Source: Acidimicrobiia bacterium
GTDB taxonomy: Bacteria; Acidobacteriota; Vicinamibacteria; Vicinamibacterales; UBA2999
Assembly (NCBI GenBank): GCA_016871275.1
Contig: VFZG01000009.1
Location: 1 to 64,000, forward strand
Length of the DNA stretch: 64,000 nt
Reading direction: 5' to 3'
How positions within the stretch are numbered: the stretch's first letter is position 1; every line of letters begins with the position of its first letter. A program made the translations under genes and the position numbers. The notes beneath the pieces were generated by a model, which saw only the letters and a program-made list of their open reading frames with translations, did not search any database and had not been told where the DNA came from. Below are positions 1-64,000 of the stretch, piece after piece.

Positions 1-2
1 CC

Positions 3-983
3 ACCATCCCGGCGGCCGCGCCCGGTCCTCGCGACTACATGACCAACACGCTCTTCCCCGCCGTGCGCGACGCCGTCCGGACGGGCTTCGGCCTGGAAGT
101 CTTCACACACGCCCTGGCCGTGCCCGATACGTGGCCGCCGAAGGTCTGGAGTCACGACCGCGCCGCCTGGTCCGTGGAAGCGAAGATGCTGGTGAACGCC
201 TACGGGTTGCGCAACCGCTTTGCCATCATCACCGAAACGCCCGGCCAGCCCACCTTCGAGCGCCGGATCTACGCGCAGTACGCCTACATGGCCGCGCTGC
301 TCGACTACGTGAACGCCCACGGCGCCAAGATGCAGGCGATTGCGAAGAAGGCCGACGATGACACGGTGGCGGCCGTACTCGCCGGCGCGGAACAGGGCAC
401 CCTCACCAACTTCCTGGACGGCGAGTACCAGTCGGCGGGCACGATTGACCTCTTGGCCTATCGCACCAACGAGCCCATGTACTTGCCCGGCACCAGCATG
501 CACGGCACCAAACCCGGCACCGCCTCGGGCCCGCCGGAACTGGTGCGCGGCGTCGACGACTTGACCAAGCCCGTTGGCACGCGAAAGGCCACGGTGCCGC
601 GCGCCTACGTGCTGCCGCCCACGCTGAGTGCGGTGGCTGCGAAGCTGCGCCTGCAGAACATTCAGGTGACCACGCTGACCGCGCCGGCCAAGGTGCAGGG
701 CGAGCAGTTCACGATCGACCGTATGTACCCCGTGCGGCGCGCCGGCTACGATATGACGACGCTCGACGGGTCGTTCTCGCCGGTCCTCACGAAGGAGTTC
801 CCGGCCGGCTCGTTTGTGGTCGATATGGCTCAGCCGATGGCCAACGCCGCGTTCTATTACCTGGAGCCGCAGTCGCGCGACGGCTTCGTCGGGTGGGGAC
901 TGCTGGACGAGGCGCTGCGGACGCTGGGCGCCGGCGAACGCTCGGCGGTCTACCCCGTGTTCAAAGCGCGGCGATTGCCCTGA
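3..983 (+). CDS. M14-family zinc carboxypeptidase-like protein, C-terminal part (5' end outside window)
   Basis: Frame stays open upstream of the ATG at 39 to the window edge; 'YGLRNRFAIITETPGQPTFERRIYAQYAYMAALLDYV' resembles the C-terminal part of acidobacterial M14 peptidases. Confidence 0.6.
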   Translation, partial: TIPAAAPGPRDYMTNTLFPAVRDAVRTGFGLEVFTHALAVPDTWPPKVWSHDRAAWSVEAKMLVNAYGLRNRFAIITETPGQPTFERRIYAQYAYMAALLDYVNAHGAKMQAIAKKADDDTVAAVLAGAEQGTLTNFLDGEYQSAGTIDLLAYRTNEPMYLPGTSMHGTKPGTASGPPELVRGVDDLTKPVGTRKATVPRAYVLPPTLSAVAAKLRLQNIQVTTLTAPAKVQGEQFTIDRMYPVRRAGYDMTTLDGSFSPVLTKEFPAGSFVVDMAQPMANAAFYYLEPQSRDGFVGWGLLDEALRTLGAGERSAVYPVFKARRLP

Positions 984-1011
984 GGCGGCGGACACTTCAA
1001 CAGGCAATCCC

Positions 1012-1098
1012 ATGATCAACGCCGCGAATCTCACCGAGACCTACGGCGACTTCACGGCGGTAAGGGACTCTTCGTTTTACGTCGCCGCCGGAGACTTA
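1012..1098 (+). pseudogene. N-terminal remnant of an ABC transporter ATP-binding protein
   Basis: Translation MINAANLTETYGDFTAVRDSSFYVAAGDL matches the usual ABC-ATPase start (xxLTKxYGxFTAVxxxSFxVxxGEx), but homology stops before Walker A and runs into vapC. Confidence 0.6.
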
Positions 1099-1521
1099 CC
1101 TCGGCCGGCGGCGCTTCCGGACCGTCCAGTTCTCGACCTTCAGGTCGCGCACGCGCTCGAACTCGGCCGTGTTGTTCGTCACCACCGTCAGGCCCAGCGA
1201 ACGGGCGTGCGCGGAGATGAACAGATCGTTGGCGCCCATCATCGCCCCGCGGCGCTTCAGGTCGGCACGGATCTCGGCATAGTGGAGCGCGGCATCCTCA
1301 TCGAGCGCCGGGGCGTCGACGTAGGGTAGAAAAGCCGCCAGCGCCGTGGCGTCTTGCGCGCGGCGGGGCGAGACCTCAACACCAAACAGCAACTCAGCCT
1401 TCGTGACGACCGACATGCACACGTCGTCCACCGGCACCGAGCGCAGCCGCTCGAGCACCAGCGGGTGCGACCGCTTCATGATGTAGGAGCAGATATCGGT
1501 GTCGAGCATGAAGCGCGCCAT
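1096..1521 (-). CDS. vapC: PIN-domain toxin, VapC family
   Basis: MARFMLDTDICSYIMK..., acidic PIN residues, '...MMGANDLFISAHARSLGLTVVTNNTAEFERV'; paired with VapB-like gene. Confidence 0.9.
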   Translation of the reverse strand: MARFMLDTDICSYIMKRSHPLVLERLRSVPVDDVCMSVVTKAELLFGVEVSPRRAQDATALAAFLPYVDAPALDEDAALHYAEIRADLKRRGAMMGANDLFISAHARSLGLTVVTNNTAEFERVRDLKVENWTVRKRRRPR

Positions 1522-1748
1522 TACGGTTCGCGCTCCTGAACGGGCAGATCCTCAACACCAGCCAGATAGCCCTCCGACGCCACCGGGGCCGAGTCCAGGT
1601 AGTCGCGCCAGTCGCGCGGCCGGGGCGACAGGATGACCTCGTCGCCGACCTTGCGGATCACGACCTCGTCGGTCGCGAACTGGAACTCCTTCGGCAGACG
1701 CACGGCCTGGCTGCGGTTGGTCATGAAGACCTTGGCGGAACGGGGCAT
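1521..1748 (-). CDS. vapB: VapB-type (AbrB/SpoVT-like) antitoxin
   Basis: 75 aa MPRSAKVFMTNRSQAVRLPKEFQFATDEVVIRKVGDEVILSPRP...; start trimmed from the longer ORF; stop overlaps vapC start. Confidence 0.88.
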   Translation of the reverse strand: MPRSAKVFMTNRSQAVRLPKEFQFATDEVVIRKVGDEVILSPRPRDWRDYLDSAPVASEGYLAGVEDLPVQEREP

Positions 1749-1770
1749 GGCTGAACCTCTGCCATTAGTA

Positions 1771-1795
1771 TGCCATATACGAAATGTATATGGCA
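1771..1795. promoter_or_regulatory. Perfect inverted repeat upstream of vapB, probable autoregulatory operator
   Basis: tgccatatac-gaaat-gtatatggca: 10-bp perfect arms, 5-nt spacer, 22 nt upstream of the vapB start. Confidence 0.7.
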
Positions 1796-1834
1796 CCCTG
1801 CGTTCGATCGGGACCCTCGGCCCGGACGGGTCCG

Positions 1835-2767
1835 CTACTTCAGCCCGCTCGGCCGCAACTGCTTCCAGCGCTCGATGAACGCGACCGCCGCGTTCACCGA
1901 GGCCTCGGTCTCGTCGCGCCCGCGCTCGGCGGTCGCCGCCTTGACGTCCAGGGCGCTCCACACACCCGTCTCGGTCATGTCTTTCGTCGAGGTCCCCTTC
2001 CCGGTCGACGCGGCCTTGAGCGCCTCGGCCAGGAACACTCGGGTAGCGGTGGGATCGCCGGCCACGACCTCCGGCAGGATCTTCTCGAGATGCGGGCGCA
2101 GCGTGAGCGGCGCCGTGCGGGCCACGCTCATGTTCACCAGGTTCGGCGTCAGGTAGAGCGACCGCGACGTCTCGCTCACGCCGCCGTGGCGATCGAACGC
2201 CGGGGGGCCCTGCCGGGGAGGCCGCTTCAGGAACGGCTGAGCTGCATCATCCAGTTCTACGGCAATGCCGGCGGTCTCCTGGTTGATGCGATCGACGATG
2301 TACTGCACGGTGGCGGAGTTGCCGGCGTGGCTGTTCAGGATCAGGAAACGCTTGAAACCGTGCGCCAGCAGGCTCTGCGCGGCCTGGAAGTACACGAGTT
2401 GAATCGTCTCAGACGGCAGGGTGATGGTGCCAGGGAAGGCCATGTGATACGGCGAGTTGCCGGGAAACAGAATCGGCGCCACCAGCACATCGGTCCGCTG
2501 CGCGATCAGCTTCGCGCGCTCCAATCCGCTCAGGAAGTCCGTGCCAATAGGACCCTGCAAGCCATGCTGCTCCAGTGACGCCACCGGCAGAATCACCATG
2601 TCGGTGCGCGTCAGCAGGTCCGCCACCTCCGGCGACGTCATGTGCGGCAGGTAGTTCTTGATCTTCTGCTCATGCCACAGCGGGTTGGCGGGCGCGGGCT
2701 GCGCCAACGCCGCCGACACCCACACCACACCCAGCACCAGCGCAACGGCGACGCGAACTCGCAACAT
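1835..2767 (-). CDS. Creatininase (creatinine amidohydrolase) family protein, secreted
   Basis: Signal peptide; 'MVILPVASLEQHGLQGPIGTDFL...LNSHAGN' typical creatininase motifs. Confidence 0.85.
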   Translation of the reverse strand: MLRVRVAVALVLGVVWVSAALAQPAPANPLWHEQKIKNYLPHMTSPEVADLLTRTDMVILPVASLEQHGLQGPIGTDFLSGLERAKLIAQRTDVLVAPILFPGNSPYHMAFPGTITLPSETIQLVYFQAAQSLLAHGFKRFLILNSHAGNSATVQYIVDRINQETAGIAVELDDAAQPFLKRPPRQGPPAFDRHGGVSETSRSLYLTPNLVNMSVARTAPLTLRPHLEKILPEVVAGDPTATRVFLAEALKAASTGKGTSTKDMTETGVWSALDVKAATAERGRDETEASVNAAVAFIERWKQLRPSGLK

Positions 2768-2807
2768 GCAGTCCTCCTCGAATGACGACGGACGGGTCGA
2801 CGCGCGT

Positions 2808-5366
2808 CTACTTGCTGCGCACGGCCGTCATGGTGATCTCCAGCCTCGCCCCGCGCGCCAGTTCCTTGACCGCCACGGTTGACCGCGTGGGATAGGCGCC
2901 GTCCGGAAAATACGATCGGTAGAGCTCGTTGAACCTGGCGAAGTCGGCCATGTCGGCCAGATAGACGGTGACCTTGACCACATCGCCCAGCGACATGCCG
3001 GCGTTCGCCAGCACCGTCTGCACGTTGCTCATGATCTGCTTCATCTCAGGCTCGAGGCCGCCGGGCACGAGCTGACCGGACACCGGATCGCCTCCCGTAC
3101 TGCCCGACAGATACAGCGTGTCGCCAACCAGGATGGCCGGCACGAGCGGCGACGGCGTGGGCTTGTAGTTGGGGGGTTGAATCACGCGCCGGGCGGGTGC
3201 CGGATTCCGGGCGGCCTGCGCCCCCGCGCCGCCGAAGTACAAGACATTGGGAGCCTCGGAGCGCGCCATCGCAATGTCGAGGCGGCCGTCCTTGTCGACA
3301 TCGCCAATGGCAAACCCGTACGCCGTCCCCCGGTCGTCGCCAAACAGCACCGGCGTGAAGTTCCGGCCGGAACCGTCGTTGAAGAACACCGCCGGCCGCG
3401 CTTCGACGAAGCCCACCACGATGTCGGTCGTGCCATTGCCATCGAGGTCGGCGGTGGCCAGCGCGTACGGCGACTTGTCGACAAGGCCGATTGGCACGGC
3501 CGCCGACAACCGGTTCCCTGCTTCGCCGTAGTAGATCGCCACGCCGGTTCGCTCGTCGATGGCCACGAGGTCCTGCCGGCCGTCGCCGTTCAGGTCGGCG
3601 GCGGCCGACATGCGAATGGTGGCGGTGGCGGGCCCGAACGGCACCTTCGCGGCGCCGGCGAACGTGCCCGTGCCGCCGTTGACATAAATGTGGCTCTGGC
3701 CGCCGTCGCGATGCGGGACGACGAGATCCACCAGTCCATCGCCGGTCACGTCAGCTGCGGTAATCGTGGTCGCCGACTCGGTAGCGAATTTCTCGCACGA
3801 CGCCTCGAACTGTCCGCGCCCCTTGTTGAAGCAGACGTAGCTGGCACCGGGCCGGTCGCCCGTGCGGTTGGCCACGACGATGTCGGGCAGGCCGTCGGCA
3901 TTCAGATCAGCAATGGTGGCGTTGCGTGTCGGCCAGTCGGCCTGGCCGAAGGTGGATCCGGGGCGGAACCGGCCCTTGCCGTCGTTCAAGTAGACGAGCT
4001 TGGGATCGCGATCGTTGCTGATCACCACGTCCAGGTCGCGGTCGCCATCAAGGTCGACCAGGTGACCCGAGTAGGTGCGATCCGACGCGGTCCCGAGATC
4101 GTAGGCCGACGAAAATCCGCCGCGGCCATCACCAAGCAACACGCGATCGACCAGCGGCCAATGCCGGCCCTTCGCCAGCACGATGTCGGGGTTGCCGTCC
4201 CCGTTCACGTCACCAATGCTGGCATTCGCCGAGGTCTCTGACGTGGGCTCCAGCAGCAGCGTCCGCTCGTAGTTCGGCAGAGTATCCGCGGCCGAGGCGT
4301 GGGTCTGCGTGCGATCGAAGTGGGCGACGATGTCGCGGGCGGCGCGGCCAATACGATCTTCGGCCTCGCCATATGAACCGGTGACGCCGTTCACGAAAAA
4401 CGAGATGAGGATGGTGCCCGAGCGGGCCGACACCAGCCCCACGTCGTTGGCAATCACCGCGCTGTCGCCGGTCTTATGCGCCACCGGCAGGTCGAGAAAG
4501 TGCGGCAGGCGGCGGCTGCCGGCCTGCTGCCGGCCCAGCATGGTCTTCATCTCGGCGGCGCTGGCCTGCGACGTCAGCGTGCCGCGCTCAATGGCCTCGA
4601 GCAGGCGGCCCGTTTCGCGAGGCGTCATGTCGCCCAGCCAGTAGGCCCGATCCTGCACGGTGAGCCGGTTGCGATTCGCCGTCATGGTGCGGCGGTTGGC
4701 GGGGTCGCGGACCATGTCCACCCACTTGGCTCGCGATCCCGTGAACAGATCCGTGTAGAGTGCGAACAGTTTGCTGTCCTGCGAGGCGTACTGCAGTCCG
4801 GTGGTCTCTTCCGGCGTCAGGTTGGCGAATGCGGGATCGATCAGCATCAGCAGCTGCTTGCGATACTCGTGGCTGCGGCCGAGCATCCGCGTCTTGGTGA
4901 ACCCCGACGCCGCGAGCCAGCTGTTCAAGGCGTCGACGCCGCCGATCTTGCGGACCATAAGGTCCGTGGCGGTGTTGTCGCTGGTGATCACCATCTCGGT
5001 GATCAGGTCGCGGTAGGTCGGATTCAACCCGAGGTCGTGAAACTGCAGCACCCCGCTGCCGTCGCGCAGATCCGCGCGCGTGATCGTCACGCGTTCGTTC
5101 AGGTTCAGCGTCTTCGCGTCGGCCATCTGAAAGGCGCGCGCCATGATGGCCAGCTTGATCACGCTGGCGCTGCTGAACGACTCGTCGCCGCGCACCGCGG
5201 CCTCCTCGCCGGTGCCAAGGTGCTTGACGTAGACGCCGGTCCGGGCCGGGAAGTCCGCCAGGTGCGAGGTAATCAGCGCGGTCAGACTAGCGGCTGGTGC
5301 CTGGGTCGACACGGCGGCGGCCAACGCCATGAACAGGATCGGAGCAAGCAGTCGCGTGCGCATCAT
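2808..5366 (-). CDS. Secreted multidomain protein: class A beta-lactamase-like domain + VCBS/FG-GAP repeats + RidA (YjgF/UK114) domain
   Basis: Start trimmed to MMRTRLLAPILFMALAAAV (signal peptide). SxxK (SVIK), SDN and KTG present; about seven D-x-[DN]-x-[DN]-G repeats (DVNGDGNPDIV, DLNGDGRQDLV, DLDGNGTTDIV...); C-terminus 'YPTRSTVAVKELARGARLEITMTAV' is RidA-like. One continuous ORF. Confidence 0.85.
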   Translation of the reverse strand: MMRTRLLAPILFMALAAAVSTQAPAASLTALITSHLADFPARTGVYVKHLGTGEEAAVRGDESFSSASVIKLAIMARAFQMADAKTLNLNERVTITRADLRDGSGVLQFHDLGLNPTYRDLITEMVITSDNTATDLMVRKIGGVDALNSWLAASGFTKTRMLGRSHEYRKQLLMLIDPAFANLTPEETTGLQYASQDSKLFALYTDLFTGSRAKWVDMVRDPANRRTMTANRNRLTVQDRAYWLGDMTPRETGRLLEAIERGTLTSQASAAEMKTMLGRQQAGSRRLPHFLDLPVAHKTGDSAVIANDVGLVSARSGTILISFFVNGVTGSYGEAEDRIGRAARDIVAHFDRTQTHASAADTLPNYERTLLLEPTSETSANASIGDVNGDGNPDIVLAKGRHWPLVDRVLLGDGRGGFSSAYDLGTASDRTYSGHLVDLDGDRDLDVVISNDRDPKLVYLNDGKGRFRPGSTFGQADWPTRNATIADLNADGLPDIVVANRTGDRPGASYVCFNKGRGQFEASCEKFATESATTITAADVTGDGLVDLVVPHRDGGQSHIYVNGGTGTFAGAAKVPFGPATATIRMSAAADLNGDGRQDLVAIDERTGVAIYYGEAGNRLSAAVPIGLVDKSPYALATADLDGNGTTDIVVGFVEARPAVFFNDGSGRNFTPVLFGDDRGTAYGFAIGDVDKDGRLDIAMARSEAPNVLYFGGAGAQAARNPAPARRVIQPPNYKPTPSPLVPAILVGDTLYLSGSTGGDPVSGQLVPGGLEPEMKQIMSNVQTVLANAGMSLGDVVKVTVYLADMADFARFNELYRSYFPDGAYPTRSTVAVKELARGARLEITMTAVRSK

Positions 5367-5412
5367 GGTCACCTTGGAGAAGAAGCGCGAAGGGCGACGC
5401 ACAGACCGATCG

Positions 5413-5997
5413 CTATCGCGGCTGATGAAAGTAGCCCTTGAGTCTTGGCGTCCTGGGTTTCCAGTCAGGCAGCTTCGCGTAGTCATCGCCGATCGGCATC
5501 TTCACCTTCGGCAGCGTCTTCTCGTCCATCACGTCGTCTTCGGCGATGACCTCGTTGATGAACAGCAAGTACGCCGTCAGCGCGTAGACCTCGTCGGGGG
5601 TCAACGTGCCTTCGCGATTCAGCGGCATGCCGCGATTGATGTAATCCCAGACGATGGTCGCGTGCGGCGCGCGCACCGGCAGGATGCGTCCACGTGACCA
5701 TGTCTCAGCGTCTTTCCCTCGGTTGGCTTTCAACGTCGGCGCCTTGCCGCTCGTGCCGTTCGGACCATGACATCCGGCGCAGCCCTTCGCGCGATAGACT
5801 TGCGCGCCTTCTCGGACGGTGCCCTTCCCTGGCGGCAGTTCCTCACCGCCCGGTCCGATCGCGATGTCCCAGGCGCGGATTTCTGCCGCGGTCGGCGTGC
5901 GTCCGACACCGTAGCCAGCGGACTGCGCCAGCGCGGTGGCGCCGGCGATCAACACCAGCGCCAGGGCCCTAAGCAAAGCCATTGGTGACACTGCCAT
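5413..5997 (-). CDS. c-type cytochrome, SoxD-like / sulfite dehydrogenase cytochrome subunit
   Basis: Signal peptide, CAGCH haem motif, C-terminal '...LTPDEVYALTAYLLFINEVIAEDDVMDEKTLPKVKMP'; overlaps the SoxC-like gene. Confidence 0.75.
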   Translation of the reverse strand: MAVSPMALLRALALVLIAGATALAQSAGYGVGRTPTAAEIRAWDIAIGPGGEELPPGKGTVREGAQVYRAKGCAGCHGPNGTSGKAPTLKANRGKDAETWSRGRILPVRAPHATIVWDYINRGMPLNREGTLTPDEVYALTAYLLFINEVIAEDDVMDEKTLPKVKMPIGDDYAKLPDWKPRTPRLKGYFHQPR

Positions 5998-7240
5998 CGC
6001 TGGCGATTCGCCACGGCTGAATGCTGTTGTCGAGACCCGGCACGCTGAACGTCTGATCGTACGGCCGGTTCCAGTACTTCGCAATCTGCTCGCGCGACGG
6101 CTGCACCTGGCCGATCTCGTCGGTGCAGCGCGACAGGATCTCCGTCGGCTGCCCGTCCCAATTCCACATGTAGCCGAATCGCGCGTGCGCCATGCGCTGC
6201 GGTGTGCTCTTGAACTCGGCCTTGTTCCAGCGCTTGCCGCCGTCGGTCGAGACTTCGACCAGTTTGATGGCGCCGCCGCCGGACCAGGCCAGGCCGCTGA
6301 TTTCGTAGAAGCCCTTGCCGGGCAACTGTTGCGAGCCTGATGGGAACGTGATGACGGACTTGGGCCCGATCTGGTAATCGAGCGCCGCGACTTTCGGATC
6401 GCGATCGAGATGCCCGTAGTCGTTGTAGTTCATGTAGTAGCGATCGACGACCTTGATGCGCCGCAGCCACTTGGTGTGAAAAATGCCTTCGAATCCGGGC
6501 ACCATCAGCCGCACCGGGAAACCCTGCTGCGGCCGCACGGCTTCGCCGTTCATCCCGTAGGCGACGATGCAATCGTCCATCGCTTTGGCGATCGGCATAC
6601 TGGATGCGCCCTTGATTTCCTCCGACCCTTCCGCCACGAACCAGGTCGCGCTGCCCTTCAGGCCGCATTCCCTGAGCAGCGTCGACAGCAGCACGCCAGT
6701 CCATTCGGCGCAACTCGTCATGCCGTGCGTGTCCTGCACGGTCTTCGCGCGGCGCGACGATCGATTGCCGGCGCATTCGATGAAATGTAATCGCGTCACC
6801 GACGGCAGGCGCTTCAAGTCGGCGACGGTGAACGTCAACGGACGATCCACCAGACCGTGAATCATGAGCTGGTGTTCCTGCGGATCGATGTCCGGCAGAA
6901 ACGAACCGCGCGTCGTCCCCATGTAATGCAGCGACGACGGAGTGATGACGCCGACCGAATCCTGAAGCGGCGCGGCGACATGGAACGTGAGTCCCCAGCT
7001 GTCCGGTGACGGCCTGCCGCCGTGCGCGATGCGGACCGAGGTGACGTGCTTCGATCGCTCGCCGTAGGCGATCTGATCGTGGCCTTCCTTGATCATGGCA
7101 GGCGCCGGATGTTGATCGTGCGATTGGCTGCCCGCCGGCGATTGGCCGAGAGCGGGCGTGGCCGCACCCAGGGTCAGGCCGCCGGCCAAGGCGGCGCCGC
7201 TTTTGAGGAATTCCCTGCGAGCAGGTTGCTTCGAGCCCAT
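5969..7240 (-). CDS. Molybdopterin-dependent sulfite oxidase-family protein, SoxC-like
   Basis: Tat-like signal RREFLKSGAALAGG; 'LHFIECAGNRSS', 'EWTGVLLSTLLRECGLK', 'GFPVRLMVPGFEGIFHTKWLRRIKV'. Confidence 0.82.
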   Translation of the reverse strand: MGSKQPARREFLKSGAALAGGLTLGAATPALGQSPAGSQSHDQHPAPAMIKEGHDQIAYGERSKHVTSVRIAHGGRPSPDSWGLTFHVAAPLQDSVGVITPSSLHYMGTTRGSFLPDIDPQEHQLMIHGLVDRPLTFTVADLKRLPSVTRLHFIECAGNRSSRRAKTVQDTHGMTSCAEWTGVLLSTLLRECGLKGSATWFVAEGSEEIKGASSMPIAKAMDDCIVAYGMNGEAVRPQQGFPVRLMVPGFEGIFHTKWLRRIKVVDRYYMNYNDYGHLDRDPKVAALDYQIGPKSVITFPSGSQQLPGKGFYEISGLAWSGGGAIKLVEVSTDGGKRWNKAEFKSTPQRMAHARFGYMWNWDGQPTEILSRCTDEIGQVQPSREQIAKYWNRPYDQTFSVPGLDNSIQPWRIASDGSVTNGFA

Positions 7241-7478
7241 CGGTGTCTCCTTCTGACGATGCCGAGTCCGCGTGCCGGCAGTATACGCCCAAGACGGTTG
7301 CGGCTGGCGATGGATGAGCCGGATATAAGAATACGCCTCACATGGCCCTCTCGGTCGGCGCCGCGGGTGAGATAGCAGACGATTAGTCCGCCACCGAAGC
7401 GGTGTCGTGGATTGACGTCTCGCGCGAACGCCCCTGCCGCCATATAATCCGCGCACCAACACTCTTTCCAGGAGAACC

Positions 7479-10172
7479 GTGATGTCCCACCCCGCATCCA
7501 CCCGCGTCGCGCGCACGGCGCTCGGTCTCGCGATGGTCCTGGCGCTGACGGCGCCGCCGCTCCGCGCCCAGAAGGCCGAGCCGCCGGCCCCGCCCGTGCC
7601 CAACTACGACCTGGCGGCGCAGTGGACGTCGCAGAAGGTGGGCAAGCTGGTGTTCGACACCAGCGTCACGCCGCGGTGGCTGGAGACGAGCGATCGGTTC
7701 TGGTACGCCTACCAGACGCGCGAGGGACGGCGGTTCACCATCGTCGATCCGATCAAGAAGACCAAGGCGCCGCTGTTCGATCACGCCAAGATGGCGGCGA
7801 ATTTGACGTCCATCACGCGGCTCCCCTACGACGCGCAGCACCTGCCGTTCTCGCAGGTCCGCTTCGTGAAGAAGGACACGGCGATTCAGTTCGACGTGCA
7901 GGTGCCGTCCGATGCGGTGATCGCGACGCCGCCGAGGCCGACCAGCACGACCGAGCAGGCCTCGGCCGGATCGAGGCAGCCGGATGACGCTGACGATCCG
8001 CGCCAGCAGCGCGGCGGCCAGGGCGCCGCGGGCGCCGGCGCGCGTCAGGCGCCGCGCAACCGGACGCTGCACTTCGAGTACGAGCTGGCCACGGCGCGGC
8101 TGTCGCTGCTTGACGCCGATCCGCATCCGGCGCGCCTGCCGCGATGGGCGGCCCTTTCGCCGGACGAGAAGACCGTGGTGTTCGCGCGCAAAGAGAACCT
8201 CTACATGATGGACGCCGACAACTTCGCCAAGGCGCAGAAGAAGGCCGACGACCCCACGATCGTAGAGACGCAGCTGACGACCGACGGCGAAGAGCACTAC
8301 AGCTACAGCCGCTCGGCGCGCGACCTCCAGAACCAGCTCGAGCAGGAGCAGCAACAGCAGCAGGAGCGGGAACAAGGCGGCGGCGAGGAGAACGACGAGC
8401 GCAACATGACCGACCCCACCGGCCGCATGCCGGCGATCGGCCTGATCTGGTCGCGCGACTCGAACAAGTTCGCGCTCGTGCGCCGCGACGCGCGGAAGGT
8501 CGCGGACCTGTGGGTGATCAACTCCCTGGCGCAGCCGCGCCCGACGCTCGAGACCTATCGCTACGCGATGCCGGGCGAGGCCAACATCCCGCAGTCCGAG
8601 ATCCATGTCTTCGATCGCCACTCGAAGCAGCGCGTCACCATGAAGGAAGACCGCTTCCCCGACCAGGGCGTGAGCATTGCCGTCATGCCGCAGCGCAACA
8701 ACCTCCAGCGCGAGCCGCGGCGGCCGCTGCCCGCCCAGTGGCTGAGCGACGATGCCGGCAAGCTGTATTTCACGCGCCTCAGCCGCGACCAGCACCGCAT
8801 GGACGTCGCGGTGGCCGACACGACGACCGGCGAGGTGAAGACGCTGATCGAAGAGCGGCTGAACACCTACGTGGAGTCGAAGCCGCTGCGCCTGGTCAGC
8901 GGCGGCACGGAGATGATCTTCTGGTCGGAGCGCGACGGCTGGGGCCACTTCTATCTGTATGACGCCGTCACCGGCGCGCTCAAGAACCGGATCACCGAAG
9001 GTGAATTCGTCGCCACCGCCATCGAGGGCATCGACGACAAGGCCCGCGTCCTGTATCTGTCGGCCGGCGGCCGCGAGAAAGGCGAGGACCCGTATTACAC
9101 CCACCTCTATCGCGTCGGCTTCGACGGCACCGGGTTGAAGCTCCTCAATCCCGGCGACGCGTCGCACAGCGTCTCGATCACCGAGTCGGCCCGCTTCTTC
9201 GTCGACAACGCGTCACGAGTCGACGGCGCCCCGGAGTCGGCGCTGTTCGACATCACCGGCGTGAACGTGATGAAGCTGGAATCGCCCGACCTGAAGCCGC
9301 TCACCGCAGCCGGCTTCAAGTTCCCCGAGCCGTTCACGGTGAAGGCAGACGATGGGATTACGGATCTCTATGGCGTGATGTACAAGCCCTTCGACTTCGA
9401 CGCGTCGAAGAAGTATCCGATCATCGCCTTCGTCTACCCTGGTCCGCAGACCGAGAGCGTGACCAAGACCTTCAACCCGCGCAGCAACAACATCTCGCTC
9501 GCGCAGTTCGGCTTCATCGTCGTCGAGGTCGGCAACCGCGGCGGCCATCCGCAGCGGTCGAAGTGGTACCACAACTACGGCTATGGCAACCTGCGCGACT
9601 ACGGACTGGCCGATAAGAAGGCCGCCATCGAACAGCTGGCTAAGCGCCACTCGTTCGTCGACATCAACCGCGTCGGCATCTGGGGTCACTCGGGCGGCGG
9701 CTTCATGTCGGCCGCGGCGATTCTCGTCTATCCGGACTTCTTCAAGGTGGCATGGTCCGAGTCCGGCAACCACGAGAACAACATCTACAACAACAGCTGG
9801 AGCGAAAAGCACCACGGCGTCAAGGAAGTGGAAAAGGACGGCAAGGTGACCTTCGAGTACGACATCGAGAAGAACTCAGAGCTGGCGAAGAACCTGAAGG
9901 GCCGTTTGATGCTGATCACCGGCGACATCGACAACAACGTCCACCCCGCCGGCACCTATCGCCTGGCCGATGCGCTGATCAAGGCCAACAAGCGCTTCGA
10001 CATGTTCGTGCTGCCGGGCGTGCGTCACTCGTTCCAGCCGGTGTCGGGCTACGTCAACTGGATGCGGGGCGATTATTTCGCCCGTCACCTGCTGGGCTCG
10101 TCGGCCGATGCGATCGACATCGTGGAGTTGAACCGGGAGAGAGAGCAGACGGGCGACAAGAAACCGCGGTAG
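7479..10172 (+). CDS. S9-family prolyl oligopeptidase / dipeptidyl peptidase IV-like
   Basis: Signal peptide, beta-propeller N-terminal region, 'VGIWGHSGGGFMSAAAIL' nucleophile motif, Asp and His in the C-terminal part ('GDIDNNVHP', 'LPGVRHSF'). Confidence 0.9.
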   Translation: MMSHPASTRVARTALGLAMVLALTAPPLRAQKAEPPAPPVPNYDLAAQWTSQKVGKLVFDTSVTPRWLETSDRFWYAYQTREGRRFTIVDPIKKTKAPLFDHAKMAANLTSITRLPYDAQHLPFSQVRFVKKDTAIQFDVQVPSDAVIATPPRPTSTTEQASAGSRQPDDADDPRQQRGGQGAAGAGARQAPRNRTLHFEYELATARLSLLDADPHPARLPRWAALSPDEKTVVFARKENLYMMDADNFAKAQKKADDPTIVETQLTTDGEEHYSYSRSARDLQNQLEQEQQQQQEREQGGGEENDERNMTDPTGRMPAIGLIWSRDSNKFALVRRDARKVADLWVINSLAQPRPTLETYRYAMPGEANIPQSEIHVFDRHSKQRVTMKEDRFPDQGVSIAVMPQRNNLQREPRRPLPAQWLSDDAGKLYFTRLSRDQHRMDVAVADTTTGEVKTLIEERLNTYVESKPLRLVSGGTEMIFWSERDGWGHFYLYDAVTGALKNRITEGEFVATAIEGIDDKARVLYLSAGGREKGEDPYYTHLYRVGFDGTGLKLLNPGDASHSVSITESARFFVDNASRVDGAPESALFDITGVNVMKLESPDLKPLTAAGFKFPEPFTVKADDGITDLYGVMYKPFDFDASKKYPIIAFVYPGPQTESVTKTFNPRSNNISLAQFGFIVVEVGNRGGHPQRSKWYHNYGYGNLRDYGLADKKAAIEQLAKRHSFVDINRVGIWGHSGGGFMSAAAILVYPDFFKVAWSESGNHENNIYNNSWSEKHHGVKEVEKDGKVTFEYDIEKNSELAKNLKGRLMLITGDIDNNVHPAGTYRLADALIKANKRFDMFVLPGVRHSFQPVSGYVNWMRGDYFARHLLGSSADAIDIVELNREREQTGDKKPR

Positions 10173-10203
10173 CGGGCCTACGGGCTGACGGGCAAGCGCT
10201 GGA

Positions 10204-11166
10204 CTAGCGTTCGGGGACACCCATCTTTTTTTTCAGCGGCTCCATCCGTTTGCGCGCCGCATCGACTTCGGGATCGGGCGGGGGCGGAATGAGCAGGCGC
10301 GCCAGGAACTCCAGCCCTTCCATCGCGCGCGGACGAATCGTGCGTCCGACGTGATCGGCGCCGCGCACCAGATGGTATTCGTGCTTGATGTTCTGATCCC
10401 ACAAGATGCGGTGCAGAAACTCAGTCGCTTCATGCAGGAAAAACAAATCTTCGTCGCCCGCTTCGATGTAGATGCCCAGGTTCGCCGCGCGCAGCTTGTC
10501 CGCCTGGTTGGTGGCAATCGTGGCGACGTTGTTGGCTTCCCAGTAGGCTTCGTCAAACGGCTTACCGAACAGCGTGTCCATTACATCGGGGCCGCGCCAG
10601 AACTTGTTGCGTGCCGTCAGGTCTTTCCACTTCAGCACCGGATCAATGCCCGGTTCCAACGCGGCAAGGCCGGCAAATTTTTCGGGATACTGGAACCCCA
10701 GCCGCAGCGCGCCCAGGCCGCCCATTGAAATGCCAAACAGCACCGTGCCCTTGCGTTCCTTGGTGACCTTGAATCGACCCCGCAAATGCTCCAGAAAATC
10801 CGTGGCCATGAACGTTTCCCATTTCTGCGAACCGTCCTTGTAGTCCATGTAGAACGACCGCCCCGCGCTGGGCGTGACAATGACCATTGGCGGCAACGTC
10901 CCGGCCTGCCACATCTCGTCCAGAATGGGGCGCATACGGTTCAGAAACGTCTTGTCGCCGCCGCCGCCGTGCAGAAACAGCAGCAACGGCAACGGCTCTG
11001 TGGCGCCGTCATATCCGTCGGGTAGCAGCGCGTTGTATTCGACCGTGGCCGGCACGAGCGTGCTTTGCACTTTGCCTTCGACCAGTTGGCTCGCCTGCGC
11101 GGCTGGCGCGAACAGCCACAAGGCCAGCAGGCCGACAATGAACAGGCGAGATATGGGTTGTGACAC
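10204..11166 (-). CDS. Secreted alpha/beta-hydrolase esterase
   Basis: GTG start proposed (VSQPISRLFIVGLLALWLF signal); 'FGISMGGLGALRLGFQYP' GxSxG; 'LFLHGGGGDKT'. Confidence 0.8.
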   Translation of the reverse strand: MSQPISRLFIVGLLALWLFAPAAQASQLVEGKVQSTLVPATVEYNALLPDGYDGATEPLPLLLFLHGGGGDKTFLNRMRPILDEMWQAGTLPPMVIVTPSAGRSFYMDYKDGSQKWETFMATDFLEHLRGRFKVTKERKGTVLFGISMGGLGALRLGFQYPEKFAGLAALEPGIDPVLKWKDLTARNKFWRGPDVMDTLFGKPFDEAYWEANNVATIATNQADKLRAANLGIYIEAGDEDLFFLHEATEFLHRILWDQNIKHEYHLVRGADHVGRTIRPRAMEGLEFLARLLIPPPPDPEVDAARKRMEPLKKKMGVPER

Positions 11167-11243
11167 GGGAGACTCCTCTCTTGCGGTGTTCAATGCACAA
11201 CGTCTGCGACGTGCAGGTCTTTTTGCCGCGGGGCCGCGCCCAA

Positions 11244-11501
11244 TCACATCACGTCGAGCGACGGCGTCACATCGGCGTCGCGCCATGCCTCGTCACACTG
11301 TCGTTTCACCCAGGCGGCGTCGCCGGCTCTCCCCTGCTTCACGAGCGACTCGTGCAAGCCGTAGAGCGACCTGGCGTTGCGGGGGAACCTCTTCAGATCG
11401 TCACGAATCACCTGCTCCCGAAGCGGTGCCCGCGTTCTTGCGAACGACGTACTTGGGAAAGAACCGTCCGGCGGTAGCATACACCGCCGCTGGCGCGGCA
11501 T
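11244..11501 (-). pseudogene. Remnant of the C-terminus of a TPR-containing protein
   Basis: 'LREQVIRDDLKRFPRNARSLYGLHESLVKQGRAGDAAWVKRQCDEAWRDADVTPS' resembles TPR protein C-termini; no coherent N-terminal part upstream. Confidence 0.5.
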
Positions 11502-11652
11502 CCAGCGATCGGTCAGGCACGTCTACAGACCCTGACCCACGCCGGTAACCATGGTTGAACCGGCACAGCGTCATCACTTCGACAGTGCGGCGTTCACCGC
11601 GCATCCGTGACGCCGGACCAGCGCGCGAGTTCCTGCACTGCAGCGGTTCACG

Positions 11653-12552
11653 TCAGTCGGGAAAGAAATGAGCGAGCGCGTTGGCGGCCACCCGGCCGCC
11701 CCACTCCTGCAGGAAGTGCCCGCCGTCGGCGACTTCCATGGGTGGCGGGCAGCCGCGGATGTGGCGGTGCAGGGCACGCATCACGGTCGGCCCGAGCACC
11801 GGATCGCGCAGGCCAATCGCCATGAAGCTGGCGCCTGTCCACTCGGATGACAGGTAATCGCGCGACTGCCGCGACAGCGCGGCACCGGGCGCATTGGGCC
11901 GGTCCGGAACGAGCTGCGGAAAGCGGCGGACCCCGGCCTTGTAGCGCACGTCTGGAAACGGGGCGTCGTAGGCGGCGCACTCCGCCGGCGTGAGCTGCGG
12001 ACAGGCGCGGCCGAGCAGCCTGCCGACCAACATGTCCGGATTCTTGGCCGCCCAGGCACGCCACGCGACGAAGCCTTCCGACAGCGGTTCGTCCCCCGTG
12101 CCGAGCGCGGTGTTCATCACGACGAGCCGCGTGATCCGCTCCGGCATCTGCATCGGCAGCGTCAGGCCGAGCAGCCCGCCCCAGTCCTGCACGACCAGAC
12201 AGACGTCGCCGAGGTCCAGCGCCTCGACGACAGCGATCAGCGCGTTGCGATGAAAGTCGAAGGTGTAGACCGCATCGTCAATGGGCTTGTCCGAACGGCC
12301 GAAGCCGAACAGGTCGGGCGCCACCACGCGGTGGCCTGCCTGGACAAATACCGGGAGCATCTTGCGGAACAGATACGCCCACGTGGGCTCGCCGTGGATG
12401 CACAGGAACGTCGTCTCAGCGGCGCGCGGACCCTCGTCGAGGTAGTGCAGCCGGAGTCCGGCGTAGCCGCGGAGATCGTCGAGGTAGTGCGGCCCCCATG
12501 GAAAGCCCGGCAGATGCGCGAACGCGTCCTCGGGCGTGCGCAGGGCGGACAT
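11653..12552 (-). CDS. Haloalkane dehalogenase (HLD-I / DhlA-like alpha/beta hydrolase)
   Basis: 'LCIHGEPTWAYLFRKMLPVF', 'VVAPDLFGFGRSDKP', 'LVVQDWGGLLGLTLPM', C-terminal 'DGGHFLQEWG'. Confidence 0.82.
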   Translation of the reverse strand: MSALRTPEDAFAHLPGFPWGPHYLDDLRGYAGLRLHYLDEGPRAAETTFLCIHGEPTWAYLFRKMLPVFVQAGHRVVAPDLFGFGRSDKPIDDAVYTFDFHRNALIAVVEALDLGDVCLVVQDWGGLLGLTLPMQMPERITRLVVMNTALGTGDEPLSEGFVAWRAWAAKNPDMLVGRLLGRACPQLTPAECAAYDAPFPDVRYKAGVRRFPQLVPDRPNAPGAALSRQSRDYLSSEWTGASFMAIGLRDPVLGPTVMRALHRHIRGCPPPMEVADGGHFLQEWGGRVAANALAHFFPD

Positions 12553-12598
12553 TGCGGTCGTGGTTGGGGATTATACTCGAGCGGCTCGACGCGTGCGA

Positions 12599-12985
12599 TC
12601 AGATCAGGCGGGCCCGAATCTCGGGCGGCGGAATCTCGCAAGCGTTGGATTCGCCGGCAATGCGCTTTCGGATGGCGGCCACGCCCCGATAGACGGAGTC
12701 GCGGATCGGCTGTGGGATCCACAGGCACACCGCGGCCCACCGCCACGGCACGGTCATGCGCCGCGCGATCCGCAGCACCGCGGTCGAGCGCAGATACAGT
12801 TGGCCGTCTTCGATGAGGATGATGCTCTTGGCCGCTTCGCGAGTCGTATTGAATTGCTCCAGCAGCGCGCGCCCTTCGGGATTCTGGGAGGCCCCGAACC
12901 GGAAATAGCCGCCGTCGCGCGTGGCAATGAACCGCACCGACCGCTCACAGAACGCACAGGTGCCATCGAACAGAATTACGGCCAC
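12599..12985 (-). CDS. DCC family thiol-disulfide oxidoreductase-like protein (DUF393)
   Basis: 'VILFDGTCAFCERSVRFIATRDGGYFRFGASQ'. Confidence 0.85.
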   Translation of the reverse strand: MAVILFDGTCAFCERSVRFIATRDGGYFRFGASQNPEGRALLEQFNTTREAAKSIILIEDGQLYLRSTAVLRIARRMTVPWRWAAVCLWIPQPIRDSVYRGVAAIRKRIAGESNACEIPPPEIRARLI

Positions 12986-13021
12986 GTCGATATTGTAGAG
13001 CCGGAGCCCGGCCTTCGGCAG

Positions 13022-13645
13022 CTATCGATTCGTTCTGCGCATCCGCCACGGGCTCAGGTGCATGAACGCACCGGTGCCCTCGGCCACCTCGAGATCGATG
13101 CGAAATGTGAGTGGCGCCGCGAGGTAGATGGTGTGATTGAGCCGCACCTGCCTGCCTTGGTAGGTAAACGGCGCGCTCTTGAAGAACAGCCGGTAGTCGC
13201 CGCCGATATTGCCGCCCACCTCGGCCGCCTGCGTGTATGAATAGCCGCGGCTGTCGGTGACGTGGCGGAATGCAACCTTCTGCTCGCGGTGATACGCGAT
13301 CGTTTCGGCGATGGTGAACGGGCCACGCTCGCTCTTGCCTTCGAACACCGCTTCATAGAACCCATCGCCGATCTTCCGGTAGGTCGCGGTGCCGGACACT
13401 TCGCCGCCCGGACCGAGCACGCTGTCTGGAGCGTCGGCCGTGAAGGTCCAGGAGCCGATGAAGTACCTGTCGAAGTCGAGCAGCGGCACTTCGTCGGCGG
13501 CTTGCGTGGGACGCCCGAGGTTCGGCATCAAGCCCTTCGGCGGCTCCTTGAGCGGCAGCTGCGCGTGCGCAGCCACGGTCAGCACCGACGCACTCAGGCA
13601 CCCGACGCACCACCGCACCGTTCGCACCCGTCGCACGCTGCGCAC
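13022..13645 (-). CDS. Secreted hypothetical protein
   Basis: Signal peptide, single ORF, stop adjacent to the next gene's stop region; family not recognised. Confidence 0.6.
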   Translation of the reverse strand: MRSVRRVRTVRWCVGCLSASVLTVAAHAQLPLKEPPKGLMPNLGRPTQAADEVPLLDFDRYFIGSWTFTADAPDSVLGPGGEVSGTATYRKIGDGFYEAVFEGKSERGPFTIAETIAYHREQKVAFRHVTDSRGYSYTQAAEVGGNIGGDYRLFFKSAPFTYQGRQVRLNHTIYLAAPLTFRIDLEVAEGTGAFMHLSPWRMRRTNR

Positions 13646-15111
13646 TATTTCCTGAACATTTGCTTGTCGAGGGTGTATTCAATCCAGCCGAGGCTCATCT
13701 CGTCCCAGCTCTGCTCGGACCAATACACTTCCTTGTCAGGATTCGGATTGAGCGGATTCTCCGCCGAGTTGTCGAACACGCCCTTGTACTTCAGCAGGCT
13801 CCCCTTGGGAATCCTGAGCGGCTCGGCCAGCACATAGCGCTCCTGCCAGTCGAAGCGATAGCGCGGCACATCGAACAACAACTGCTCTTTCCCATCGGGA
13901 TAGACGATCTTGTACTCCGCGGACTTGCCCCGGACGTGCATGTGAGGGTAGAAGCCGTTGATGGTGATGTCCTGCGTGACGGCGAGCTCCGAGGTCACCG
14001 TGAAGTTCGCCTCGTACGGCGGAATGGGCGGCAGGCCGCTGAACGCCGAGATGGTCGCCGCGGTGGCGCCCTGCGACACGCGTCCGGCTTCCACGTCGGC
14101 CGCATCGGGAATGGGACCGCGAACGAGCGTGCCATTGACGTGCTGGCGCTCGTTGATCGGCGTGCGGAAGTGGAACTTCTTCGGCTCGCCCTTCACGAAC
14201 CAGAACCCGACCTCGGAGCGATCGAACTCCACGCGACCGGTCGGCGTGTAGTGCATGTTGAAGTTGATGTACTGGCCCGGCATCACCGGCGTGCCGACGC
14301 CGTCGGGATGATCATCGAAACCGCGGCCCGCGACATAGGCCAGCAGCGTCGTGAAGCCGCCCACCGAGCTCAAGCGGTCTGGTTTCTCACCCGGCTCACG
14401 CGGAATCTGCAGTTCCGCCGGCAGGCGCTGTTCGGTGATCCGTGCGAGCCGCCTGTCGAGCGGCACCTTCTTGCCGGAGGCGTCCGTCGTGAAGGGCTTG
14501 CCGTCGATCACCTCCGTGCCCGGCGGGAAGGTGACCAGACTGACCGTGATGTGATGCACCACCGCCTTGTTCGACGGGCGCGCTTCCGACATCTGGATCA
14601 ACCTCATGCCGTCGGTCCACGGCACCGGTACGTAGAAGTCGAGCATCGGATACTCGGAGCGCGGCTCGATCTTGAACTCGACCGGCATCTTCACGACGAC
14701 ATCAGGCGCGGTGTTGAATTTCCAGCCGCCCGGATAGCTCGGTGGCGCCGGCAGATCGCCGTCCCTCCCCTTCGGCGCCCCGCCATCGACCCAGGCCACC
14801 AGTGTCGCGATCTCTGTGTCGCTCATCCGGCGATCGTTACTGAACGCGAGCGTCGTGCGGCCAACGCCCCACGGCGGCATCTCCTTCTTGAGGACCTTGG
14901 ACTTGATCGATCTCGCCCAGGGCCGCACCTCGTCGAACGTCATCAGCGACATCGGGGCCACCTCGTTTGGCCGATGACACTGTGAGCAGTGCTGGTAGAG
15001 GATGGGCGCGACGTCTTTGGTGAAGGTCGGCGTCTGCCGCGCGTCGGCGGGCGCAGAGCACAGGACACCAACGACGCCGGCGAGCACGACCATCGCAGGA
15101 CGGACTCTCAT
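13645..15111 (-). CDS. c-type cytochrome domain protein with Cu-dependent monooxygenase-like C-terminal region
   Basis: Signal peptide; 'HCSQCHRPNEVAPMSLMTFDEVRPWARSIK'; 'NGFYPHMHVRGKSAEYKIVYPDGKEQLLFDVPRYRFDWQ'. Confidence 0.75.
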   Translation of the reverse strand: MRVRPAMVVLAGVVGVLCSAPADARQTPTFTKDVAPILYQHCSQCHRPNEVAPMSLMTFDEVRPWARSIKSKVLKKEMPPWGVGRTTLAFSNDRRMSDTEIATLVAWVDGGAPKGRDGDLPAPPSYPGGWKFNTAPDVVVKMPVEFKIEPRSEYPMLDFYVPVPWTDGMRLIQMSEARPSNKAVVHHITVSLVTFPPGTEVIDGKPFTTDASGKKVPLDRRLARITEQRLPAELQIPREPGEKPDRLSSVGGFTTLLAYVAGRGFDDHPDGVGTPVMPGQYINFNMHYTPTGRVEFDRSEVGFWFVKGEPKKFHFRTPINERQHVNGTLVRGPIPDAADVEAGRVSQGATAATISAFSGLPPIPPYEANFTVTSELAVTQDITINGFYPHMHVRGKSAEYKIVYPDGKEQLLFDVPRYRFDWQERYVLAEPLRIPKGSLLKYKGVFDNSAENPLNPNPDKEVYWSEQSWDEMSLGWIEYTLDKQMFRK

Positions 15112-15295
15112 ATCGCCTCCGACGGGGAGTATAACGCCTGCCGCGCCCTGATCGACCACAAGGATCGGCGCCTACCGCGGGGCCTGCGGAGCGGCCTCGA
15201 CAGTCGCGTCGTCCTGTTCGCCGCGCGGCTACCGCCGGTTGGGCGACGACGAACATGACGGTCCGTGACAACCAGTGGTAGACGCAGCGCCGCTG

Positions 15296-16288
15296 CTACT
15301 TGGCGCGGCCGCCGTATCCTGCCGCATCGAGCCGCACCTTGAAGGCCGCGCCGCGTCCGACGATGTAGAGCGTGCGCTTGCCGGCACCGGCGAAGGCGAT
15401 GTTCTGCGGCTGCAGCGACACGGGGATTGTGCCGAGGTGCTCGCCCTTTGTGCTGAATACCTGCACGCCACCAATCGCGGCGCAATAGACGCGCCCCTCG
15501 GTATCGACGGCGAGGCCGTCGGCGCCGCTCGTCACGCCGGTCGCCGTCTTGGTGACCGTGGCGTACTTCGCGAAATTGCGCCGGTTGCTCACCGCCCCGT
15601 TCGCGGCCACATCGAACGCGATGATGAACTCGCCGTTGGTGTCGTTGACATACAGCGTCTTCTCATCAGGACTGAGCATGATGCCGTTGGGTCTGGCGAT
15701 GCCCGTCGCGATCTGCGTCGGCTTCCCCCCCGATGGCACGTAGTAGACCGCCGCGGGCAACGGCGGCGCGACCGCCGGCTGCCCTGGCGTGGCGTTGGGA
15801 CCGGGATCGGTGAAGTAGACGCCGCCGTTCTTCGCCACGACGAGATCGTTCGGCCGGCCGTAGGGCTTGCCGTCGAAGTTGTCGGTGATCGTGGCCGCGC
15901 TGCCCGCCGGAGAGATGACGCCGATCTTCGTCGCGCCCGGCGTGGTCTGAACGGAAATGAGGCGGCCCTTGGCATCGAAGCCCAGCCCGTTGGACCCGTT
16001 GGTGTTCTCGAGGAACGTCGACGTCTGGTTGGTGTCCTTGTCGATGCGCGTAATGCGGTTGGCCTGCGTCTCGGTGAAGATCAAATGGCCGTCCGGCAAC
16101 CCGAGGGGCCCCTCGGTGCCGGTGAATCCGGACTTGATCACCTCGACCTTGACGCCACCGGCAATCACGCCGGGGATCGCCGTGGCCGTGGTCTCGGTCG
16201 GGGCCGGCGGCGGTTGCCCTTGGGCGAAGGCGAGCGCGGGCAGCGTCGCGAGGGCGATTCCGGTAACGAGCGCAACGATTGAATGCAT
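15296..16288 (-). CDS. SMP-30/gluconolactonase family protein
   Basis: 'SGFTGTEGPLGLPDGHLIFTETQANRITRID', 'RPNGIMLSPDEKTLYVNDT', 'GADGLAVDTEGRVYCA'. Confidence 0.85.
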   Translation of the reverse strand: MHSIVALVTGIALATLPALAFAQGQPPPAPTETTATAIPGVIAGGVKVEVIKSGFTGTEGPLGLPDGHLIFTETQANRITRIDKDTNQTSTFLENTNGSNGLGFDAKGRLISVQTTPGATKIGVISPAGSAATITDNFDGKPYGRPNDLVVAKNGGVYFTDPGPNATPGQPAVAPPLPAAVYYVPSGGKPTQIATGIARPNGIMLSPDEKTLYVNDTNGEFIIAFDVAANGAVSNRRNFAKYATVTKTATGVTSGADGLAVDTEGRVYCAAIGGVQVFSTKGEHLGTIPVSLQPQNIAFAGAGKRTLYIVGRGAAFKVRLDAAGYGGRAK

Positions 16289-16384
16289 GACCGTTCCTTT
16301 CAGCAAGGCTGACGAAAGCCGACGTCATTGTCGGTCATTCCAGGTTGCGTGGGAAGCCGCCTGACCGCGGCGGCCCGTCATCCG

Positions 16385-17698
16385 CTACCGCGCCAGCCAG
16401 ATCCCCACAAACCCCACCAGCGACACGAGCAGCGCGCCCGGGATGACGAAGCGGAGCCAGCGCCCGTAGGTGACCTTCGCCCCCATGAGGATGGCCAGCA
16501 GCGCGCCACTGGTGGGCGTGATCATGTCCATCAGCCCGGCGCCGGTCTGATAGGCAATGACCGCCGCGTCGCGCGAGACGCCTACCAGATCCGCCAACGG
16601 CGCCATCACCGGCATCGTCAACACTGCCTGCCCGCTGACTGAGACCACCGGAACGTGCAGCAGCGCCTGTACCGGCACCATCAGCGCGGCTGCCACCGCA
16701 CCCGGCGTGTTGGCCAGCGGCGTCGCCAGCGCAAAGAGAATGGTGTCCAGAATCTGACCGTCGGCGAGCGCCACACTGATGGCGCGCGCCACGCCCACGA
16801 ACAGGCCGGCTGCCAGCATGGTCTCCATCGCCTTCAGGAAATCCGCGGCGGTCGTTGACAGCGTCCGGCCCGACACCAGACCCACGGCAAACCCGGCGAC
16901 GAGAAAGAGACCCGATAATTCGTTGAACCCCCAGTCGCGCGCGATGACGCCATAGACGTACGGCACGAATGGCGCCAGCGCGATGGCCAGCAACAGCCCA
17001 TCCTGCCGTGTCGCCGGCCCCGGCGCCGCGCCTCCCACATCCGGCCGCTCATCGTCGCGCGACGTCATGAACAGCGTCCACGCAATCCACACCGCCACGG
17101 CTGCCGCGAACAGCGAGAAGCGCAGCACCGGCTGACTGAGCGCCGGCATTTCGGCGAACCGCAGCGCAATGCCGGTCTGAAACGGATTGGTGGGACCAAA
17201 CGCCGCGCCCACCACCGCGGCGCCCACACTCATGGCCAATGCGGTGACCGCGCCGAACCCGAGCCCGCGGCTCAGCATCAAGACGACGGGAATGAGCGCC
17301 ACGATTTCCTCGTACAGGTTCTCGAGTCCGCCGAGTGTGGCAAATGCCATGCTGGTGAGCGCCACGATGACGTGCGGCCGTCGTGTCCGCCCCACCAGCG
17401 ATCCCACCAGCCGCTTCAGGGCGCCCGTAGCATCCAGCAACGCAAACGCACCGCCTACGATCAGGATGGTGAGGATGACGTCCGCACCGGCCACGATGCC
17501 GCGGGGGACGACGAGGAGGGCGGCCATGGGACCGACCGGCGCCTGGGCGACGCGCGCGTAACTGCCAGGCACCACTACGTCGCGTCCGGTGGCGGCGTCG
17601 GCGCGCCGTTCGTAGCGCCCCGCGGGCACCACCCACGTCATGACCACCGCCACGACCACGGTCGAAAGCAACAGGACGAAGGGATGCGGCAGCTTCAT
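16385..17698 (-). CDS. YfcC-family / C4-dicarboxylate anaerobic carrier-like transporter
   Basis: 'MKLPHPFVLLLSTVVVAVVMTWVVPAGRYERR' and multiple TM segments; 'AFGPTNPFQTGIALRFAEMP'. Confidence 0.78.
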   Translation of the reverse strand: MKLPHPFVLLLSTVVVAVVMTWVVPAGRYERRADAATGRDVVVPGSYARVAQAPVGPMAALLVVPRGIVAGADVILTILIVGGAFALLDATGALKRLVGSLVGRTRRPHVIVALTSMAFATLGGLENLYEEIVALIPVVLMLSRGLGFGAVTALAMSVGAAVVGAAFGPTNPFQTGIALRFAEMPALSQPVLRFSLFAAAVAVWIAWTLFMTSRDDERPDVGGAAPGPATRQDGLLLAIALAPFVPYVYGVIARDWGFNELSGLFLVAGFAVGLVSGRTLSTTAADFLKAMETMLAAGLFVGVARAISVALADGQILDTILFALATPLANTPGAVAAALMVPVQALLHVPVVSVSGQAVLTMPVMAPLADLVGVSRDAAVIAYQTGAGLMDMITPTSGALLAILMGAKVTYGRWLRFVIPGALLVSLVGFVGIWLAR

Positions 17699-17781
17699 GG
17701 ACGTGGACGGGCGGAGCATATCAGGCGACGTGCGGTTGAGCGTGGACCGGAATGTGTACTGACGGTCGTGCCGTCGCCCGG

Positions 17782-18372
17782 TCAACGGGCGCTGGGGAAC
17801 TTCGACAGCTTGCGCTGCAGCGAGCGGCGATGGATGCCCAGCAGCCGCGCGGCTTGCGAGACGTTGCCGTCGCAGTCGGCCAGCACTCGTTGAATGTGTT
17901 CCCATTCGACGCGCGCCAGAGACGGCACCGCCACCGGGGCGGCATCGGCGGCCACGGGGCGGCCATCGAACGCCGCCAACACCTGGTCGGCATCCACTGG
18001 CTTCGTCAGGTAGTTCACCGCGCCGAGCTTGACGCTTTCGAGCGCGGTGGCGATGCTGCCATAGCCCGTCAGGATCACCACCTTGGTGGTGGGGTCAATA
18101 GACAGCAGCCCCTTCACGACGTCGAGTCCGCTGCCGTCGGGCAGCTTCAGGTCCACGACGGCCAGTTCCGGACTCTCCTCGCGTGCGGCGGCCAGCGCCT
18201 CGTCCCTGGACGCCGCGGCGCGGACGTCGCAGCCGCGCGCGCCCAGCGCCCGCGCCAGCCGCTCGCGAAACCGCTCATCGTCTTCGACCACGAGCACGCT
18301 GGTGGCGGAACGTTCGAGATCAGCTGGCGGCTTCACGGGCGGTGAACGTAACGGCCGCCACGGTGCCGGCAC
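17782..18372 (-). CDS. regA: Response regulator, RegA/PrrA/ActR family
   Basis: 'VLVVEDDERFRERLARALGARGCDVRAA...VVDLKLPDGSGLDVV...LTGYGSIATALESVKLGAVNYLTKPVDADQVLAAF' plus C-terminal Fis-like HTH 'VSQAARLLGIHRRSLQRKL'. Confidence 0.85.
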   Translation of the reverse strand: MPAPWRPLRSPPVKPPADLERSATSVLVVEDDERFRERLARALGARGCDVRAAASRDEALAAAREESPELAVVDLKLPDGSGLDVVKGLLSIDPTTKVVILTGYGSIATALESVKLGAVNYLTKPVDADQVLAAFDGRPVAADAAPVAVPSLARVEWEHIQRVLADCDGNVSQAARLLGIHRRSLQRKLSKFPSAR

Positions 18373-19633
18373 CGGGGCGTGAGGTCATCGAGAACTGGCC
18401 GCCCCATTGCTCGACGAAGGTGCGGGCCAGGAACAAACCGAGGCCGAAGCCGGTGCCCGGCGCCTTGGTGGTGAAGAACGGCTCACCGGCCTTGACCAGC
18501 GTGGCTTCGTCCATGCCCGTGCCGGTATCACGCACCGCGAACTGCAGCGCAGTGGGCGACGCCGTGACGTGCACCTCCACGGCGGCGTCCGGGTCCGATG
18601 CGTCGAGGGCGTTCTTGACGAGCGTGCCCAGCACGCGGGCGATGCCGAGTCGCGGCAATTGCAGCGGCGGAGCGGTGCCGCTCACGACCACGCGAACACG
18701 GGCCGGCGCTCCGGCGGGCAGCGAGTCGAGCGCCTCGCGTACCACCTGCGCCGCATCGATCGGCGCCGGCGGATCGAGCACCGAGGCATCCGCCCGGCCG
18801 CTCATCTGGTCGAGAATCTCGCGGCAGCGTTCAACCTGCGAGCGGATCAACCGCGCGTCCTCGACCACCTCGGCGGGTACGCCGGGAGTCGTGGCGGCGA
18901 GGTCGAGCTCGCGCGCGGTCACCGCAATGGTGCTGAGCGGTGTCGCCAGTTCGTGGGCGGCGCCGGCGGCCAGCGTGGTGAGCGATGCCAGCCGTTCGCG
19001 CTGCGCGGCCACCCGTCGCGCATCTGCCAGCGCGCGCTCACGTGCCTCGACCGCGGCGCGAATGCGCGTGACAAACGCGGCGGTCAGCACCGCCGCCACC
19101 ACGAACGCCGCCAGCATGCCGACCTGGTGGCTGGCGTGGGGCTGGAAGTTGGCGTGCGGCGCGTGGGCATCCACCAGCGCCTGCAGCGGCTCGACGAACA
19201 GTAGCCCGTAGCCGCCAATCGACGCCGCCGTGACAATCCACGCCCACCGGGCACCCAGGGTGATGGCCGCCAGCGTGATGAAGACGAGATACATGATGGT
19301 GAACGGGTTGCTCGGCCCGCCGGTGGCCAGCACCAGCAGCGTCAGCAGCGCCACGTCGAGCAGCGCGATCACTTCGAGACCGAGGCCCAATGGGCGATCC
19401 GCGGCGACTCGCCACGCCAGCCAGGCATTACTGGCAATCAGCGTCGTCACGAGGGTGACAACCACCCGCACGTCGAACCGCAGCGCCAGCGCGACCCAGC
19501 CGACCACCAGCGCCACCGCCACGCCACCGACCACGGCCCACCGGAAGCGGACCAGCCACGGCGCCGAGACCACGGGAGCGACATCCACCGCGCGATTGTC
19601 GCATGCATCGGCGACCAGACTCTCGTGCGGCAA
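18320..19633 (-). CDS. regB: Sensor histidine kinase, RegB/PrrB-like (start uncertain: TTG at 19633 or downstream GTG near 19590)
   Basis: TM region with 'LATGGPSNPFTIMYLVFITLAAITLG' (GGxxNPF motif), H-box 'AAGAAHELATPLSTI', HATPase 'GTGFGLGLFLARTF'; overlaps regA. Confidence 0.85.
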   Translation of the reverse strand: MPHESLVADACDNRAVDVAPVVSAPWLVRFRWAVVGGVAVALVVGWVALALRFDVRVVVTLVTTLIASNAWLAWRVAADRPLGLGLEVIALLDVALLTLLVLATGGPSNPFTIMYLVFITLAAITLGARWAWIVTAASIGGYGLLFVEPLQALVDAHAPHANFQPHASHQVGMLAAFVVAAVLTAAFVTRIRAAVEARERALADARRVAAQRERLASLTTLAAGAAHELATPLSTIAVTARELDLAATTPGVPAEVVEDARLIRSQVERCREILDQMSGRADASVLDPPAPIDAAQVVREALDSLPAGAPARVRVVVSGTAPPLQLPRLGIARVLGTLVKNALDASDPDAAVEVHVTASPTALQFAVRDTGTGMDEATLVKAGEPFFTTKAPGTGFGLGLFLARTFVEQWGGQFSMTSRPGAGTVAAVTFTAREAAS

Positions 19634-19642
19634 ATTGACGCA
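19626..19642. promoter_or_regulatory. RegA/PrrA-like operator candidate 1 (TGCGGC-AAATT-GACGCA)
   Basis: Matches TGCGNC-N5-GNCGCA in the regB/TonB receptor divergent intergenic region. Confidence 0.5.
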
Positions 19643-19656
19643 CCTGTTCGCACGCG

Positions 19657-19673
19657 TGCGACATCATGCCGCA
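19657..19673. promoter_or_regulatory. RegA/PrrA-like operator candidate 2 (TGCGAC-ATCAT-GCCGCA)
   Basis: Same TGCGNC-N5-GNCGCA architecture; 31 bp centre-to-centre from candidate 1. Confidence 0.5.
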
Positions 19674-19738
19674 GCCGACGCGACGCGTCCGCTCCCTATC
19701 ATGTAAACGGGCCGTCGCTAACACGGCCGGGAGGCTCC

Positions 19739-22537
19739 GTGACGCGATCGAGACACCTGTTACTGACAATGACCGCGGCCGTGGCCGTGCTGGCGGGAAG
19801 CACCGCACCGGCGGCGGCGCAACAAACGGTAGACGTGGGCAGCGTCAGCGGGCGCGTCAGCGACGCGTCGGGAGGTGTCGTGCCCGGCGCCACCGTCACC
19901 GCCACCCACGTCGCCACGCGCGTGGCGGCCACGGCGGTCACCGAGGCCGACGGACGATTCCGCTTCCCCTACCTGCGCATCGGCGACTACACGATCGACG
20001 TGACGCTGGCCGGGTTCGGCGATGTCAGCCGACGGCTCACCGTCTCCGCCGGATCCGCGTTCGAACTGCCGATCATGCTCACCGTCGCTGGTGTTGCGAC
20101 GGCAGTGCAAGTAACGGCCGAGTCGCCGGTGCTCGAGGCCGCGCGCAGCCAGATTGCGGCCACCGTACCGGCCGTCGAAGTGCAGGCGCTGCCCATGAAC
20201 GGGCGCAACTTTCTCGAACTCGCGATCCTCGTGCCCGGCGTAGCGCCCACCAATATCGCCAGCACGCAGTTGTTTCCGGAGACCTCCGCCGTGCCGGGCA
20301 TCACCCTCTCGGTCGGCAGCCAGCGGAACCTCTCCAACAACTTCGTCGTGGACGGGCTGTCGGCCAACGATGATGCGGCGGGCCTGAGCGGCATCACCTA
20401 CGGCGTCGACGCCATCGAGCAGTTCCAGGTGATCACGTCTGGGGCCCAGGCGGAACTCGGCCGCGCCCTCGGCGGCTACGTGAACGTGGTCACCAAGAGC
20501 GGCGGCAACGCCCGACGCGGCACCGTTTACGGCTTCTTCCGGGATGACGCCCTCAACGGCAACAACGCCCTCACCGGAACGAAGCTGCCGATGAGCCAGC
20601 AGCAATACGGCGCCAGCCTCGGCGGACCGATCAAGCGCGATCGGACCTTCTACTTCGCCAACGTCGAGCAACGAACGCTCGACCAGACCGGCCTGGTCAC
20701 CATCTCGGCGGCGAACCTGAACGCCATCAACGCTCGCCTGGATCAGGTCGGCTACCGCGGTCCGCGCATCACCACCGGGCAGTACGGCAACCCGGTGGAT
20801 TCGCACAACGTGCTGGCGAAGATCGATCACCGCCTGAACGACCGTGCCCAGATGTCGGTTCGCCACAGCCGCTACGGCGTGTCCGCCACCAATTCGCGCG
20901 GCGCCGGCGGTCTCAGCGCCCCCACCGCCTCGTCGAACCTCGACAACACCGACCAGGTGGTGGCCCTCGGCCACACCCTGATCCTCACGCCGCGCACGGT
21001 GCTCGAAACCCGCGCGCAGTTTGCCCACGGCGACCTCGGCGCGCCGCCATCGGAACCCACCGGCCCGGCGGTCAGCATCGCCGGCGTGGCCAGCTTTGGG
21101 ACCAGTTCGAGCAGCCCCACTGGCCGCCTCAACAAACTGTTCCAGGTGGTCAACAACCTGTCGCACCAGCGCGGCGCCCATGCGCTGCGCGCGGGCATCG
21201 ACCTCCTCTACAACGACGACGTGATCACGTTTCCGCGCACGGTCCGGGGCAGCTACACGTTCTCCTCGCTCGCCAACTTCCTCTCCGGCACGTACAACAA
21301 CGCCGGCTTCGCGCAGACGTTCGGCATCACCGAGCTGGCGCAGACCAATCCCAACCTTGGCGTCTACGTGCAGGATGAATGGAAGGCGACCTCGACGTTA
21401 ACGGTGAACGCCGGGGTCCGCTACGACTTGCAGTGGCTCGACACCATCAACCTCGACACCAACAACGTATCGCCGCGGGTCGGCTTCGCCTGGTCGCCGA
21501 CCCCGTCGCGCCGCACGGTGGTGCGCGCGAGCGCCGGGCTCTTCTACGACCGCGTGCCGCTGCGCGCGCTGGCCAATGCGCTGATGTCTGCCGGCAACAG
21601 CACGGATGTGGCCGCGCTGCGGCAGTTCGTCGTCAGTCTGTCGCCCACCCAGGCCGGCGCACCGGTGTTCCCCAATATCCTCGCCGCCGCCGTGCCGGCG
21701 GTGACCCTGCCCAACCTGACCACCATGGACCACGACCTGGAGAACGGCTCCTCGCTGCAGGTGAGCACCGAAGTGGAACACCAGGTCGGCGAGCGCACCA
21801 CGCTGAGCGCCGGCTATCAGTACCTGGATGGCCGCAACCTGCTCATGTCCGTGAACCAGAACGTGCCTACCTGCACGGCCACCGGCACCAACAACGGCTG
21901 CCGGCCCAATGCCACCTACGCCAACAACAACCAGTCCTCGTCGGCCGGCGAGTCGACCTATCACGGTCTGCTGGTGTCACTCACGCAGCGAGCCGGCCGA
22001 TGGGGACACTACCGGGTGTCGTACACCTTGTCGAAGGCCATGGACAACCTCGGCCAGTTCTTCTTCAGCTCACCGATTGACCCCACCGACCTCTCGAAAG
22101 ACTGGGGACGGTCCGACAACGATCAACGGCACCGCCTGGTCGTCAATGGCGCCGTCGAGGCGGCCGGCTTCCAGTTCAGCGGCCTGATGCAGGCGTACTC
22201 GGCGGGGCCGTTCAACATCACGTCGGGCATCACCACCATTCAAGGCACCGCCGGCCGGCCGATTGTGAACGGCGCCTTCATCGACCGCAACGCCGGCGAA
22301 GGCACGGCCTTCTTCGCGCTTGGGGCGCGCGTCAGCCGCACATTCCGCGTTGGTTCGCGGGCCGAGTTCGAGGTGTTGGCCGAAGGGTTCAATCTGACCG
22401 ACCGCGCTAACGTGGTCACGCGCAACACGAACTTCGGATCGGGCGCGTATCCGAACACACCGTCGGCCAGCTTCGGCCAGATCACCGCCGTGGGTGAACC
22501 ACGGTCGTTCCAGTTTGGCGCCCGAGTGAGGTTCTGA
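19739..22537 (+). CDS. TonB-dependent receptor with N-terminal carboxypeptidase-regulatory-like domain
   Basis: GTG start proposed; 'GSVSGRVSDASGGVVPGATVTATHVATR...'; 'MNGRNFLELAILVPGV'; plug and beta-barrel features; C-terminal '...RSFQFGARVRF'. Confidence 0.9.
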   Translation: MTRSRHLLLTMTAAVAVLAGSTAPAAAQQTVDVGSVSGRVSDASGGVVPGATVTATHVATRVAATAVTEADGRFRFPYLRIGDYTIDVTLAGFGDVSRRLTVSAGSAFELPIMLTVAGVATAVQVTAESPVLEAARSQIAATVPAVEVQALPMNGRNFLELAILVPGVAPTNIASTQLFPETSAVPGITLSVGSQRNLSNNFVVDGLSANDDAAGLSGITYGVDAIEQFQVITSGAQAELGRALGGYVNVVTKSGGNARRGTVYGFFRDDALNGNNALTGTKLPMSQQQYGASLGGPIKRDRTFYFANVEQRTLDQTGLVTISAANLNAINARLDQVGYRGPRITTGQYGNPVDSHNVLAKIDHRLNDRAQMSVRHSRYGVSATNSRGAGGLSAPTASSNLDNTDQVVALGHTLILTPRTVLETRAQFAHGDLGAPPSEPTGPAVSIAGVASFGTSSSSPTGRLNKLFQVVNNLSHQRGAHALRAGIDLLYNDDVITFPRTVRGSYTFSSLANFLSGTYNNAGFAQTFGITELAQTNPNLGVYVQDEWKATSTLTVNAGVRYDLQWLDTINLDTNNVSPRVGFAWSPTPSRRTVVRASAGLFYDRVPLRALANALMSAGNSTDVAALRQFVVSLSPTQAGAPVFPNILAAAVPAVTLPNLTTMDHDLENGSSLQVSTEVEHQVGERTTLSAGYQYLDGRNLLMSVNQNVPTCTATGTNNGCRPNATYANNNQSSSAGESTYHGLLVSLTQRAGRWGHYRVSYTLSKAMDNLGQFFFSSPIDPTDLSKDWGRSDNDQRHRLVVNGAVEAAGFQFSGLMQAYSAGPFNITSGITTIQGTAGRPIVNGAFIDRNAGEGTAFFALGARVSRTFRVGSRAEFEVLAEGFNLTDRANVVTRNTNFGSGAYPNTPSASFGQITAVGEPRSFQFGARVRF

Positions 22538-22538
22538 C

Positions 22539-23765
22539 ATGCGCACACCGCTACTAATGCTGGCCGCGCTCGTGGCGACCGCCGTCACTCCGGTCGGATC
22601 GCAGTCGGCATCGCTGACGCTCGGGCTGCCGGGCACCGGAAACTCCGCGCCCTGGCTGGCCAGCTCCGGCTCACTGGTGGCCCTGGCCTGGGGCGCCGGC
22701 ATTGGCCAGCAGGCGGATGTCTACGTCGCCGTCAGCCGCAACGGCGCCCGCACCTTCAGCGATCCGGTGCGGGTGAACGCCAGCGCCGGCGAGGTGCGTC
22801 TCAACGGCGAGATTGCCCCGCGGGTAGCGCTGGCGGCGCGCGATGGCCGCGAACCGGAGATCGTCGTGCTGTGGAACGCGCGCGGCACACCGAATGCCAT
22901 CAAGATCACTCGCTCGACCGACGGCGGCCGCACCTTCCAGGCGCCCGAGGCCCTGCAAGGCCCCGGAGCAGAAGGCGACCGCGGGTGGCATGCGCTGGCG
23001 CTCGACGCCGCCGGCCAGCCCCACGCCGTGTGGCTGGATCACCGTGGACTCGCCGCGGCCAAACGCGACGGCGCCAGCCACCAGGCGCACGACGGCATGG
23101 CCTTGGCGCAGCGCTCGAGCCTCTACTACGCCGCCCCGGGGCTGGCACCGGCACGCGCGCTCTTCGCCGGCGTCTGCTACTGCTGCAAGACCGCGATGGC
23201 CGTCGGGCCGAAGGGCGAGCTGTTTGCGGCGTGGCGCCACGTCTTCGCCGGCAACCTCCGCGACATGGCCTTCACCAGCTCGCGCGATGGCGGCCGGACC
23301 TTCAGCCCGATGGCGCGGGTCCATGAGGACGGCTGGGCGATCAACGGCTGCCCGGACGATGGGCCGGCGATGGCGGTGGATGCCGCCGGCGCGGTGCACC
23401 TGGTGTGGCCGACGGTGCCGGGCGGTACCGAAGGCGCGCTGCACTACGCCGTGGCCGCCGACGGCCGACGTTTCGCGGCGCCGATGCGCGTGGCCACGCT
23501 CGGCGGCCCCAAGCCGTCGCATCCGCAAATCGCGATGCGGGACGGCCGCGTTTTCGTGGCCTGGGATGAGGTGCGCAACGGCATCCGCAGCGCGGCGCTG
23601 CGCGAGGTCACCGGCGGTCGCCAGGGCGAGATTGTCACGCTGGGCGCTCCCGGCGCGACGTCCAGCTACCCGGTGCTGGCCGGCACCGCCAGCGGCCTCG
23701 TCGCCGCGTGGACCGACGGCACCGGTGCCGAGTCACGCATCGGCGTACGGGTGATCACGAGATAG
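22539..23765 (+). CDS. BNR-repeat / sialidase-like secreted protein
   Basis: Repeated 'SRDGGRTFSP', 'RNGARTFSDP', 'STDGGRTFQAP' Asp-box-like motifs; starts 2 nt after the receptor gene. Confidence 0.75.
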   Translation: MRTPLLMLAALVATAVTPVGSQSASLTLGLPGTGNSAPWLASSGSLVALAWGAGIGQQADVYVAVSRNGARTFSDPVRVNASAGEVRLNGEIAPRVALAARDGREPEIVVLWNARGTPNAIKITRSTDGGRTFQAPEALQGPGAEGDRGWHALALDAAGQPHAVWLDHRGLAAAKRDGASHQAHDGMALAQRSSLYYAAPGLAPARALFAGVCYCCKTAMAVGPKGELFAAWRHVFAGNLRDMAFTSSRDGGRTFSPMARVHEDGWAINGCPDDGPAMAVDAAGAVHLVWPTVPGGTEGALHYAVAADGRRFAAPMRVATLGGPKPSHPQIAMRDGRVFVAWDEVRNGIRSAALREVTGGRQGEIVTLGAPGATSSYPVLAGTASGLVAAWTDGTGAESRIGVRVITR

Positions 23766-23805
23766 TGCGCCGAACGGGACCTGTCGAACGGTCCCGTGAG
23801 GCTCC

Positions 23806-26448
23806 CTATCCGAACAACGGTTCGTCCGCGCGCGACCAGCGATAGCCGATCAACACGATTCCCACCAGCAGCGCCATCAACCACGCGCTGCCCGCGAAGT
23901 ACAAGCGTGACGAATCAAGCGTCAACAGCAGCGCCGTTGTGCAGAGGTAGAAGAAGAACGTCAGCACGTTGGCCAACAGTCCCCAGCCCACGACCGAACT
24001 GACCAGCACAAACGAGATCAGCGCTCCCACCATCCAATCAAGCCAGAAATACGTCGACAACGACCCCGTGCGGTTCGACACGATGGTGAACAGCGCCGTC
24101 ACAAACAGCGCCAGCGGCCACGGGCGCGCCAGGCGCGACGTCAACGGCCAGCGGCCCAACACCATCCGGACCAGCGTCAGCATCATGATGCCGACGAGTC
24201 CGTTCTGTAGAGCCCACAACAGCCGGTTGACGACGCTGACCAGCCACTCGCGCACGCCAAGCAGGCTGCCTAACTCCAGCGTGCCGGGCAGCCGTTCTGG
24301 CCAGCCCAGCACGGCAGGCAGCAGCTCGTACACCAGCGACATTGCCGCCAGCCCGATGCCCAGTCCGGCTCCGATGACAATGTCACGGCCCAGCATGGGA
24401 TCCCGTCGCCATCGTCCCGTGGTGATACGCGACCACGTGATCAGTGCGGTTGGCCACAAGCGCCTGACATGTGGCTCGACGGCCAGATACACCGACAAGA
24501 CCAGCGCGCCGTTGAACAGCGCATACCCGACGGCAATAAAGAAGCGGTTCACTTCGACGTTGATGTCGGCGATGTGCGGCGGTGACAAGACCCACGTGAG
24601 CAGCGTCATCAGTGTCACGACGCCGCCGGTCTTGACGGCACCGCGCCCGTCTCCACGGCCGGCCTGCCAGTTTCGCCAGGCCATCCAGACGGCGCCCACC
24701 GGCAACAAAGAAACGATCACGCCGCCGAACAGCGCCACCCATGGAATGGCCGTCGACGCCAATGGCACCTCGCGAGTGGCCCGTGACCACGGCGCAACCA
24801 CGTCAAACGTCGTGACTTGCCCGCGATACGCGGCCGCCTCGATGCGGATCGGAACACCCGGCAGTTCCGGCCACTCTCCACTCCACGCCTTGCGTTCGTC
24901 CGAATGAGTGCGGGGTGTCCACTGCGGAGTGGTTTCGGTAAACGAGTCTGGCGGCAGTCCCGCCAGCTCGAACGCCTTGCGCCAGTTGGCGGTCGGAGTC
25001 GTGACATCGGCTGGCGGCTCGATTTGCCGTGGGACGGCCAGAAAGAACAACACACGGCCGGCGGTGTCGAGTTCGAGGGCCACCATGCCGCCCAGCACCG
25101 ACGGCGGGTCACTCATGACAACCCGGCTGGTGTCATCCAGCGGAATCAGCAACTGCGGGCTGGTGCGATACCAGAACCGCATGGCTGCCGGCCGGCCGGT
25201 TGGCAGCGAGGTCAGCAGGTTACTCGACGGGTTCCGCGCGGCCCGGGCCAAATAGTCGCCGTCAGAGCGAAACCCGAACGCGTCGTCCGCAAACGCCGCC
25301 GTGTGTCCGAACCCCTCGCGCGCCTGGCGGGCGCGATCGGCCAGCACGTCCGCCGACAGGGTCACCGGAACACGACCGGCAATCGAGGTGCGATCGCTGA
25401 TCGCAGCCACTAGCAGCAGCGCGGCCACCGCGCCGGCCGCCCACGACAGCGCGCCACAGGCGCTGAGCGCCGCGGCTTCTCCACCTGCAGCCGCGATCAT
25501 CTCCGGCGAGGGCGTTTCTCCCGCGGCCAGCGCCGCCGCGAGTGGGTCCGCGCTGAGCTGCGCGGCCACGGCCAGCGCGCTCACCGGTCGACGCGACGGG
25601 TCGGGGTCAAGACATCGCTGAATGACGCGTTCCACCGTGGGGTCAATCGTCTTGACGACATCGGTCATCGACGTCGTCACGCCAGACTCGTGCTGGCTGA
25701 CCAACTCGGCGATCGTCTTGGCGGTGAACACCCGCCGACCGGTGAAGAGTTCGTACAACACCAGCCCGAGCGCAAAAATGTCGCTGCGGGTGGTCACTTC
25801 ACGGCCCTGGAGCTGCTCGGGCGCCATGTAGGCCGGCGTGCCGGCGCGCACGTCGCTGACGGTGCCGACGCTGGCGAGACTAAAGTCCATCAGCCGCACC
25901 CGACCGTCGCCGTCGAGCATGATGTTGGCCGGCTTCAGATCGCGATGCAGGATGCCCTTGTCGTGTGCCGCGGCCAGACCGGCACACACCTGGCGCGCGA
26001 TCTCGGCGGCCTTGTCTTCCGGAAAGCGACCAATCCGCTTGAGCAGGGCCGACAAGTCTTCACCATCGACGTAACTCCATGGTGATGAACAGCTGCGAAC
26101 GCCCACCGTCATCGGTGATTTCGCCAATGTCGTAGACGCGGCATACGTTGGGGTGCGACACCTGCCGCGCCACCCGCACTTCGTTGTGGAACTGTGCCAG
26201 GCGGACGGGATCCTGACTGAGACTGGCCGGCAGGAACTTCAGCGCCACCGGCTGCCCAAGGCGGAGGTCGTCGGCGCGGTAGACCTCGCCCATGCCGCCG
26301 CGGCAAGGAGGCTGAGTACCCGATAGCGGTCGTCGAGAATTTCGCCGGGCTGAAATCGGCCATGGTCAATGGAACCCGACGAGGTCAGCCACCCCGAGGA
26401 AGACGCCGGTCGCGTGGCGTCGTCACTCAGGCGAGTCTCATCATTCAC
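23806..26448 (-). pseudogene. Membrane Ser/Thr protein kinase, interrupted by two single-nucleotide frameshifts
   Basis: Pieces in three frames join to '...GRFQPGEILDDRYRVLSLLG(R)GGMGEVYRADDLRLGQPVALKFLP...[74 protein letters not shown]'; multiple TM segments C-terminal. Confidence 0.85.
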
Positions 26449-26605
26449 CCGGCGATTGTAGCCGCACCTCGAGGCCGCAGTTCAACATCTGGCAGTCGTG
26501 CCTCTTCGTCTTTCCTGGCCGGATGCTTCGCCATGGCGTTGCCACGATCGGCCTGAACCTCGACGCGCTGGCGGACTGGCGGTGAACAACCCCGTCAGCG
26601 AGTCG

Positions 26606-26896
26606 CTAGGCAATCGCCCTGATCCTCGGCACCTTTCCGCCGCGCGCGCGCAGCGCGTGCCAGAGGTCCCACGTCGACTGCACATTCAGCCAGAACTCCG
26701 GCGTCGTCTTCGTCAGCGCGGAGAGCAGCAGCGCGGTATCCGCCGTGACGCCGCGGCGCCGACGAACGATCGAGTTCACGCGCTGAAAGGGCATGCCCAT
26801 TCGATCCGCCGCTTCCTGCTGCGTGATCTCCGCGCCCTCGAGAATGTCCTGCAGAATCTCCCCGGGGTGCGATGGCTCTCGATGCTTCGGCAACAT
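26606..26896 (-). CDS. higA: HigA-family antitoxin (HTH)
   Basis: 'MLPKHREPSHPGEILQDILEGAEITQQEAADRMGMPFQRVNSIVRRRRGVTADTALLLSALTKTTPEFWLNVQSTWDL'. Confidence 0.92.
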   Translation of the reverse strand: MLPKHREPSHPGEILQDILEGAEITQQEAADRMGMPFQRVNSIVRRRRGVTADTALLLSALTKTTPEFWLNVQSTWDLWHALRARGGKVPRIRAIA

Positions 26897-26911
26897 GCGT
26901 GGTGTTCTCCT

Positions 26912-27096
26912 TTACTTGCCGTGCGGGTGGTAATCGTAGCAGCGCACGTCGTAGGCGTGACCGCCGTCGAACCTGAACACGAGCCGGAACTGCCTGTTTA
27001 CCCACACCGCGAAGTAACCGTCGAGCGGCACGTCCAGCGCGCGGAGCTTGTTTCCCGGAGGTACGGCCATGTCGCATCGCCGAACGTCCTAATCAC
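26912..27096 (-). pseudogene. higB: HigB toxin with internal deletion and frame change
   Basis: GTG-started 'VIRTFGDAT' (frame 1), then 'VPPGNKLRALDVPLDGYFAVWVNRQFRLVFRFDGGHAYDVRCYDYHPHGK*' (frame 2); total 185 nt, not a multiple of 3 and much shorter than normal higB. Confidence 0.8.
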
Positions 27097-27097
27097 A

Positions 27098-27128
27098 AAT
27101 AGCACAATAGCCCGACTGTTGTGCTATT
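27098..27128. promoter_or_regulatory. Inverted repeat upstream of higB(A), probable HigA operator
   Basis: aatagcacaa-N11-ttgtgctatt, perfect 10-bp arms, next to the higB GTG at 27096. Confidence 0.65.
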
Positions 27129-27265
27129 CGCACACGCACGTCTGTTTGGCGCTCGTGACGGGTCGTCGACGCGCTCGTGAACGCGGCGGCGGGCGCCCTC
27201 ACCTTGCAGCTCGTGTAAACAGGGGTCATCGGCGGCGTCGGACTGGTGCGTCCCGCCATCGAGCA

Positions 27266-29795
27266 TTACGCGCTGAGCACTATTGCAGGCGGGCCTGCCA
27301 GCCAGCCAAGTACCACGGTGATCGGAGGGTTGCTGACCTCATCGCAGACCGCGAGCACTCGCTGGCCGTCTGCCGTCATCGCGGACTTCCTGTCGGCGTT
27401 GTGGAGTCGGAACGTCACTGCGCCGCTGTTCTCGCACGGCCGCATCACGCGGCTCGGCTGGCCAAACACTGGTCCCGGCGAGACGGACACCGCCATGATG
27501 TCGCCTGTCGGCGTCGCGAAATACACTTCACGACCATCGCGGCGCCAGGACGGCTCCATGCCGCCGCTGCGGGAAATCTTCACGCGCTCGCCGTCCGGTT
27601 CCGCCACGTAGACTTCCAGGCCATCCGGCTTGAGGACTTGGTAGGCGAGCAACCGGCCGTCCGGCGACTGTGCCACGTGGTTGATCCTGAATGATGACGC
27701 GCTGAGCACGGTTTCCGGCGCGGCGGGGCGTCCGACCGGAACCGCCAGCACCGCGCCCGATTCACCAACTCGCACGTCGCGGAAGAACAACAGCCGCCCG
27801 TCGGGCAGCCAGTTGAGCGGCATCACACCCACGTCGCCCCGGTAGACCTGCTGCGGCTCGCCGGTGCCGTCCGCGGCGACCTTGAAGATGGTCGATTGCC
27901 CGGCGCGATCGGATGCAAACACGATCTCACGGTCGTCCGGCGACCAGACCGGCCACCAATCCGTCGCCGGGTGATTGGTCACGCGGGTCATGGTGCCGGT
28001 GGCCGTGTCGGCCACCCAGATATCATGCGAGCCGCGAGTGGCGTCAACCGTGCTGTACGCCACGCGTCGTTCGTCATGCGACAGGACGACCCGGTAGAAG
28101 GTGCCTGGCTCGCCGAGTTGGGCGAGCGGCTTGCCGGCGCGATCGAACCACAACAAGCGAGATGGCGCGTGCGTCCCACCCAGATACGTCAGCAGGCGCC
28201 CGTTGGCCGAGGCCGAAAAACCGGCGGCGGCGCTCGACGTATTCCGCCGGACACCTCCCGCGACGGCGCGCGGCGAGCCGCGCAGCGTGCGGGTGGACGG
28301 GTCGAAGGCATGGGCCAGCAGCGCGCCGTCTTTGGTATACAGCAGGTCACCATTGGCGTAGACGGCGTTCGACTGCGATTCGGCGAGTTGGGTCGTCTCC
28401 GATGAGTCAAGCGAGCCGATACGCAATGCGTTGGTCACGCCGCGCACGGTGCGCACGGTGAACACAAAGTGGCGGCCATCTGGGAGGAAGTGCGGCCAGC
28501 GATGCGAGTTCTCGGTCGCAGTGTCGAGCGTGGTGACCGGCTCGAGCGTGCCGCCGGCGGCCGGTACCTTCCACAACGCGCCGCGATTTTCCGGTGCCAC
28601 GACAATGATGTCGTCCTTGCTCCAGGTCGCACCAAGGTGGACGACCAACGGGCAGATGACCTGGACGGGGCCGCCATCGGCGGGCACACGCTTCAGGCGT
28701 CCGCCGGCGCGAAAACCAACACGGGCCCGTCGGGCGGCCAGAACACAAGGCCAGCAGCCCCTTCCGTACCCGGCAGTGCAACCGGCGCCGACGAGGACAG
28801 GCTTCTGACCCAGAGCATGACCTCGCCGCCGGGGCCGGGGCCGATGAACGCGATCCGCCGGCCATCGGGAGAGGCCACGGGCCAGCTCTCGTTCACGTTC
28901 GGGGACATCGGCATCGAGAACGTGAATTCCAGCGGCTCATCGTCGGGCGCGCCGGACCCGCGCGCGCCGAGTTGGTACCACACGGCGGCGCCAATCAGCG
29001 CCACCGCGATCAGGGCGGCCGCCAGCGCAGCCGGTCGTCGAACTGATGCGGGCGCGGCCGGCTGGGCCGCACCGGCATCGTCAAGATCGACTCGCGCCTC
29101 GGCGATGTCGCGGATGCGCCGCTTCGGGTCCTTCTCGAGACAGCGCGGAATCACGCGTCGAAGATGGGCCGGCGTCGACGGCGGCAGCAGGCTCAGGGCT
29201 GGCGCGCGCTCGATGATCGCCGCGATCACATCCGACGTGGTCTCGCCGTTGAACGCCCGCTTCCCCGTCCGCATCTCGAATAGGCCGCACCCGAACGCCC
29301 AGATGTCCGTCCGCTTGTCGATGCCTTTGCCCCGAGCCTGATCGGGACTCATGTAGGCGGCCGTCCCGAGAATCACGTCACGCGCGGTGCCGTGGACCGT
29401 GATGGCTGGCGAGTTGGCGGAATCGACATCCGAGGACTCGCCCGCCGCCATGGCGATCGCCTTGGCCAGACCGAAGTCGAACACCTTGAGGCGTCCCTCG
29501 TCCGTGATCTTGATATTGCCCGGCTTCAGATCGCGATGCACGATGCCAACTTCGCAGGCCACGTCGAGAGCGTCGGCGAACTGTCTGGCGCAGTCGAGCG
29601 CCTGGTCAATGCCGAGCGCGCCGCGGGCAATCCGGTCGGCCAGCGTGTCGCCCTCGACCAGTTCCAGCATCAGCGCCGGCAGCGCGCCGTTGTCTTCGAC
29701 GCCGTAGATCGCGCTAATATTCGGGTGGTTGAGCGCGGCCAGGGCGCGGGCCTCGCGCTCAAAGCGCGCGACCGCGTCGATCAAGTCACAAAGGG
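27266..29795 (-). pseudogene. Ser/Thr kinase with TolB/WD40-like (PD40) C-terminal repeats; 5'-truncated and frameshifted
   Basis: Kinase part (28693-29795) has HRDLKPGNIKI, DFGLAKA, AYMSPDQARG but starts at 'ARFEREARALAALNHPN', without Gly-rich loop or catalytic Lys. Repeat part (27266-28687) is in another frame; junction 'LVFAP|AGGRLKRVPADGGP'. Confidence 0.8.
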
Positions 29796-29880
29796 CATCT
29801 GCTGCGCAATCTGACACCCCGGAGACCAGCGGGTTCAATGCTATGATTCCGGCTTCAATTCCACGTATTTCTGTCAGCCA

Positions 29881-31542
29881 ATGCGTCGACACACCGACAG
29901 TACTCTCTGGGCATTTCTGAAGTCGCGATCCGAGGTGTCGCTGCCTCGCGTCATGGCGATTGCGGCGCTCTCCGGCCTTGCCAACGCGCTGCTGATTGCC
30001 GTCATCAACTCCGCCGCTCATGAGGCGTCGGCGGACCAGCCGGACGTCCGGAAATTCCTGCTGTTCGTCATCGCCCTGGTCACCTACATCGTGACGCAGC
30101 GCTACATCCTGCGCGTCTCGCAGATCGAGATCGAAAAGATCATCGAGAAGATCCGCCTCGGGCTGTCCGACAAGATCCGGCGGTCGGACCTGCACAGCAT
30201 TGAGACGCTCGGCCGCTCGCAGCTCTATGCGAGCGTCAATACCGACACGCTGGCCCTGTCGCGCGCCGTCCAGCCGCTGATGATCGCGTGCCAGAGTGTC
30301 CTGCTGGTGCTCTTCAGCCTGGGCTACATCTACCTCCTCGAGCCGATGGCGTTCTTCCTGACGCTGGCCATCTGCGGCATCGGCATCGCCATCCACTTCA
30401 GGAACAAGCAGCAGCTGGTATTCGAGCTCGAACAGGCCACCGCGAAGGAGAACGAGCTGTTCGACGTGCTGACGCACCTGCTGGATGGCTTCAAGGAAGT
30501 GAAGCTCAGCAGCGCGCGTAATCGCGATCTGTACGCGCACTTGCAGGACATCGCGGCACAAGCGGCGCACTACAAGACCCGCACCGGCATCCGCTACGCC
30601 GACTACTACCTGTTCACGCAGGTGATGTTCCAGCTGCTGCTTGCGGCCATGGTCTTCATCCTGCCGCAGGTGTCGGAGACGCTGGTCCAGCCTGATCAGA
30701 TCACCAGCCTGACCGCCTCCATTCTGTTCATCATGGGGCCGCTGACCGTCGTGGTCGGCGCCGTGCCGCAGTTGCGCACCGCGAGCCACGCCATCGACAA
30801 CATCACGCGACTCGACCAGGCGCTCGACATTGCGCAGGAGCTGTCGCGCGACCCGCACAACGGCGACCTCGTCACGCCGCTCGACTTCCACACCATCGAA
30901 GTCCGGCAGGGGGTGTTCAGCCACAAGGACAAGGACGGCCGCGCCCTGTTCACGCTCGGCCCGCTCACCTGCACCATCACGCGCCATGAAACGGTGCTGG
31001 TGATCGGCGGCAACGGCAGCGGCAAGTCCACGTTCTTCAAGGTGCTGACCGGCCTGTATTACCTGGATACCGGCGCGATCCTGGTCGACGGCGTCGACAT
31101 CACCGCACTGGGATATCGCCGGTATCGCGAGTTGTTTTCGGCCATCTTCTCCGACTACCATTTGTTTGCCCGCCTGTACGGCCTCACCAACATCGACGAT
31201 GCGAAGGTCGAGGAGATGTTGCGGGTGATGCAGCTCGAACACAAGACGTCGTGGCGGGACGGACGGTTCGAAAACCAGGACCTGTCCACCGGCCAGAAGA
31301 AGCGCCTCGCGCTGATCGTCAGCCTCCTCGAGGACAAGCCCGTGTGCATCTTCGACGAGTGGGCCGCGGATCAGGATCCGCAGTTCCGGCGGTTCTTCTA
31401 CGACACGCTCTTGCCCGAGCTGAAGGCCAAGGGCAAGACCGTGATTGCCGCGAGCCACGACGATCGGTTCTTCTCGGTCGGTGATCGCGTGCTGAAAATG
31501 GAAATGGGCACGTTTGTCCCGTACGAAGTGGAGAAGTCATGA
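29881..31542 (+). CDS. Cyclic-peptide export ABC transporter, PvdE/SyrD type (fused TM and ATPase)
   Basis: N-terminal TM domain, Walker A 'VIGGNGSGKSTFFKVLTGLY', 'DLSTGQKKRLALIVSLLEDKPVCIFDEWAADQDPQFRRFFY' typical of this exporter family. Confidence 0.92.
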   Translation: MRRHTDSTLWAFLKSRSEVSLPRVMAIAALSGLANALLIAVINSAAHEASADQPDVRKFLLFVIALVTYIVTQRYILRVSQIEIEKIIEKIRLGLSDKIRRSDLHSIETLGRSQLYASVNTDTLALSRAVQPLMIACQSVLLVLFSLGYIYLLEPMAFFLTLAICGIGIAIHFRNKQQLVFELEQATAKENELFDVLTHLLDGFKEVKLSSARNRDLYAHLQDIAAQAAHYKTRTGIRYADYYLFTQVMFQLLLAAMVFILPQVSETLVQPDQITSLTASILFIMGPLTVVVGAVPQLRTASHAIDNITRLDQALDIAQELSRDPHNGDLVTPLDFHTIEVRQGVFSHKDKDGRALFTLGPLTCTITRHETVLVIGGNGSGKSTFFKVLTGLYYLDTGAILVDGVDITALGYRRYRELFSAIFSDYHLFARLYGLTNIDDAKVEEMLRVMQLEHKTSWRDGRFENQDLSTGQKKRLALIVSLLEDKPVCIFDEWAADQDPQFRRFFYDTLLPELKAKGKTVIAASHDDRFFSVGDRVLKMEMGTFVPYEVEKS

Positions 31543-32597
31543 TCGGACGGCACTGGATTCGACGACGCGCGGCGGGCCCGGTGCTGGGCCTGTGCGCCCT
31601 GCTCGCCACCGGCGGCTGCGGCAACACCGAAATCATCGTGAGCGGCCACGAGTTCCTCAATTCTGGCTCGATGAAGGTTTCGGCGCTGGGACCGACGTGC
31701 GGCTGTCTCTCGCTCCGCAACCACTCGCCCCGCGAGATCATGCTCGAATCGACATTTTACGGTGTGCCCCTCGGCACCGTGCTGCTGGCCCCGCAGGAAC
31801 AGACCCGCGTGCTGTTCGACTGGGCCGGTGCCGAGAACCAGGACTTCTACCTGATCGACGCCTACGCGGTCGACGACCAGCAGCGGCGCGGCGGCAAACT
31901 GAAGATGTCGGAGTTGGTGTCCCAGTACGCGCCCTTCGTCGAGACGCAATGTGACGATCAAACCTGCCAATTTGGCGGGTTGGCGATGAACCGGGTGATC
32001 GAGGACGCCGAGGAACTCGAGCAGGAACACCCGACTCGCGGCATCGAGTTCACCAGCGTGATTGCCGCGTCGGCACCGCTCGACGAGTGCGGCTGCCTGA
32101 TGCTGACCAATTTCTCCGCTCACGACCTGACGATCCGTGCCACGCTGCACGGCACGCAGACCGGACAAATGGACCTGTCCGCAGGCGTCACCGTGCCCAT
32201 CTCGTTCGACTGGGCCGGCACGCTCGACAACGACGCCTACATCATCGACGCCGTGGATGTGCGCACGCCGGGAGATCCGCCGCTGGCGGCCAACTCGCCG
32301 GCCAACGCCCCGGGCGCGGCCACTTCGCCGACCGACCGGCCCGGCTCCGCCATGACGGTCCGGCTCAAGGATTACGTCAAGATTGACGGCACCCTGGTCA
32401 ACATGACATGTGCGGCGGACTTTGCGGAGTTCGTCAACCATCGCACCCCGAACCTCACCGAGGCCATGGTGCGCTGTCCGTGGAAGCCCGGGAATTCCAA
32501 CGGCCTTGGCATGCGCGTCGCGTACGACAAACGTACCCAGCAGTCCAAGATTGACGCCGCCGGCACGCCGACACCGGCGCCGAAACCGGCACGATAA
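31539..32597 (+). CDS. Putative lipoprotein with two tandem copies of an uncharacterised Cys/FDWAG domain
   Basis: ATGA overlap with the exporter; signal and lipobox-like 'LCALLATGGCGN'; repeats CGCLSLRN...GVPLGTV...FDWAG..NQDFYLIDAYAV and CGCLMLTN...GTQTGQM...FDWAG..DNDAYIIDAVDV. Confidence 0.7.
   Translation: MIGRHWIRRRAAGPVLGLCALLATGGCGNTEIIVSGHEFLNSGSMKVSALGPTCGCLSLRNHSPREIMLESTFYGVPLGTVLLAPQEQTRVLFDWAGAENQDFYLIDAYAVDDQQRRGGKLKMSELVSQYAPFVETQCDDQTCQFGGLAMNRVIEDAEELEQEHPTRGIEFTSVIAASAPLDECGCLMLTNFSAHDLTIRATLHGTQTGQMDLSAGVTVPISFDWAGTLDNDAYIIDAVDVRTPGDPPLAANSPANAPGAATSPTDRPGSAMTVRLKDYVKIDGTLVNMTCAADFAEFVNHRTPNLTEAMVRCPWKPGNSNGLGMRVAYDKRTQQSKIDAAGTPTPAPKPAR
31698..31990 (+). repeat. Lipoprotein internal domain copy 1 (approximate bounds)
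   Basis: CGCLSLRNHSPREIMLESTFYGVPLGTVLLAPQEQTRVLFDWAGAENQDFYLIDAYAVDDQQ... Confidence 0.65.
32088..32430 (+). repeat. Lipoprotein internal domain copy 2 (approximate bounds)
   Basis: CGCLMLTNFSAHDLTIRATLHGTQTGQMDLSAGVTVPISFDWAGTLDNDAYIIDAVDVRTPG... Confidence 0.65.
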
Positions 32598-32608
32598 CGG
32601 AGCCCGCG

Positions 32609-33520
32609 ATGCACGCCATCATCGATCATCCACCCTCAAGCCGCTGGTCGCGGCTCAGGAACCGCGTTCGCGCGTTCGTGTTGAATCACGGCTTCGGCAT
32701 CGCGATCACGTCGCTGATCGTGCTGTTCGCGGTGGTGTTCTTCTGGCGGAGCATCGTCCACACCGTCAACCCCGGCGAGGCCGCGGTGTCGTGGAAACGG
32801 TTTTCAGGCACCCAAATCGACAAGCTCTACCTGGAAGGCACCCACTTCATCTGGCCGTGGAACAAGATCTACATTTACGACCTCCGGATCCAGAAGGTCG
32901 ACACCAAGGTCCCGGTGCTGTCGACCGACGGCCTTGAGATCAATATCGACGTCAGCATCCGCTACCGAGCCGAGGAGCGTACCCTGCCGCAGCTCCACAA
33001 GGAGGTGGGCGCCGACTACCCGGACCGCATCGTGATTCCACACGTCGTCTCCTCGGTTCGCGAAGTATTCGGCAAGTACCGGCCGGAACAGCTTTATACG
33101 CTGCGCGCCGATGATGTCCACGACCAGCTTCTCACGCGCGCGTCCAAGGGCACCCGCGAGCGTTTCGTCCTGATTGACGACGTGATCATCAGCCGCATCG
33201 AACTTCCTGAAGCGGTGCAAAAGGCCATCCAATCCAAGCTGACCCAGGAGCAGGAGGCGCTTGCCTACGAATATCGTCTCGTCACGGAGCAGCGCGAAGC
33301 CGAACGCAAGAAAATCGAAGCGACTGGCATCGCCGAATTCCAGCGAGCCGTGGCCCCCGGACTTTCGCAGCAGTACCTGCAATGGCGCGGCATCCAGGCC
33401 ACGCTCGAACTGGCCAAGTCCAACAACGCCAAACTGGTGATCGTCGGCGGAAAGGACGGCCTGCCGATCATCCTGAACACGCCGGACATTGCCAACGCGC
33501 CGCCGCCCCAACCGAGGTAA
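32609..33520 (+). CDS. SPFH/prohibitin-family (band 7) membrane protein
   Basis: Single N-terminal TM, 'TVNPGEAAVSWKRFSG...EGTHFIWPWNKIYIYDLRIQKVDTKVPVLSTDGLEINIDVSIRYR', then coiled-coil 'QEQEALAYEYRLVTEQREAERKKIEATGIAEFQ'. Confidence 0.88.
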   Translation: MHAIIDHPPSSRWSRLRNRVRAFVLNHGFGIAITSLIVLFAVVFFWRSIVHTVNPGEAAVSWKRFSGTQIDKLYLEGTHFIWPWNKIYIYDLRIQKVDTKVPVLSTDGLEINIDVSIRYRAEERTLPQLHKEVGADYPDRIVIPHVVSSVREVFGKYRPEQLYTLRADDVHDQLLTRASKGTRERFVLIDDVIISRIELPEAVQKAIQSKLTQEQEALAYEYRLVTEQREAERKKIEATGIAEFQRAVAPGLSQQYLQWRGIQATLELAKSNNAKLVIVGGKDGLPIILNTPDIANAPPPQPR

Positions 33521-33523
33521 GCG

Positions 33524-33745
33524 ATGAGCTCCCACGAAGAAGACACCACCGTCTATCGCGTCGTCATCAACCACGAAGAGCAGTACTCGATCTGGCCCGA
33601 GTGGAAAGAGATTCCCGCGGGCTGGCGTGCCGTCGGCCCGACCGGCAAGAAAGACGAGTGCCTGGCCTACGTGAAGGAGGTCTGGACCGATATGCGTCCG
33701 CTCAGCCTTCGCAAGTGGATGGACGAGAACAAAGCCACTACCTAA
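33524..33745 (+). CDS. MbtH-family NRPS accessory protein
   Basis: '[53 protein letters not shown]'. Confidence 0.97.
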
Positions 33746-33763
33746 TTCACTCAGTCAGGTCCG

Positions 33764-34504
33764 TTGAAGTCCCGTCCGAACGCCTGGATCACGATTCTCA
33801 ATCAGCGCCCCGATGCACGATGCCGCTTGTTCTGCCTGCCCTACGCGGGCGGCGGCGCGTCGATGTTTCGCACCTGGCCGTCGCACTTGCCGCCGGATGT
33901 CGAGCTGTGGCTGATTCAATTACCCGGTCGTGAAGAGCGCTTCCGCGAGCCGCGATTCACTCGCGTCGAGCCCCTCGTCGATGCACTCGCACCCCTGGTG
34001 GCGCCGTATCTGGACAAGCCGTTTTCGGTATTCGGGTACAGCATGGGCGGGCTGATTGGCTTCGAGTTGATTCGCGCGCTCCGCACGCGCGGTTCGGCGC
34101 TCCCCACACGTCTGTTCGTGACCGCGCGACAGGCGCCGCAGCTGATCGAGACGCGTCCGTCGCTCTACCAGCTGCCCGACGAACAGTTGTTCGAAGAACT
34201 GGATCGCCGGTACGGCGGAATCCCGTCAGAGGCGCTGAAGAATCCCGAGATTCGATCGGTGTTCGTGCCGTTGTTGCGGGCTGACATCGAGATGATCGAG
34301 ACTTACCGCTACCAGCCTGGTGAGCCGCTCGACTGCCCGATTTCGGTATTCGGCGGCCAGACCGATCGCATCACGCGAGATGAACTGGCGGCCTGGCAGG
34401 AGATGACGACTCGCGAGGTCGAGGTTCAGCAGTTTGCAGGCGGCCACTTCTTCATCAACACCAACCCCGCGCCTCTGCTGAGCGCGCTTTCGCGCGACTT
34501 GTAA
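33764..34504 (+). CDS. Type II thioesterase
   Basis: 'LFCLPYAGGGASMFRTWPSHLPPDVELWLIQLPGREERF', 'VFGYSMGGLIGFEL', 'AGGHFFI'; TTG start. Confidence 0.95.
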   Translation: MKSRPNAWITILNQRPDARCRLFCLPYAGGGASMFRTWPSHLPPDVELWLIQLPGREERFREPRFTRVEPLVDALAPLVAPYLDKPFSVFGYSMGGLIGFELIRALRTRGSALPTRLFVTARQAPQLIETRPSLYQLPDEQLFEELDRRYGGIPSEALKNPEIRSVFVPLLRADIEMIETYRYQPGEPLDCPISVFGGQTDRITRDELAAWQEMTTREVEVQQFAGGHFFINTNPAPLLSALSRDL

Positions 34505-34570
34505 CCGGTTGTAACAGGGACTGACCCCTTAACAGTGGTTTTTGATGCAATTTCTGCGTACCGCCCAGTG

Positions 34571-35485
34571 ATGCCAAGCAGCTTCGCCGATCCGACGCAG
34601 CCCGAGAACCTGCCACGGCTGCTGGCGTTCTTGTCGGAGGCACTGGGACGCCCCGTCACGAGCATCTCAGGTCCGCCGCACGCGATCACCGCCGGCGCAG
34701 GGATGCAGAACCGCAACTATGCCTGCACCGCGATCGCTGATGGCGAGACGATCGAGTGCGTGCTGCGGTGCAAGCCGGCACAGATCATGGCTTGGCGGCT
34801 GGATTGGGGCTTCTACGATCTCGATCGTGAGTTCCGCGTGCTCCAGGAACTGGCGCCGCTGAACCTCGGCGTGCCCACGCCGCATGCGTTCGGCATGAGC
34901 GACGCACTCGGCGAGACCGGCTTCGTCATGGCACGCCTGCCGGGCGTGCCGATGGCACACACGCCAGATGATGCGCTGCTGCCCGCGTACGCGCGGCTGG
35001 TGGCTGACGTGTCGATGATCCCAGCGAACGCCAGCGCGTGGATGGCCGCCAACCTGGTGTCGCGCACCAACGAGAACCTGATCGGATGGGTGGAAGAGAA
35101 ATCCGCGGACCTGGCCGGCGATCCGTTGCGCGGCTATTGCGTGGGATGGCTGCGTGAACACCGGCCGGCCTCGGGACCGATGGTGGTGTCGCACGGCGAT
35201 CCGAATCCGGGCAACGTCCTCGTCGACCGCGGCAAGATCACCGGCGTCGTCGACTGGGAATTCGCGTGCCTGACGGATGATCCACTGGCGGCACTGATGC
35301 GCGTCACCTGGATCTATCACTCCAGGGCGGTGCGACCGGCGTTCTGCGAGGCGATGGGCCGGTCGGTCGACGACCTGACCTGGCACATTGCGCTCGGACT
35401 GTTCCGCGAGCTCTACCTGATCCGGCACGGCGATCGGGCGGCACGGCAGGCAGAGCTGGCGTCGCTGGTCGGCTACGCGGTGTAG
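34571..35485 (+). CDS. APH-fold phosphotransferase family protein
   Basis: 'MVVSHGDPNPGNVLVDRGKITGVVDWEFACLTDDPLAALM' (HxDxxxxN and DxE/D motifs); ATG at 34571 preferred. Confidence 0.85.
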   Translation: MPSSFADPTQPENLPRLLAFLSEALGRPVTSISGPPHAITAGAGMQNRNYACTAIADGETIECVLRCKPAQIMAWRLDWGFYDLDREFRVLQELAPLNLGVPTPHAFGMSDALGETGFVMARLPGVPMAHTPDDALLPAYARLVADVSMIPANASAWMAANLVSRTNENLIGWVEEKSADLAGDPLRGYCVGWLREHRPASGPMVVSHGDPNPGNVLVDRGKITGVVDWEFACLTDDPLAALMRVTWIYHSRAVRPAFCEAMGRSVDDLTWHIALGLFRELYLIRHGDRAARQAELASLVGYAV

Positions 35486-36501
35486 CCCTTCTTCTTTCCT
35501 GCCTGTTCGTGCATCACCTTGATGCGGGCCAGCACGTCCGGGACGTGGCTCGTGTCCGGCGTTGACGTCCAGCGTCTCGAGATCTCCGCGTCCGTTCTGT
35601 CCACCTGGTCGAACAGCGGCATGAACTGATCGATGATCGTCTGCGGCAACGCGCGCATGTGCAGGAACAGCAGCCGAACCTCCTTCTTGCCGAAGGCGGC
35701 GCGCAAGGCGCGGCGCTCCGGAATGGTGAGGTCGGGATGCCAGAAGTCGGTCAGGAACACGCCGCGGTGACGATCGCTGTTGTTGACCGCTTCGTGCCAG
35801 TACGAGTCGTCGAGCAGCAGCACCTTGCCTTCGGTCCAGGTGCGCTCTTCGCCCGCGACCTTCAGGTAACAATCGCCGGGAATGTCGAGCGCCAGTTGGC
35901 AGCGGACACGGAAGTTGTCGGCGCTGTGATGGCCCTTGACGACGTACTTCGGGTCCAGCCACGAATAGAACGCGTCGGCAAAGGCGTAGTGGCTGTTACC
36001 GGCGTAGTCGTCCGCGGGCAGCGCCTCGACCAGCCGGTGCGCCTCTGAGGGGATGGTGCCGGCGGCGAAGTAGGCGTCCGGCAGGCGCGTGCCAAATGCC
36101 GACACAAACCCCTGGCGCCACTTGGCCTGCTGCGACGCGTCCGTGCCCGCATAGCTCATGGTGATGAACGACTCGCGGATGCGCTGTGCCTCCGCCTTGA
36201 GCGACTCGTAAAATCGCTCGACGATCGGCACCCATTCGTAGTCCGACGCATTCGGCCATGGCACGTTATGCAGCCCCGGGAAGATCGGCAGTACCCACGG
36301 ATCGATGTCGAGGTCCCCAGGCGGCGTGGCGTCGCGAGGATCGGGCTCATTGCCGCGCAGCACTTCGAGATAGTGCTTGAAGCGGTTCAGCTCCTGGCCG
36401 CCATCGGCGATCGACTTCCGAAAGCCGCCGGTTTCCATGATGCGGCTGATGGCGCCCCAGATCATCTTGCGGGCGCGAATGTCTGTCTCGGTGCGAATCA
36501 T
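35473..36501 (-). CDS. Aspartyl/asparaginyl beta-hydroxylase (AspH-type) domain protein
   Basis: 'HHSADNFRVRCQLALDIPGDCYLKVAGEERTWTEGKVLLLDDSYWHEAVNNSDRHRGVFLTDFWHPDLTIPER'; 16 nt downstream of the terminal NRPS/PKS gene. Confidence 0.85.
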   Translation of the reverse strand: MIRTETDIRARKMIWGAISRIMETGGFRKSIADGGQELNRFKHYLEVLRGNEPDPRDATPPGDLDIDPWVLPIFPGLHNVPWPNASDYEWVPIVERFYESLKAEAQRIRESFITMSYAGTDASQQAKWRQGFVSAFGTRLPDAYFAAGTIPSEAHRLVEALPADDYAGNSHYAFADAFYSWLDPKYVVKGHHSADNFRVRCQLALDIPGDCYLKVAGEERTWTEGKVLLLDDSYWHEAVNNSDRHRGVFLTDFWHPDLTIPERRALRAAFGKKEVRLLFLHMRALPQTIIDQFMPLFDQVDRTDAEISRRWTSTPDTSHVPDVLARIKVMHEQAGKKKGYTA

Positions 36502-36517
36502 GGCCGTGCTCCTGTGG

Positions 36518-39500
36518 CTACGAACGGTTGCCGGCAGCCGCGGTGGCGCCAGCGCCCTCGACGCTGGTGAGTTGTCGATGCAGGGCCGCCGCCAGCGCAT
36601 GGCAGTGCGGCCTGGTCATCATGGTCAGGTGATCGCCCGGCACGGTCTCGACGGCCGCCCGCCCGAGCGCGTACTCGCGCCATCCCCACGTGTCGTCCGC
36701 TTTCATGGCCGGGGGGATGCCATCGACGAAGTCGGCCAGCGCCTCGGTCGCGCGCAGCAGCACCAGATTGACCGGCGGAGCGCCTGGCGAGGGCCGGTAG
36801 CGCATTTGCGCCTGGGCGCGATAGACGTTGACGAAACCGCGGATCTCGGCGCGATCGGCACCAGCCGGCATGACGCCGCTGTCGATCATCACCTGTGCGA
36901 AGCGTTCGACCTTCGCCGGCCAGTCGAGCGGCGCCAACGAATCGAGACCGAGGTCGACCTGCGTTCCGAACATGCGCGAGAACTGATCGCCAACGACCTC
37001 CAGCCACTCAGTGTCGTTGCGCACCGACGCCGCCGACAGGTCGCGATCGGCGGGAGCCGCCGTGTCGAGAATGCCCAGCATCGCGACGTCGTGGCCCTGC
37101 CGAATCAGCTGATGCGCCATCTCAAGCGCGACCCAGCTGCCGAACGAGTGACCGCCCAGGAAGAACGGGCCACTGGGCTGGAACCCGAGCAACGCGGCCA
37201 CGTTGGTGGCAGCTATCGCCTCGACGCTGTCGGCGGTCGGCGTGCGACCATCGAGCCCGGCCGCCTGAAACGCATAGAACGGCCGACCGTGTTCCGCCAG
37301 TGCCGCCGCGAGCTCGCGTAGATAGACCACGCTGCCACCGGTGCCCGGCACGCAGTAGAACGCGCCCTTCGATCCGATCGGCGCGATCGGGACGATCGGC
37401 GACCACGGCGCCGTGTCTTCACCGCGATCGAGCTGCGCGGCCAGCGCGCGAATGGTCGGCTCCTCGAGCAGCGCGTTGAGCGGCAGCTTCCTCCCGACCG
37501 CATCCTTGATCATCGCCATCAGGCGGATGCCGCTCAGCGAATCGCCGCCCAGGGCGAAGAAGTCGTCATCGACGCTGACGTCCGAGAAGCCGAAGAGCTC
37601 TTTCCAGATGCCAACCAGCGCGCGTTCGGACGCGGTGCTGGCGTCGATGATGCGGCCGGCGGTCGCGGGTCGCCGGTGCGTCTTCTGCGTGTGCGCCTGG
37701 ATGCCGGACGCCTGCCAGTCCGAACGCCTGACCCACCGATCGAAGCGGGCCGTGACGTCGCCGGTGCCGACTACCAGTTGGCCGGCGGGCAGGCGCGCCA
37801 GGATGCGGCGGAACGCCTCGCGGCTCTCCGCCGGCAGCATCGACAGCTCACGGGCCGGCGTAGAACGCTCAAACGACCAAGTGTCCCAGTTGATTGACAG
37901 CCACGGCGTCCCGCCGCGACGGTTACAGCGAGCGGCATAGGCGTCCATGAAGCGGTTCGCCGCGCCATAGGCCGCGAAGCCCAGGCCGCCAAGCACCGCC
38001 GAACTGGAGGAGATCAGGATGCAGAAGTCGAGCGGTTCGTGCTCGAGGACACGATCGAGCACCTGCACGCCATCAACCTTCGGGCGGAACTGCGCGGTGG
38101 AGACGTCACCGTCCAGCGACTCGATGAAGCAGGCGAACGACGGGTGATCGAGCGTGCCCGCAGCGTGAATGACGCCGTGGAGCGCTCCGAATCGGTCCTT
38201 GACCGACTGGACAGCGGCCTGCATGTCGCTCGCGTTTGACACGTCGGCTGCAATCGAGAGGATCTCGGCGCCGCGTGACTGGAGTGCCTGCACGGCCGGG
38301 GTCGAAGCGGCCCTTCGACTCAGCAGCGCAATTCGCGCTCCGCACAAGTCGAACAACAGCTCCGCAAGATGCACGCCTACTTTGCCGTGGCCGCCGGTGA
38401 TCACATAGACACCGCGGTCGCGCAGCGTCGTGGCCGGGTCGGCATCCACCGGCAGTTCGACACGCTCGAACCGGGGGACACATCGCGTGCGCCCGCGATA
38501 CGCCACGTGAGGATCGGCCGCACCACCGATTATCTCCGCGAGCAGCGCCTCGACCGGCCAGGCCATGGCGTTGGCGCCGACATCGATCGTCCTGAACGTC
38601 AGCTCGGCGTGTTCCTGCGGAATCGCCAGGCACGGCCCCATCATCAGCGCATGGTACGGATTGACGTCGCCCGTGCCACTCGGGTCGTGGAGCTGCGTGG
38701 ACACCACGGTGACGGTCACCGGTGACGACGTGTCGCGGTTCGCCAGCATCTGCCCCAGGGTGATCAGGCTGTCGTAGCCGCGCCGCCTGGCATCGGGATC
38801 CGCCACCTCACCGTGCTCGCACGTCCACAGGTGAACGATGTCTGTGATACCCGACAGATCGACGGTTGCGATCGCATCGCCCTCGGCGACACAGACGCAA
38901 GGCTGTCGCTCGACGGCCAGGCGATCGCGCAGTCGGTCACCGAGCGTGGAGCCGTTCGTCAGCACCAACCATCGGTGGTCGCCAAGCGCGCCGGAGCCGA
39001 GCCGGGCCGGCGCGAGCGATGTGCCCCACGATGGCAGGTAGAACCAGCGATCGAGCGGTTGCTTGAGACTGGCCGCCATCGGCGCGTCCGACGAACGCAC
39101 CGCCCGGTCCGGCGGATCGACCCAGTGGCGCTCGGGCGCGAACGGATAGAGCGGCAGCGCGATTCGGCGCCGATGCTGGCCGTCGAAGTAGCGCGTCCAG
39201 TCGACGTCGACACCGGCCATCCACAACTGCCCGAGCGCGTGCGACACGCGGGCGCGCTCCGAGTGGCGCGTCGGGACCGTGTCGCGATCTGGCCACGGCG
39301 CCAGCGACGACACGACGACCTGTGAGCGGCTGGCCGACGGTTGCCGGCGCACGATCCTGGCGAGCGTCGTGCCGGCGCCGACTTCCAGGAACACGCGGCG
39401 CGGATCCGTGAGGAGTTCGCGCATGCCGTCTGCAAACCGCACCGCCTGCCGCGCGTGCGTCGCCCAGTACTCCGGCTTCGTCACCAGGTCGGCGTCGGCC

Positions 39501-42500
39501 CAGGTGCCACTGACGTTGGAGATGAACGGCGTCATTGGACGGTTGAAGGTGCAGCCGGCAAGGACTGCGGCGAACGGCGCCATGACGCCGTCCATCATAG
39601 CCGAGTGGAAGGCGTGCGAGGTCTTCAGCTTCCGATGGGCAACGTCGTCACCCAGCTGCGCCGCGAAGGCGTCGATCGCCACCTCTGCACCGGCCACGAC
39701 ACACGCGTCTGGCGCATTGATCGCGGCGATCGAGAGCCCGGCCGGCAGCCGCCGCTGGAGTTGCCCGAGCGGCATCGACACGGCGAGCATGGCGCCGCGT
39801 GGCTGCTGCCACATCACCTTGCCTCGCACCGCAACCAGCGTGCAGGCCGTCGGCAGGTCGAAGACACCGGCCAGGCATGCCGCCACGTACTCGCCGATGC
39901 TGTGTCCAATCATCGCGGCTGGCTTGATGCCCCAGGACATCCACAGCTGTGCGAGCGCGTACTGCGTCGCAAACAGTGCCGGTTGAGTCAGCCAGGTCTC
40001 GCTGAGCTGCTCTGCCGTCCGGCTGCCACTGCCAGCCTCGAGAGCCACATTCAGGTCAACGCCCACCAAGGGCGTCAGGAGTTCCGCACACTGATTAAAT
40101 GTGTCGCGGAAGACGGCCTCATCACGGTGAAGGCCGCTGCCCATGCCCGGCTCCTGGCTGCCCTGCCCAGGGAACATGAAGACGACGTCACCACCGGCCG
40201 GCAGCGCGGTGCCGCGCAGCACTCGCTTCGGATCTCGCAACGCCGCCTGCGCGTCGCGGGAACTGCTGCACACCACCGCGGCTCGATGAGGGAATCGCGC
40301 CCGGCCCGCTGCCTGCGTAAACGCGGCGTCGCCGATCTCGACATCCGGGTGGCCGGCGAAGAAGTCTGCGAGGCTGTCGACCAGGCGATCGCGCGCCGCC
40401 TCGGTTCGCGCCGAACACACGATCAGCGCCGCGTCACCCGATGTCGGGGAAGGCGGCGCCACCGGCGCTGACTCCAGAACGACGTGCGCGTTCGTGCCGC
40501 CGATGCCGAAGGAGCTGACACCCGCGCGGAGCGGTTGACCGCCCTCAGGCTGCCAGTCTCTCAATCGATCGTTGACGAAAAACGGGCTCGAACCGAAATC
40601 GATATCGCGGTTCGCCGTGGCGTAGTGAACCGTCGGCGGCAATTGCCGATGTTGCAGCGCCAGTGTCGTCTTGATCAGGCCGGCGATGCCGGCCGCGGTA
40701 TCGAGGTGACCGATATTGGCTTTGACCGCACCCAACGCGCAGTACGGCGTCTGGTGGCCCGAGCCGAACGCGCGCGACAGCGCCGCCACTTCGGCGGGAT
40801 CGCCCATCGGCGTACCGGTGCCGTGCGCCTCGACGTAGGTGATGCTGGCAGGCGCCACCCCGGCAGCCTGATGGGCCGCGGCAATCACCCGCGCCTGTCC
40901 ATCGACACCGGGCGCGGTGAAACCGACCTTCAGCGATCCGTCGTTGTTGATCGCCGAGCCTTTGACCACGGCGTAGATCGTGTCGCGATCCTCAATCGCG
41001 CGGCTGAGCGACTTCAACAACACCACCCCAATGCCGCTGCCCCACGTCGTGCCGTTCGCCTTCGCGTCGAACGGCCGGCAGTGGCCGTCGGGCGACACGA
41101 TCATGCCCTCGGAATACAGATATCCCGACCGCTGCGGCACCTTGAGCGCAACGCCGCCGGCGATCGCCAGATCGCTGTCGCCGTCGAGAATGCTCTGGCA
41201 GGCCATGTGCACCGCTACCAGCGACGAGGAGCACGCGGTCTGCACGTTGACCGCGGGACCGCGCAGGTTCAGCAGGTACGACGCGCGGCTCGCCAGGTAG
41301 TCGCGATCGTTGCCAAGCATCACCTGGTATACCGAATGCGGGCTCTCGGTATAGAGGTGTGGCAGCAGGTTGTAGATCAGGTAGCGATCGTGACTGCACG
41401 CCGCGAACACCCCGACGGCGTCCTCACCGGCTCCAGCGCCGTAGCCGGCATGCTCGAGCACGTGCCAGCAGCTCTCCAGAAACAGGCGGTGCTGCGGGTC
41501 CATGACGCGCGCTTCCGCGGGCGAGATGCCAAAGAACGCCGCGTCAAAGGCGGTGATGTCCGACAGCACGCCGTTGACGCGCACGTAGTTGGGATCGGAC
41601 AGCAACTCGGGCTCGATGCCCGCCTCGATCAGCTCTTCATCGGAGAAGCACGACAGCGTCTCGCGGCCTTCGCAAAGGTTCTTCCAGAACGTCTCGAGGT
41701 CATCGGCGCCTGGAAAGCGGCCCGCCAGTCCGACGATGGCGATATCGCGCCGCTGATCAGCATCCGGTCCGGGACCGCGACGCGGGGCGACGGCCACATC
41801 GGCCGGCATCACGCGCGCAGCGAGCGTTCGCACGGTGGGGTACTGGAACAACTCCACCAGCGACACCGGCGCGGCCATCGTCGATCGCAGCCGTGCATGC
41901 ACGCGCGTCAGCAGCAGTGAATGACCGCCAAGGTCGAAGAAATTGTCGTCGATGCCGACCCGATCGATTTCGAGCGTAGTCTTCCAGATGTCGGCGATCT
42001 GTTGTTCAGTCGGGTTGCGCGGCGCCTGGAACACCGCTCGCAGTGCCGGGCGGGTGCGATCGGGCGCCGGTAACGCGTGGCGATCGATCTTCCCGTTCGG
42101 CGTGAGCGGCAGTGCGTCCAGCATCACGATCACTGGCGGAACCATGAACTCCGGCAGTCGCAGCTTCAGGAAGGGGCGCAGCTGCTCGGCGTTCAGCGGG
42201 CCCGCGCCCTTGACGACGTAAGCGACGAGTTGGCGCTCGCCGACGCCATCCGGTCTGGCAACGACGACCGCCTGGCGAACTTCGTCGTGCATCGACAGCG
42301 CCCACTCGATCTCGCCAAGCTCGACGCGGAAGCCGCGAATTTTGACCTGGTTGTCGACGCGGCCCAAGAACTCGATCATTCCGGTTGACAGGCGCCTGAC
42401 CAAGTCTCCGGTACGATACACACGCGCACCGGGCGCGGATGAAAACGGATCGGGCCGATAGCGGTCGGCCGTCAAGTCGGGCCGGTTCAGGTATCCGCGG

Positions 42501-45139
42501 GCGAGGCCGTCACCGCCGATGTACAACTCGCCCGGCACACCGACCGGCTGCGGGGACAGGTTGGCGTCGAGCACGTAGAGCTGCGTGTTGTCGATGGGCG
42601 GACCGATTGGGTCGTCGCCGTCCCGCGGCGTATCCGCGATGCGGCCGACCTTGCGGGCCGCCGACCAGATGGTGGTCTCGGTGGGCCCGTACAGGTTCCA
42701 TACCTCGAGGCCCGTCGCGACCAACCGCTCCGCCAGCGCGTTCGGAAGCGCCTCGCCACCCGATGCGATGCGCAGTCGCCCAGCCGGACTCCAGCCGGAG
42801 TCGATCAACATTCGCCACGTCGCCGGCGTGGCCTGTACGAAGCTCGCCCCGTGCTCGGTGATCGCCGCGCCCAGGCGCTGCGGATCCATTGCGGTCTCGC
42901 GGTCGGCAATCACCACGGTGCCGCCGACCATCAGCGGCAGGTAGAGTTCGAGCCCAGCGATATCAAATGAAATGGTCGTAACCGCCAACAGCGTGTCGCG
43001 ACTGCTGAGGCCCGGCTCCCGCCGCATCGAGTTCAGGAAGTTCACGAGCGGTCGGTGCGCGACCTGCACACCCTTCGGCGTACCGGTCGAGCCTGACGTG
43101 TAGATCACGTACGCCAGGCCGTCCGGCACCGGGCCGTCGGGCAACGGCGCTGTCGACAACCGATCGAGGTCGTCGCTGAGGCGATCGAGGCACACCGGAC
43201 GGGCGTCGGACTTCGGCAGTTCGGAGAGGATCGCGGTGTGCGTGACGATCACCGCCGGCTGCGCATCCGCGAACATCCCGGCGATACGTGATTTCGGATA
43301 CGACGGCTCGATCGGTACGTAGGCGCCGCCGGCCTTCAGAATCGCCAGCAATCCGACGATCAGGTCGGGTGAGCGGTCGACGGCGATTGCCACCAGTGAT
43401 TCCCTCGCCACGCTGAGCGAGCGCAAATACCGCGCGAGCTGGTTGGAGCGCGCCGAGAGCTGCGCATAGGTGAGCCGCCGGCCGGCCGCAATGACGGCGA
43501 CCTGCTCCGGCGTCGCAATCGCCTGTTGATCGATCAACTCCGGCAGTGTCTTCGCAGCCGGGTATTCGCGCTCGGTCCTGTTCCAGCCGTGCACGACCTG
43601 CTCGTGCTCCGGGGCACTCATCAGCCGCAGGTGCGACACGCGCGCGTCCGGCCTCTCCACGAGCTCCGCGAGCACGGTACGGAAATGACTGGCCATTCGC
43701 TCAATGGTCACGGCGTCGAACAGGTCGGGATTGAATGACAGTGTGCCCGTCAGTCGATCGGCGGACGGCTCAATCGAAAACCCAAGGTCAGTTTTCGATG
43801 ACACCGCCTCCTGTTGCAGCGGCACGAACTCGACGCCCCCCATGCTCATGCCGGCAGCGGCGTCCTCCTGGATATCGAATGTCACCTGGAACAGCGGCGC
43901 ACGGCTCAAGTCGCGGGGTGGCTTGACGGCGTCAATCACCTGCTCAAACGGCACTTCCTGGCGCTCGTACGCCCCGAGGCAGACCTCTCGGACCCTGGAC
44001 AACAGTTCACGAACGCTCGGATCGCCCGCTACGCTGACGCGCAAGGCGAGCGTGTTCACGAACAGACCAATCAGCGGTTCGGTCTCGGGTCGGCGGTTCG
44101 CGACCGACGTGCCCACCACTACGTCGTCCTGTCCGCTATGGCGCGCCAGCAGAATGACGATGCCGGCCAGCAGGCCCATGAACATCGTCACGTCGTGTTC
44201 GGCACACCGCTCCCGCAACCGTCGGGGCAGGTCGCCCTCGATCGCGAACGACACACTGGCGCCTCGGTAGGTCTGGATGGCTGGACGGGGCCGATCGACC
44301 GGCAGGTTGGTCGCCGCCGGGGCGCCGCGCAGGGCGGTCTTCCAATACTCGAGCTGCGCCGGCAGCGCGCTCTCGGCGGCACCGCTCCGCTGCCAGTTCG
44401 CGTAGTCGCCGTACTGAATGGGCAACTCGGCCAGGGGCGACGCCTGGCCTCCGACGAACGCCTCGTAGAGGGCTGCCAACTCGCGGAACAAGATGCCCAG
44501 GGACCAGCCATCCGACACGATGTGGTGCATCGTCACCAGCAACAAGTGGCTGCTGGTGCCGGCCTCGCGGTAGAGCGCGACGCGAATCAGCGGATCGGTC
44601 GCGAGATCGAAGCGGCGCGCCGCCGCCGCACGCATCACGTCGCGAGCACTCTGATCGGCGGGCAGGGCGTCACGGTAGACACACCCGCTGTTGGTTGGCG
44701 GACGCGTGACCAGAACGGCATCGTCACCATCGACCACGACGTTGCCGCGCAGCACGGCGTGGCGGCGCACGATCTCATCGAACGCCCGCTCGAGGGCGTG
44801 ACGATCGAGTGGCCCGTTGAGGCGGATCGCCATCGGCATGTTGAACGCCGGTGAGGAGCCATCCAGCTGATCGAGGAACCAGAAACGCTGCTGCCAGACC
44901 GACAGGCGCTGCGGCCCGGCCGGGGCGCGGCCAATCAGCCAGCTCCCCTGCGCCTGCGACGCGCGTTCGCCCGCGCGGTGCAGGTATTCGATGATCTGCG
45001 GCTTGCGCGCCTGCAATTCCGCGGTCAACGCCGGCGTCAGCGCGCCCTTCGGTGCGCGCAGCTTCAGCTGATCGCCAGCCAGCGCAATCGACACATCGAG
45101 ACCGCGCAGCTCCGACAGCAGCGCGTCAAGCGATCTCAC
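36518..45139 (-). CDS. Hybrid NRPS/PKS, terminal: TubC_N docking-C-A-PCP-KS-AT-KR-ACP-TE
   Basis: GTG start overlaps the upstream stop (CTGTGA). 'LDALLSELRGLDVSIALAGDQLKLRAPKGALTPALTAELQARKPQIIEYL' (TubC_N); HHIVSDG; YTSGSTGTPKG; LGGHSL; TACSSS; GHSIGE/HAFHS; TGGHGKVG...SSSSAVLGGLGFAAYGAANRFMD; GGHSFGSW. Confidence 0.96.
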   Translation of the reverse strand: MRSLDALLSELRGLDVSIALAGDQLKLRAPKGALTPALTAELQARKPQIIEYLHRAGERASQAQGSWLIGRAPAGPQRLSVWQQRFWFLDQLDGSSPAFNMPMAIRLNGPLDRHALERAFDEIVRRHAVLRGNVVVDGDDAVLVTRPPTNSGCVYRDALPADQSARDVMRAAAARRFDLATDPLIRVALYREAGTSSHLLLVTMHHIVSDGWSLGILFRELAALYEAFVGGQASPLAELPIQYGDYANWQRSGAAESALPAQLEYWKTALRGAPAATNLPVDRPRPAIQTYRGASVSFAIEGDLPRRLRERCAEHDVTMFMGLLAGIVILLARHSGQDDVVVGTSVANRRPETEPLIGLFVNTLALRVSVAGDPSVRELLSRVREVCLGAYERQEVPFEQVIDAVKPPRDLSRAPLFQVTFDIQEDAAAGMSMGGVEFVPLQQEAVSSKTDLGFSIEPSADRLTGTLSFNPDLFDAVTIERMASHFRTVLAELVERPDARVSHLRLMSAPEHEQVVHGWNRTEREYPAAKTLPELIDQQAIATPEQVAVIAAGRRLTYAQLSARSNQLARYLRSLSVARESLVAIAVDRSPDLIVGLLAILKAGGAYVPIEPSYPKSRIAGMFADAQPAVIVTHTAILSELPKSDARPVCLDRLSDDLDRLSTAPLPDGPVPDGLAYVIYTSGSTGTPKGVQVAHRPLVNFLNSMRREPGLSSRDTLLAVTTISFDIAGLELYLPLMVGGTVVIADRETAMDPQRLGAAITEHGASFVQATPATWRMLIDSGWSPAGRLRIASGGEALPNALAERLVATGLEVWNLYGPTETTIWSAARKVGRIADTPRDGDDPIGPPIDNTQLYVLDANLSPQPVGVPGELYIGGDGLARGYLNRPDLTADRYRPDPFSSAPGARVYRTGDLVRRLSTGMIEFLGRVDNQVKIRGFRVELGEIEWALSMHDEVRQAVVVARPDGVGERQLVAYVVKGAGPLNAEQLRPFLKLRLPEFMVPPVIVMLDALPLTPNGKIDRHALPAPDRTRPALRAVFQAPRNPTEQQIADIWKTTLEIDRVGIDDNFFDLGGHSLLLTRVHARLRSTMAAPVSLVELFQYPTVRTLAARVMPADVAVAPRRGPGPDADQRRDIAIVGLAGRFPGADDLETFWKNLCEGRETLSCFSDEELIEAGIEPELLSDPNYVRVNGVLSDITAFDAAFFGISPAEARVMDPQHRLFLESCWHVLEHAGYGAGAGEDAVGVFAACSHDRYLIYNLLPHLYTESPHSVYQVMLGNDRDYLASRASYLLNLRGPAVNVQTACSSSLVAVHMACQSILDGDSDLAIAGGVALKVPQRSGYLYSEGMIVSPDGHCRPFDAKANGTTWGSGIGVVLLKSLSRAIEDRDTIYAVVKGSAINNDGSLKVGFTAPGVDGQARVIAAAHQAAGVAPASITYVEAHGTGTPMGDPAEVAALSRAFGSGHQTPYCALGAVKANIGHLDTAAGIAGLIKTTLALQHRQLPPTVHYATANRDIDFGSSPFFVNDRLRDWQPEGGQPLRAGVSSFGIGGTNAHVVLESAPVAPPSPTSGDAALIVCSARTEAARDRLVDSLADFFAGHPDVEIGDAAFTQAAGRARFPHRAAVVCSSSRDAQAALRDPKRVLRGTALPAGGDVVFMFPGQGSQEPGMGSGLHRDEAVFRDTFNQCAELLTPLVGVDLNVALEAGSGSRTAEQLSETWLTQPALFATQYALAQLWMSWGIKPAAMIGHSIGEYVAACLAGVFDLPTACTLVAVRGKVMWQQPRGAMLAVSMPLGQLQRRLPAGLSIAAINAPDACVVAGAEVAIDAFAAQLGDDVAHRKLKTSHAFHSAMMDGVMAPFAAVLAGCTFNRPMTPFISNVSGTWADADLVTKPEYWATHARQAVRFADGMRELLTDPRRVFLEVGAGTTLARIVRRQPSASRSQVVVSSLAPWPDRDTVPTRHSERARVSHALGQLWMAGVDVDWTRYFDGQHRRRIALPLYPFAPERHWVDPPDRAVRSSDAPMAASLKQPLDRWFYLPSWGTSLAPARLGSGALGDHRWLVLTNGSTLGDRLRDRLAVERQPCVCVAEGDAIATVDLSGITDIVHLWTCEHGEVADPDARRRGYDSLITLGQMLANRDTSSPVTVTVVSTQLHDPSGTGDVNPYHALMMGPCLAIPQEHAELTFRTIDVGANAMAWPVEALLAEIIGGAADPHVAYRGRTRCVPRFERVELPVDADPATTLRDRGVYVITGGHGKVGVHLAELLFDLCGARIALLSRRAASTPAVQALQSRGAEILSIAADVSNASDMQAAVQSVKDRFGALHGVIHAAGTLDHPSFACFIESLDGDVSTAQFRPKVDGVQVLDRVLEHEPLDFCILISSSSAVLGGLGFAAYGAANRFMDAYAARCNRRGGTPWLSINWDTWSFERSTPARELSMLPAESREAFRRILARLPAGQLVVGTGDVTARFDRWVRRSDWQASGIQAHTQKTHRRPATAGRIIDASTASERALVGIWKELFGFSDVSVDDDFFALGGDSLSGIRLMAMIKDAVGRKLPLNALLEEPTIRALAAQLDRGEDTAPWSPIVPIAPIGSKGAFYCVPGTGGSVVYLRELAAALAEHGRPFYAFQAAGLDGRTPTADSVEAIAATNVAALLGFQPSGPFFLGGHSFGSWVALEMAHQLIRQGHDVAMLGILDTAAPADRDLSAASVRNDTEWLEVVGDQFSRMFGTQVDLGLDSLAPLDWPAKVERFAQVMIDSGVMPAGADRAEIRGFVNVYRAQAQMRYRPSPGAPPVNLVLLRATEALADFVDGIPPAMKADDTWGWREYALGRAAVETVPGDHLTMMTRPHCHALAAALHRQLTSVEGAGATAAAGNRS

Positions 45140-48100
45140 AGTGTGACCTCCTCGACATCCTGCTGATCGTCCTCGATCCGTCGCGCCGCCTGCCCGGTCG
45201 CCCACAGCGTGTTGTCGACGTACTCCGACAGCTGGCGAATCGTCGGCTGGCGGAACAGCAGCGGCACGGGCACCGACACGTTGAGCGACGCGCGAATGCG
45301 GCCCACCACCTTGGCCGCGAGCAGTGAATGCCCGCCCAGCTCAAAAAAGTCGTCGTCGATGCCGACGGTATGGATCGTCAGGACTTCGACCCAGATGGCA
45401 GCGAGCGCGCGCTCGGTATCTGTATGCGGCTCAACGCGCGCCTGACGGCCGGAATCATCCGGCGCCGGCAGCGCCCGCCGATTCACCTTGCCGTTCAGGG
45501 TCAAGGGCATCTCGGCAAGCACCATCACCCTGGTTGGCACCATGTAGTGCGGCAGGCTGCGGCCAAGCGTCTCGCGCAGGGCATCCAGGTCGAGTGCGGC
45601 GCCGCTGTTCGGAACCAGGTACGCCACCAGTTCCGCCTCGCCATTCCCCGCACGATGCGCGATCACCACGGACTGCTGTACTTCAGGCTGGCGATCGATC
45701 GCCGCCTCGATTTCACCCAGCTCGATGCGGAACCCTCGCACCTTCACCTGCGAGTCGAGCCTGCCCAGGAACACGACGCTGCCATCCGGGCGACGACGCG
45801 CCAGGTCGCCGGTGCGATAGAGGCGATCCCCAGGATCGCCGCCGAATGGATCAGGCACGAATCGATCCGCCGTGAGATCACCACGCGACGCGTAGCCAAT
45901 CGCCACGCCCTCGCCGCCAATCAACAGCTCACCTGGCACGCCTGCGGGCACCACGCGGAAGCCGCGATCGACAATGTGGAAGCGGGTATTGTGAATCGGA
46001 CGGCCGATCGGCTCGGTCGGCTCCGCCGAGCCGTCACCGATGACGCGATGCACGGAGGACCAGATCGTCGTCTCGGTGGGCCCGTAGACGTTCCACAACT
46101 CAATGCCGGTGGCGAGCAGACGGGTGGACAACTCTCTGGGCAACGCTTCGCCACCGCACAACGCGCGCGTCAACGGCGCCCCCGCCCAACCGGCCTCGAG
46201 CAACAGCCGCCACGTGATCGGCGTCGCCTGCATCACCGTCGCGCCGGTGCGGTGCATGTCAGCGAGCAACGCTGCACCATCACGGGCCGCATCTCGATCG
46301 GCGATCGCGACGGTCGCGCCGGTGACCAGCGGCAGGAACAGTTCAAGCGCCGCGATATCGAAGGAGATCGTGGTCACGGCGAGCAGCACATCCCGCTCGG
46401 TGAGACCTGGTTGCTGCTGCATTGAGCGCAGCAGGTTGACCAGCGCCCGGCCTGGGACCACGACGCCCTTGGGCACGCCGGTCGATCCCGAGGTGTAGAT
46501 CACATAGGCCGCGCTGGCTGGGTGTGACGGCAAGTGGAGGTTGTCCACACTGCAGGCGGACTCTTCCCCGTCATCGATGCACATCACCTGAGCGCCCGAG
46601 GCGGGCACCGTGGCACGCAGCGCCTGCTGTGTGAGGACCACGGTGGCCTGCGAGTCCAGCAGCATGTGACTGAGGCGGTCGGCTGGAAAGGACGGATCCA
46701 TCGGCACGTATGACGCCGATGCCTTGTTGACCGCCAGCAGTCCGACGAGCAGGTCGAGCGAGCGCTCGACCAGCACGCCCACGCGGCTGCCCGGACGAAC
46801 GCCGGTGGCCCGGAGCCGGCGAGCCACCTGGTTGGCGCGTGCGTTCAGGGCCGCATAGGTGATGCGCGTGTGGCCGGCGATGGCGGCAACCCGTGACGGT
46901 ACCCGCGCCGCCTGCTCTTCAAACAGGGACGCCAGCGTGAGGGCATCAGCGGTGACGAGCGTCGGAGCCTGGCGACCCTCGTGTAACAACCGGGAGGTCT
47001 CGTGGACCTCCATCATGGGCCAGTGACCCACTGATTGGTCCAGGTGGTCGGCGACCGTTTCCAGCAACCGGCCGAGGTGGCCGAGCATCCGCTCGATGTC
47101 GGCGCCGGCAAATCGCGAATCGTCGTAGGCGACGCGCAGCGGCAGCTGATCAGCCGGCGCCGTCATCAGCGTGATCGGCAGGTTGGTCTGCTCGAAGACC
47201 TCGAACCCGCTCGCCGTAAACGGGCCGCCCGACGGCGCCGCCGCATCGTCCATCGGATAGTTCTCGAACACCACGATGCTCTCAAACAGCGGCTCAGGCG
47301 CCGGCACGTCGCTGCAGCGCTGGATCTCAACGAGCGGCAGGTGCGCGAACGGATCGCGCTCCACCTGGGCCGCCTGCAGCCGGGCCAGTAGCGCCGACAC
47401 GGTCTCGCCGTCATCGACGGCGACTCGCACCGGCAGCGTGTTGATGAACAGCCCGATCATCGAATCGACCGCGGCCATCTCCGGCGGACGGCCGGCCACC
47501 GTGGCGCCAAACACCACCTCGTTCGATCCCGAATAGCGGCTCAACAACACCGACCACGCCGCCTGAACGACGATGCTCAGGGTGACGTGGCGGGACTGCG
47601 CAAGATGCTGCAGCGATCGAGTCGCTGCCTCGGACAGCGTGTGTGACGCCGCCACGAACCGGCGTGCCTGATCGGCTGGTCCGGCACCGCGATCGATGCC
47701 GAGACGAGTCGGGCTGCTGAAGCCGGCCAGCGCCCGCTGCCAGTACGCCGCCGCCGCGGCGTGATCCTGATTCGCCAGCCACTGGATGTAGTCACGGAAC
47801 GGCCGCGTCGCAGGCAACGTCACCGGCCGCTGCGATAGCAGCGCCTCGTAGACCGACATTGCCTCGTTGAGCAGGAGCGGCAGGCACCAGCCATCCGTGA
47901 GGAGGTGATGGTGACTCCACACAAACTGCGCGCGCGAGCCATCGAGCTGCACCCAGGCGCAACGCATCAGCGGCGGCGCGTCGATGACGAAGCCTCGCTC
48001 GCGATCCGAGCGCAGCAGGTCCGTCAGGCGGGCCGGGCGCTCGGCGTCAGGCACGCCGCGCCAATCGAGCACTTGCCACGGCAGCTCGACGCGATCGAGC

Positions 48101-51100
48101 ACGACCTGCAGGGGCTCGACACCATGGCCGGCGAGAAACGCCGTGCGCAGCGCCGGATGGCGATCGATGACCTGCTGCCAGGCACGCTGGAACAGCTCAG
48201 GGCGCACGTCGCCGTCCAGCACGCACGTCAGTTGAATGATGTCGACGCCGGAGTGTTCCTCGAACAAGGAGTGGAACACCATGCCCTGCTGCATCGGCGC
48301 CAGCGGATACGCATCTTCGACGTGGCGACCCCAGCGCTCAAACAGCGTCGCCAGCGTGGCCTCTGACGGCGCGGCCAGCCGGAAGTCCGACGCAGTGTAG
48401 CCACCGCTCGCGCCGTCCCGACAATGCTCAACCAGCGCCTCGAGCTCCCGAACGAAGTTGTCTGCGACGGCCTGGACCGTGGCCCGATCGTGCAGGTTGC
48501 GGCTGTAGGTCCACTGGAACTCCAGCTCGGCGCCATTGAGGATGCCGTTGATGTCGATCAGGTATCGCCGCCGGCCGGCGGAACTGTGCGCCGCGCCAGA
48601 CGACTCCTCTGCCTGTCCGCTGAACACCTTGCTCCGACCGTCACCATCGAAGCGACCAAGGTAGTTGAAGCTGATTTCGGCTGCCGGCGCCTGCGTCAAG
48701 CCAGCATCAGCCATGTAGGTGAGCAGTCCGAATCGAAGTCCCTTGTCCGGCACGGACCGCAATTGCTCCTTCACGCGTGCGAGTGTGGCACCAGGCCCTT
48801 CTCCTCGCACTCGTGACAACACCACCGGATAGAAGGACGTGAAGACCCCCACCGTCCGGGACAGATCCACCTCGTCAAACAACTCCTCGCGACCGTGGCC
48901 TTCGAGGACGATGCGAATGGCGTCGTCGTTGGTCCACGACGCGATGGCGCGGGTCAATGCCGTCAGCAGCGCGTCGTTGATCTGCGTGCGGTAGGCAGCG
49001 GGCACCGCGGTCAGCAGCGCCTGCGTCGTCCCCGGCGACACGCGTACCGTGACGTGTTCGGCCGAGACGCCCGTATTGTGACCATCGTCTCCTTGCCGAT
49101 CTCGCGGGAGCGGCATCACCGGCACACGGGCCGCCTCACCCCAGTAACGCGCCTCTGCGGTGACGATCGCCGACGAGGCATGGTCCTGCAGTCGTTCGGC
49201 CCAGTGCTTGAACGAAGTCGTCTTCGCCGGCAGCGTCACTGCCTGCCCCGCCTGCAATTGAGCGTAGGCCTGCGCGAAGTCCTCGATGAGGATGCGCCAG
49301 GAGACGCCGTCGACGGCGAGGTGGTGAATCACGATCAGCAGGCGATCGGGTTCGCCGTGACCGAGCCGATACAAGACCGCTCGGACAATCGGGCCGTGGC
49401 CGAGATGCAGGCTCCGCTGGCGCCGCTCCGCGTCGGCGGTGACAGCGGCCCGCGCATCCGCGACCGGCAGATGAGAGACATCGCGGACCACGAACGGCGT
49501 ATCGAAGGTGCCGCCGTCGATGCGCAGGGCCGGAGGATTGACGGTCAGGTCGAATCTCGATCGCAGCGCATCATGGTGCAACAGGAGGTGCTGCACCGCC
49601 GATTCCGCTGGCTTCGACAGCAGCGGTGACGCCGCCAGCAACAGCACCGCCTGGTTGGCATGATGCGGCTCGGGCGACTTGCCCGCGAAGAACCAATGCT
49701 GAATCGGCGTCAGCGGCAGCGATCCGGTGACCAGCCCCTGCTCGGCGTGAATCGTGCGTCGCTCCGGCGCCACGCGAGACAACTCGCCGATCGTCTGCCA
49801 TTCAAACAGCTGGCGAACCGTCAGGCCCAGGCCGGCGCGGTTCGCGCGGCTGATGATCTGGATGCTGAGGATCGAATCGCCGCCCAGTTCAAAGAAGTTG
49901 TCATGAACGCCGACGCGATCGACGCCGAGCACCTCTTGCCAGATGTCTGCGAGCAGCTGTTCGGTCGGCGTTCGCGGCGCGGTGTAGCCGCCGGTCGCAG
50001 CGCGCGCATCAACCGTCGGCAACGCGCGCCGATCGACCTTGCCGTGCTGATTCAACGGCAGTTCGTCGAGGAACACACACGCCGACGGCACCATGTACGC
50101 CGGCAGGCACGTCTTGAGATACGTCTGCAGATCGGCGCCGCCGATCGCCCGGTCTCCGGCGCGGACGCAATACGCCACTAGACGCCTGCTGCCGCCGGCT
50201 GCGTCCCCATGGGCCACGACCGCCGCCGCCCGAATGCCCGCGTGGGCGGTCAGGGCCGACTCGATGTCGCCCAGCTCGACGCGGAAACCGCGAATCTTGA
50301 CCTGGTTGTCGGCGCGACCGATGAACTCGAGAGCGCCATCGGCGCGCCGCTTGACCAGGTCGCCGGTGCGATACAACCGGCTGCCCGGCTCCGACGCGAA
50401 CGGATCCGGCAGGAACCGTTCCGCTGTCAGATCGGGGTGGCCGAAGTAGCCGCGAGCCACCTGACCGCCGCCGACGCACAACTCACCCACGACGCCGGCC
50501 GGCACTTGCTGCAGATTCCGATCAAGCACATAGGCCCGGCAGCCCGGAGCTGCGTGACCAATGTCGGGTGCATGCTCGGCGCCGGGCTCGACCGACGACA
50601 CGGTGATCCAGACCGTCGCTTCGGTCGGGCCGTATTCGTTGTAGAGCGACGCCTGCGGAATCAATTCGGCGTGGCGGGCGACCAGCGCCTGGCTGAGCGC
50701 CTCGCCGCCAACCGCCACGGTTCGCAAGGTCGAGAGCTGCCCGGCGGTCGCCAGGTCGAGCATCGATCCATAGAGTGCCGGCCCGGTCATCACGTGCGAA
50801 CAGCCGGTCTCTTCGAGCCGTCGCACCAGCTCCAGCGGCTCCATCGCGTCGTCGGGTCCGACCACCAGGCAGGCACCCTGGCAGAGCGCCCAGAAGATGG
50901 CGCCGTTGCCGGCGTCGAAGGCAAACGACAGCGGCGAGAACAACGCCGTCATCGGCTCCGTGTAGTAGGCCTGACGCGCCGCGATGGCACGCACCAGGTT
51001 GGCGTGCGACACGGTCACGCCCTTCGGACGACCGCTCGAGCCAGAGGTGTAGATAATGTATGCGAGGTTGCTGGCGTGGACGACGGCTGACGCCGCGGGC

Positions 51101-54100
51101 ACCTCGGACACGTCGTCAACCAACAGCCGCGGCGTCGAGACCGGCGGGAGATGCGCAGCGACATCGCGGCTCGTGACCACCACCGCCATGCCCGTCTCTT
51201 CGGTCATGTGGCGAAGACGATCGGCGGGCGCGCCGACGTCCAGCGGCACATAGCATCCCCCCGCCTTCAACACGCCGAGCATTGCGGCAACGGCATCAAT
51301 ACCGCGATGCAGGAAGATGCCCACCGTGACATCCGGACCGACGCCCTTCGCGCGCAACGCCGACGCCAGGCCGGCAGCCCGATCGTTCAGTGCTGCGTAG
51401 GTGATGGTGTCACGGCCGGCCCGAACCGCCAGCGCGCCAGGGGTGTTCGCCGCCTGCACCTCGAACATCCGCGTGACGGTCGGTTCCGCGGGCGCGACTG
51501 ACGTAATCGCGTCGGACTCGGTCCGATCCACGACCTGAACGTCACGCAGGCGGCGCGTGGGCCCGGCCGCCATTGACGACAGCACGTCCCCGAAATGGCC
51601 GGCCAGCCGATCAATCGTTGAGTCGTCGAACAGGTCGGTGTCGTACTCGAACAGGCACGCCAGACCAGCGTTGGTGCGTTCGAGCGACAGGGTGATGTCG
51701 AACTTGGCGGCCACGGCCGTTGGATCAACGTTGGAGATTCGCAGATCCGTCTGCTGCAGATCCGGCGCCGGGGCATTCTGCAGCACCAGCATGACCTGGA
51801 AGATCGGCGCGTGGCCGAGGTTCCGTTCGGGCCGGAGTTCCTCGACCAGTTGCTCGAATGGCACATCCTGGTGGCCGTAGGCCGCCAGCGCCGTGTTGCG
51901 CACTCGTCCCAGCAGCTCCCGGACCGTCGGCTCTCCCGACAGATCGACACGGAACGGCAGCGTGTTGACGAAGAACCCCAGCAGTGGCTCAAGTTCGGGC
52001 CGCACGCGGTTTGCCATCGGCGAGCCGATCACGATATCGGTGGCGCCGGTGTAGCGATGCAACAGGATCGCGAATCCGGCCAGCGCCGTCATGAACAGCG
52101 TGGCGTCCGCCTGTCTGCCGAGCGCCTCCAGTTGCCCCACGAGCGCCGGCTCGAGGTGGAACGCTTTCAGGCGACCACGATGACGCTGCAACTTCGGCCG
52201 CGGCCGGTCGGTGGGCAGTTCGAGCAGGGCCGGCGCACCGGCGAGTTCGCGGCGCCAGAACTCCCGCTGCGCGCCGATCACCGCATCGCCAAGCCAGGAC
52301 CGCTGCCAGGCCGCATAGTCCGCGTATTGAATCGGCAGTGCCGGCAGCGGCGATGCGGAACCCCGCTCCGCGGCTGCATACCGCGTCGACAGCTCGTGAA
52401 TCAGCACGCCCATCGACCATTCGTCAGCAATGATGTGGTGCACCGACAGCAGCAAGTGGTGAACCGTGGCGCTCTGCCGGATCAGCACCGCGCGCATCAA
52501 CCGATCGCTCGCCAGATTGAACGGCCGCGCGACCTCGGCCGCCATCAGTCGTTCAATCTCAGCCTGCTGCGTGCCCCCCGTCGCCTGAGCGGAGGCGGGC
52601 TGGCTGCGCAGGTCGAGATGCTCGACGTTGACGTGCTCGATCGCGAATCCTGTACCGGGCGTGACCATGACGACCGGGTGGCCGTCCTGCTCGACAAAGT
52701 TGGTCCGCAGCACTTCATGGCGTTCGACCACCGCCTGAAACGCGCGCTCGAGCGCGCTCACGCTCAGCGGTCCGTCGAATCGAACGGCGCCGAACAGGTT
52801 GTAGCTGGTGGAGGCGCCTTCAAGCTGGTCGAGGAACCAGAGACGCTGCTGCGCGAACGATAGCGGCAACGCGTTGACCGCTGCGCGGTCGATCGCCAGG
52901 ATCGGCGGCAGGACCGGGCGCTGCGACGAGCGGTCGGACACCAACCGGACAGCAAGGTCTCCCAGGCGCGGCGCGTCGAACAACACCTGAATCGGCAGCT
53001 CAACACCGCACGTCTCGCGCACGCGCGAGATCATCTGCATGGCCAGCAGCGAGTGGCCACCGAGCTCGAAGAAGTTGTCACCGACGCCGACCCTCGGCAC
53101 ATCGAGGATGTCGATCCAGATTGCCGCCAGCTGCCGCTCGATCTCCGTCGCCGGCGCCACATACGACGCATCGTCCGTGACGCGATCCGGCGCGGGCAGC
53201 GCGTGCCGGTTGAGCTTGCCATTCGGTGTCAGCGGGAACCGGTCGAGGCACAGGATCGCGGATGGCTGCATGTACGACGGCAGTCGCGATGCCAGCAGTT
53301 GGCGAACCTCGGCCATGACCATTCGGTCGCCGGCATTGCGAACCGGGTCGTTGGTGAGCCCGGTGAGCGGGCCTGCTGCCGGCTGGCCGCTCACCACCGC
53401 GGCATGCACTTCGGACGCGGTCCTCGAATCTCCGCGATGGAACAACGCATCGATGCGGCGGCCAGGCTCAGACGCCGACCAGCGGACCGACACTGAGTAC
53501 CCCAGTGACTCCCCAATCTGCCAGATCTCTTCGGGGTCGATGCCGGTCGATTCGAGTCTCGCTCGAACGTCCGAGACGGTCCCGCCCGACGTCCGCTCAC
53601 CGAGCCACTGGAGCACCGCTGCGTCCCCGGCCAGCCTCCGGTTCAGCACGCCCTCGATCAGCATCGTGTTCGCCTGATGACCAGCCAGGATGGCGTGCAC
53701 GGCGTCCCGATCGAGGCCGGCCACAGCGCCATCAATCCGCGTAATCTGCGAGGCCGTAAGCGCGGACGCGGGCGATGCCAGGTGCAGCACCACGTCGTAA
53801 CGGAACCGGCTCATCTCGGTGGCAGCCGAGTGGCGCTTCACCAGCAGTTCGACGCGCGACAGCCGCGGCAACTGCCCGCCAAGCGCCGAAAAGAACTCCG
53901 GCGCAATCAGCAACTCCTCTTCCCGGTCAGCGGTCGCTGCGACACGACGACCCAGTTCCTCTCTCGAGCAGTCGTCAGCCGCCTTGAAGAACTCTACCGA
54001 CGCACGGAACAACCGCGCCAGCGGGAGCGACCGGACGTCGCCGAGGACAATCGCGCCACCATCCTTGACCGCCGCCGCCGCCGTCTTCAGCACGCCGAGG

Positions 54101-57100
54101 AGGTAGTCCGCGCTCGGGAAGTACTGAATCACCGAATTCAAGACGACGGCGTCGTAGCCATGGCGGTCGGCGGGATCGAATGCGTCCGCCTGCGCCCTGC
54201 GTAGCGTGACGTTGGTGAGGCCGCGCCGCTCGACCGAGGCGCGCAGTCGCGCAACCACCGACTCGGACATGTCGATGCCAGTGAACGCTTCGACGTGCGG
54301 CGCCACATGATGCAGCACCATGCCGGTGCCGCAGCCAATCTCCATCACGCGCTTCGGTGACAGCGCCAGGATGCGCGCAACCGTCTCGTCCAGCCAGGCG
54401 CGCATGTCCGGCGCCGGGATCAACTGGCCGGTATAGCTGCTGAACCAACCGGAGGTATCGAACGTCGCGTCCCGGTCCTCGCCAGCCCGCCCGTAAATGT
54501 CGTTCCAGACGGTGCGCCATTTGTCCACCTGGCCATCGACCAGGGTGTCGGTGGCCGTGCTCGCCGTGACCGCCGAATCGCGTTCGAGATACGCGACCAG
54601 CTGCGGCTGGCCAGGCTGGTCCTGGCGGCACAACACCACGGAGTGGCGCACGGCGGGGTGCTGGTCGATCACCGCTTCAATTTCGCCAAGCTCAATGCGG
54701 AAACCACGCAGCTTGATCTGGTGATCGACGCGACCGATGAACTCGATGGTGCCGTCCTGGCGATACCTGCACAGGTCCCCGGTCCGATACATCCGCGATC
54801 CGGGGGCGCCGAACGGATTCGGCACGAACACCGCGGCGGTCAGATCCGGCCGGCCGAAGTAACCGCGCGCCAGGCCGTCGCCGGCGATGCAGAGTTCGCC
54901 GGGCACACCGACGGGCACCGGTTGCACGTGGGCATCGACGATGAAGATCTGGGTGTTGGCGATGGGATGCCCGATGGGTTCCTTCGCCTCAACGGCTGTG
55001 GCAGTACCCGCGTGTTCGACGCGTGAGACGGCAGACCAGATGGCCGTCTCGGTTGGGCCGTAGAGATTCCACAACTCCACGCCCTTCGCCAGGAGTCGCG
55101 CCGACAAATCGGTCGACAGCGCCTCGCCGCCGCAGAAGGCGCGCTCGAGCGGCGTGCCCTGCCAGTCGGTAGCGAGCAGCATCTGCCACGTCGCCGGCGT
55201 CGCCTGCATCACGTTCGCGCCGGACGCCCGCATCGCGTCGAACAGCTTGACGCCGTCGACAGCGGTGTCCTGCGGCACGATCACCACGCGCGCGCCGACC
55301 AGCAGCGGCAGGTACAGCTCGAGCGCGGAGATGTCGAACGAGATCGTCGTGACCGCCAGCAGGACATCGTCTCGATCGAGCCCGGGCTCCCGCCGCATCG
55401 ACTCCAGGAAATTGACCAGCGCGCCGTGCGAAATCTGAACGCCCTTCGGCGTCCCCGTCGAGCCGGACGTATACAGCACGTAGGCCAGCTGATCAGGTCG
55501 AACGGCGTGGTTTGCCGGCGCCGGAGCCGCCGCGATCGTCTCCCAGTCGCGATCGAGCAGTACCCGAATCGCCGGACCATCGGGCAACAATGACGCCGTC
55601 TCGCTGGTTGCCAGGATCACCCGGAGGCGCGAGTTGTCGGCCATCACCGCCAGGCGTTCGGTTGGAAACGCCGGATCCAACGGCACGTACGCACCACCAG
55701 ATTTCAGAATGCCGAGCAGGCCGACGACCGTATCGAAGCCGCGTGGGACGCACACCCCCACGGGCGTCTCCGCACCGACGCCGATCGACTGCAGGAATCC
55801 GGCCACCTGACTGGCGCGCCGGCTGAGCGTCGCGTAGTCGAGTGTCAGGTCGCCGCTCTGTAGCGCGATTCGAGCCGGCTCGCGAACCACCTGCTCTTCG
55901 AACAGCTGCACCACCGTCCTGTCGGCCACCGGCCGGGCGGTCGCATTCCAGTCTGTCAGAACCCGGTCGCGCTCCCCGTCAGTCAGCAGCGGCACGCGCG
56001 ACAGCGGTGTGGCCGCATCGGCCGTCATGCCATCGAGCATCGCCTGGTAGTGCGCCACGACACGCTCGATGGTGGCGTGATCGAACAGGTCGGTATTGAA
56101 CTCGAGCTCGCCCTCGATCATGCCGCCGCGCTCTCGCAGCTTGATCGTGAGATCGAACATCGAGCTGCCGGCGTCGACCGCGATCTCGTCCAGCGTAACG
56201 CCTGGCAGGCGCACGTCATCCAGCGGCGCACTCTGCAGGATGAACATCACCTGGAAGATCGGCGAGAAGCCGAGCTGCCGGGCAGGCTGCAGTTCTTCCA
56301 CCAGGCGCTCGAACGGCACATCCTGATTGCCGAACGCGCCGAGCGCCGACCGTCTGACGCGCGCCATCAGGTCACTCGCGGACGGGTCGCCGGACAGGTC
56401 CATGCGCATCGCCAGGGTGTTCACGAAGAACCCGACCAGCGGCTCCAGTTCCTTGCGCACGCGATTCGCCACCGGCGTGCCGATCACGAAGTCATCCTGG
56501 CGGCTGTAGCGCCACATCACCGCCGCACACGCGGCGCAGAGCGTCATGAACAGCGATGCGTCGTGGCGTCGGCTCAGCGTCCTGATCGCATCCAGGCGCC
56601 GGCCATCGATCGTGAACTGATGGGTGTGACCCCTGAAGGTCTGCACCGCCGGGCGCGGCCGGTCGGTCGGCAGGGCCAGCAACGCCGGCGCGCCCGACAG
56701 GTGCTCGCGCCAGAACGCGATCTGCGGATCCAGCTGCGGTCCGGACAACCACTCACGCTGCCATCGGGCGAAGTCGCCGTACTGAATCGGCAATTCCGGC
56801 AGCGGACTGGGCTGCCCCGCCGCCATGGCGGTGTAGAGCGTGAGCAGCTCCTTGACGATCACGCCCAGCGACCACCCGTCCGAGACGATGTGATGCATGT
56901 TGACCAGCATCGCGTGATCGTGCGGATCGAACCGCAGGAGGGTGGTGCGCATCAAGCGATCGTTCGCCAGGTCGAACGGCCGCCGTGCATCCTCGCTGGA
57001 ACGCCGGGCAATCTCGACATCCCGTCCGGCCTGGTCCAGCCCGGGCAACTCGACCACCGTGCAGTGCCCATCCACGCCATCCCGCACGTGAGCGACGGGT

Positions 57101-57414
57101 CTGCCGTCGGCCGTTCGGACGTTGGTGCGAAGTACTTCGTGCCGGCGAATGATCTCGGACAGCGCGCGCTCGAGGATGCCAACGTCCAGCAGTCCGCGCA
57201 TGCGAAACGCCGTCGGCATGTTGTAGGTGGCGCTCGGCCCCTCGAGGTGATCGAGGAACCACAGGCGCTGCTGCGCAAACGACAGCCCTGGCGCAGCTCC
57301 AGCGGGACGACGAGGAATCGTCGTCTCGGCCGGCTTCGCCTGCTCCAGCATTCTCTGCAAGAGGGCGCGCTTCGCCGGAGACAGCGACGCCAGTCTGCTG
57401 GAGAGATCGTCCAT
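45136..57414 (-). CDS. NRPS: C-A-NMT-PCP-C-A-PCP-E-C(DCL)-A-PCP
   Basis: 4092 aa; three YTSGS[TS]G A domains, three C domains, SAM-MT 'VMEIGCGTGMVLHHVAPHVEAFTGIDMSE', E domain 'HHLAVDGVSWRIL' and 'EGHGREE', DCL motif 'HHHLLTDGWC'. Confidence 0.97.
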   Translation of the reverse strand: MDDLSSRLASLSPAKRALLQRMLEQAKPAETTIPRRPAGAAPGLSFAQQRLWFLDHLEGPSATYNMPTAFRMRGLLDVGILERALSEIIRRHEVLRTNVRTADGRPVAHVRDGVDGHCTVVELPGLDQAGRDVEIARRSSEDARRPFDLANDRLMRTTLLRFDPHDHAMLVNMHHIVSDGWSLGVIVKELLTLYTAMAAGQPSPLPELPIQYGDFARWQREWLSGPQLDPQIAFWREHLSGAPALLALPTDRPRPAVQTFRGHTHQFTIDGRRLDAIRTLSRRHDASLFMTLCAACAAVMWRYSRQDDFVIGTPVANRVRKELEPLVGFFVNTLAMRMDLSGDPSASDLMARVRRSALGAFGNQDVPFERLVEELQPARQLGFSPIFQVMFILQSAPLDDVRLPGVTLDEIAVDAGSSMFDLTIKLRERGGMIEGELEFNTDLFDHATIERVVAHYQAMLDGMTADAATPLSRVPLLTDGERDRVLTDWNATARPVADRTVVQLFEEQVVREPARIALQSGDLTLDYATLSRRASQVAGFLQSIGVGAETPVGVCVPRGFDTVVGLLGILKSGGAYVPLDPAFPTERLAVMADNSRLRVILATSETASLLPDGPAIRVLLDRDWETIAAAPAPANHAVRPDQLAYVLYTSGSTGTPKGVQISHGALVNFLESMRREPGLDRDDVLLAVTTISFDISALELYLPLLVGARVVIVPQDTAVDGVKLFDAMRASGANVMQATPATWQMLLATDWQGTPLERAFCGGEALSTDLSARLLAKGVELWNLYGPTETAIWSAVSRVEHAGTATAVEAKEPIGHPIANTQIFIVDAHVQPVPVGVPGELCIAGDGLARGYFGRPDLTAAVFVPNPFGAPGSRMYRTGDLCRYRQDGTIEFIGRVDHQIKLRGFRIELGEIEAVIDQHPAVRHSVVLCRQDQPGQPQLVAYLERDSAVTASTATDTLVDGQVDKWRTVWNDIYGRAGEDRDATFDTSGWFSSYTGQLIPAPDMRAWLDETVARILALSPKRVMEIGCGTGMVLHHVAPHVEAFTGIDMSESVVARLRASVERRGLTNVTLRRAQADAFDPADRHGYDAVVLNSVIQYFPSADYLLGVLKTAAAAVKDGGAIVLGDVRSLPLARLFRASVEFFKAADDCSREELGRRVAATADREEELLIAPEFFSALGGQLPRLSRVELLVKRHSAATEMSRFRYDVVLHLASPASALTASQITRIDGAVAGLDRDAVHAILAGHQANTMLIEGVLNRRLAGDAAVLQWLGERTSGGTVSDVRARLESTGIDPEEIWQIGESLGYSVSVRWSASEPGRRIDALFHRGDSRTASEVHAAVVSGQPAAGPLTGLTNDPVRNAGDRMVMAEVRQLLASRLPSYMQPSAILCLDRFPLTPNGKLNRHALPAPDRVTDDASYVAPATEIERQLAAIWIDILDVPRVGVGDNFFELGGHSLLAMQMISRVRETCGVELPIQVLFDAPRLGDLAVRLVSDRSSQRPVLPPILAIDRAAVNALPLSFAQQRLWFLDQLEGASTSYNLFGAVRFDGPLSVSALERAFQAVVERHEVLRTNFVEQDGHPVVMVTPGTGFAIEHVNVEHLDLRSQPASAQATGGTQQAEIERLMAAEVARPFNLASDRLMRAVLIRQSATVHHLLLSVHHIIADEWSMGVLIHELSTRYAAAERGSASPLPALPIQYADYAAWQRSWLGDAVIGAQREFWRRELAGAPALLELPTDRPRPKLQRHRGRLKAFHLEPALVGQLEALGRQADATLFMTALAGFAILLHRYTGATDIVIGSPMANRVRPELEPLLGFFVNTLPFRVDLSGEPTVRELLGRVRNTALAAYGHQDVPFEQLVEELRPERNLGHAPIFQVMLVLQNAPAPDLQQTDLRISNVDPTAVAAKFDITLSLERTNAGLACLFEYDTDLFDDSTIDRLAGHFGDVLSSMAAGPTRRLRDVQVVDRTESDAITSVAPAEPTVTRMFEVQAANTPGALAVRAGRDTITYAALNDRAAGLASALRAKGVGPDVTVGIFLHRGIDAVAAMLGVLKAGGCYVPLDVGAPADRLRHMTEETGMAVVVTSRDVAAHLPPVSTPRLLVDDVSEVPAASAVVHASNLAYIIYTSGSSGRPKGVTVSHANLVRAIAARQAYYTEPMTALFSPLSFAFDAGNGAIFWALCQGACLVVGPDDAMEPLELVRRLEETGCSHVMTGPALYGSMLDLATAGQLSTLRTVAVGGEALSQALVARHAELIPQASLYNEYGPTEATVWITVSSVEPGAEHAPDIGHAAPGCRAYVLDRNLQQVPAGVVGELCVGGGQVARGYFGHPDLTAERFLPDPFASEPGSRLYRTGDLVKRRADGALEFIGRADNQVKIRGFRVELGDIESALTAHAGIRAAAVVAHGDAAGGSRRLVAYCVRAGDRAIGGADLQTYLKTCLPAYMVPSACVFLDELPLNQHGKVDRRALPTVDARAATGGYTAPRTPTEQLLADIWQEVLGVDRVGVHDNFFELGGDSILSIQIISRANRAGLGLTVRQLFEWQTIGELSRVAPERRTIHAEQGLVTGSLPLTPIQHWFFAGKSPEPHHANQAVLLLAASPLLSKPAESAVQHLLLHHDALRSRFDLTVNPPALRIDGGTFDTPFVVRDVSHLPVADARAAVTADAERRQRSLHLGHGPIVRAVLYRLGHGEPDRLLIVIHHLAVDGVSWRILIEDFAQAYAQLQAGQAVTLPAKTTSFKHWAERLQDHASSAIVTAEARYWGEAARVPVMPLPRDRQGDDGHNTGVSAEHVTVRVSPGTTQALLTAVPAAYRTQINDALLTALTRAIASWTNDDAIRIVLEGHGREELFDEVDLSRTVGVFTSFYPVVLSRVRGEGPGATLARVKEQLRSVPDKGLRFGLLTYMADAGLTQAPAAEISFNYLGRFDGDGRSKVFSGQAEESSGAAHSSAGRRRYLIDINGILNGAELEFQWTYSRNLHDRATVQAVADNFVRELEALVEHCRDGASGGYTASDFRLAAPSEATLATLFERWGRHVEDAYPLAPMQQGMVFHSLFEEHSGVDIIQLTCVLDGDVRPELFQRAWQQVIDRHPALRTAFLAGHGVEPLQVVLDRVELPWQVLDWRGVPDAERPARLTDLLRSDRERGFVIDAPPLMRCAWVQLDGSRAQFVWSHHHLLTDGWCLPLLLNEAMSVYEALLSQRPVTLPATRPFRDYIQWLANQDHAAAAAYWQRALAGFSSPTRLGIDRGAGPADQARRFVAASHTLSEAATRSLQHLAQSRHVTLSIVVQAAWSVLLSRYSGSNEVVFGATVAGRPPEMAAVDSMIGLFINTLPVRVAVDDGETVSALLARLQAAQVERDPFAHLPLVEIQRCSDVPAPEPLFESIVVFENYPMDDAAAPSGGPFTASGFEVFEQTNLPITLMTAPADQLPLRVAYDDSRFAGADIERMLGHLGRLLETVADHLDQSVGHWPMMEVHETSRLLHEGRQAPTLVTADALTLASLFEEQAARVPSRVAAIAGHTRITYAALNARANQVARRLRATGVRPGSRVGVLVERSLDLLVGLLAVNKASASYVPMDPSFPADRLSHMLLDSQATVVLTQQALRATVPASGAQVMCIDDGEESACSVDNLHLPSHPASAAYVIYTSGSTGVPKGVVVPGRALVNLLRSMQQQPGLTERDVLLAVTTISFDIAALELFLPLVTGATVAIADRDAARDGAALLADMHRTGATVMQATPITWRLLLEAGWAGAPLTRALCGGEALPRELSTRLLATGIELWNVYGPTETTIWSSVHRVIGDGSAEPTEPIGRPIHNTRFHIVDRGFRVVPAGVPGELLIGGEGVAIGYASRGDLTADRFVPDPFGGDPGDRLYRTGDLARRRPDGSVVFLGRLDSQVKVRGFRIELGEIEAAIDRQPEVQQSVVIAHRAGNGEAELVAYLVPNSGAALDLDALRETLGRSLPHYMVPTRVMVLAEMPLTLNGKVNRRALPAPDDSGRQARVEPHTDTERALAAIWVEVLTIHTVGIDDDFFELGGHSLLAAKVVGRIRASLNVSVPVPLLFRQPTIRQLSEYVDNTLWATGQAARRIEDDQQDVEEVTL
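48430..49745 (-). other. Epimerization domain (approximate bounds)
   Basis: 'LTPIQHWFF', 'HHLAVDGVSWRILIEDF', 'VLEGHGREE', 'RTVGVFTSFYPV', 'FNYLGRFDGD', preceded by PCP with LGGDSI. Confidence 0.92.
53780..54530 (-). other. Embedded N-methyltransferase domain (approximate bounds)
   Basis: 'KWRTVWNDIYG...WLDETVARILALSPKRVMEIGCGTGMVL...DAVVLNSVIQYFPSADYL' within NRPS module 1 of this protein. Confidence 0.88.
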
Positions 57415-57417
57415 TGG

Positions 57418-60400
57418 TTACGAGTGCCCTGCCTTGAGCCCGGTCGCAGGATCGCGATGCTCCGCCAACTGTGCTGCCGCCTCCTCGTCACTCATGTGCT
57501 CGAGCCGGTCGAGCAGCGCGGCCAGCGTCGCCTGATCGTCGATCACCGCCAGCCTCGCCCACTCCGCGGCGAGATCGGCGATGGTCTGGTGCTGGAACAG
57601 CGCATTCAGCTCCAGCGTGGCGCCGAAGTCCTGCTTCAGGCGCGTGAGCATCTGCGTCGCGATCAGCGAATGGCCGCCGAGATCGAAGAAGTTGTCGTGG
57701 ATGCCGATCGAGTTGACGCCGAGCAACTCCTGCCAGATTCCGGCGAGCTTCGACTCGCGATCGTTCCTCGGAGCGGCATATTCGCTGTCGAGGTCGGGAC
57801 GCGCGTATCCCACCAGGGCCGGCTCGGCCACGGGCGCGACCGCCAATGCCGGCGGCGACGCGCCGTCCGGCGCGTGCGCCGCACTGCGCGGCTCGATCCA
57901 GTAGCGTTGGCGCTGGAACGGATACACCGGCAGCGAGACACGCCGGCGGCCCTGGCCCTCGTGGAACTGCTGCCAGTCGACCGTCACACCCGCCAGCCAC
58001 AACTCACCCAAGGCGGCGACTGCCGCCTGTTGGTCGTCGCGCGACTCGCTCGCATGTGGCAGGCTGGTGATCGTCAGTGGCGAATCGACACCGAGCTGCC
58101 TGGCCAGCCCTGACAGCGCGCGGCCTGGACCTACTTCCAGCAGGGTGGGCTGCGTCTCGCGCAGCAGGTGCGTCAGGCCCGCCGAGAACCGGACGGCGTG
58201 ACGCAGGTGATCGGCCCAATACTGCGGCCGCACCGCCTCGTCAGCCGTGATCCACGTGCCGGTTCGATTCGACACGAACCGAAGCCGTGGCGCGTTCAAC
58301 CGCACCCGGCTGAGCGCATCCACGAACGGCGCCAGCATCGGCTCCATCATCGACGAGTGGAACGCATGCGAGGTGTGGAGGCGCTGGCACGAAATGTGGC
58401 GGCGGGTCAGCTCCTGCTCGAACGCATCTGCCGCGGTTGCGGGCCCTGACACAACACAGGTCGTGGGGCTATTCACGGCCGCAATCTCCATCGAGCCGCC
58501 CAGCAGCGGCTCGACCTCGTGCTCGGGCAGCAGCACCGCCAGCATCACGCCCGGCGACATGCTCTGCATCAGCCGTCCACGCGTCGCGACGATGTTCAAG
58601 GCGTCGGGCAGCGAGAACACGCCAGCGAGGCAGGCCGCCACGTACTCCCCGATGCTGTGGCCGATCATCGCCGTGGGCGTCACGCCCCATCGCATCCAGA
58701 GTTGCGCGAGCGCATACTCCACGGTGAACAGTGCCGGTTGCGCGATCGCCGTCTGCTGCAGATCGTGTACCGCGGTCTTCGCGGCATCCGGTTCGGCATA
58801 GATCAGCCGGCGCAGGTCAAGGCCGAGCACCGGCTTCAGTAATTCAGCACAGCGATCGATATCGCAGCGGAAGGACGCTTCACGGTCGTACAGCGCGCGC
58901 GTCATGCCCGGATGCTGACTGCCCTGCCCGGGGAACATGAAGGCCACCGCGGTCCCCGCCTCTTCCGCCAACGCGCTCCGCAGCCGCCTGGCGTCACCGA
59001 GCGCGGCCACTGCTTCGTCTGCGGTTCGCGCGGTCACGACCGCGCGGCGAGCGAACTGCCGCCTGCCGACCTGCAGCGTGTACGCCACATCGGCAAGATT
59101 CACGCCCGGGTTGTCCGTCAAGTGATTCGTGAGCTCGCTGACCGCATCCTGCAACGCCGCCGGCGTCTTGGCGGACAACACCAACAATTGATCCGGACGC
59201 GACGCGGCACTCGCCGGCCGCGCGGGCGCCTCTTCGATAATCGCGTGCGCGTTGGTACCGCCGACACCGAACGAACTCAGCCCGGCGCGCCGCGGATGAT
59301 GGGCGCTTCGCGGCCAGTCCATCAGTTCGCCGACCACGTAGAACGGACTCTGCTCGATCTTCAGTTCCGGATTCGCTGACGTGAAGTGCAGGCTCGGCGC
59401 CATCTGGCCATGTTGCAGGCCCAGGACGACCTTCAATAAGCCGGCCAGGCCGGCGGCGGTGTCGGCGTGGCCGATATTGGACTTCACCGAGCCCAGGCCG
59501 CAGAAACCGGTGCGCGCCGTCTTCCGGCGATACGCCTGCGTCAGTCCCGCCACTTCGATCGGATCGCCAAGCGGGGTCGCCGTGCCATGCGCCTCAACGT
59601 AGGAAATCGTGTCAGGCTCGACGCCAGCCATTTCGAGCGCTTCTGAAATCACGTCCGCCTGGCCGTTGATGCTGGGGGCCGTATAGCCAACCTTGTGGCG
59701 TCCGTCGTTGTTGACCGCGGTCCCCTTGATCACCGCGTAGATCGAATCGCCGTCCGCCACCGCGTCATCGAGGCGCTTCAGCACCACCGCCGCCACGCCG
59801 CTGCCGTCGATCAGCCCGCTCTTGGTCGCATCGAACGGCCGGCACAGGCCGTCCGGCGAATAGGCGGCGCCCGCCTCGTAGATGTGCCCGACCTTCTGGG
59901 GAAAGTGCACGCTCACCGCACCGACGATCGACATGTCGGACTGCTGCGTCAGCAGGTGCTGACACGCGAAGTGGATCGCCACCAGCGACGAGGAACAGGC
60001 GGTACTGACGTTCAGGCTCGCGCCCGTGAGGTTCATGGCATAGGCAATGCGGGTCGCAACGAAATCCTTGTCGTTGCAGATCGACAGGTGGAAGCCGCCG
60101 ACACGTTGCGCGAGGCCGGGGTGCGAACAAATGTTGAACGCCAGGTAGGTGTTCAAGCCGGTGCTCGTGAACGCCGCGATTCGGCCCGGGTATCTCTCCG
60201 AGTCGTAGCCCGCGTCCTCGAGAGCGTGCCACGCACACTCCATTAGCAGGCGATGCTGCGGATCCATCAACTCGGCTTCGCGCGGGGAGATGCCGAAGAA
60301 GGCCGCATCAAACAGGTCCGCATCGTCCAGCACACCCTTGGCGGCGATGAAGTCGGGGTGACGAATGACCTCGATCGGGAACAGGCCCGTCGCCATCAGC

Positions 60401-60537
60401 TCCTCTTCCGAGAAGTGACCAATCGCATCGACGCCGCCCTGCAGGTTGTGCCAGAACGCGCGCAGGTCGCGGGCGCCTGGAAAGCGCCCGGCCATGCCGA
60501 TGATGGCAATGTCGTCGGTCGGTTCGTGCTGGCTCAT
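57418..60537 (-). CDS. Type I PKS module KS-AT-ACP (malonyl-type AT)
   Basis: 'DDIAIIGMAGRFPGA', 'NVSTACSSSLVAIHFA', 'VEAHGTATPLGDP', 'SNIGHADTAAG'; AT GHSIGE/HAFHS; ACP 'FFDLGGHSLIATQML'; no KR motif between AT and ACP. Confidence 0.96.
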   Translation of the reverse strand: MSQHEPTDDIAIIGMAGRFPGARDLRAFWHNLQGGVDAIGHFSEEELMATGLFPIEVIRHPDFIAAKGVLDDADLFDAAFFGISPREAELMDPQHRLLMECAWHALEDAGYDSERYPGRIAAFTSTGLNTYLAFNICSHPGLAQRVGGFHLSICNDKDFVATRIAYAMNLTGASLNVSTACSSSLVAIHFACQHLLTQQSDMSIVGAVSVHFPQKVGHIYEAGAAYSPDGLCRPFDATKSGLIDGSGVAAVVLKRLDDAVADGDSIYAVIKGTAVNNDGRHKVGYTAPSINGQADVISEALEMAGVEPDTISYVEAHGTATPLGDPIEVAGLTQAYRRKTARTGFCGLGSVKSNIGHADTAAGLAGLLKVVLGLQHGQMAPSLHFTSANPELKIEQSPFYVVGELMDWPRSAHHPRRAGLSSFGVGGTNAHAIIEEAPARPASAASRPDQLLVLSAKTPAALQDAVSELTNHLTDNPGVNLADVAYTLQVGRRQFARRAVVTARTADEAVAALGDARRLRSALAEEAGTAVAFMFPGQGSQHPGMTRALYDREASFRCDIDRCAELLKPVLGLDLRRLIYAEPDAAKTAVHDLQQTAIAQPALFTVEYALAQLWMRWGVTPTAMIGHSIGEYVAACLAGVFSLPDALNIVATRGRLMQSMSPGVMLAVLLPEHEVEPLLGGSMEIAAVNSPTTCVVSGPATAADAFEQELTRRHISCQRLHTSHAFHSSMMEPMLAPFVDALSRVRLNAPRLRFVSNRTGTWITADEAVRPQYWADHLRHAVRFSAGLTHLLRETQPTLLEVGPGRALSGLARQLGVDSPLTITSLPHASESRDDQQAAVAALGELWLAGVTVDWQQFHEGQGRRRVSLPVYPFQRQRYWIEPRSAAHAPDGASPPALAVAPVAEPALVGYARPDLDSEYAAPRNDRESKLAGIWQELLGVNSIGIHDNFFDLGGHSLIATQMLTRLKQDFGATLELNALFQHQTIADLAAEWARLAVIDDQATLAALLDRLEHMSDEEAAAQLAEHRDPATGLKAGHS

Positions 60538-60540
60538 CGT

Positions 60541-63500
60541 CTATACCTGCTGCGATGCTTCCCGCGCGCGGCGGTTGGCCTGCCGGCGCGCGGAGCTCTT
60601 CTGGCGCTGCGCGCGCTGCCGGATGTCGTCGCCGGCAGCCGGAGCAGCGGCCTCGCCGCCGCCAATGTGGGCGGCCAGCGCGCGAATGGTCGGGTACTGG
60701 AACAGATCGAGGACCCGGCACGTGCCGCCAGCCAGCGTCTCGATCTGCCTGAACGCGTCGAGCGCCAGCAGCGAGGTGCCGCCCAGGTCGAAGAAGTTGT
60801 CGTGCGCACCAACCTGATTCAGGTTCAGCACCTGCTTCCAGATGCCGGCGAGGGCATCCTCAATCGGACCACGAGGGGCCACGAACTCGGCGGCCTGCTC
60901 GGGGCGTTCACGATCCGGAGCGGGCAGCGCCGCACGGTCGATCTTGCCGTTGGTGGTCAACGGCATCGTGTCCACCCGAATGAACGCCGCCGGCACCATG
61001 TATTCCGGCAGCGTTCGGCGCAGGTCCTCGCGCAGTCTACTGATGGACAGCAGCGCGCTCTCCTCGGCGCGCAGGTAAGCCACCAGGCGCGGATTCGCGG
61101 GATCGTCGTTCCGCAACAGCACCGCAGCCTCGCGCACGCCCGGTTGCTGCAGCAGCACATGCTCGATTTCCGGCAGCTCGATGCGATAGCCGCGCAACTT
61201 GATCTGGCCGTCGATTCGGCCGAGATACTCGAGCTGTCCGTCTGCCCGGTAGCGTGCGCGATCGCCGGTCCTGTAGAGGCGATCGCCAGCGCGCCCGCGC
61301 CCGCCGCGCTCGGCGAACGGATCCGGCACGAATGCGGCGGCGGTCAGGTCCGCGCGGTTGAAATAGCCGCGCGCCACTCCTTCGCCGCCGATGTACAGTT
61401 CGCCGGCCACGCCGATTGGCGCCGGCTCGAGGTGATCGTCAAGCACATACAGTTGCGCACCGCCAATCGGACGGCCGATCGGAACGGTGTCGCCAGACAG
61501 CGCGCCGAACTCGAACGTGCAACAGCCAACCACGGCCTCGGTCGGTCCGTACTCATTGACGATGCGGACGGAGTCATGACGGGTCCAGTTGACGAGCGCC
61601 TGCGGCGCAATCGCCTCGCCACCGAGGACCACGCGGCGAACGGCGCCCGCGTGCGGACCATCCGGCAACAGCCGGTTGACCGCATCCAGATGCGCCGGCG
61701 TGATCTTGATGAAGCGGTACCCGGCCTTGCCGGTCAGCGCGTTGGCCAACGCCGGCAATTCCTCCCCTTCCGGCAACAACTCCGCACAGCCGCCGACGAC
61801 CAGCGGCACGAACAGGCTCGTGATGGTGGCGTCGAAGCCGACTGAGCCGAGCACGGGCGTACCGCCATCGGCCTCGTACGCCTGTGCCGCCCACAACAGG
61901 TAGTTGGTGAGGCCGCGATGCGGCACCACCACACCCTTGGGCCGGCCCGTCGAGCCCGACGTGTAGATCACATAGGCCGGGCTCTCAAGGCTGATCGCGA
62001 TTGGCAGGTTGTCCGTCGCCTCACGATCGAGCAGGTCGCGATCGCGATCGAGACAGCACACCGCGCCGGGCGGCGTCGGCAGCGACGCCAGCAGATCCTC
62101 GTGCGTCAACAGCATCGAGACGCCGGCGTCGCCGATGATGTGCTCGATCCGTCCGGCCGGATAAGAGGGATCGATCGGGACGTAGGCGGCCCCTGCCTTC
62201 ATCGACCCGAGCAGCGCCACCAGCAGATCGGTGGAGCGCCGGAGGTAGACCGCGACACGCTGCTCGGGACCGACGCCCGATTGCCTCAGGAATCGCGCCA
62301 GCTGGTTGGCGCGCGCGTTCAGTTCGCGGAATGTCAGGCGGCGGCCAGCGGGTCCACGCTCGACCACCGCTACCGAATCAGGGCGCTGCTGCGCCAGCGA
62401 CTCACACAGCTGGTGCGCGCACCGGTCAATCGTCTGCGCCGCGCCGGCGTTCCAGTCGACCAGCTGCGTCCGCATCGACCGCGCATCCAACAGCGGCAAC
62501 GCGTGCACGTCGGTGTCCGGATGATCGACAACGCCCTGCAGCAACGTCTCGTAGTGCTGCAGGAACCGGTCGATCGTCGCCGCCTCGAAGAGATCCGTTC
62601 GGTAGTCGCACTCGAGGACGACGCCGGTCTCGTAGACGTTGGCCGTCAGCGTCAGGTCCATGCGCGCGAACGTGCCATGACGCGGGAACGGCGACATCCT
62701 CAGGCCGCCTGCCACCGACGGGAACAACGGCCGCTCCAGGTTGAACACCGCCGAGACGAGCGGCGCGCGGCTGATGTCGCGCTTGAGATGCAGCGCATTC
62801 AGCAACCGCGCGAACGGATAGTCCTGGTGCTGGAAGGCGTCCAGCAGCGTGCCGCGAGTCTGGCGCAAATGCTCAAGGGCCGTCAGGCGGCCCGCTCCGG
62901 GAATCGTGCTCACCATCGGCAGGAGGTGCGCGCAGTAGCCAACCAGCGTGTCGCTGCGTTCAGGCGCCCGGCCCGCGCTCGGGCAGCCCACGACGATCGT
63001 TTCCTGGCCGCTCAGGCGATGCAACAGCAACTGATAGACGCCAAGCAGCAGCATGAACGGCGTGAAGCCGCGCGAACCGGCCAGCTTCGTCGCGCGCGCC
63101 ATCAAGGACGCCTCGATGGTCCGGCGTCGAACGGAACCGTTGAAGGTCCTCACCGCCGGACGAGGACGATCGGCCGGGATATCGCCGGGCGCCGGCTGCC
63201 CCTTCAGCTGCGCCAGCCAATACGCTTCGTGCGCCTGCATGGCGGCGGTAGCTGACTGCGCCTCGTGCCAGCGGATGAAATCGCGATACTGCATCGGCGC
63301 CGGCAGGTGCGCGGGCGCCCCGCCGCGCTGGGCGGCATACAACGCGTTGATTTCCCCAATCACGTTGACCATCGACAGGCCGTCTGTCAGCAGATGGTGG
63401 GAACTCAGGACCAGCACGTGACGACCCTCGGCCACCTTGAGCAGCGTTGCCGAGAACACCGGCCCGTTCACGAAGTCGAACAGCGTCCGGTTGAGGCCCT

Positions 63501-64000
63501 CAAGGTGGACCAGCACGTCCTGGTCGGGAGTCGCGGAGGCAGACACGTCGAGGTAGTTCGGCGCCACCGCAGACGGCGGATGGACCACGAGGCGATCGGC
63601 CCTGGGATCCACCGTTGTTCGCAGCGACTCGTGCCGGGCCACCACCTGTGTCAGCGCCTGCGTGAACGCATCGCGATCGAGCTCACCGTCGATCGTCAGC
63701 ACGGCCGGATCGTTGTAGGCGCGGGCACCGTCGTCAGACATCTTGGCCAGCAGCCAGAGTTGCTGCTGCGCCTCGCTCATCGGATAGGAATAGGTCTGGG
63801 ACGGCGCGACCGACCACTCCTTTCTCACGCCGTTCAGCGACGTCAGCCCGCCGAGCGCGAGCGCCATCGGGACGCCGAAGTCCACGAAGCACGCAATCTC
63901 ATCGACGCCGGCGGCACGGAGACGCTCGATGATCGGGCGGACCGTGTCCGGCGAGCCGATCAGCGCACTCGAGCCGACGTACTTGTCGTAGGCCGTCTGG
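60541..64000 (-). CDS. NRPS (5' end outside window): [luciferase-like monooxygenase C-terminus]-C-A-PCP
   Basis: Frame open to the window edge; edge translation 'QTAYDKYVGSSALIGSPDTVRPIIERLRAAGVDEIACFVDFGVPM...' resembles the end of MupA-type LLM domains; then 'SEAQQQLWLLAKM' C domain (HHLLTDG), A domain YTSGSTGRPKG, PCP FFDLGGTSLL. Confidence 0.93.
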   Translation of the reverse strand, partial: QTAYDKYVGSSALIGSPDTVRPIIERLRAAGVDEIACFVDFGVPMALALGGLTSLNGVRKEWSVAPSQTYSYPMSEAQQQLWLLAKMSDDGARAYNDPAVLTIDGELDRDAFTQALTQVVARHESLRTTVDPRADRLVVHPPSAVAPNYLDVSASATPDQDVLVHLEGLNRTLFDFVNGPVFSATLLKVAEGRHVLVLSSHHLLTDGLSMVNVIGEINALYAAQRGGAPAHLPAPMQYRDFIRWHEAQSATAAMQAHEAYWLAQLKGQPAPGDIPADRPRPAVRTFNGSVRRRTIEASLMARATKLAGSRGFTPFMLLLGVYQLLLHRLSGQETIVVGCPSAGRAPERSDTLVGYCAHLLPMVSTIPGAGRLTALEHLRQTRGTLLDAFQHQDYPFARLLNALHLKRDISRAPLVSAVFNLERPLFPSVAGGLRMSPFPRHGTFARMDLTLTANVYETGVVLECDYRTDLFEAATIDRFLQHYETLLQGVVDHPDTDVHALPLLDARSMRTQLVDWNAGAAQTIDRCAHQLCESLAQQRPDSVAVVERGPAGRRLTFRELNARANQLARFLRQSGVGPEQRVAVYLRRSTDLLVALLGSMKAGAAYVPIDPSYPAGRIEHIIGDAGVSMLLTHEDLLASLPTPPGAVCCLDRDRDLLDREATDNLPIAISLESPAYVIYTSGSTGRPKGVVVPHRGLTNYLLWAAQAYEADGGTPVLGSVGFDATITSLFVPLVVGGCAELLPEGEELPALANALTGKAGYRFIKITPAHLDAVNRLLPDGPHAGAVRRVVLGGEAIAPQALVNWTRHDSVRIVNEYGPTEAVVGCCTFEFGALSGDTVPIGRPIGGAQLYVLDDHLEPAPIGVAGELYIGGEGVARGYFNRADLTAAAFVPDPFAERGGRGRAGDRLYRTGDRARYRADGQLEYLGRIDGQIKLRGYRIELPEIEHVLLQQPGVREAAVLLRNDDPANPRLVAYLRAEESALLSISRLREDLRRTLPEYMVPAAFIRVDTMPLTTNGKIDRAALPAPDRERPEQAAEFVAPRGPIEDALAGIWKQVLNLNQVGAHDNFFDLGGTSLLALDAFRQIETLAGGTCRVLDLFQYPTIRALAAHIGGGEAAAPAAGDDIRQRAQRQKSSARRQANRRAREASQQV

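Follow-up and report, generated by a model that had tools for sequence, protein, structure and literature searches.

A single open reading frame in an acidobacterial genome encodes a protein, predicted from the shape of its leader to be exported, in which a signal peptide is followed by a class A beta-lactamase-fold domain, seven FG-GAP/VCBS repeats and a C-terminal RidA domain, and its gene is conserved beside one for an exported creatininase-family metal amidohydrolase. The reading that we favour, to which we assign a probability of roughly 0.45, is that the two adjacent genes form an exported module which brings together a serine acyl-hydrolase, a metal amidohydrolase and an imine deaminase. 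All of the parts come from known families, and what is new is therefore the way in which they are arranged, not the kind of machine; the fused, conserved hydrolase-RidA-creatininase pairing itself appears to be undescribed, and a search of the open literature, which excludes most subscription papers, turned up no account of a beta-lactamase fused to RidA. The creatininase partner, a shorter fusion that lacks the repeats, and a helical insert of about 60 residues are new relative to an earlier, preliminary description of this DNA.

The window, by which we mean the whole stretch of DNA that was analysed, comprises 64,000 nucleotides from an Acidimicrobiia bacterium (GCA_016871275.1, contig VFZG01000009.1, positions 1-64,000, forward strand; GTDB lineage Bacteria; Acidobacteriota; Vicinamibacteria; Vicinamibacterales; UBA2999). 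The stop codon of the fusion occupies positions 2808-2810 and the start of the secreted form lies at 5366 on the minus strand, while the frame stays open further upstream to an ATG at 5486, which would give 892 aa (Table 1).

Table 1. Positions in the window of the fusion, its domains and motifs, and the partner gene.
Feature	Position	Strand	Basis
Full fusion ORF, 852 aa + stop	2808..5366	minus	single open frame
Signal peptide, aa 1 to about 24, MMRTRLLAPILFMALAAAVSTQAPA	5295..5366	minus	by eye; similar shape in homologues
Class A beta-lactamase/PBP-A-fold serine hydrolase domain, aa 27-353	4308..5288	minus	PF13354, AF2 + Foldseek
SVIK nucleophile motif, S68/K71, aa 68-71	5154..5165	minus	alignment
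SDN motif, aa 129-131	4974..4982	minus	alignment
Helical insert of ~60 residues in place of the Omega loop, aa ~165-241	4644..4874	minus	alignment, AF2 model
KTG motif, aa 298-300	4467..4475	minus	alignment
Seven FG-GAP/VCBS repeats, presumed seven-bladed propeller, aa 371-712	3231..4256	minus	PF13517, Ca loops, all-beta model
RidA domain, aa 727-852	2811..3188	minus	PF01042, AF2 of domain
R828, equivalent of RidA Arg105/Arg107, within PTRSTV	2883..2885	minus	alignment to UK114
Exported creatininase-family metal amidohydrolase	1835..2767	minus	PF02633 1.4e-50; partner in 10/10 genomes

The domains of the fusion protein

Three Pfam families match the fusion in order: Beta-lactamase2 (PF13354, 4.7e-48 over aa 44-320), FG-GAP_3 (PF13517, 3.1e-50, in six stretches) and Ribonuc_L-PSP/RidA (PF01042, 1.4e-29 over aa 740-849, 103 bits against a gathering threshold of 27.3), and these E-values rule out chance domain matches. 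The N-terminus has by eye the shape of a Sec signal peptide and contains no lipobox. The preliminary description had proposed one open frame with a signal peptide, the motifs SVIK, SDN and KTG, about seven repeats and a RidA domain containing PTRSTV, and the frame, the Pfam matches and the sequence bear this out.

The SxxK, SDN and KTG motifs of class A enzymes are all present in the first domain and are nearly invariant among its aligned relatives; in an alignment with 45 beta-lactamase rows, S68 is found in 45/45 and K71 in 43/45. The AF2 model of aa 27-353, with pLDDT mostly above 90, is matched by Foldseek to LRA-5 (TMt 0.90), PBP-A (0.86) and 4EWF (0.85), and the sequence matches a PBP-A profile with an E-value of 4.7e-37; against the NCBI class A model NF033103 it scores 113.4 bits, below the cut-off of 200. 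The ExxLN motif with its general base Glu166, which the preliminary description had not been able to discern, was not found in the domain by alignment or profile and is absent throughout the family. Ambler position 166 is occupied by S165, both by gap-free counting from SDN and by profile alignment, and by Gly in the other fusions. The insert that replaces the Omega loop spans about 69 profile positions opposite 8 residues of LRA-5, and may harbour a substitute base, for which the sequence offers E167, E186 and E187 as candidates. The reading of E167 as a displaced Glu166 was rejected, because it falls opposite Ambler 168 in the profile alignment and is replaced by Val in relatives from Gemmatimonadetes.

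Two characterised proteins provide precedents for such a domain. LRA-5, from a soil metagenome (PDB 8EO5), shares with it the fold, the three motifs and the lack of Glu166, but contains neither the insert nor extra domains and is 21% identical over the aligned structure; the wild-type enzyme, with Val166, has negligible turnover and confers no resistance phenotype (PMC12777564). PBP-A of Thermosynechococcus (PDB 2J9O) likewise combines a class A-like fold with the absence of the Omega-loop glutamate of class A beta-lactamases, but is a DD-peptidase (PMC11189452) with no insert, propeller or RidA. Since the first domain resembles both proteins in lacking Glu166, it is probably not an efficient beta-lactamase, which supports the earlier suggestion that it may not hydrolyse beta-lactams, and it is therefore not filed here as a class A beta-lactamase. 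A serine domain without a known deacylation base may indeed be weak or inactive. In one of the shorter fusions (genome G027, locus L061, 854-2185, minus strand), the hydrolase lacks 49 residues in frame, SVIK included, a gap that may be an assembly error or a true loss of the active serine.

Under a strict pattern, six calcium-loop motifs are found in the repeat region, at aa 386, 438, 487, 539, 591 and 689, and a seventh loop, DLDGNGTTD, which departs from that pattern, can be recognized by eye between aa 591 and 689; the loops are about 50 aa apart, which gives seven repeats in all. The region is modelled by AF2 as all-beta at moderate confidence. The names “VCBS” and “FG-GAP_3” we take to denote one repeat type under Pfam naming. 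Seven repeats bearing calcium loops are shared with FG-GAP/VCBS propeller proteins, but here they sit between two enzyme domains and are missing from the shorter fusions. Their absence from four loci rules them out as an essential part of the module.

The isolated RidA domain is modelled with a pLDDT of 73, which is moderate confidence, and Foldseek aligns this model to goat, human and bacterial RidA structures with TM scores of about 0.7-0.77; the fold and the key arginine expected from the preliminary description are both retained. Alignment to UK114 shows that the equivalents of Ser30, Asn88, Arg105 and Glu120 (the active-site positions given by PMC5979572, in TdcF numbering) are kept in the fusion and are invariant in the aligned module copies. 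The domain thus shares its fold and these residues with the RidA/UK114/TdcF subfamily, but differs from it in being exported, in being fused, and in having Leu in place of Tyr17 (L741 here); all 10 module RidAs carry Leu at this site, which is Tyr or Phe in those exported RidAs of the order that stand alone. In Salmonella RidA, replacement of Tyr17 or Glu120 by Ala has little effect, while replacement of the Arg almost abolishes activity (PMC4433059). The Arg by itself is no proof of deaminase activity, and the domain scores just under the TIGR00004 cut-off (102 bits against 106).

The preliminary description had regarded an exported RidA as unexpected in itself. This part of it does not stand, because about twenty stand-alone RidAs with signal peptides (L077-L096), about 45-50% identical to the module RidA and apparently an unstudied group, are spread through the order, which makes export less surprising. 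The window's own genome also encodes an exported protein of about 388 aa with three tandem RidA domains (L005 1117-2280, minus strand, G000:C41), which corresponds, in exported form, to the 3x-RidA proteins already known. Those tandem fusions (PMC4433059) are a precedent for a fused RidA, but they join RidA to RidA, whereas here a serine hydrolase is joined to RidA. A second RidA fusion in the same genome is a 521-aa frame (L008, G000:C92 ~1800-3400, minus strand) in which an aldo-keto reductase-like part, recognized by eye, precedes a C-terminal RidA matched by PF01042.

Distribution, gene neighbourhood and history

The distribution of the fusion was followed in related genomes and in a wider scan, using the hydrolase motifs, of one genome per GTDB species, in which the best 80 of 145 candidates were kept, so that more distant fusions could be missed. 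The complete fusion is present in three further genomes of the same family (G002, G005 and G007) at 82-84% identity, and its presence in related genomes was the check on an assembly artefact that the preliminary description had set in advance. In G008 the fusion is split across two contigs; in G010 a 785-residue frame contains the hydrolase and repeats, and RidA is encoded next to it in a distinct 174-residue frame that has a signal peptide of its own; and four genomes (G003, G006, G024 and G027) have a shorter hydrolase-RidA fusion without repeats. Among the best 80 candidates, the fusion was found only in Acidobacteria records (that of the G008 contig carries the acidobacterial label Sulfopaludibacter), and the other hydrolase relatives, from Gemmatimonadota, Steroidobacter, Sphingomonas and others, have no RidA or creatininase of this type nearby. 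Most relatives of the serine domain thus lack both partners, and it therefore also works alone. The module RidA occurs in 6 of 396 genomes drawn from the phylum, all of them in the window's own family. A plasmid collection yielded ordinary RidAs as its only matches, and the sole match in a defence library was an overlap with the RidA domain (PD-T4-2_B), with no system. When the window is compared with three relatives, dN/dS is 0.14-0.16 in the hydrolase, 0.09-0.11 in the repeats and 0.13-0.24 in RidA; all three domains are under purifying selection.

The creatininase gene is co-directional with the fusion and begins 40 bp downstream of its stop, and the gene order beta-lactamase-RidA-creatininase is found in 10/10 module genomes. 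Among 162 genomes of the order, those with a member of this creatininase clade (E<=1e-40) are exactly the 10 that contain a RidA of the module clade. Since the module genomes are related, this co-occurrence does not amount to a statistical test, but two genomes of the same genus (G001 and G004) lack both. In each of the four repeat-less loci the creatininase gene begins with a 4-bp overlap with the end of RidA, and in the other five loci measured a gap of 34-40 bp separates the two. The neighbour retains the ExH, D, H and HGG motifs that it shares with the creatininase family (PF02633; creatinine amidohydrolase, MftE), but has NSH(A/G)GN where creatininase has NGHYEN, and it scores 83.5 bits against the 235 of the creatininase equivalog while matching the superfamily PF02633.

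Other neighbours vary. A CarboxypepD_reg outer-membrane barrel is encoded directly upstream on the same strand in three of the four repeat-less loci (G003, G006 and G024), a position that fits uptake, and is absent from the repeat-bearing loci. Just upstream of the barrel gene in G006 (L058 1503-3302, plus strand) lies a class V aminotransferase with a twin-arginine-type leader, which would be a PLP enzyme located beyond the cytoplasm and a potential source of imine; no such gene was found near the other module copies. In the window, a cytochrome c and a molybdopterin oxidoreductase, a sulfite dehydrogenase-like pair, lie directly upstream of the fusion (5416-7222, minus strand), and were rejected as module partners because they are not conserved at other loci; two small genes resembling a VapC-type PIN toxin and its antitoxin lie, by eye, just downstream of the creatininase (1096-1961, minus strand). 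No gene at the module locus names a pathway, and none is indicated by the neighbours of the stand-alone hydrolase relatives (kinase-TPR, Fic, DUF5916).

RidAs from the two fusion types fall together in a single clade (98/98), but the corresponding hydrolase domains do not group, and a joint grouping of these domains is rejected (AU p 0.012) by a test of moderate strength that was prompted by an identity pattern noticed beforehand. This difference suggests that RidA was joined to this type of hydrolase more than once. Because G010, in which RidA is separate and has a signal peptide of its own, is the first to branch off among the repeat-bearing loci, the simplest reading of the sequences is that hydrolase, RidA and creatininase once formed an ancestral operon in which two fusions later took place; alternatively, the hydrolase part may have been replaced, or the protein may have been split in G010.

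Possible functions of the module

In the scheme that we favour, the serine domain would act outside the cytoplasm and be acylated by a nitrogen compound resembling an amide, peptide or lactam, a second amide bond would be cut by the creatininase-type enzyme, and the tethered RidA would hydrolyse an unstable imine or enamine product to a carbonyl compound and ammonia; we infer the order of the steps, the type of substrate and catalysis itself. RidA proteins are trimers, and the domain would therefore also trimerise the whole protein, while the propeller would serve as a spacer or binding surface that depends on calcium and that the module can do without, since the repeats are missing from four of the ten loci. 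Surface binding was also among the roles that the preliminary description had proposed. The probable role is the scavenging or detoxification of peptide-like nitrogen compounds, not beta-lactam resistance. The absence of SVIK in G027 counts against the serine-hydrolase scheme, as does the universal Leu at position 17 of the module RidAs, although Ala at that position is mild in Salmonella RidA. The fuller form of the scheme, in which the serine hydrolase and the creatininase-type amidohydrolase themselves make the imine or enamine that the tethered RidA clears, and in which tethering was invented at least twice, would be a pathway not described before, and is put forward tentatively, as a possibility of rather modest weight.

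The readings based on a DD-peptidase, a non-catalytic RidA and beta-lactam degradation overlap in part with this scheme and with one another. If the first domain were a PBP-A-like DD-peptidase acting on peptidoglycan, then the substrates of RidA and the creatininase would be peptide or D-amino-acid derivatives set free from the cell wall. The fold and profile matches to PBP-A, itself devoid of the Omega-loop glutamate, agree with this, but the fusion has no peptidoglycan-binding domain, no murein gene was seen adjoining the module, the insert is not found in PBP-A, and a general cell-wall role would not predict so patchy a distribution, all of which leaves this reading unlikely. It is similarly doubtful that RidA is non-catalytic and provides a trimerisation, chaperone or ligand-binding domain for the exported hydrolase, as the replacement of Tyr17, the trimeric state of RidAs and the other roles, such as chaperone, that have been proposed for some Rid proteins might suggest; the active-site Arg, Ser, Asn and Glu are conserved in the aligned copies, and the link between RidA and the creatininase holds in every case, including the one in which RidA is unfused (G010). 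Some beta-lactams give imine or enamine products on hydrolysis, and a class A fold with SxxK, SDN and KTG could open a lactam for RidA to remove the product, a role in handling a reactive imine that the preliminary description had raised, but the absence of Glu166 throughout the family, the low score against the class A model and the negligible activity of LRA-5 (PMC12777564) make beta-lactam degradation quite improbable. An artefact of assembly or gene calling, which might be suspected because all of the named module genomes are metagenome assemblies, can safely be dismissed, since the fusion recurs with the same junctions in independent assemblies at 82-84% identity and purifying selection extends across all of its domains.

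Implications for RidA and class A-fold proteins

To our knowledge, RidA is known almost only as an intracellular guard against enamines from PLP enzymes. The fusion and its exported creatininase point to uncharacterised chemistry outside the cytoplasm: a RidA joined to exported hydrolases that cleave amides, and strictly inherited together with them, would place imine chemistry in the periplasm, and the linkage would offer a concrete route to the source of the periplasmic imine. The serine domain, for its part, adds to the class A folds a natural group in which Glu166 is missing and the Omega loop has been rebuilt, which is relevant to the kinship of beta-lactamases with other acyl-hydrolases.
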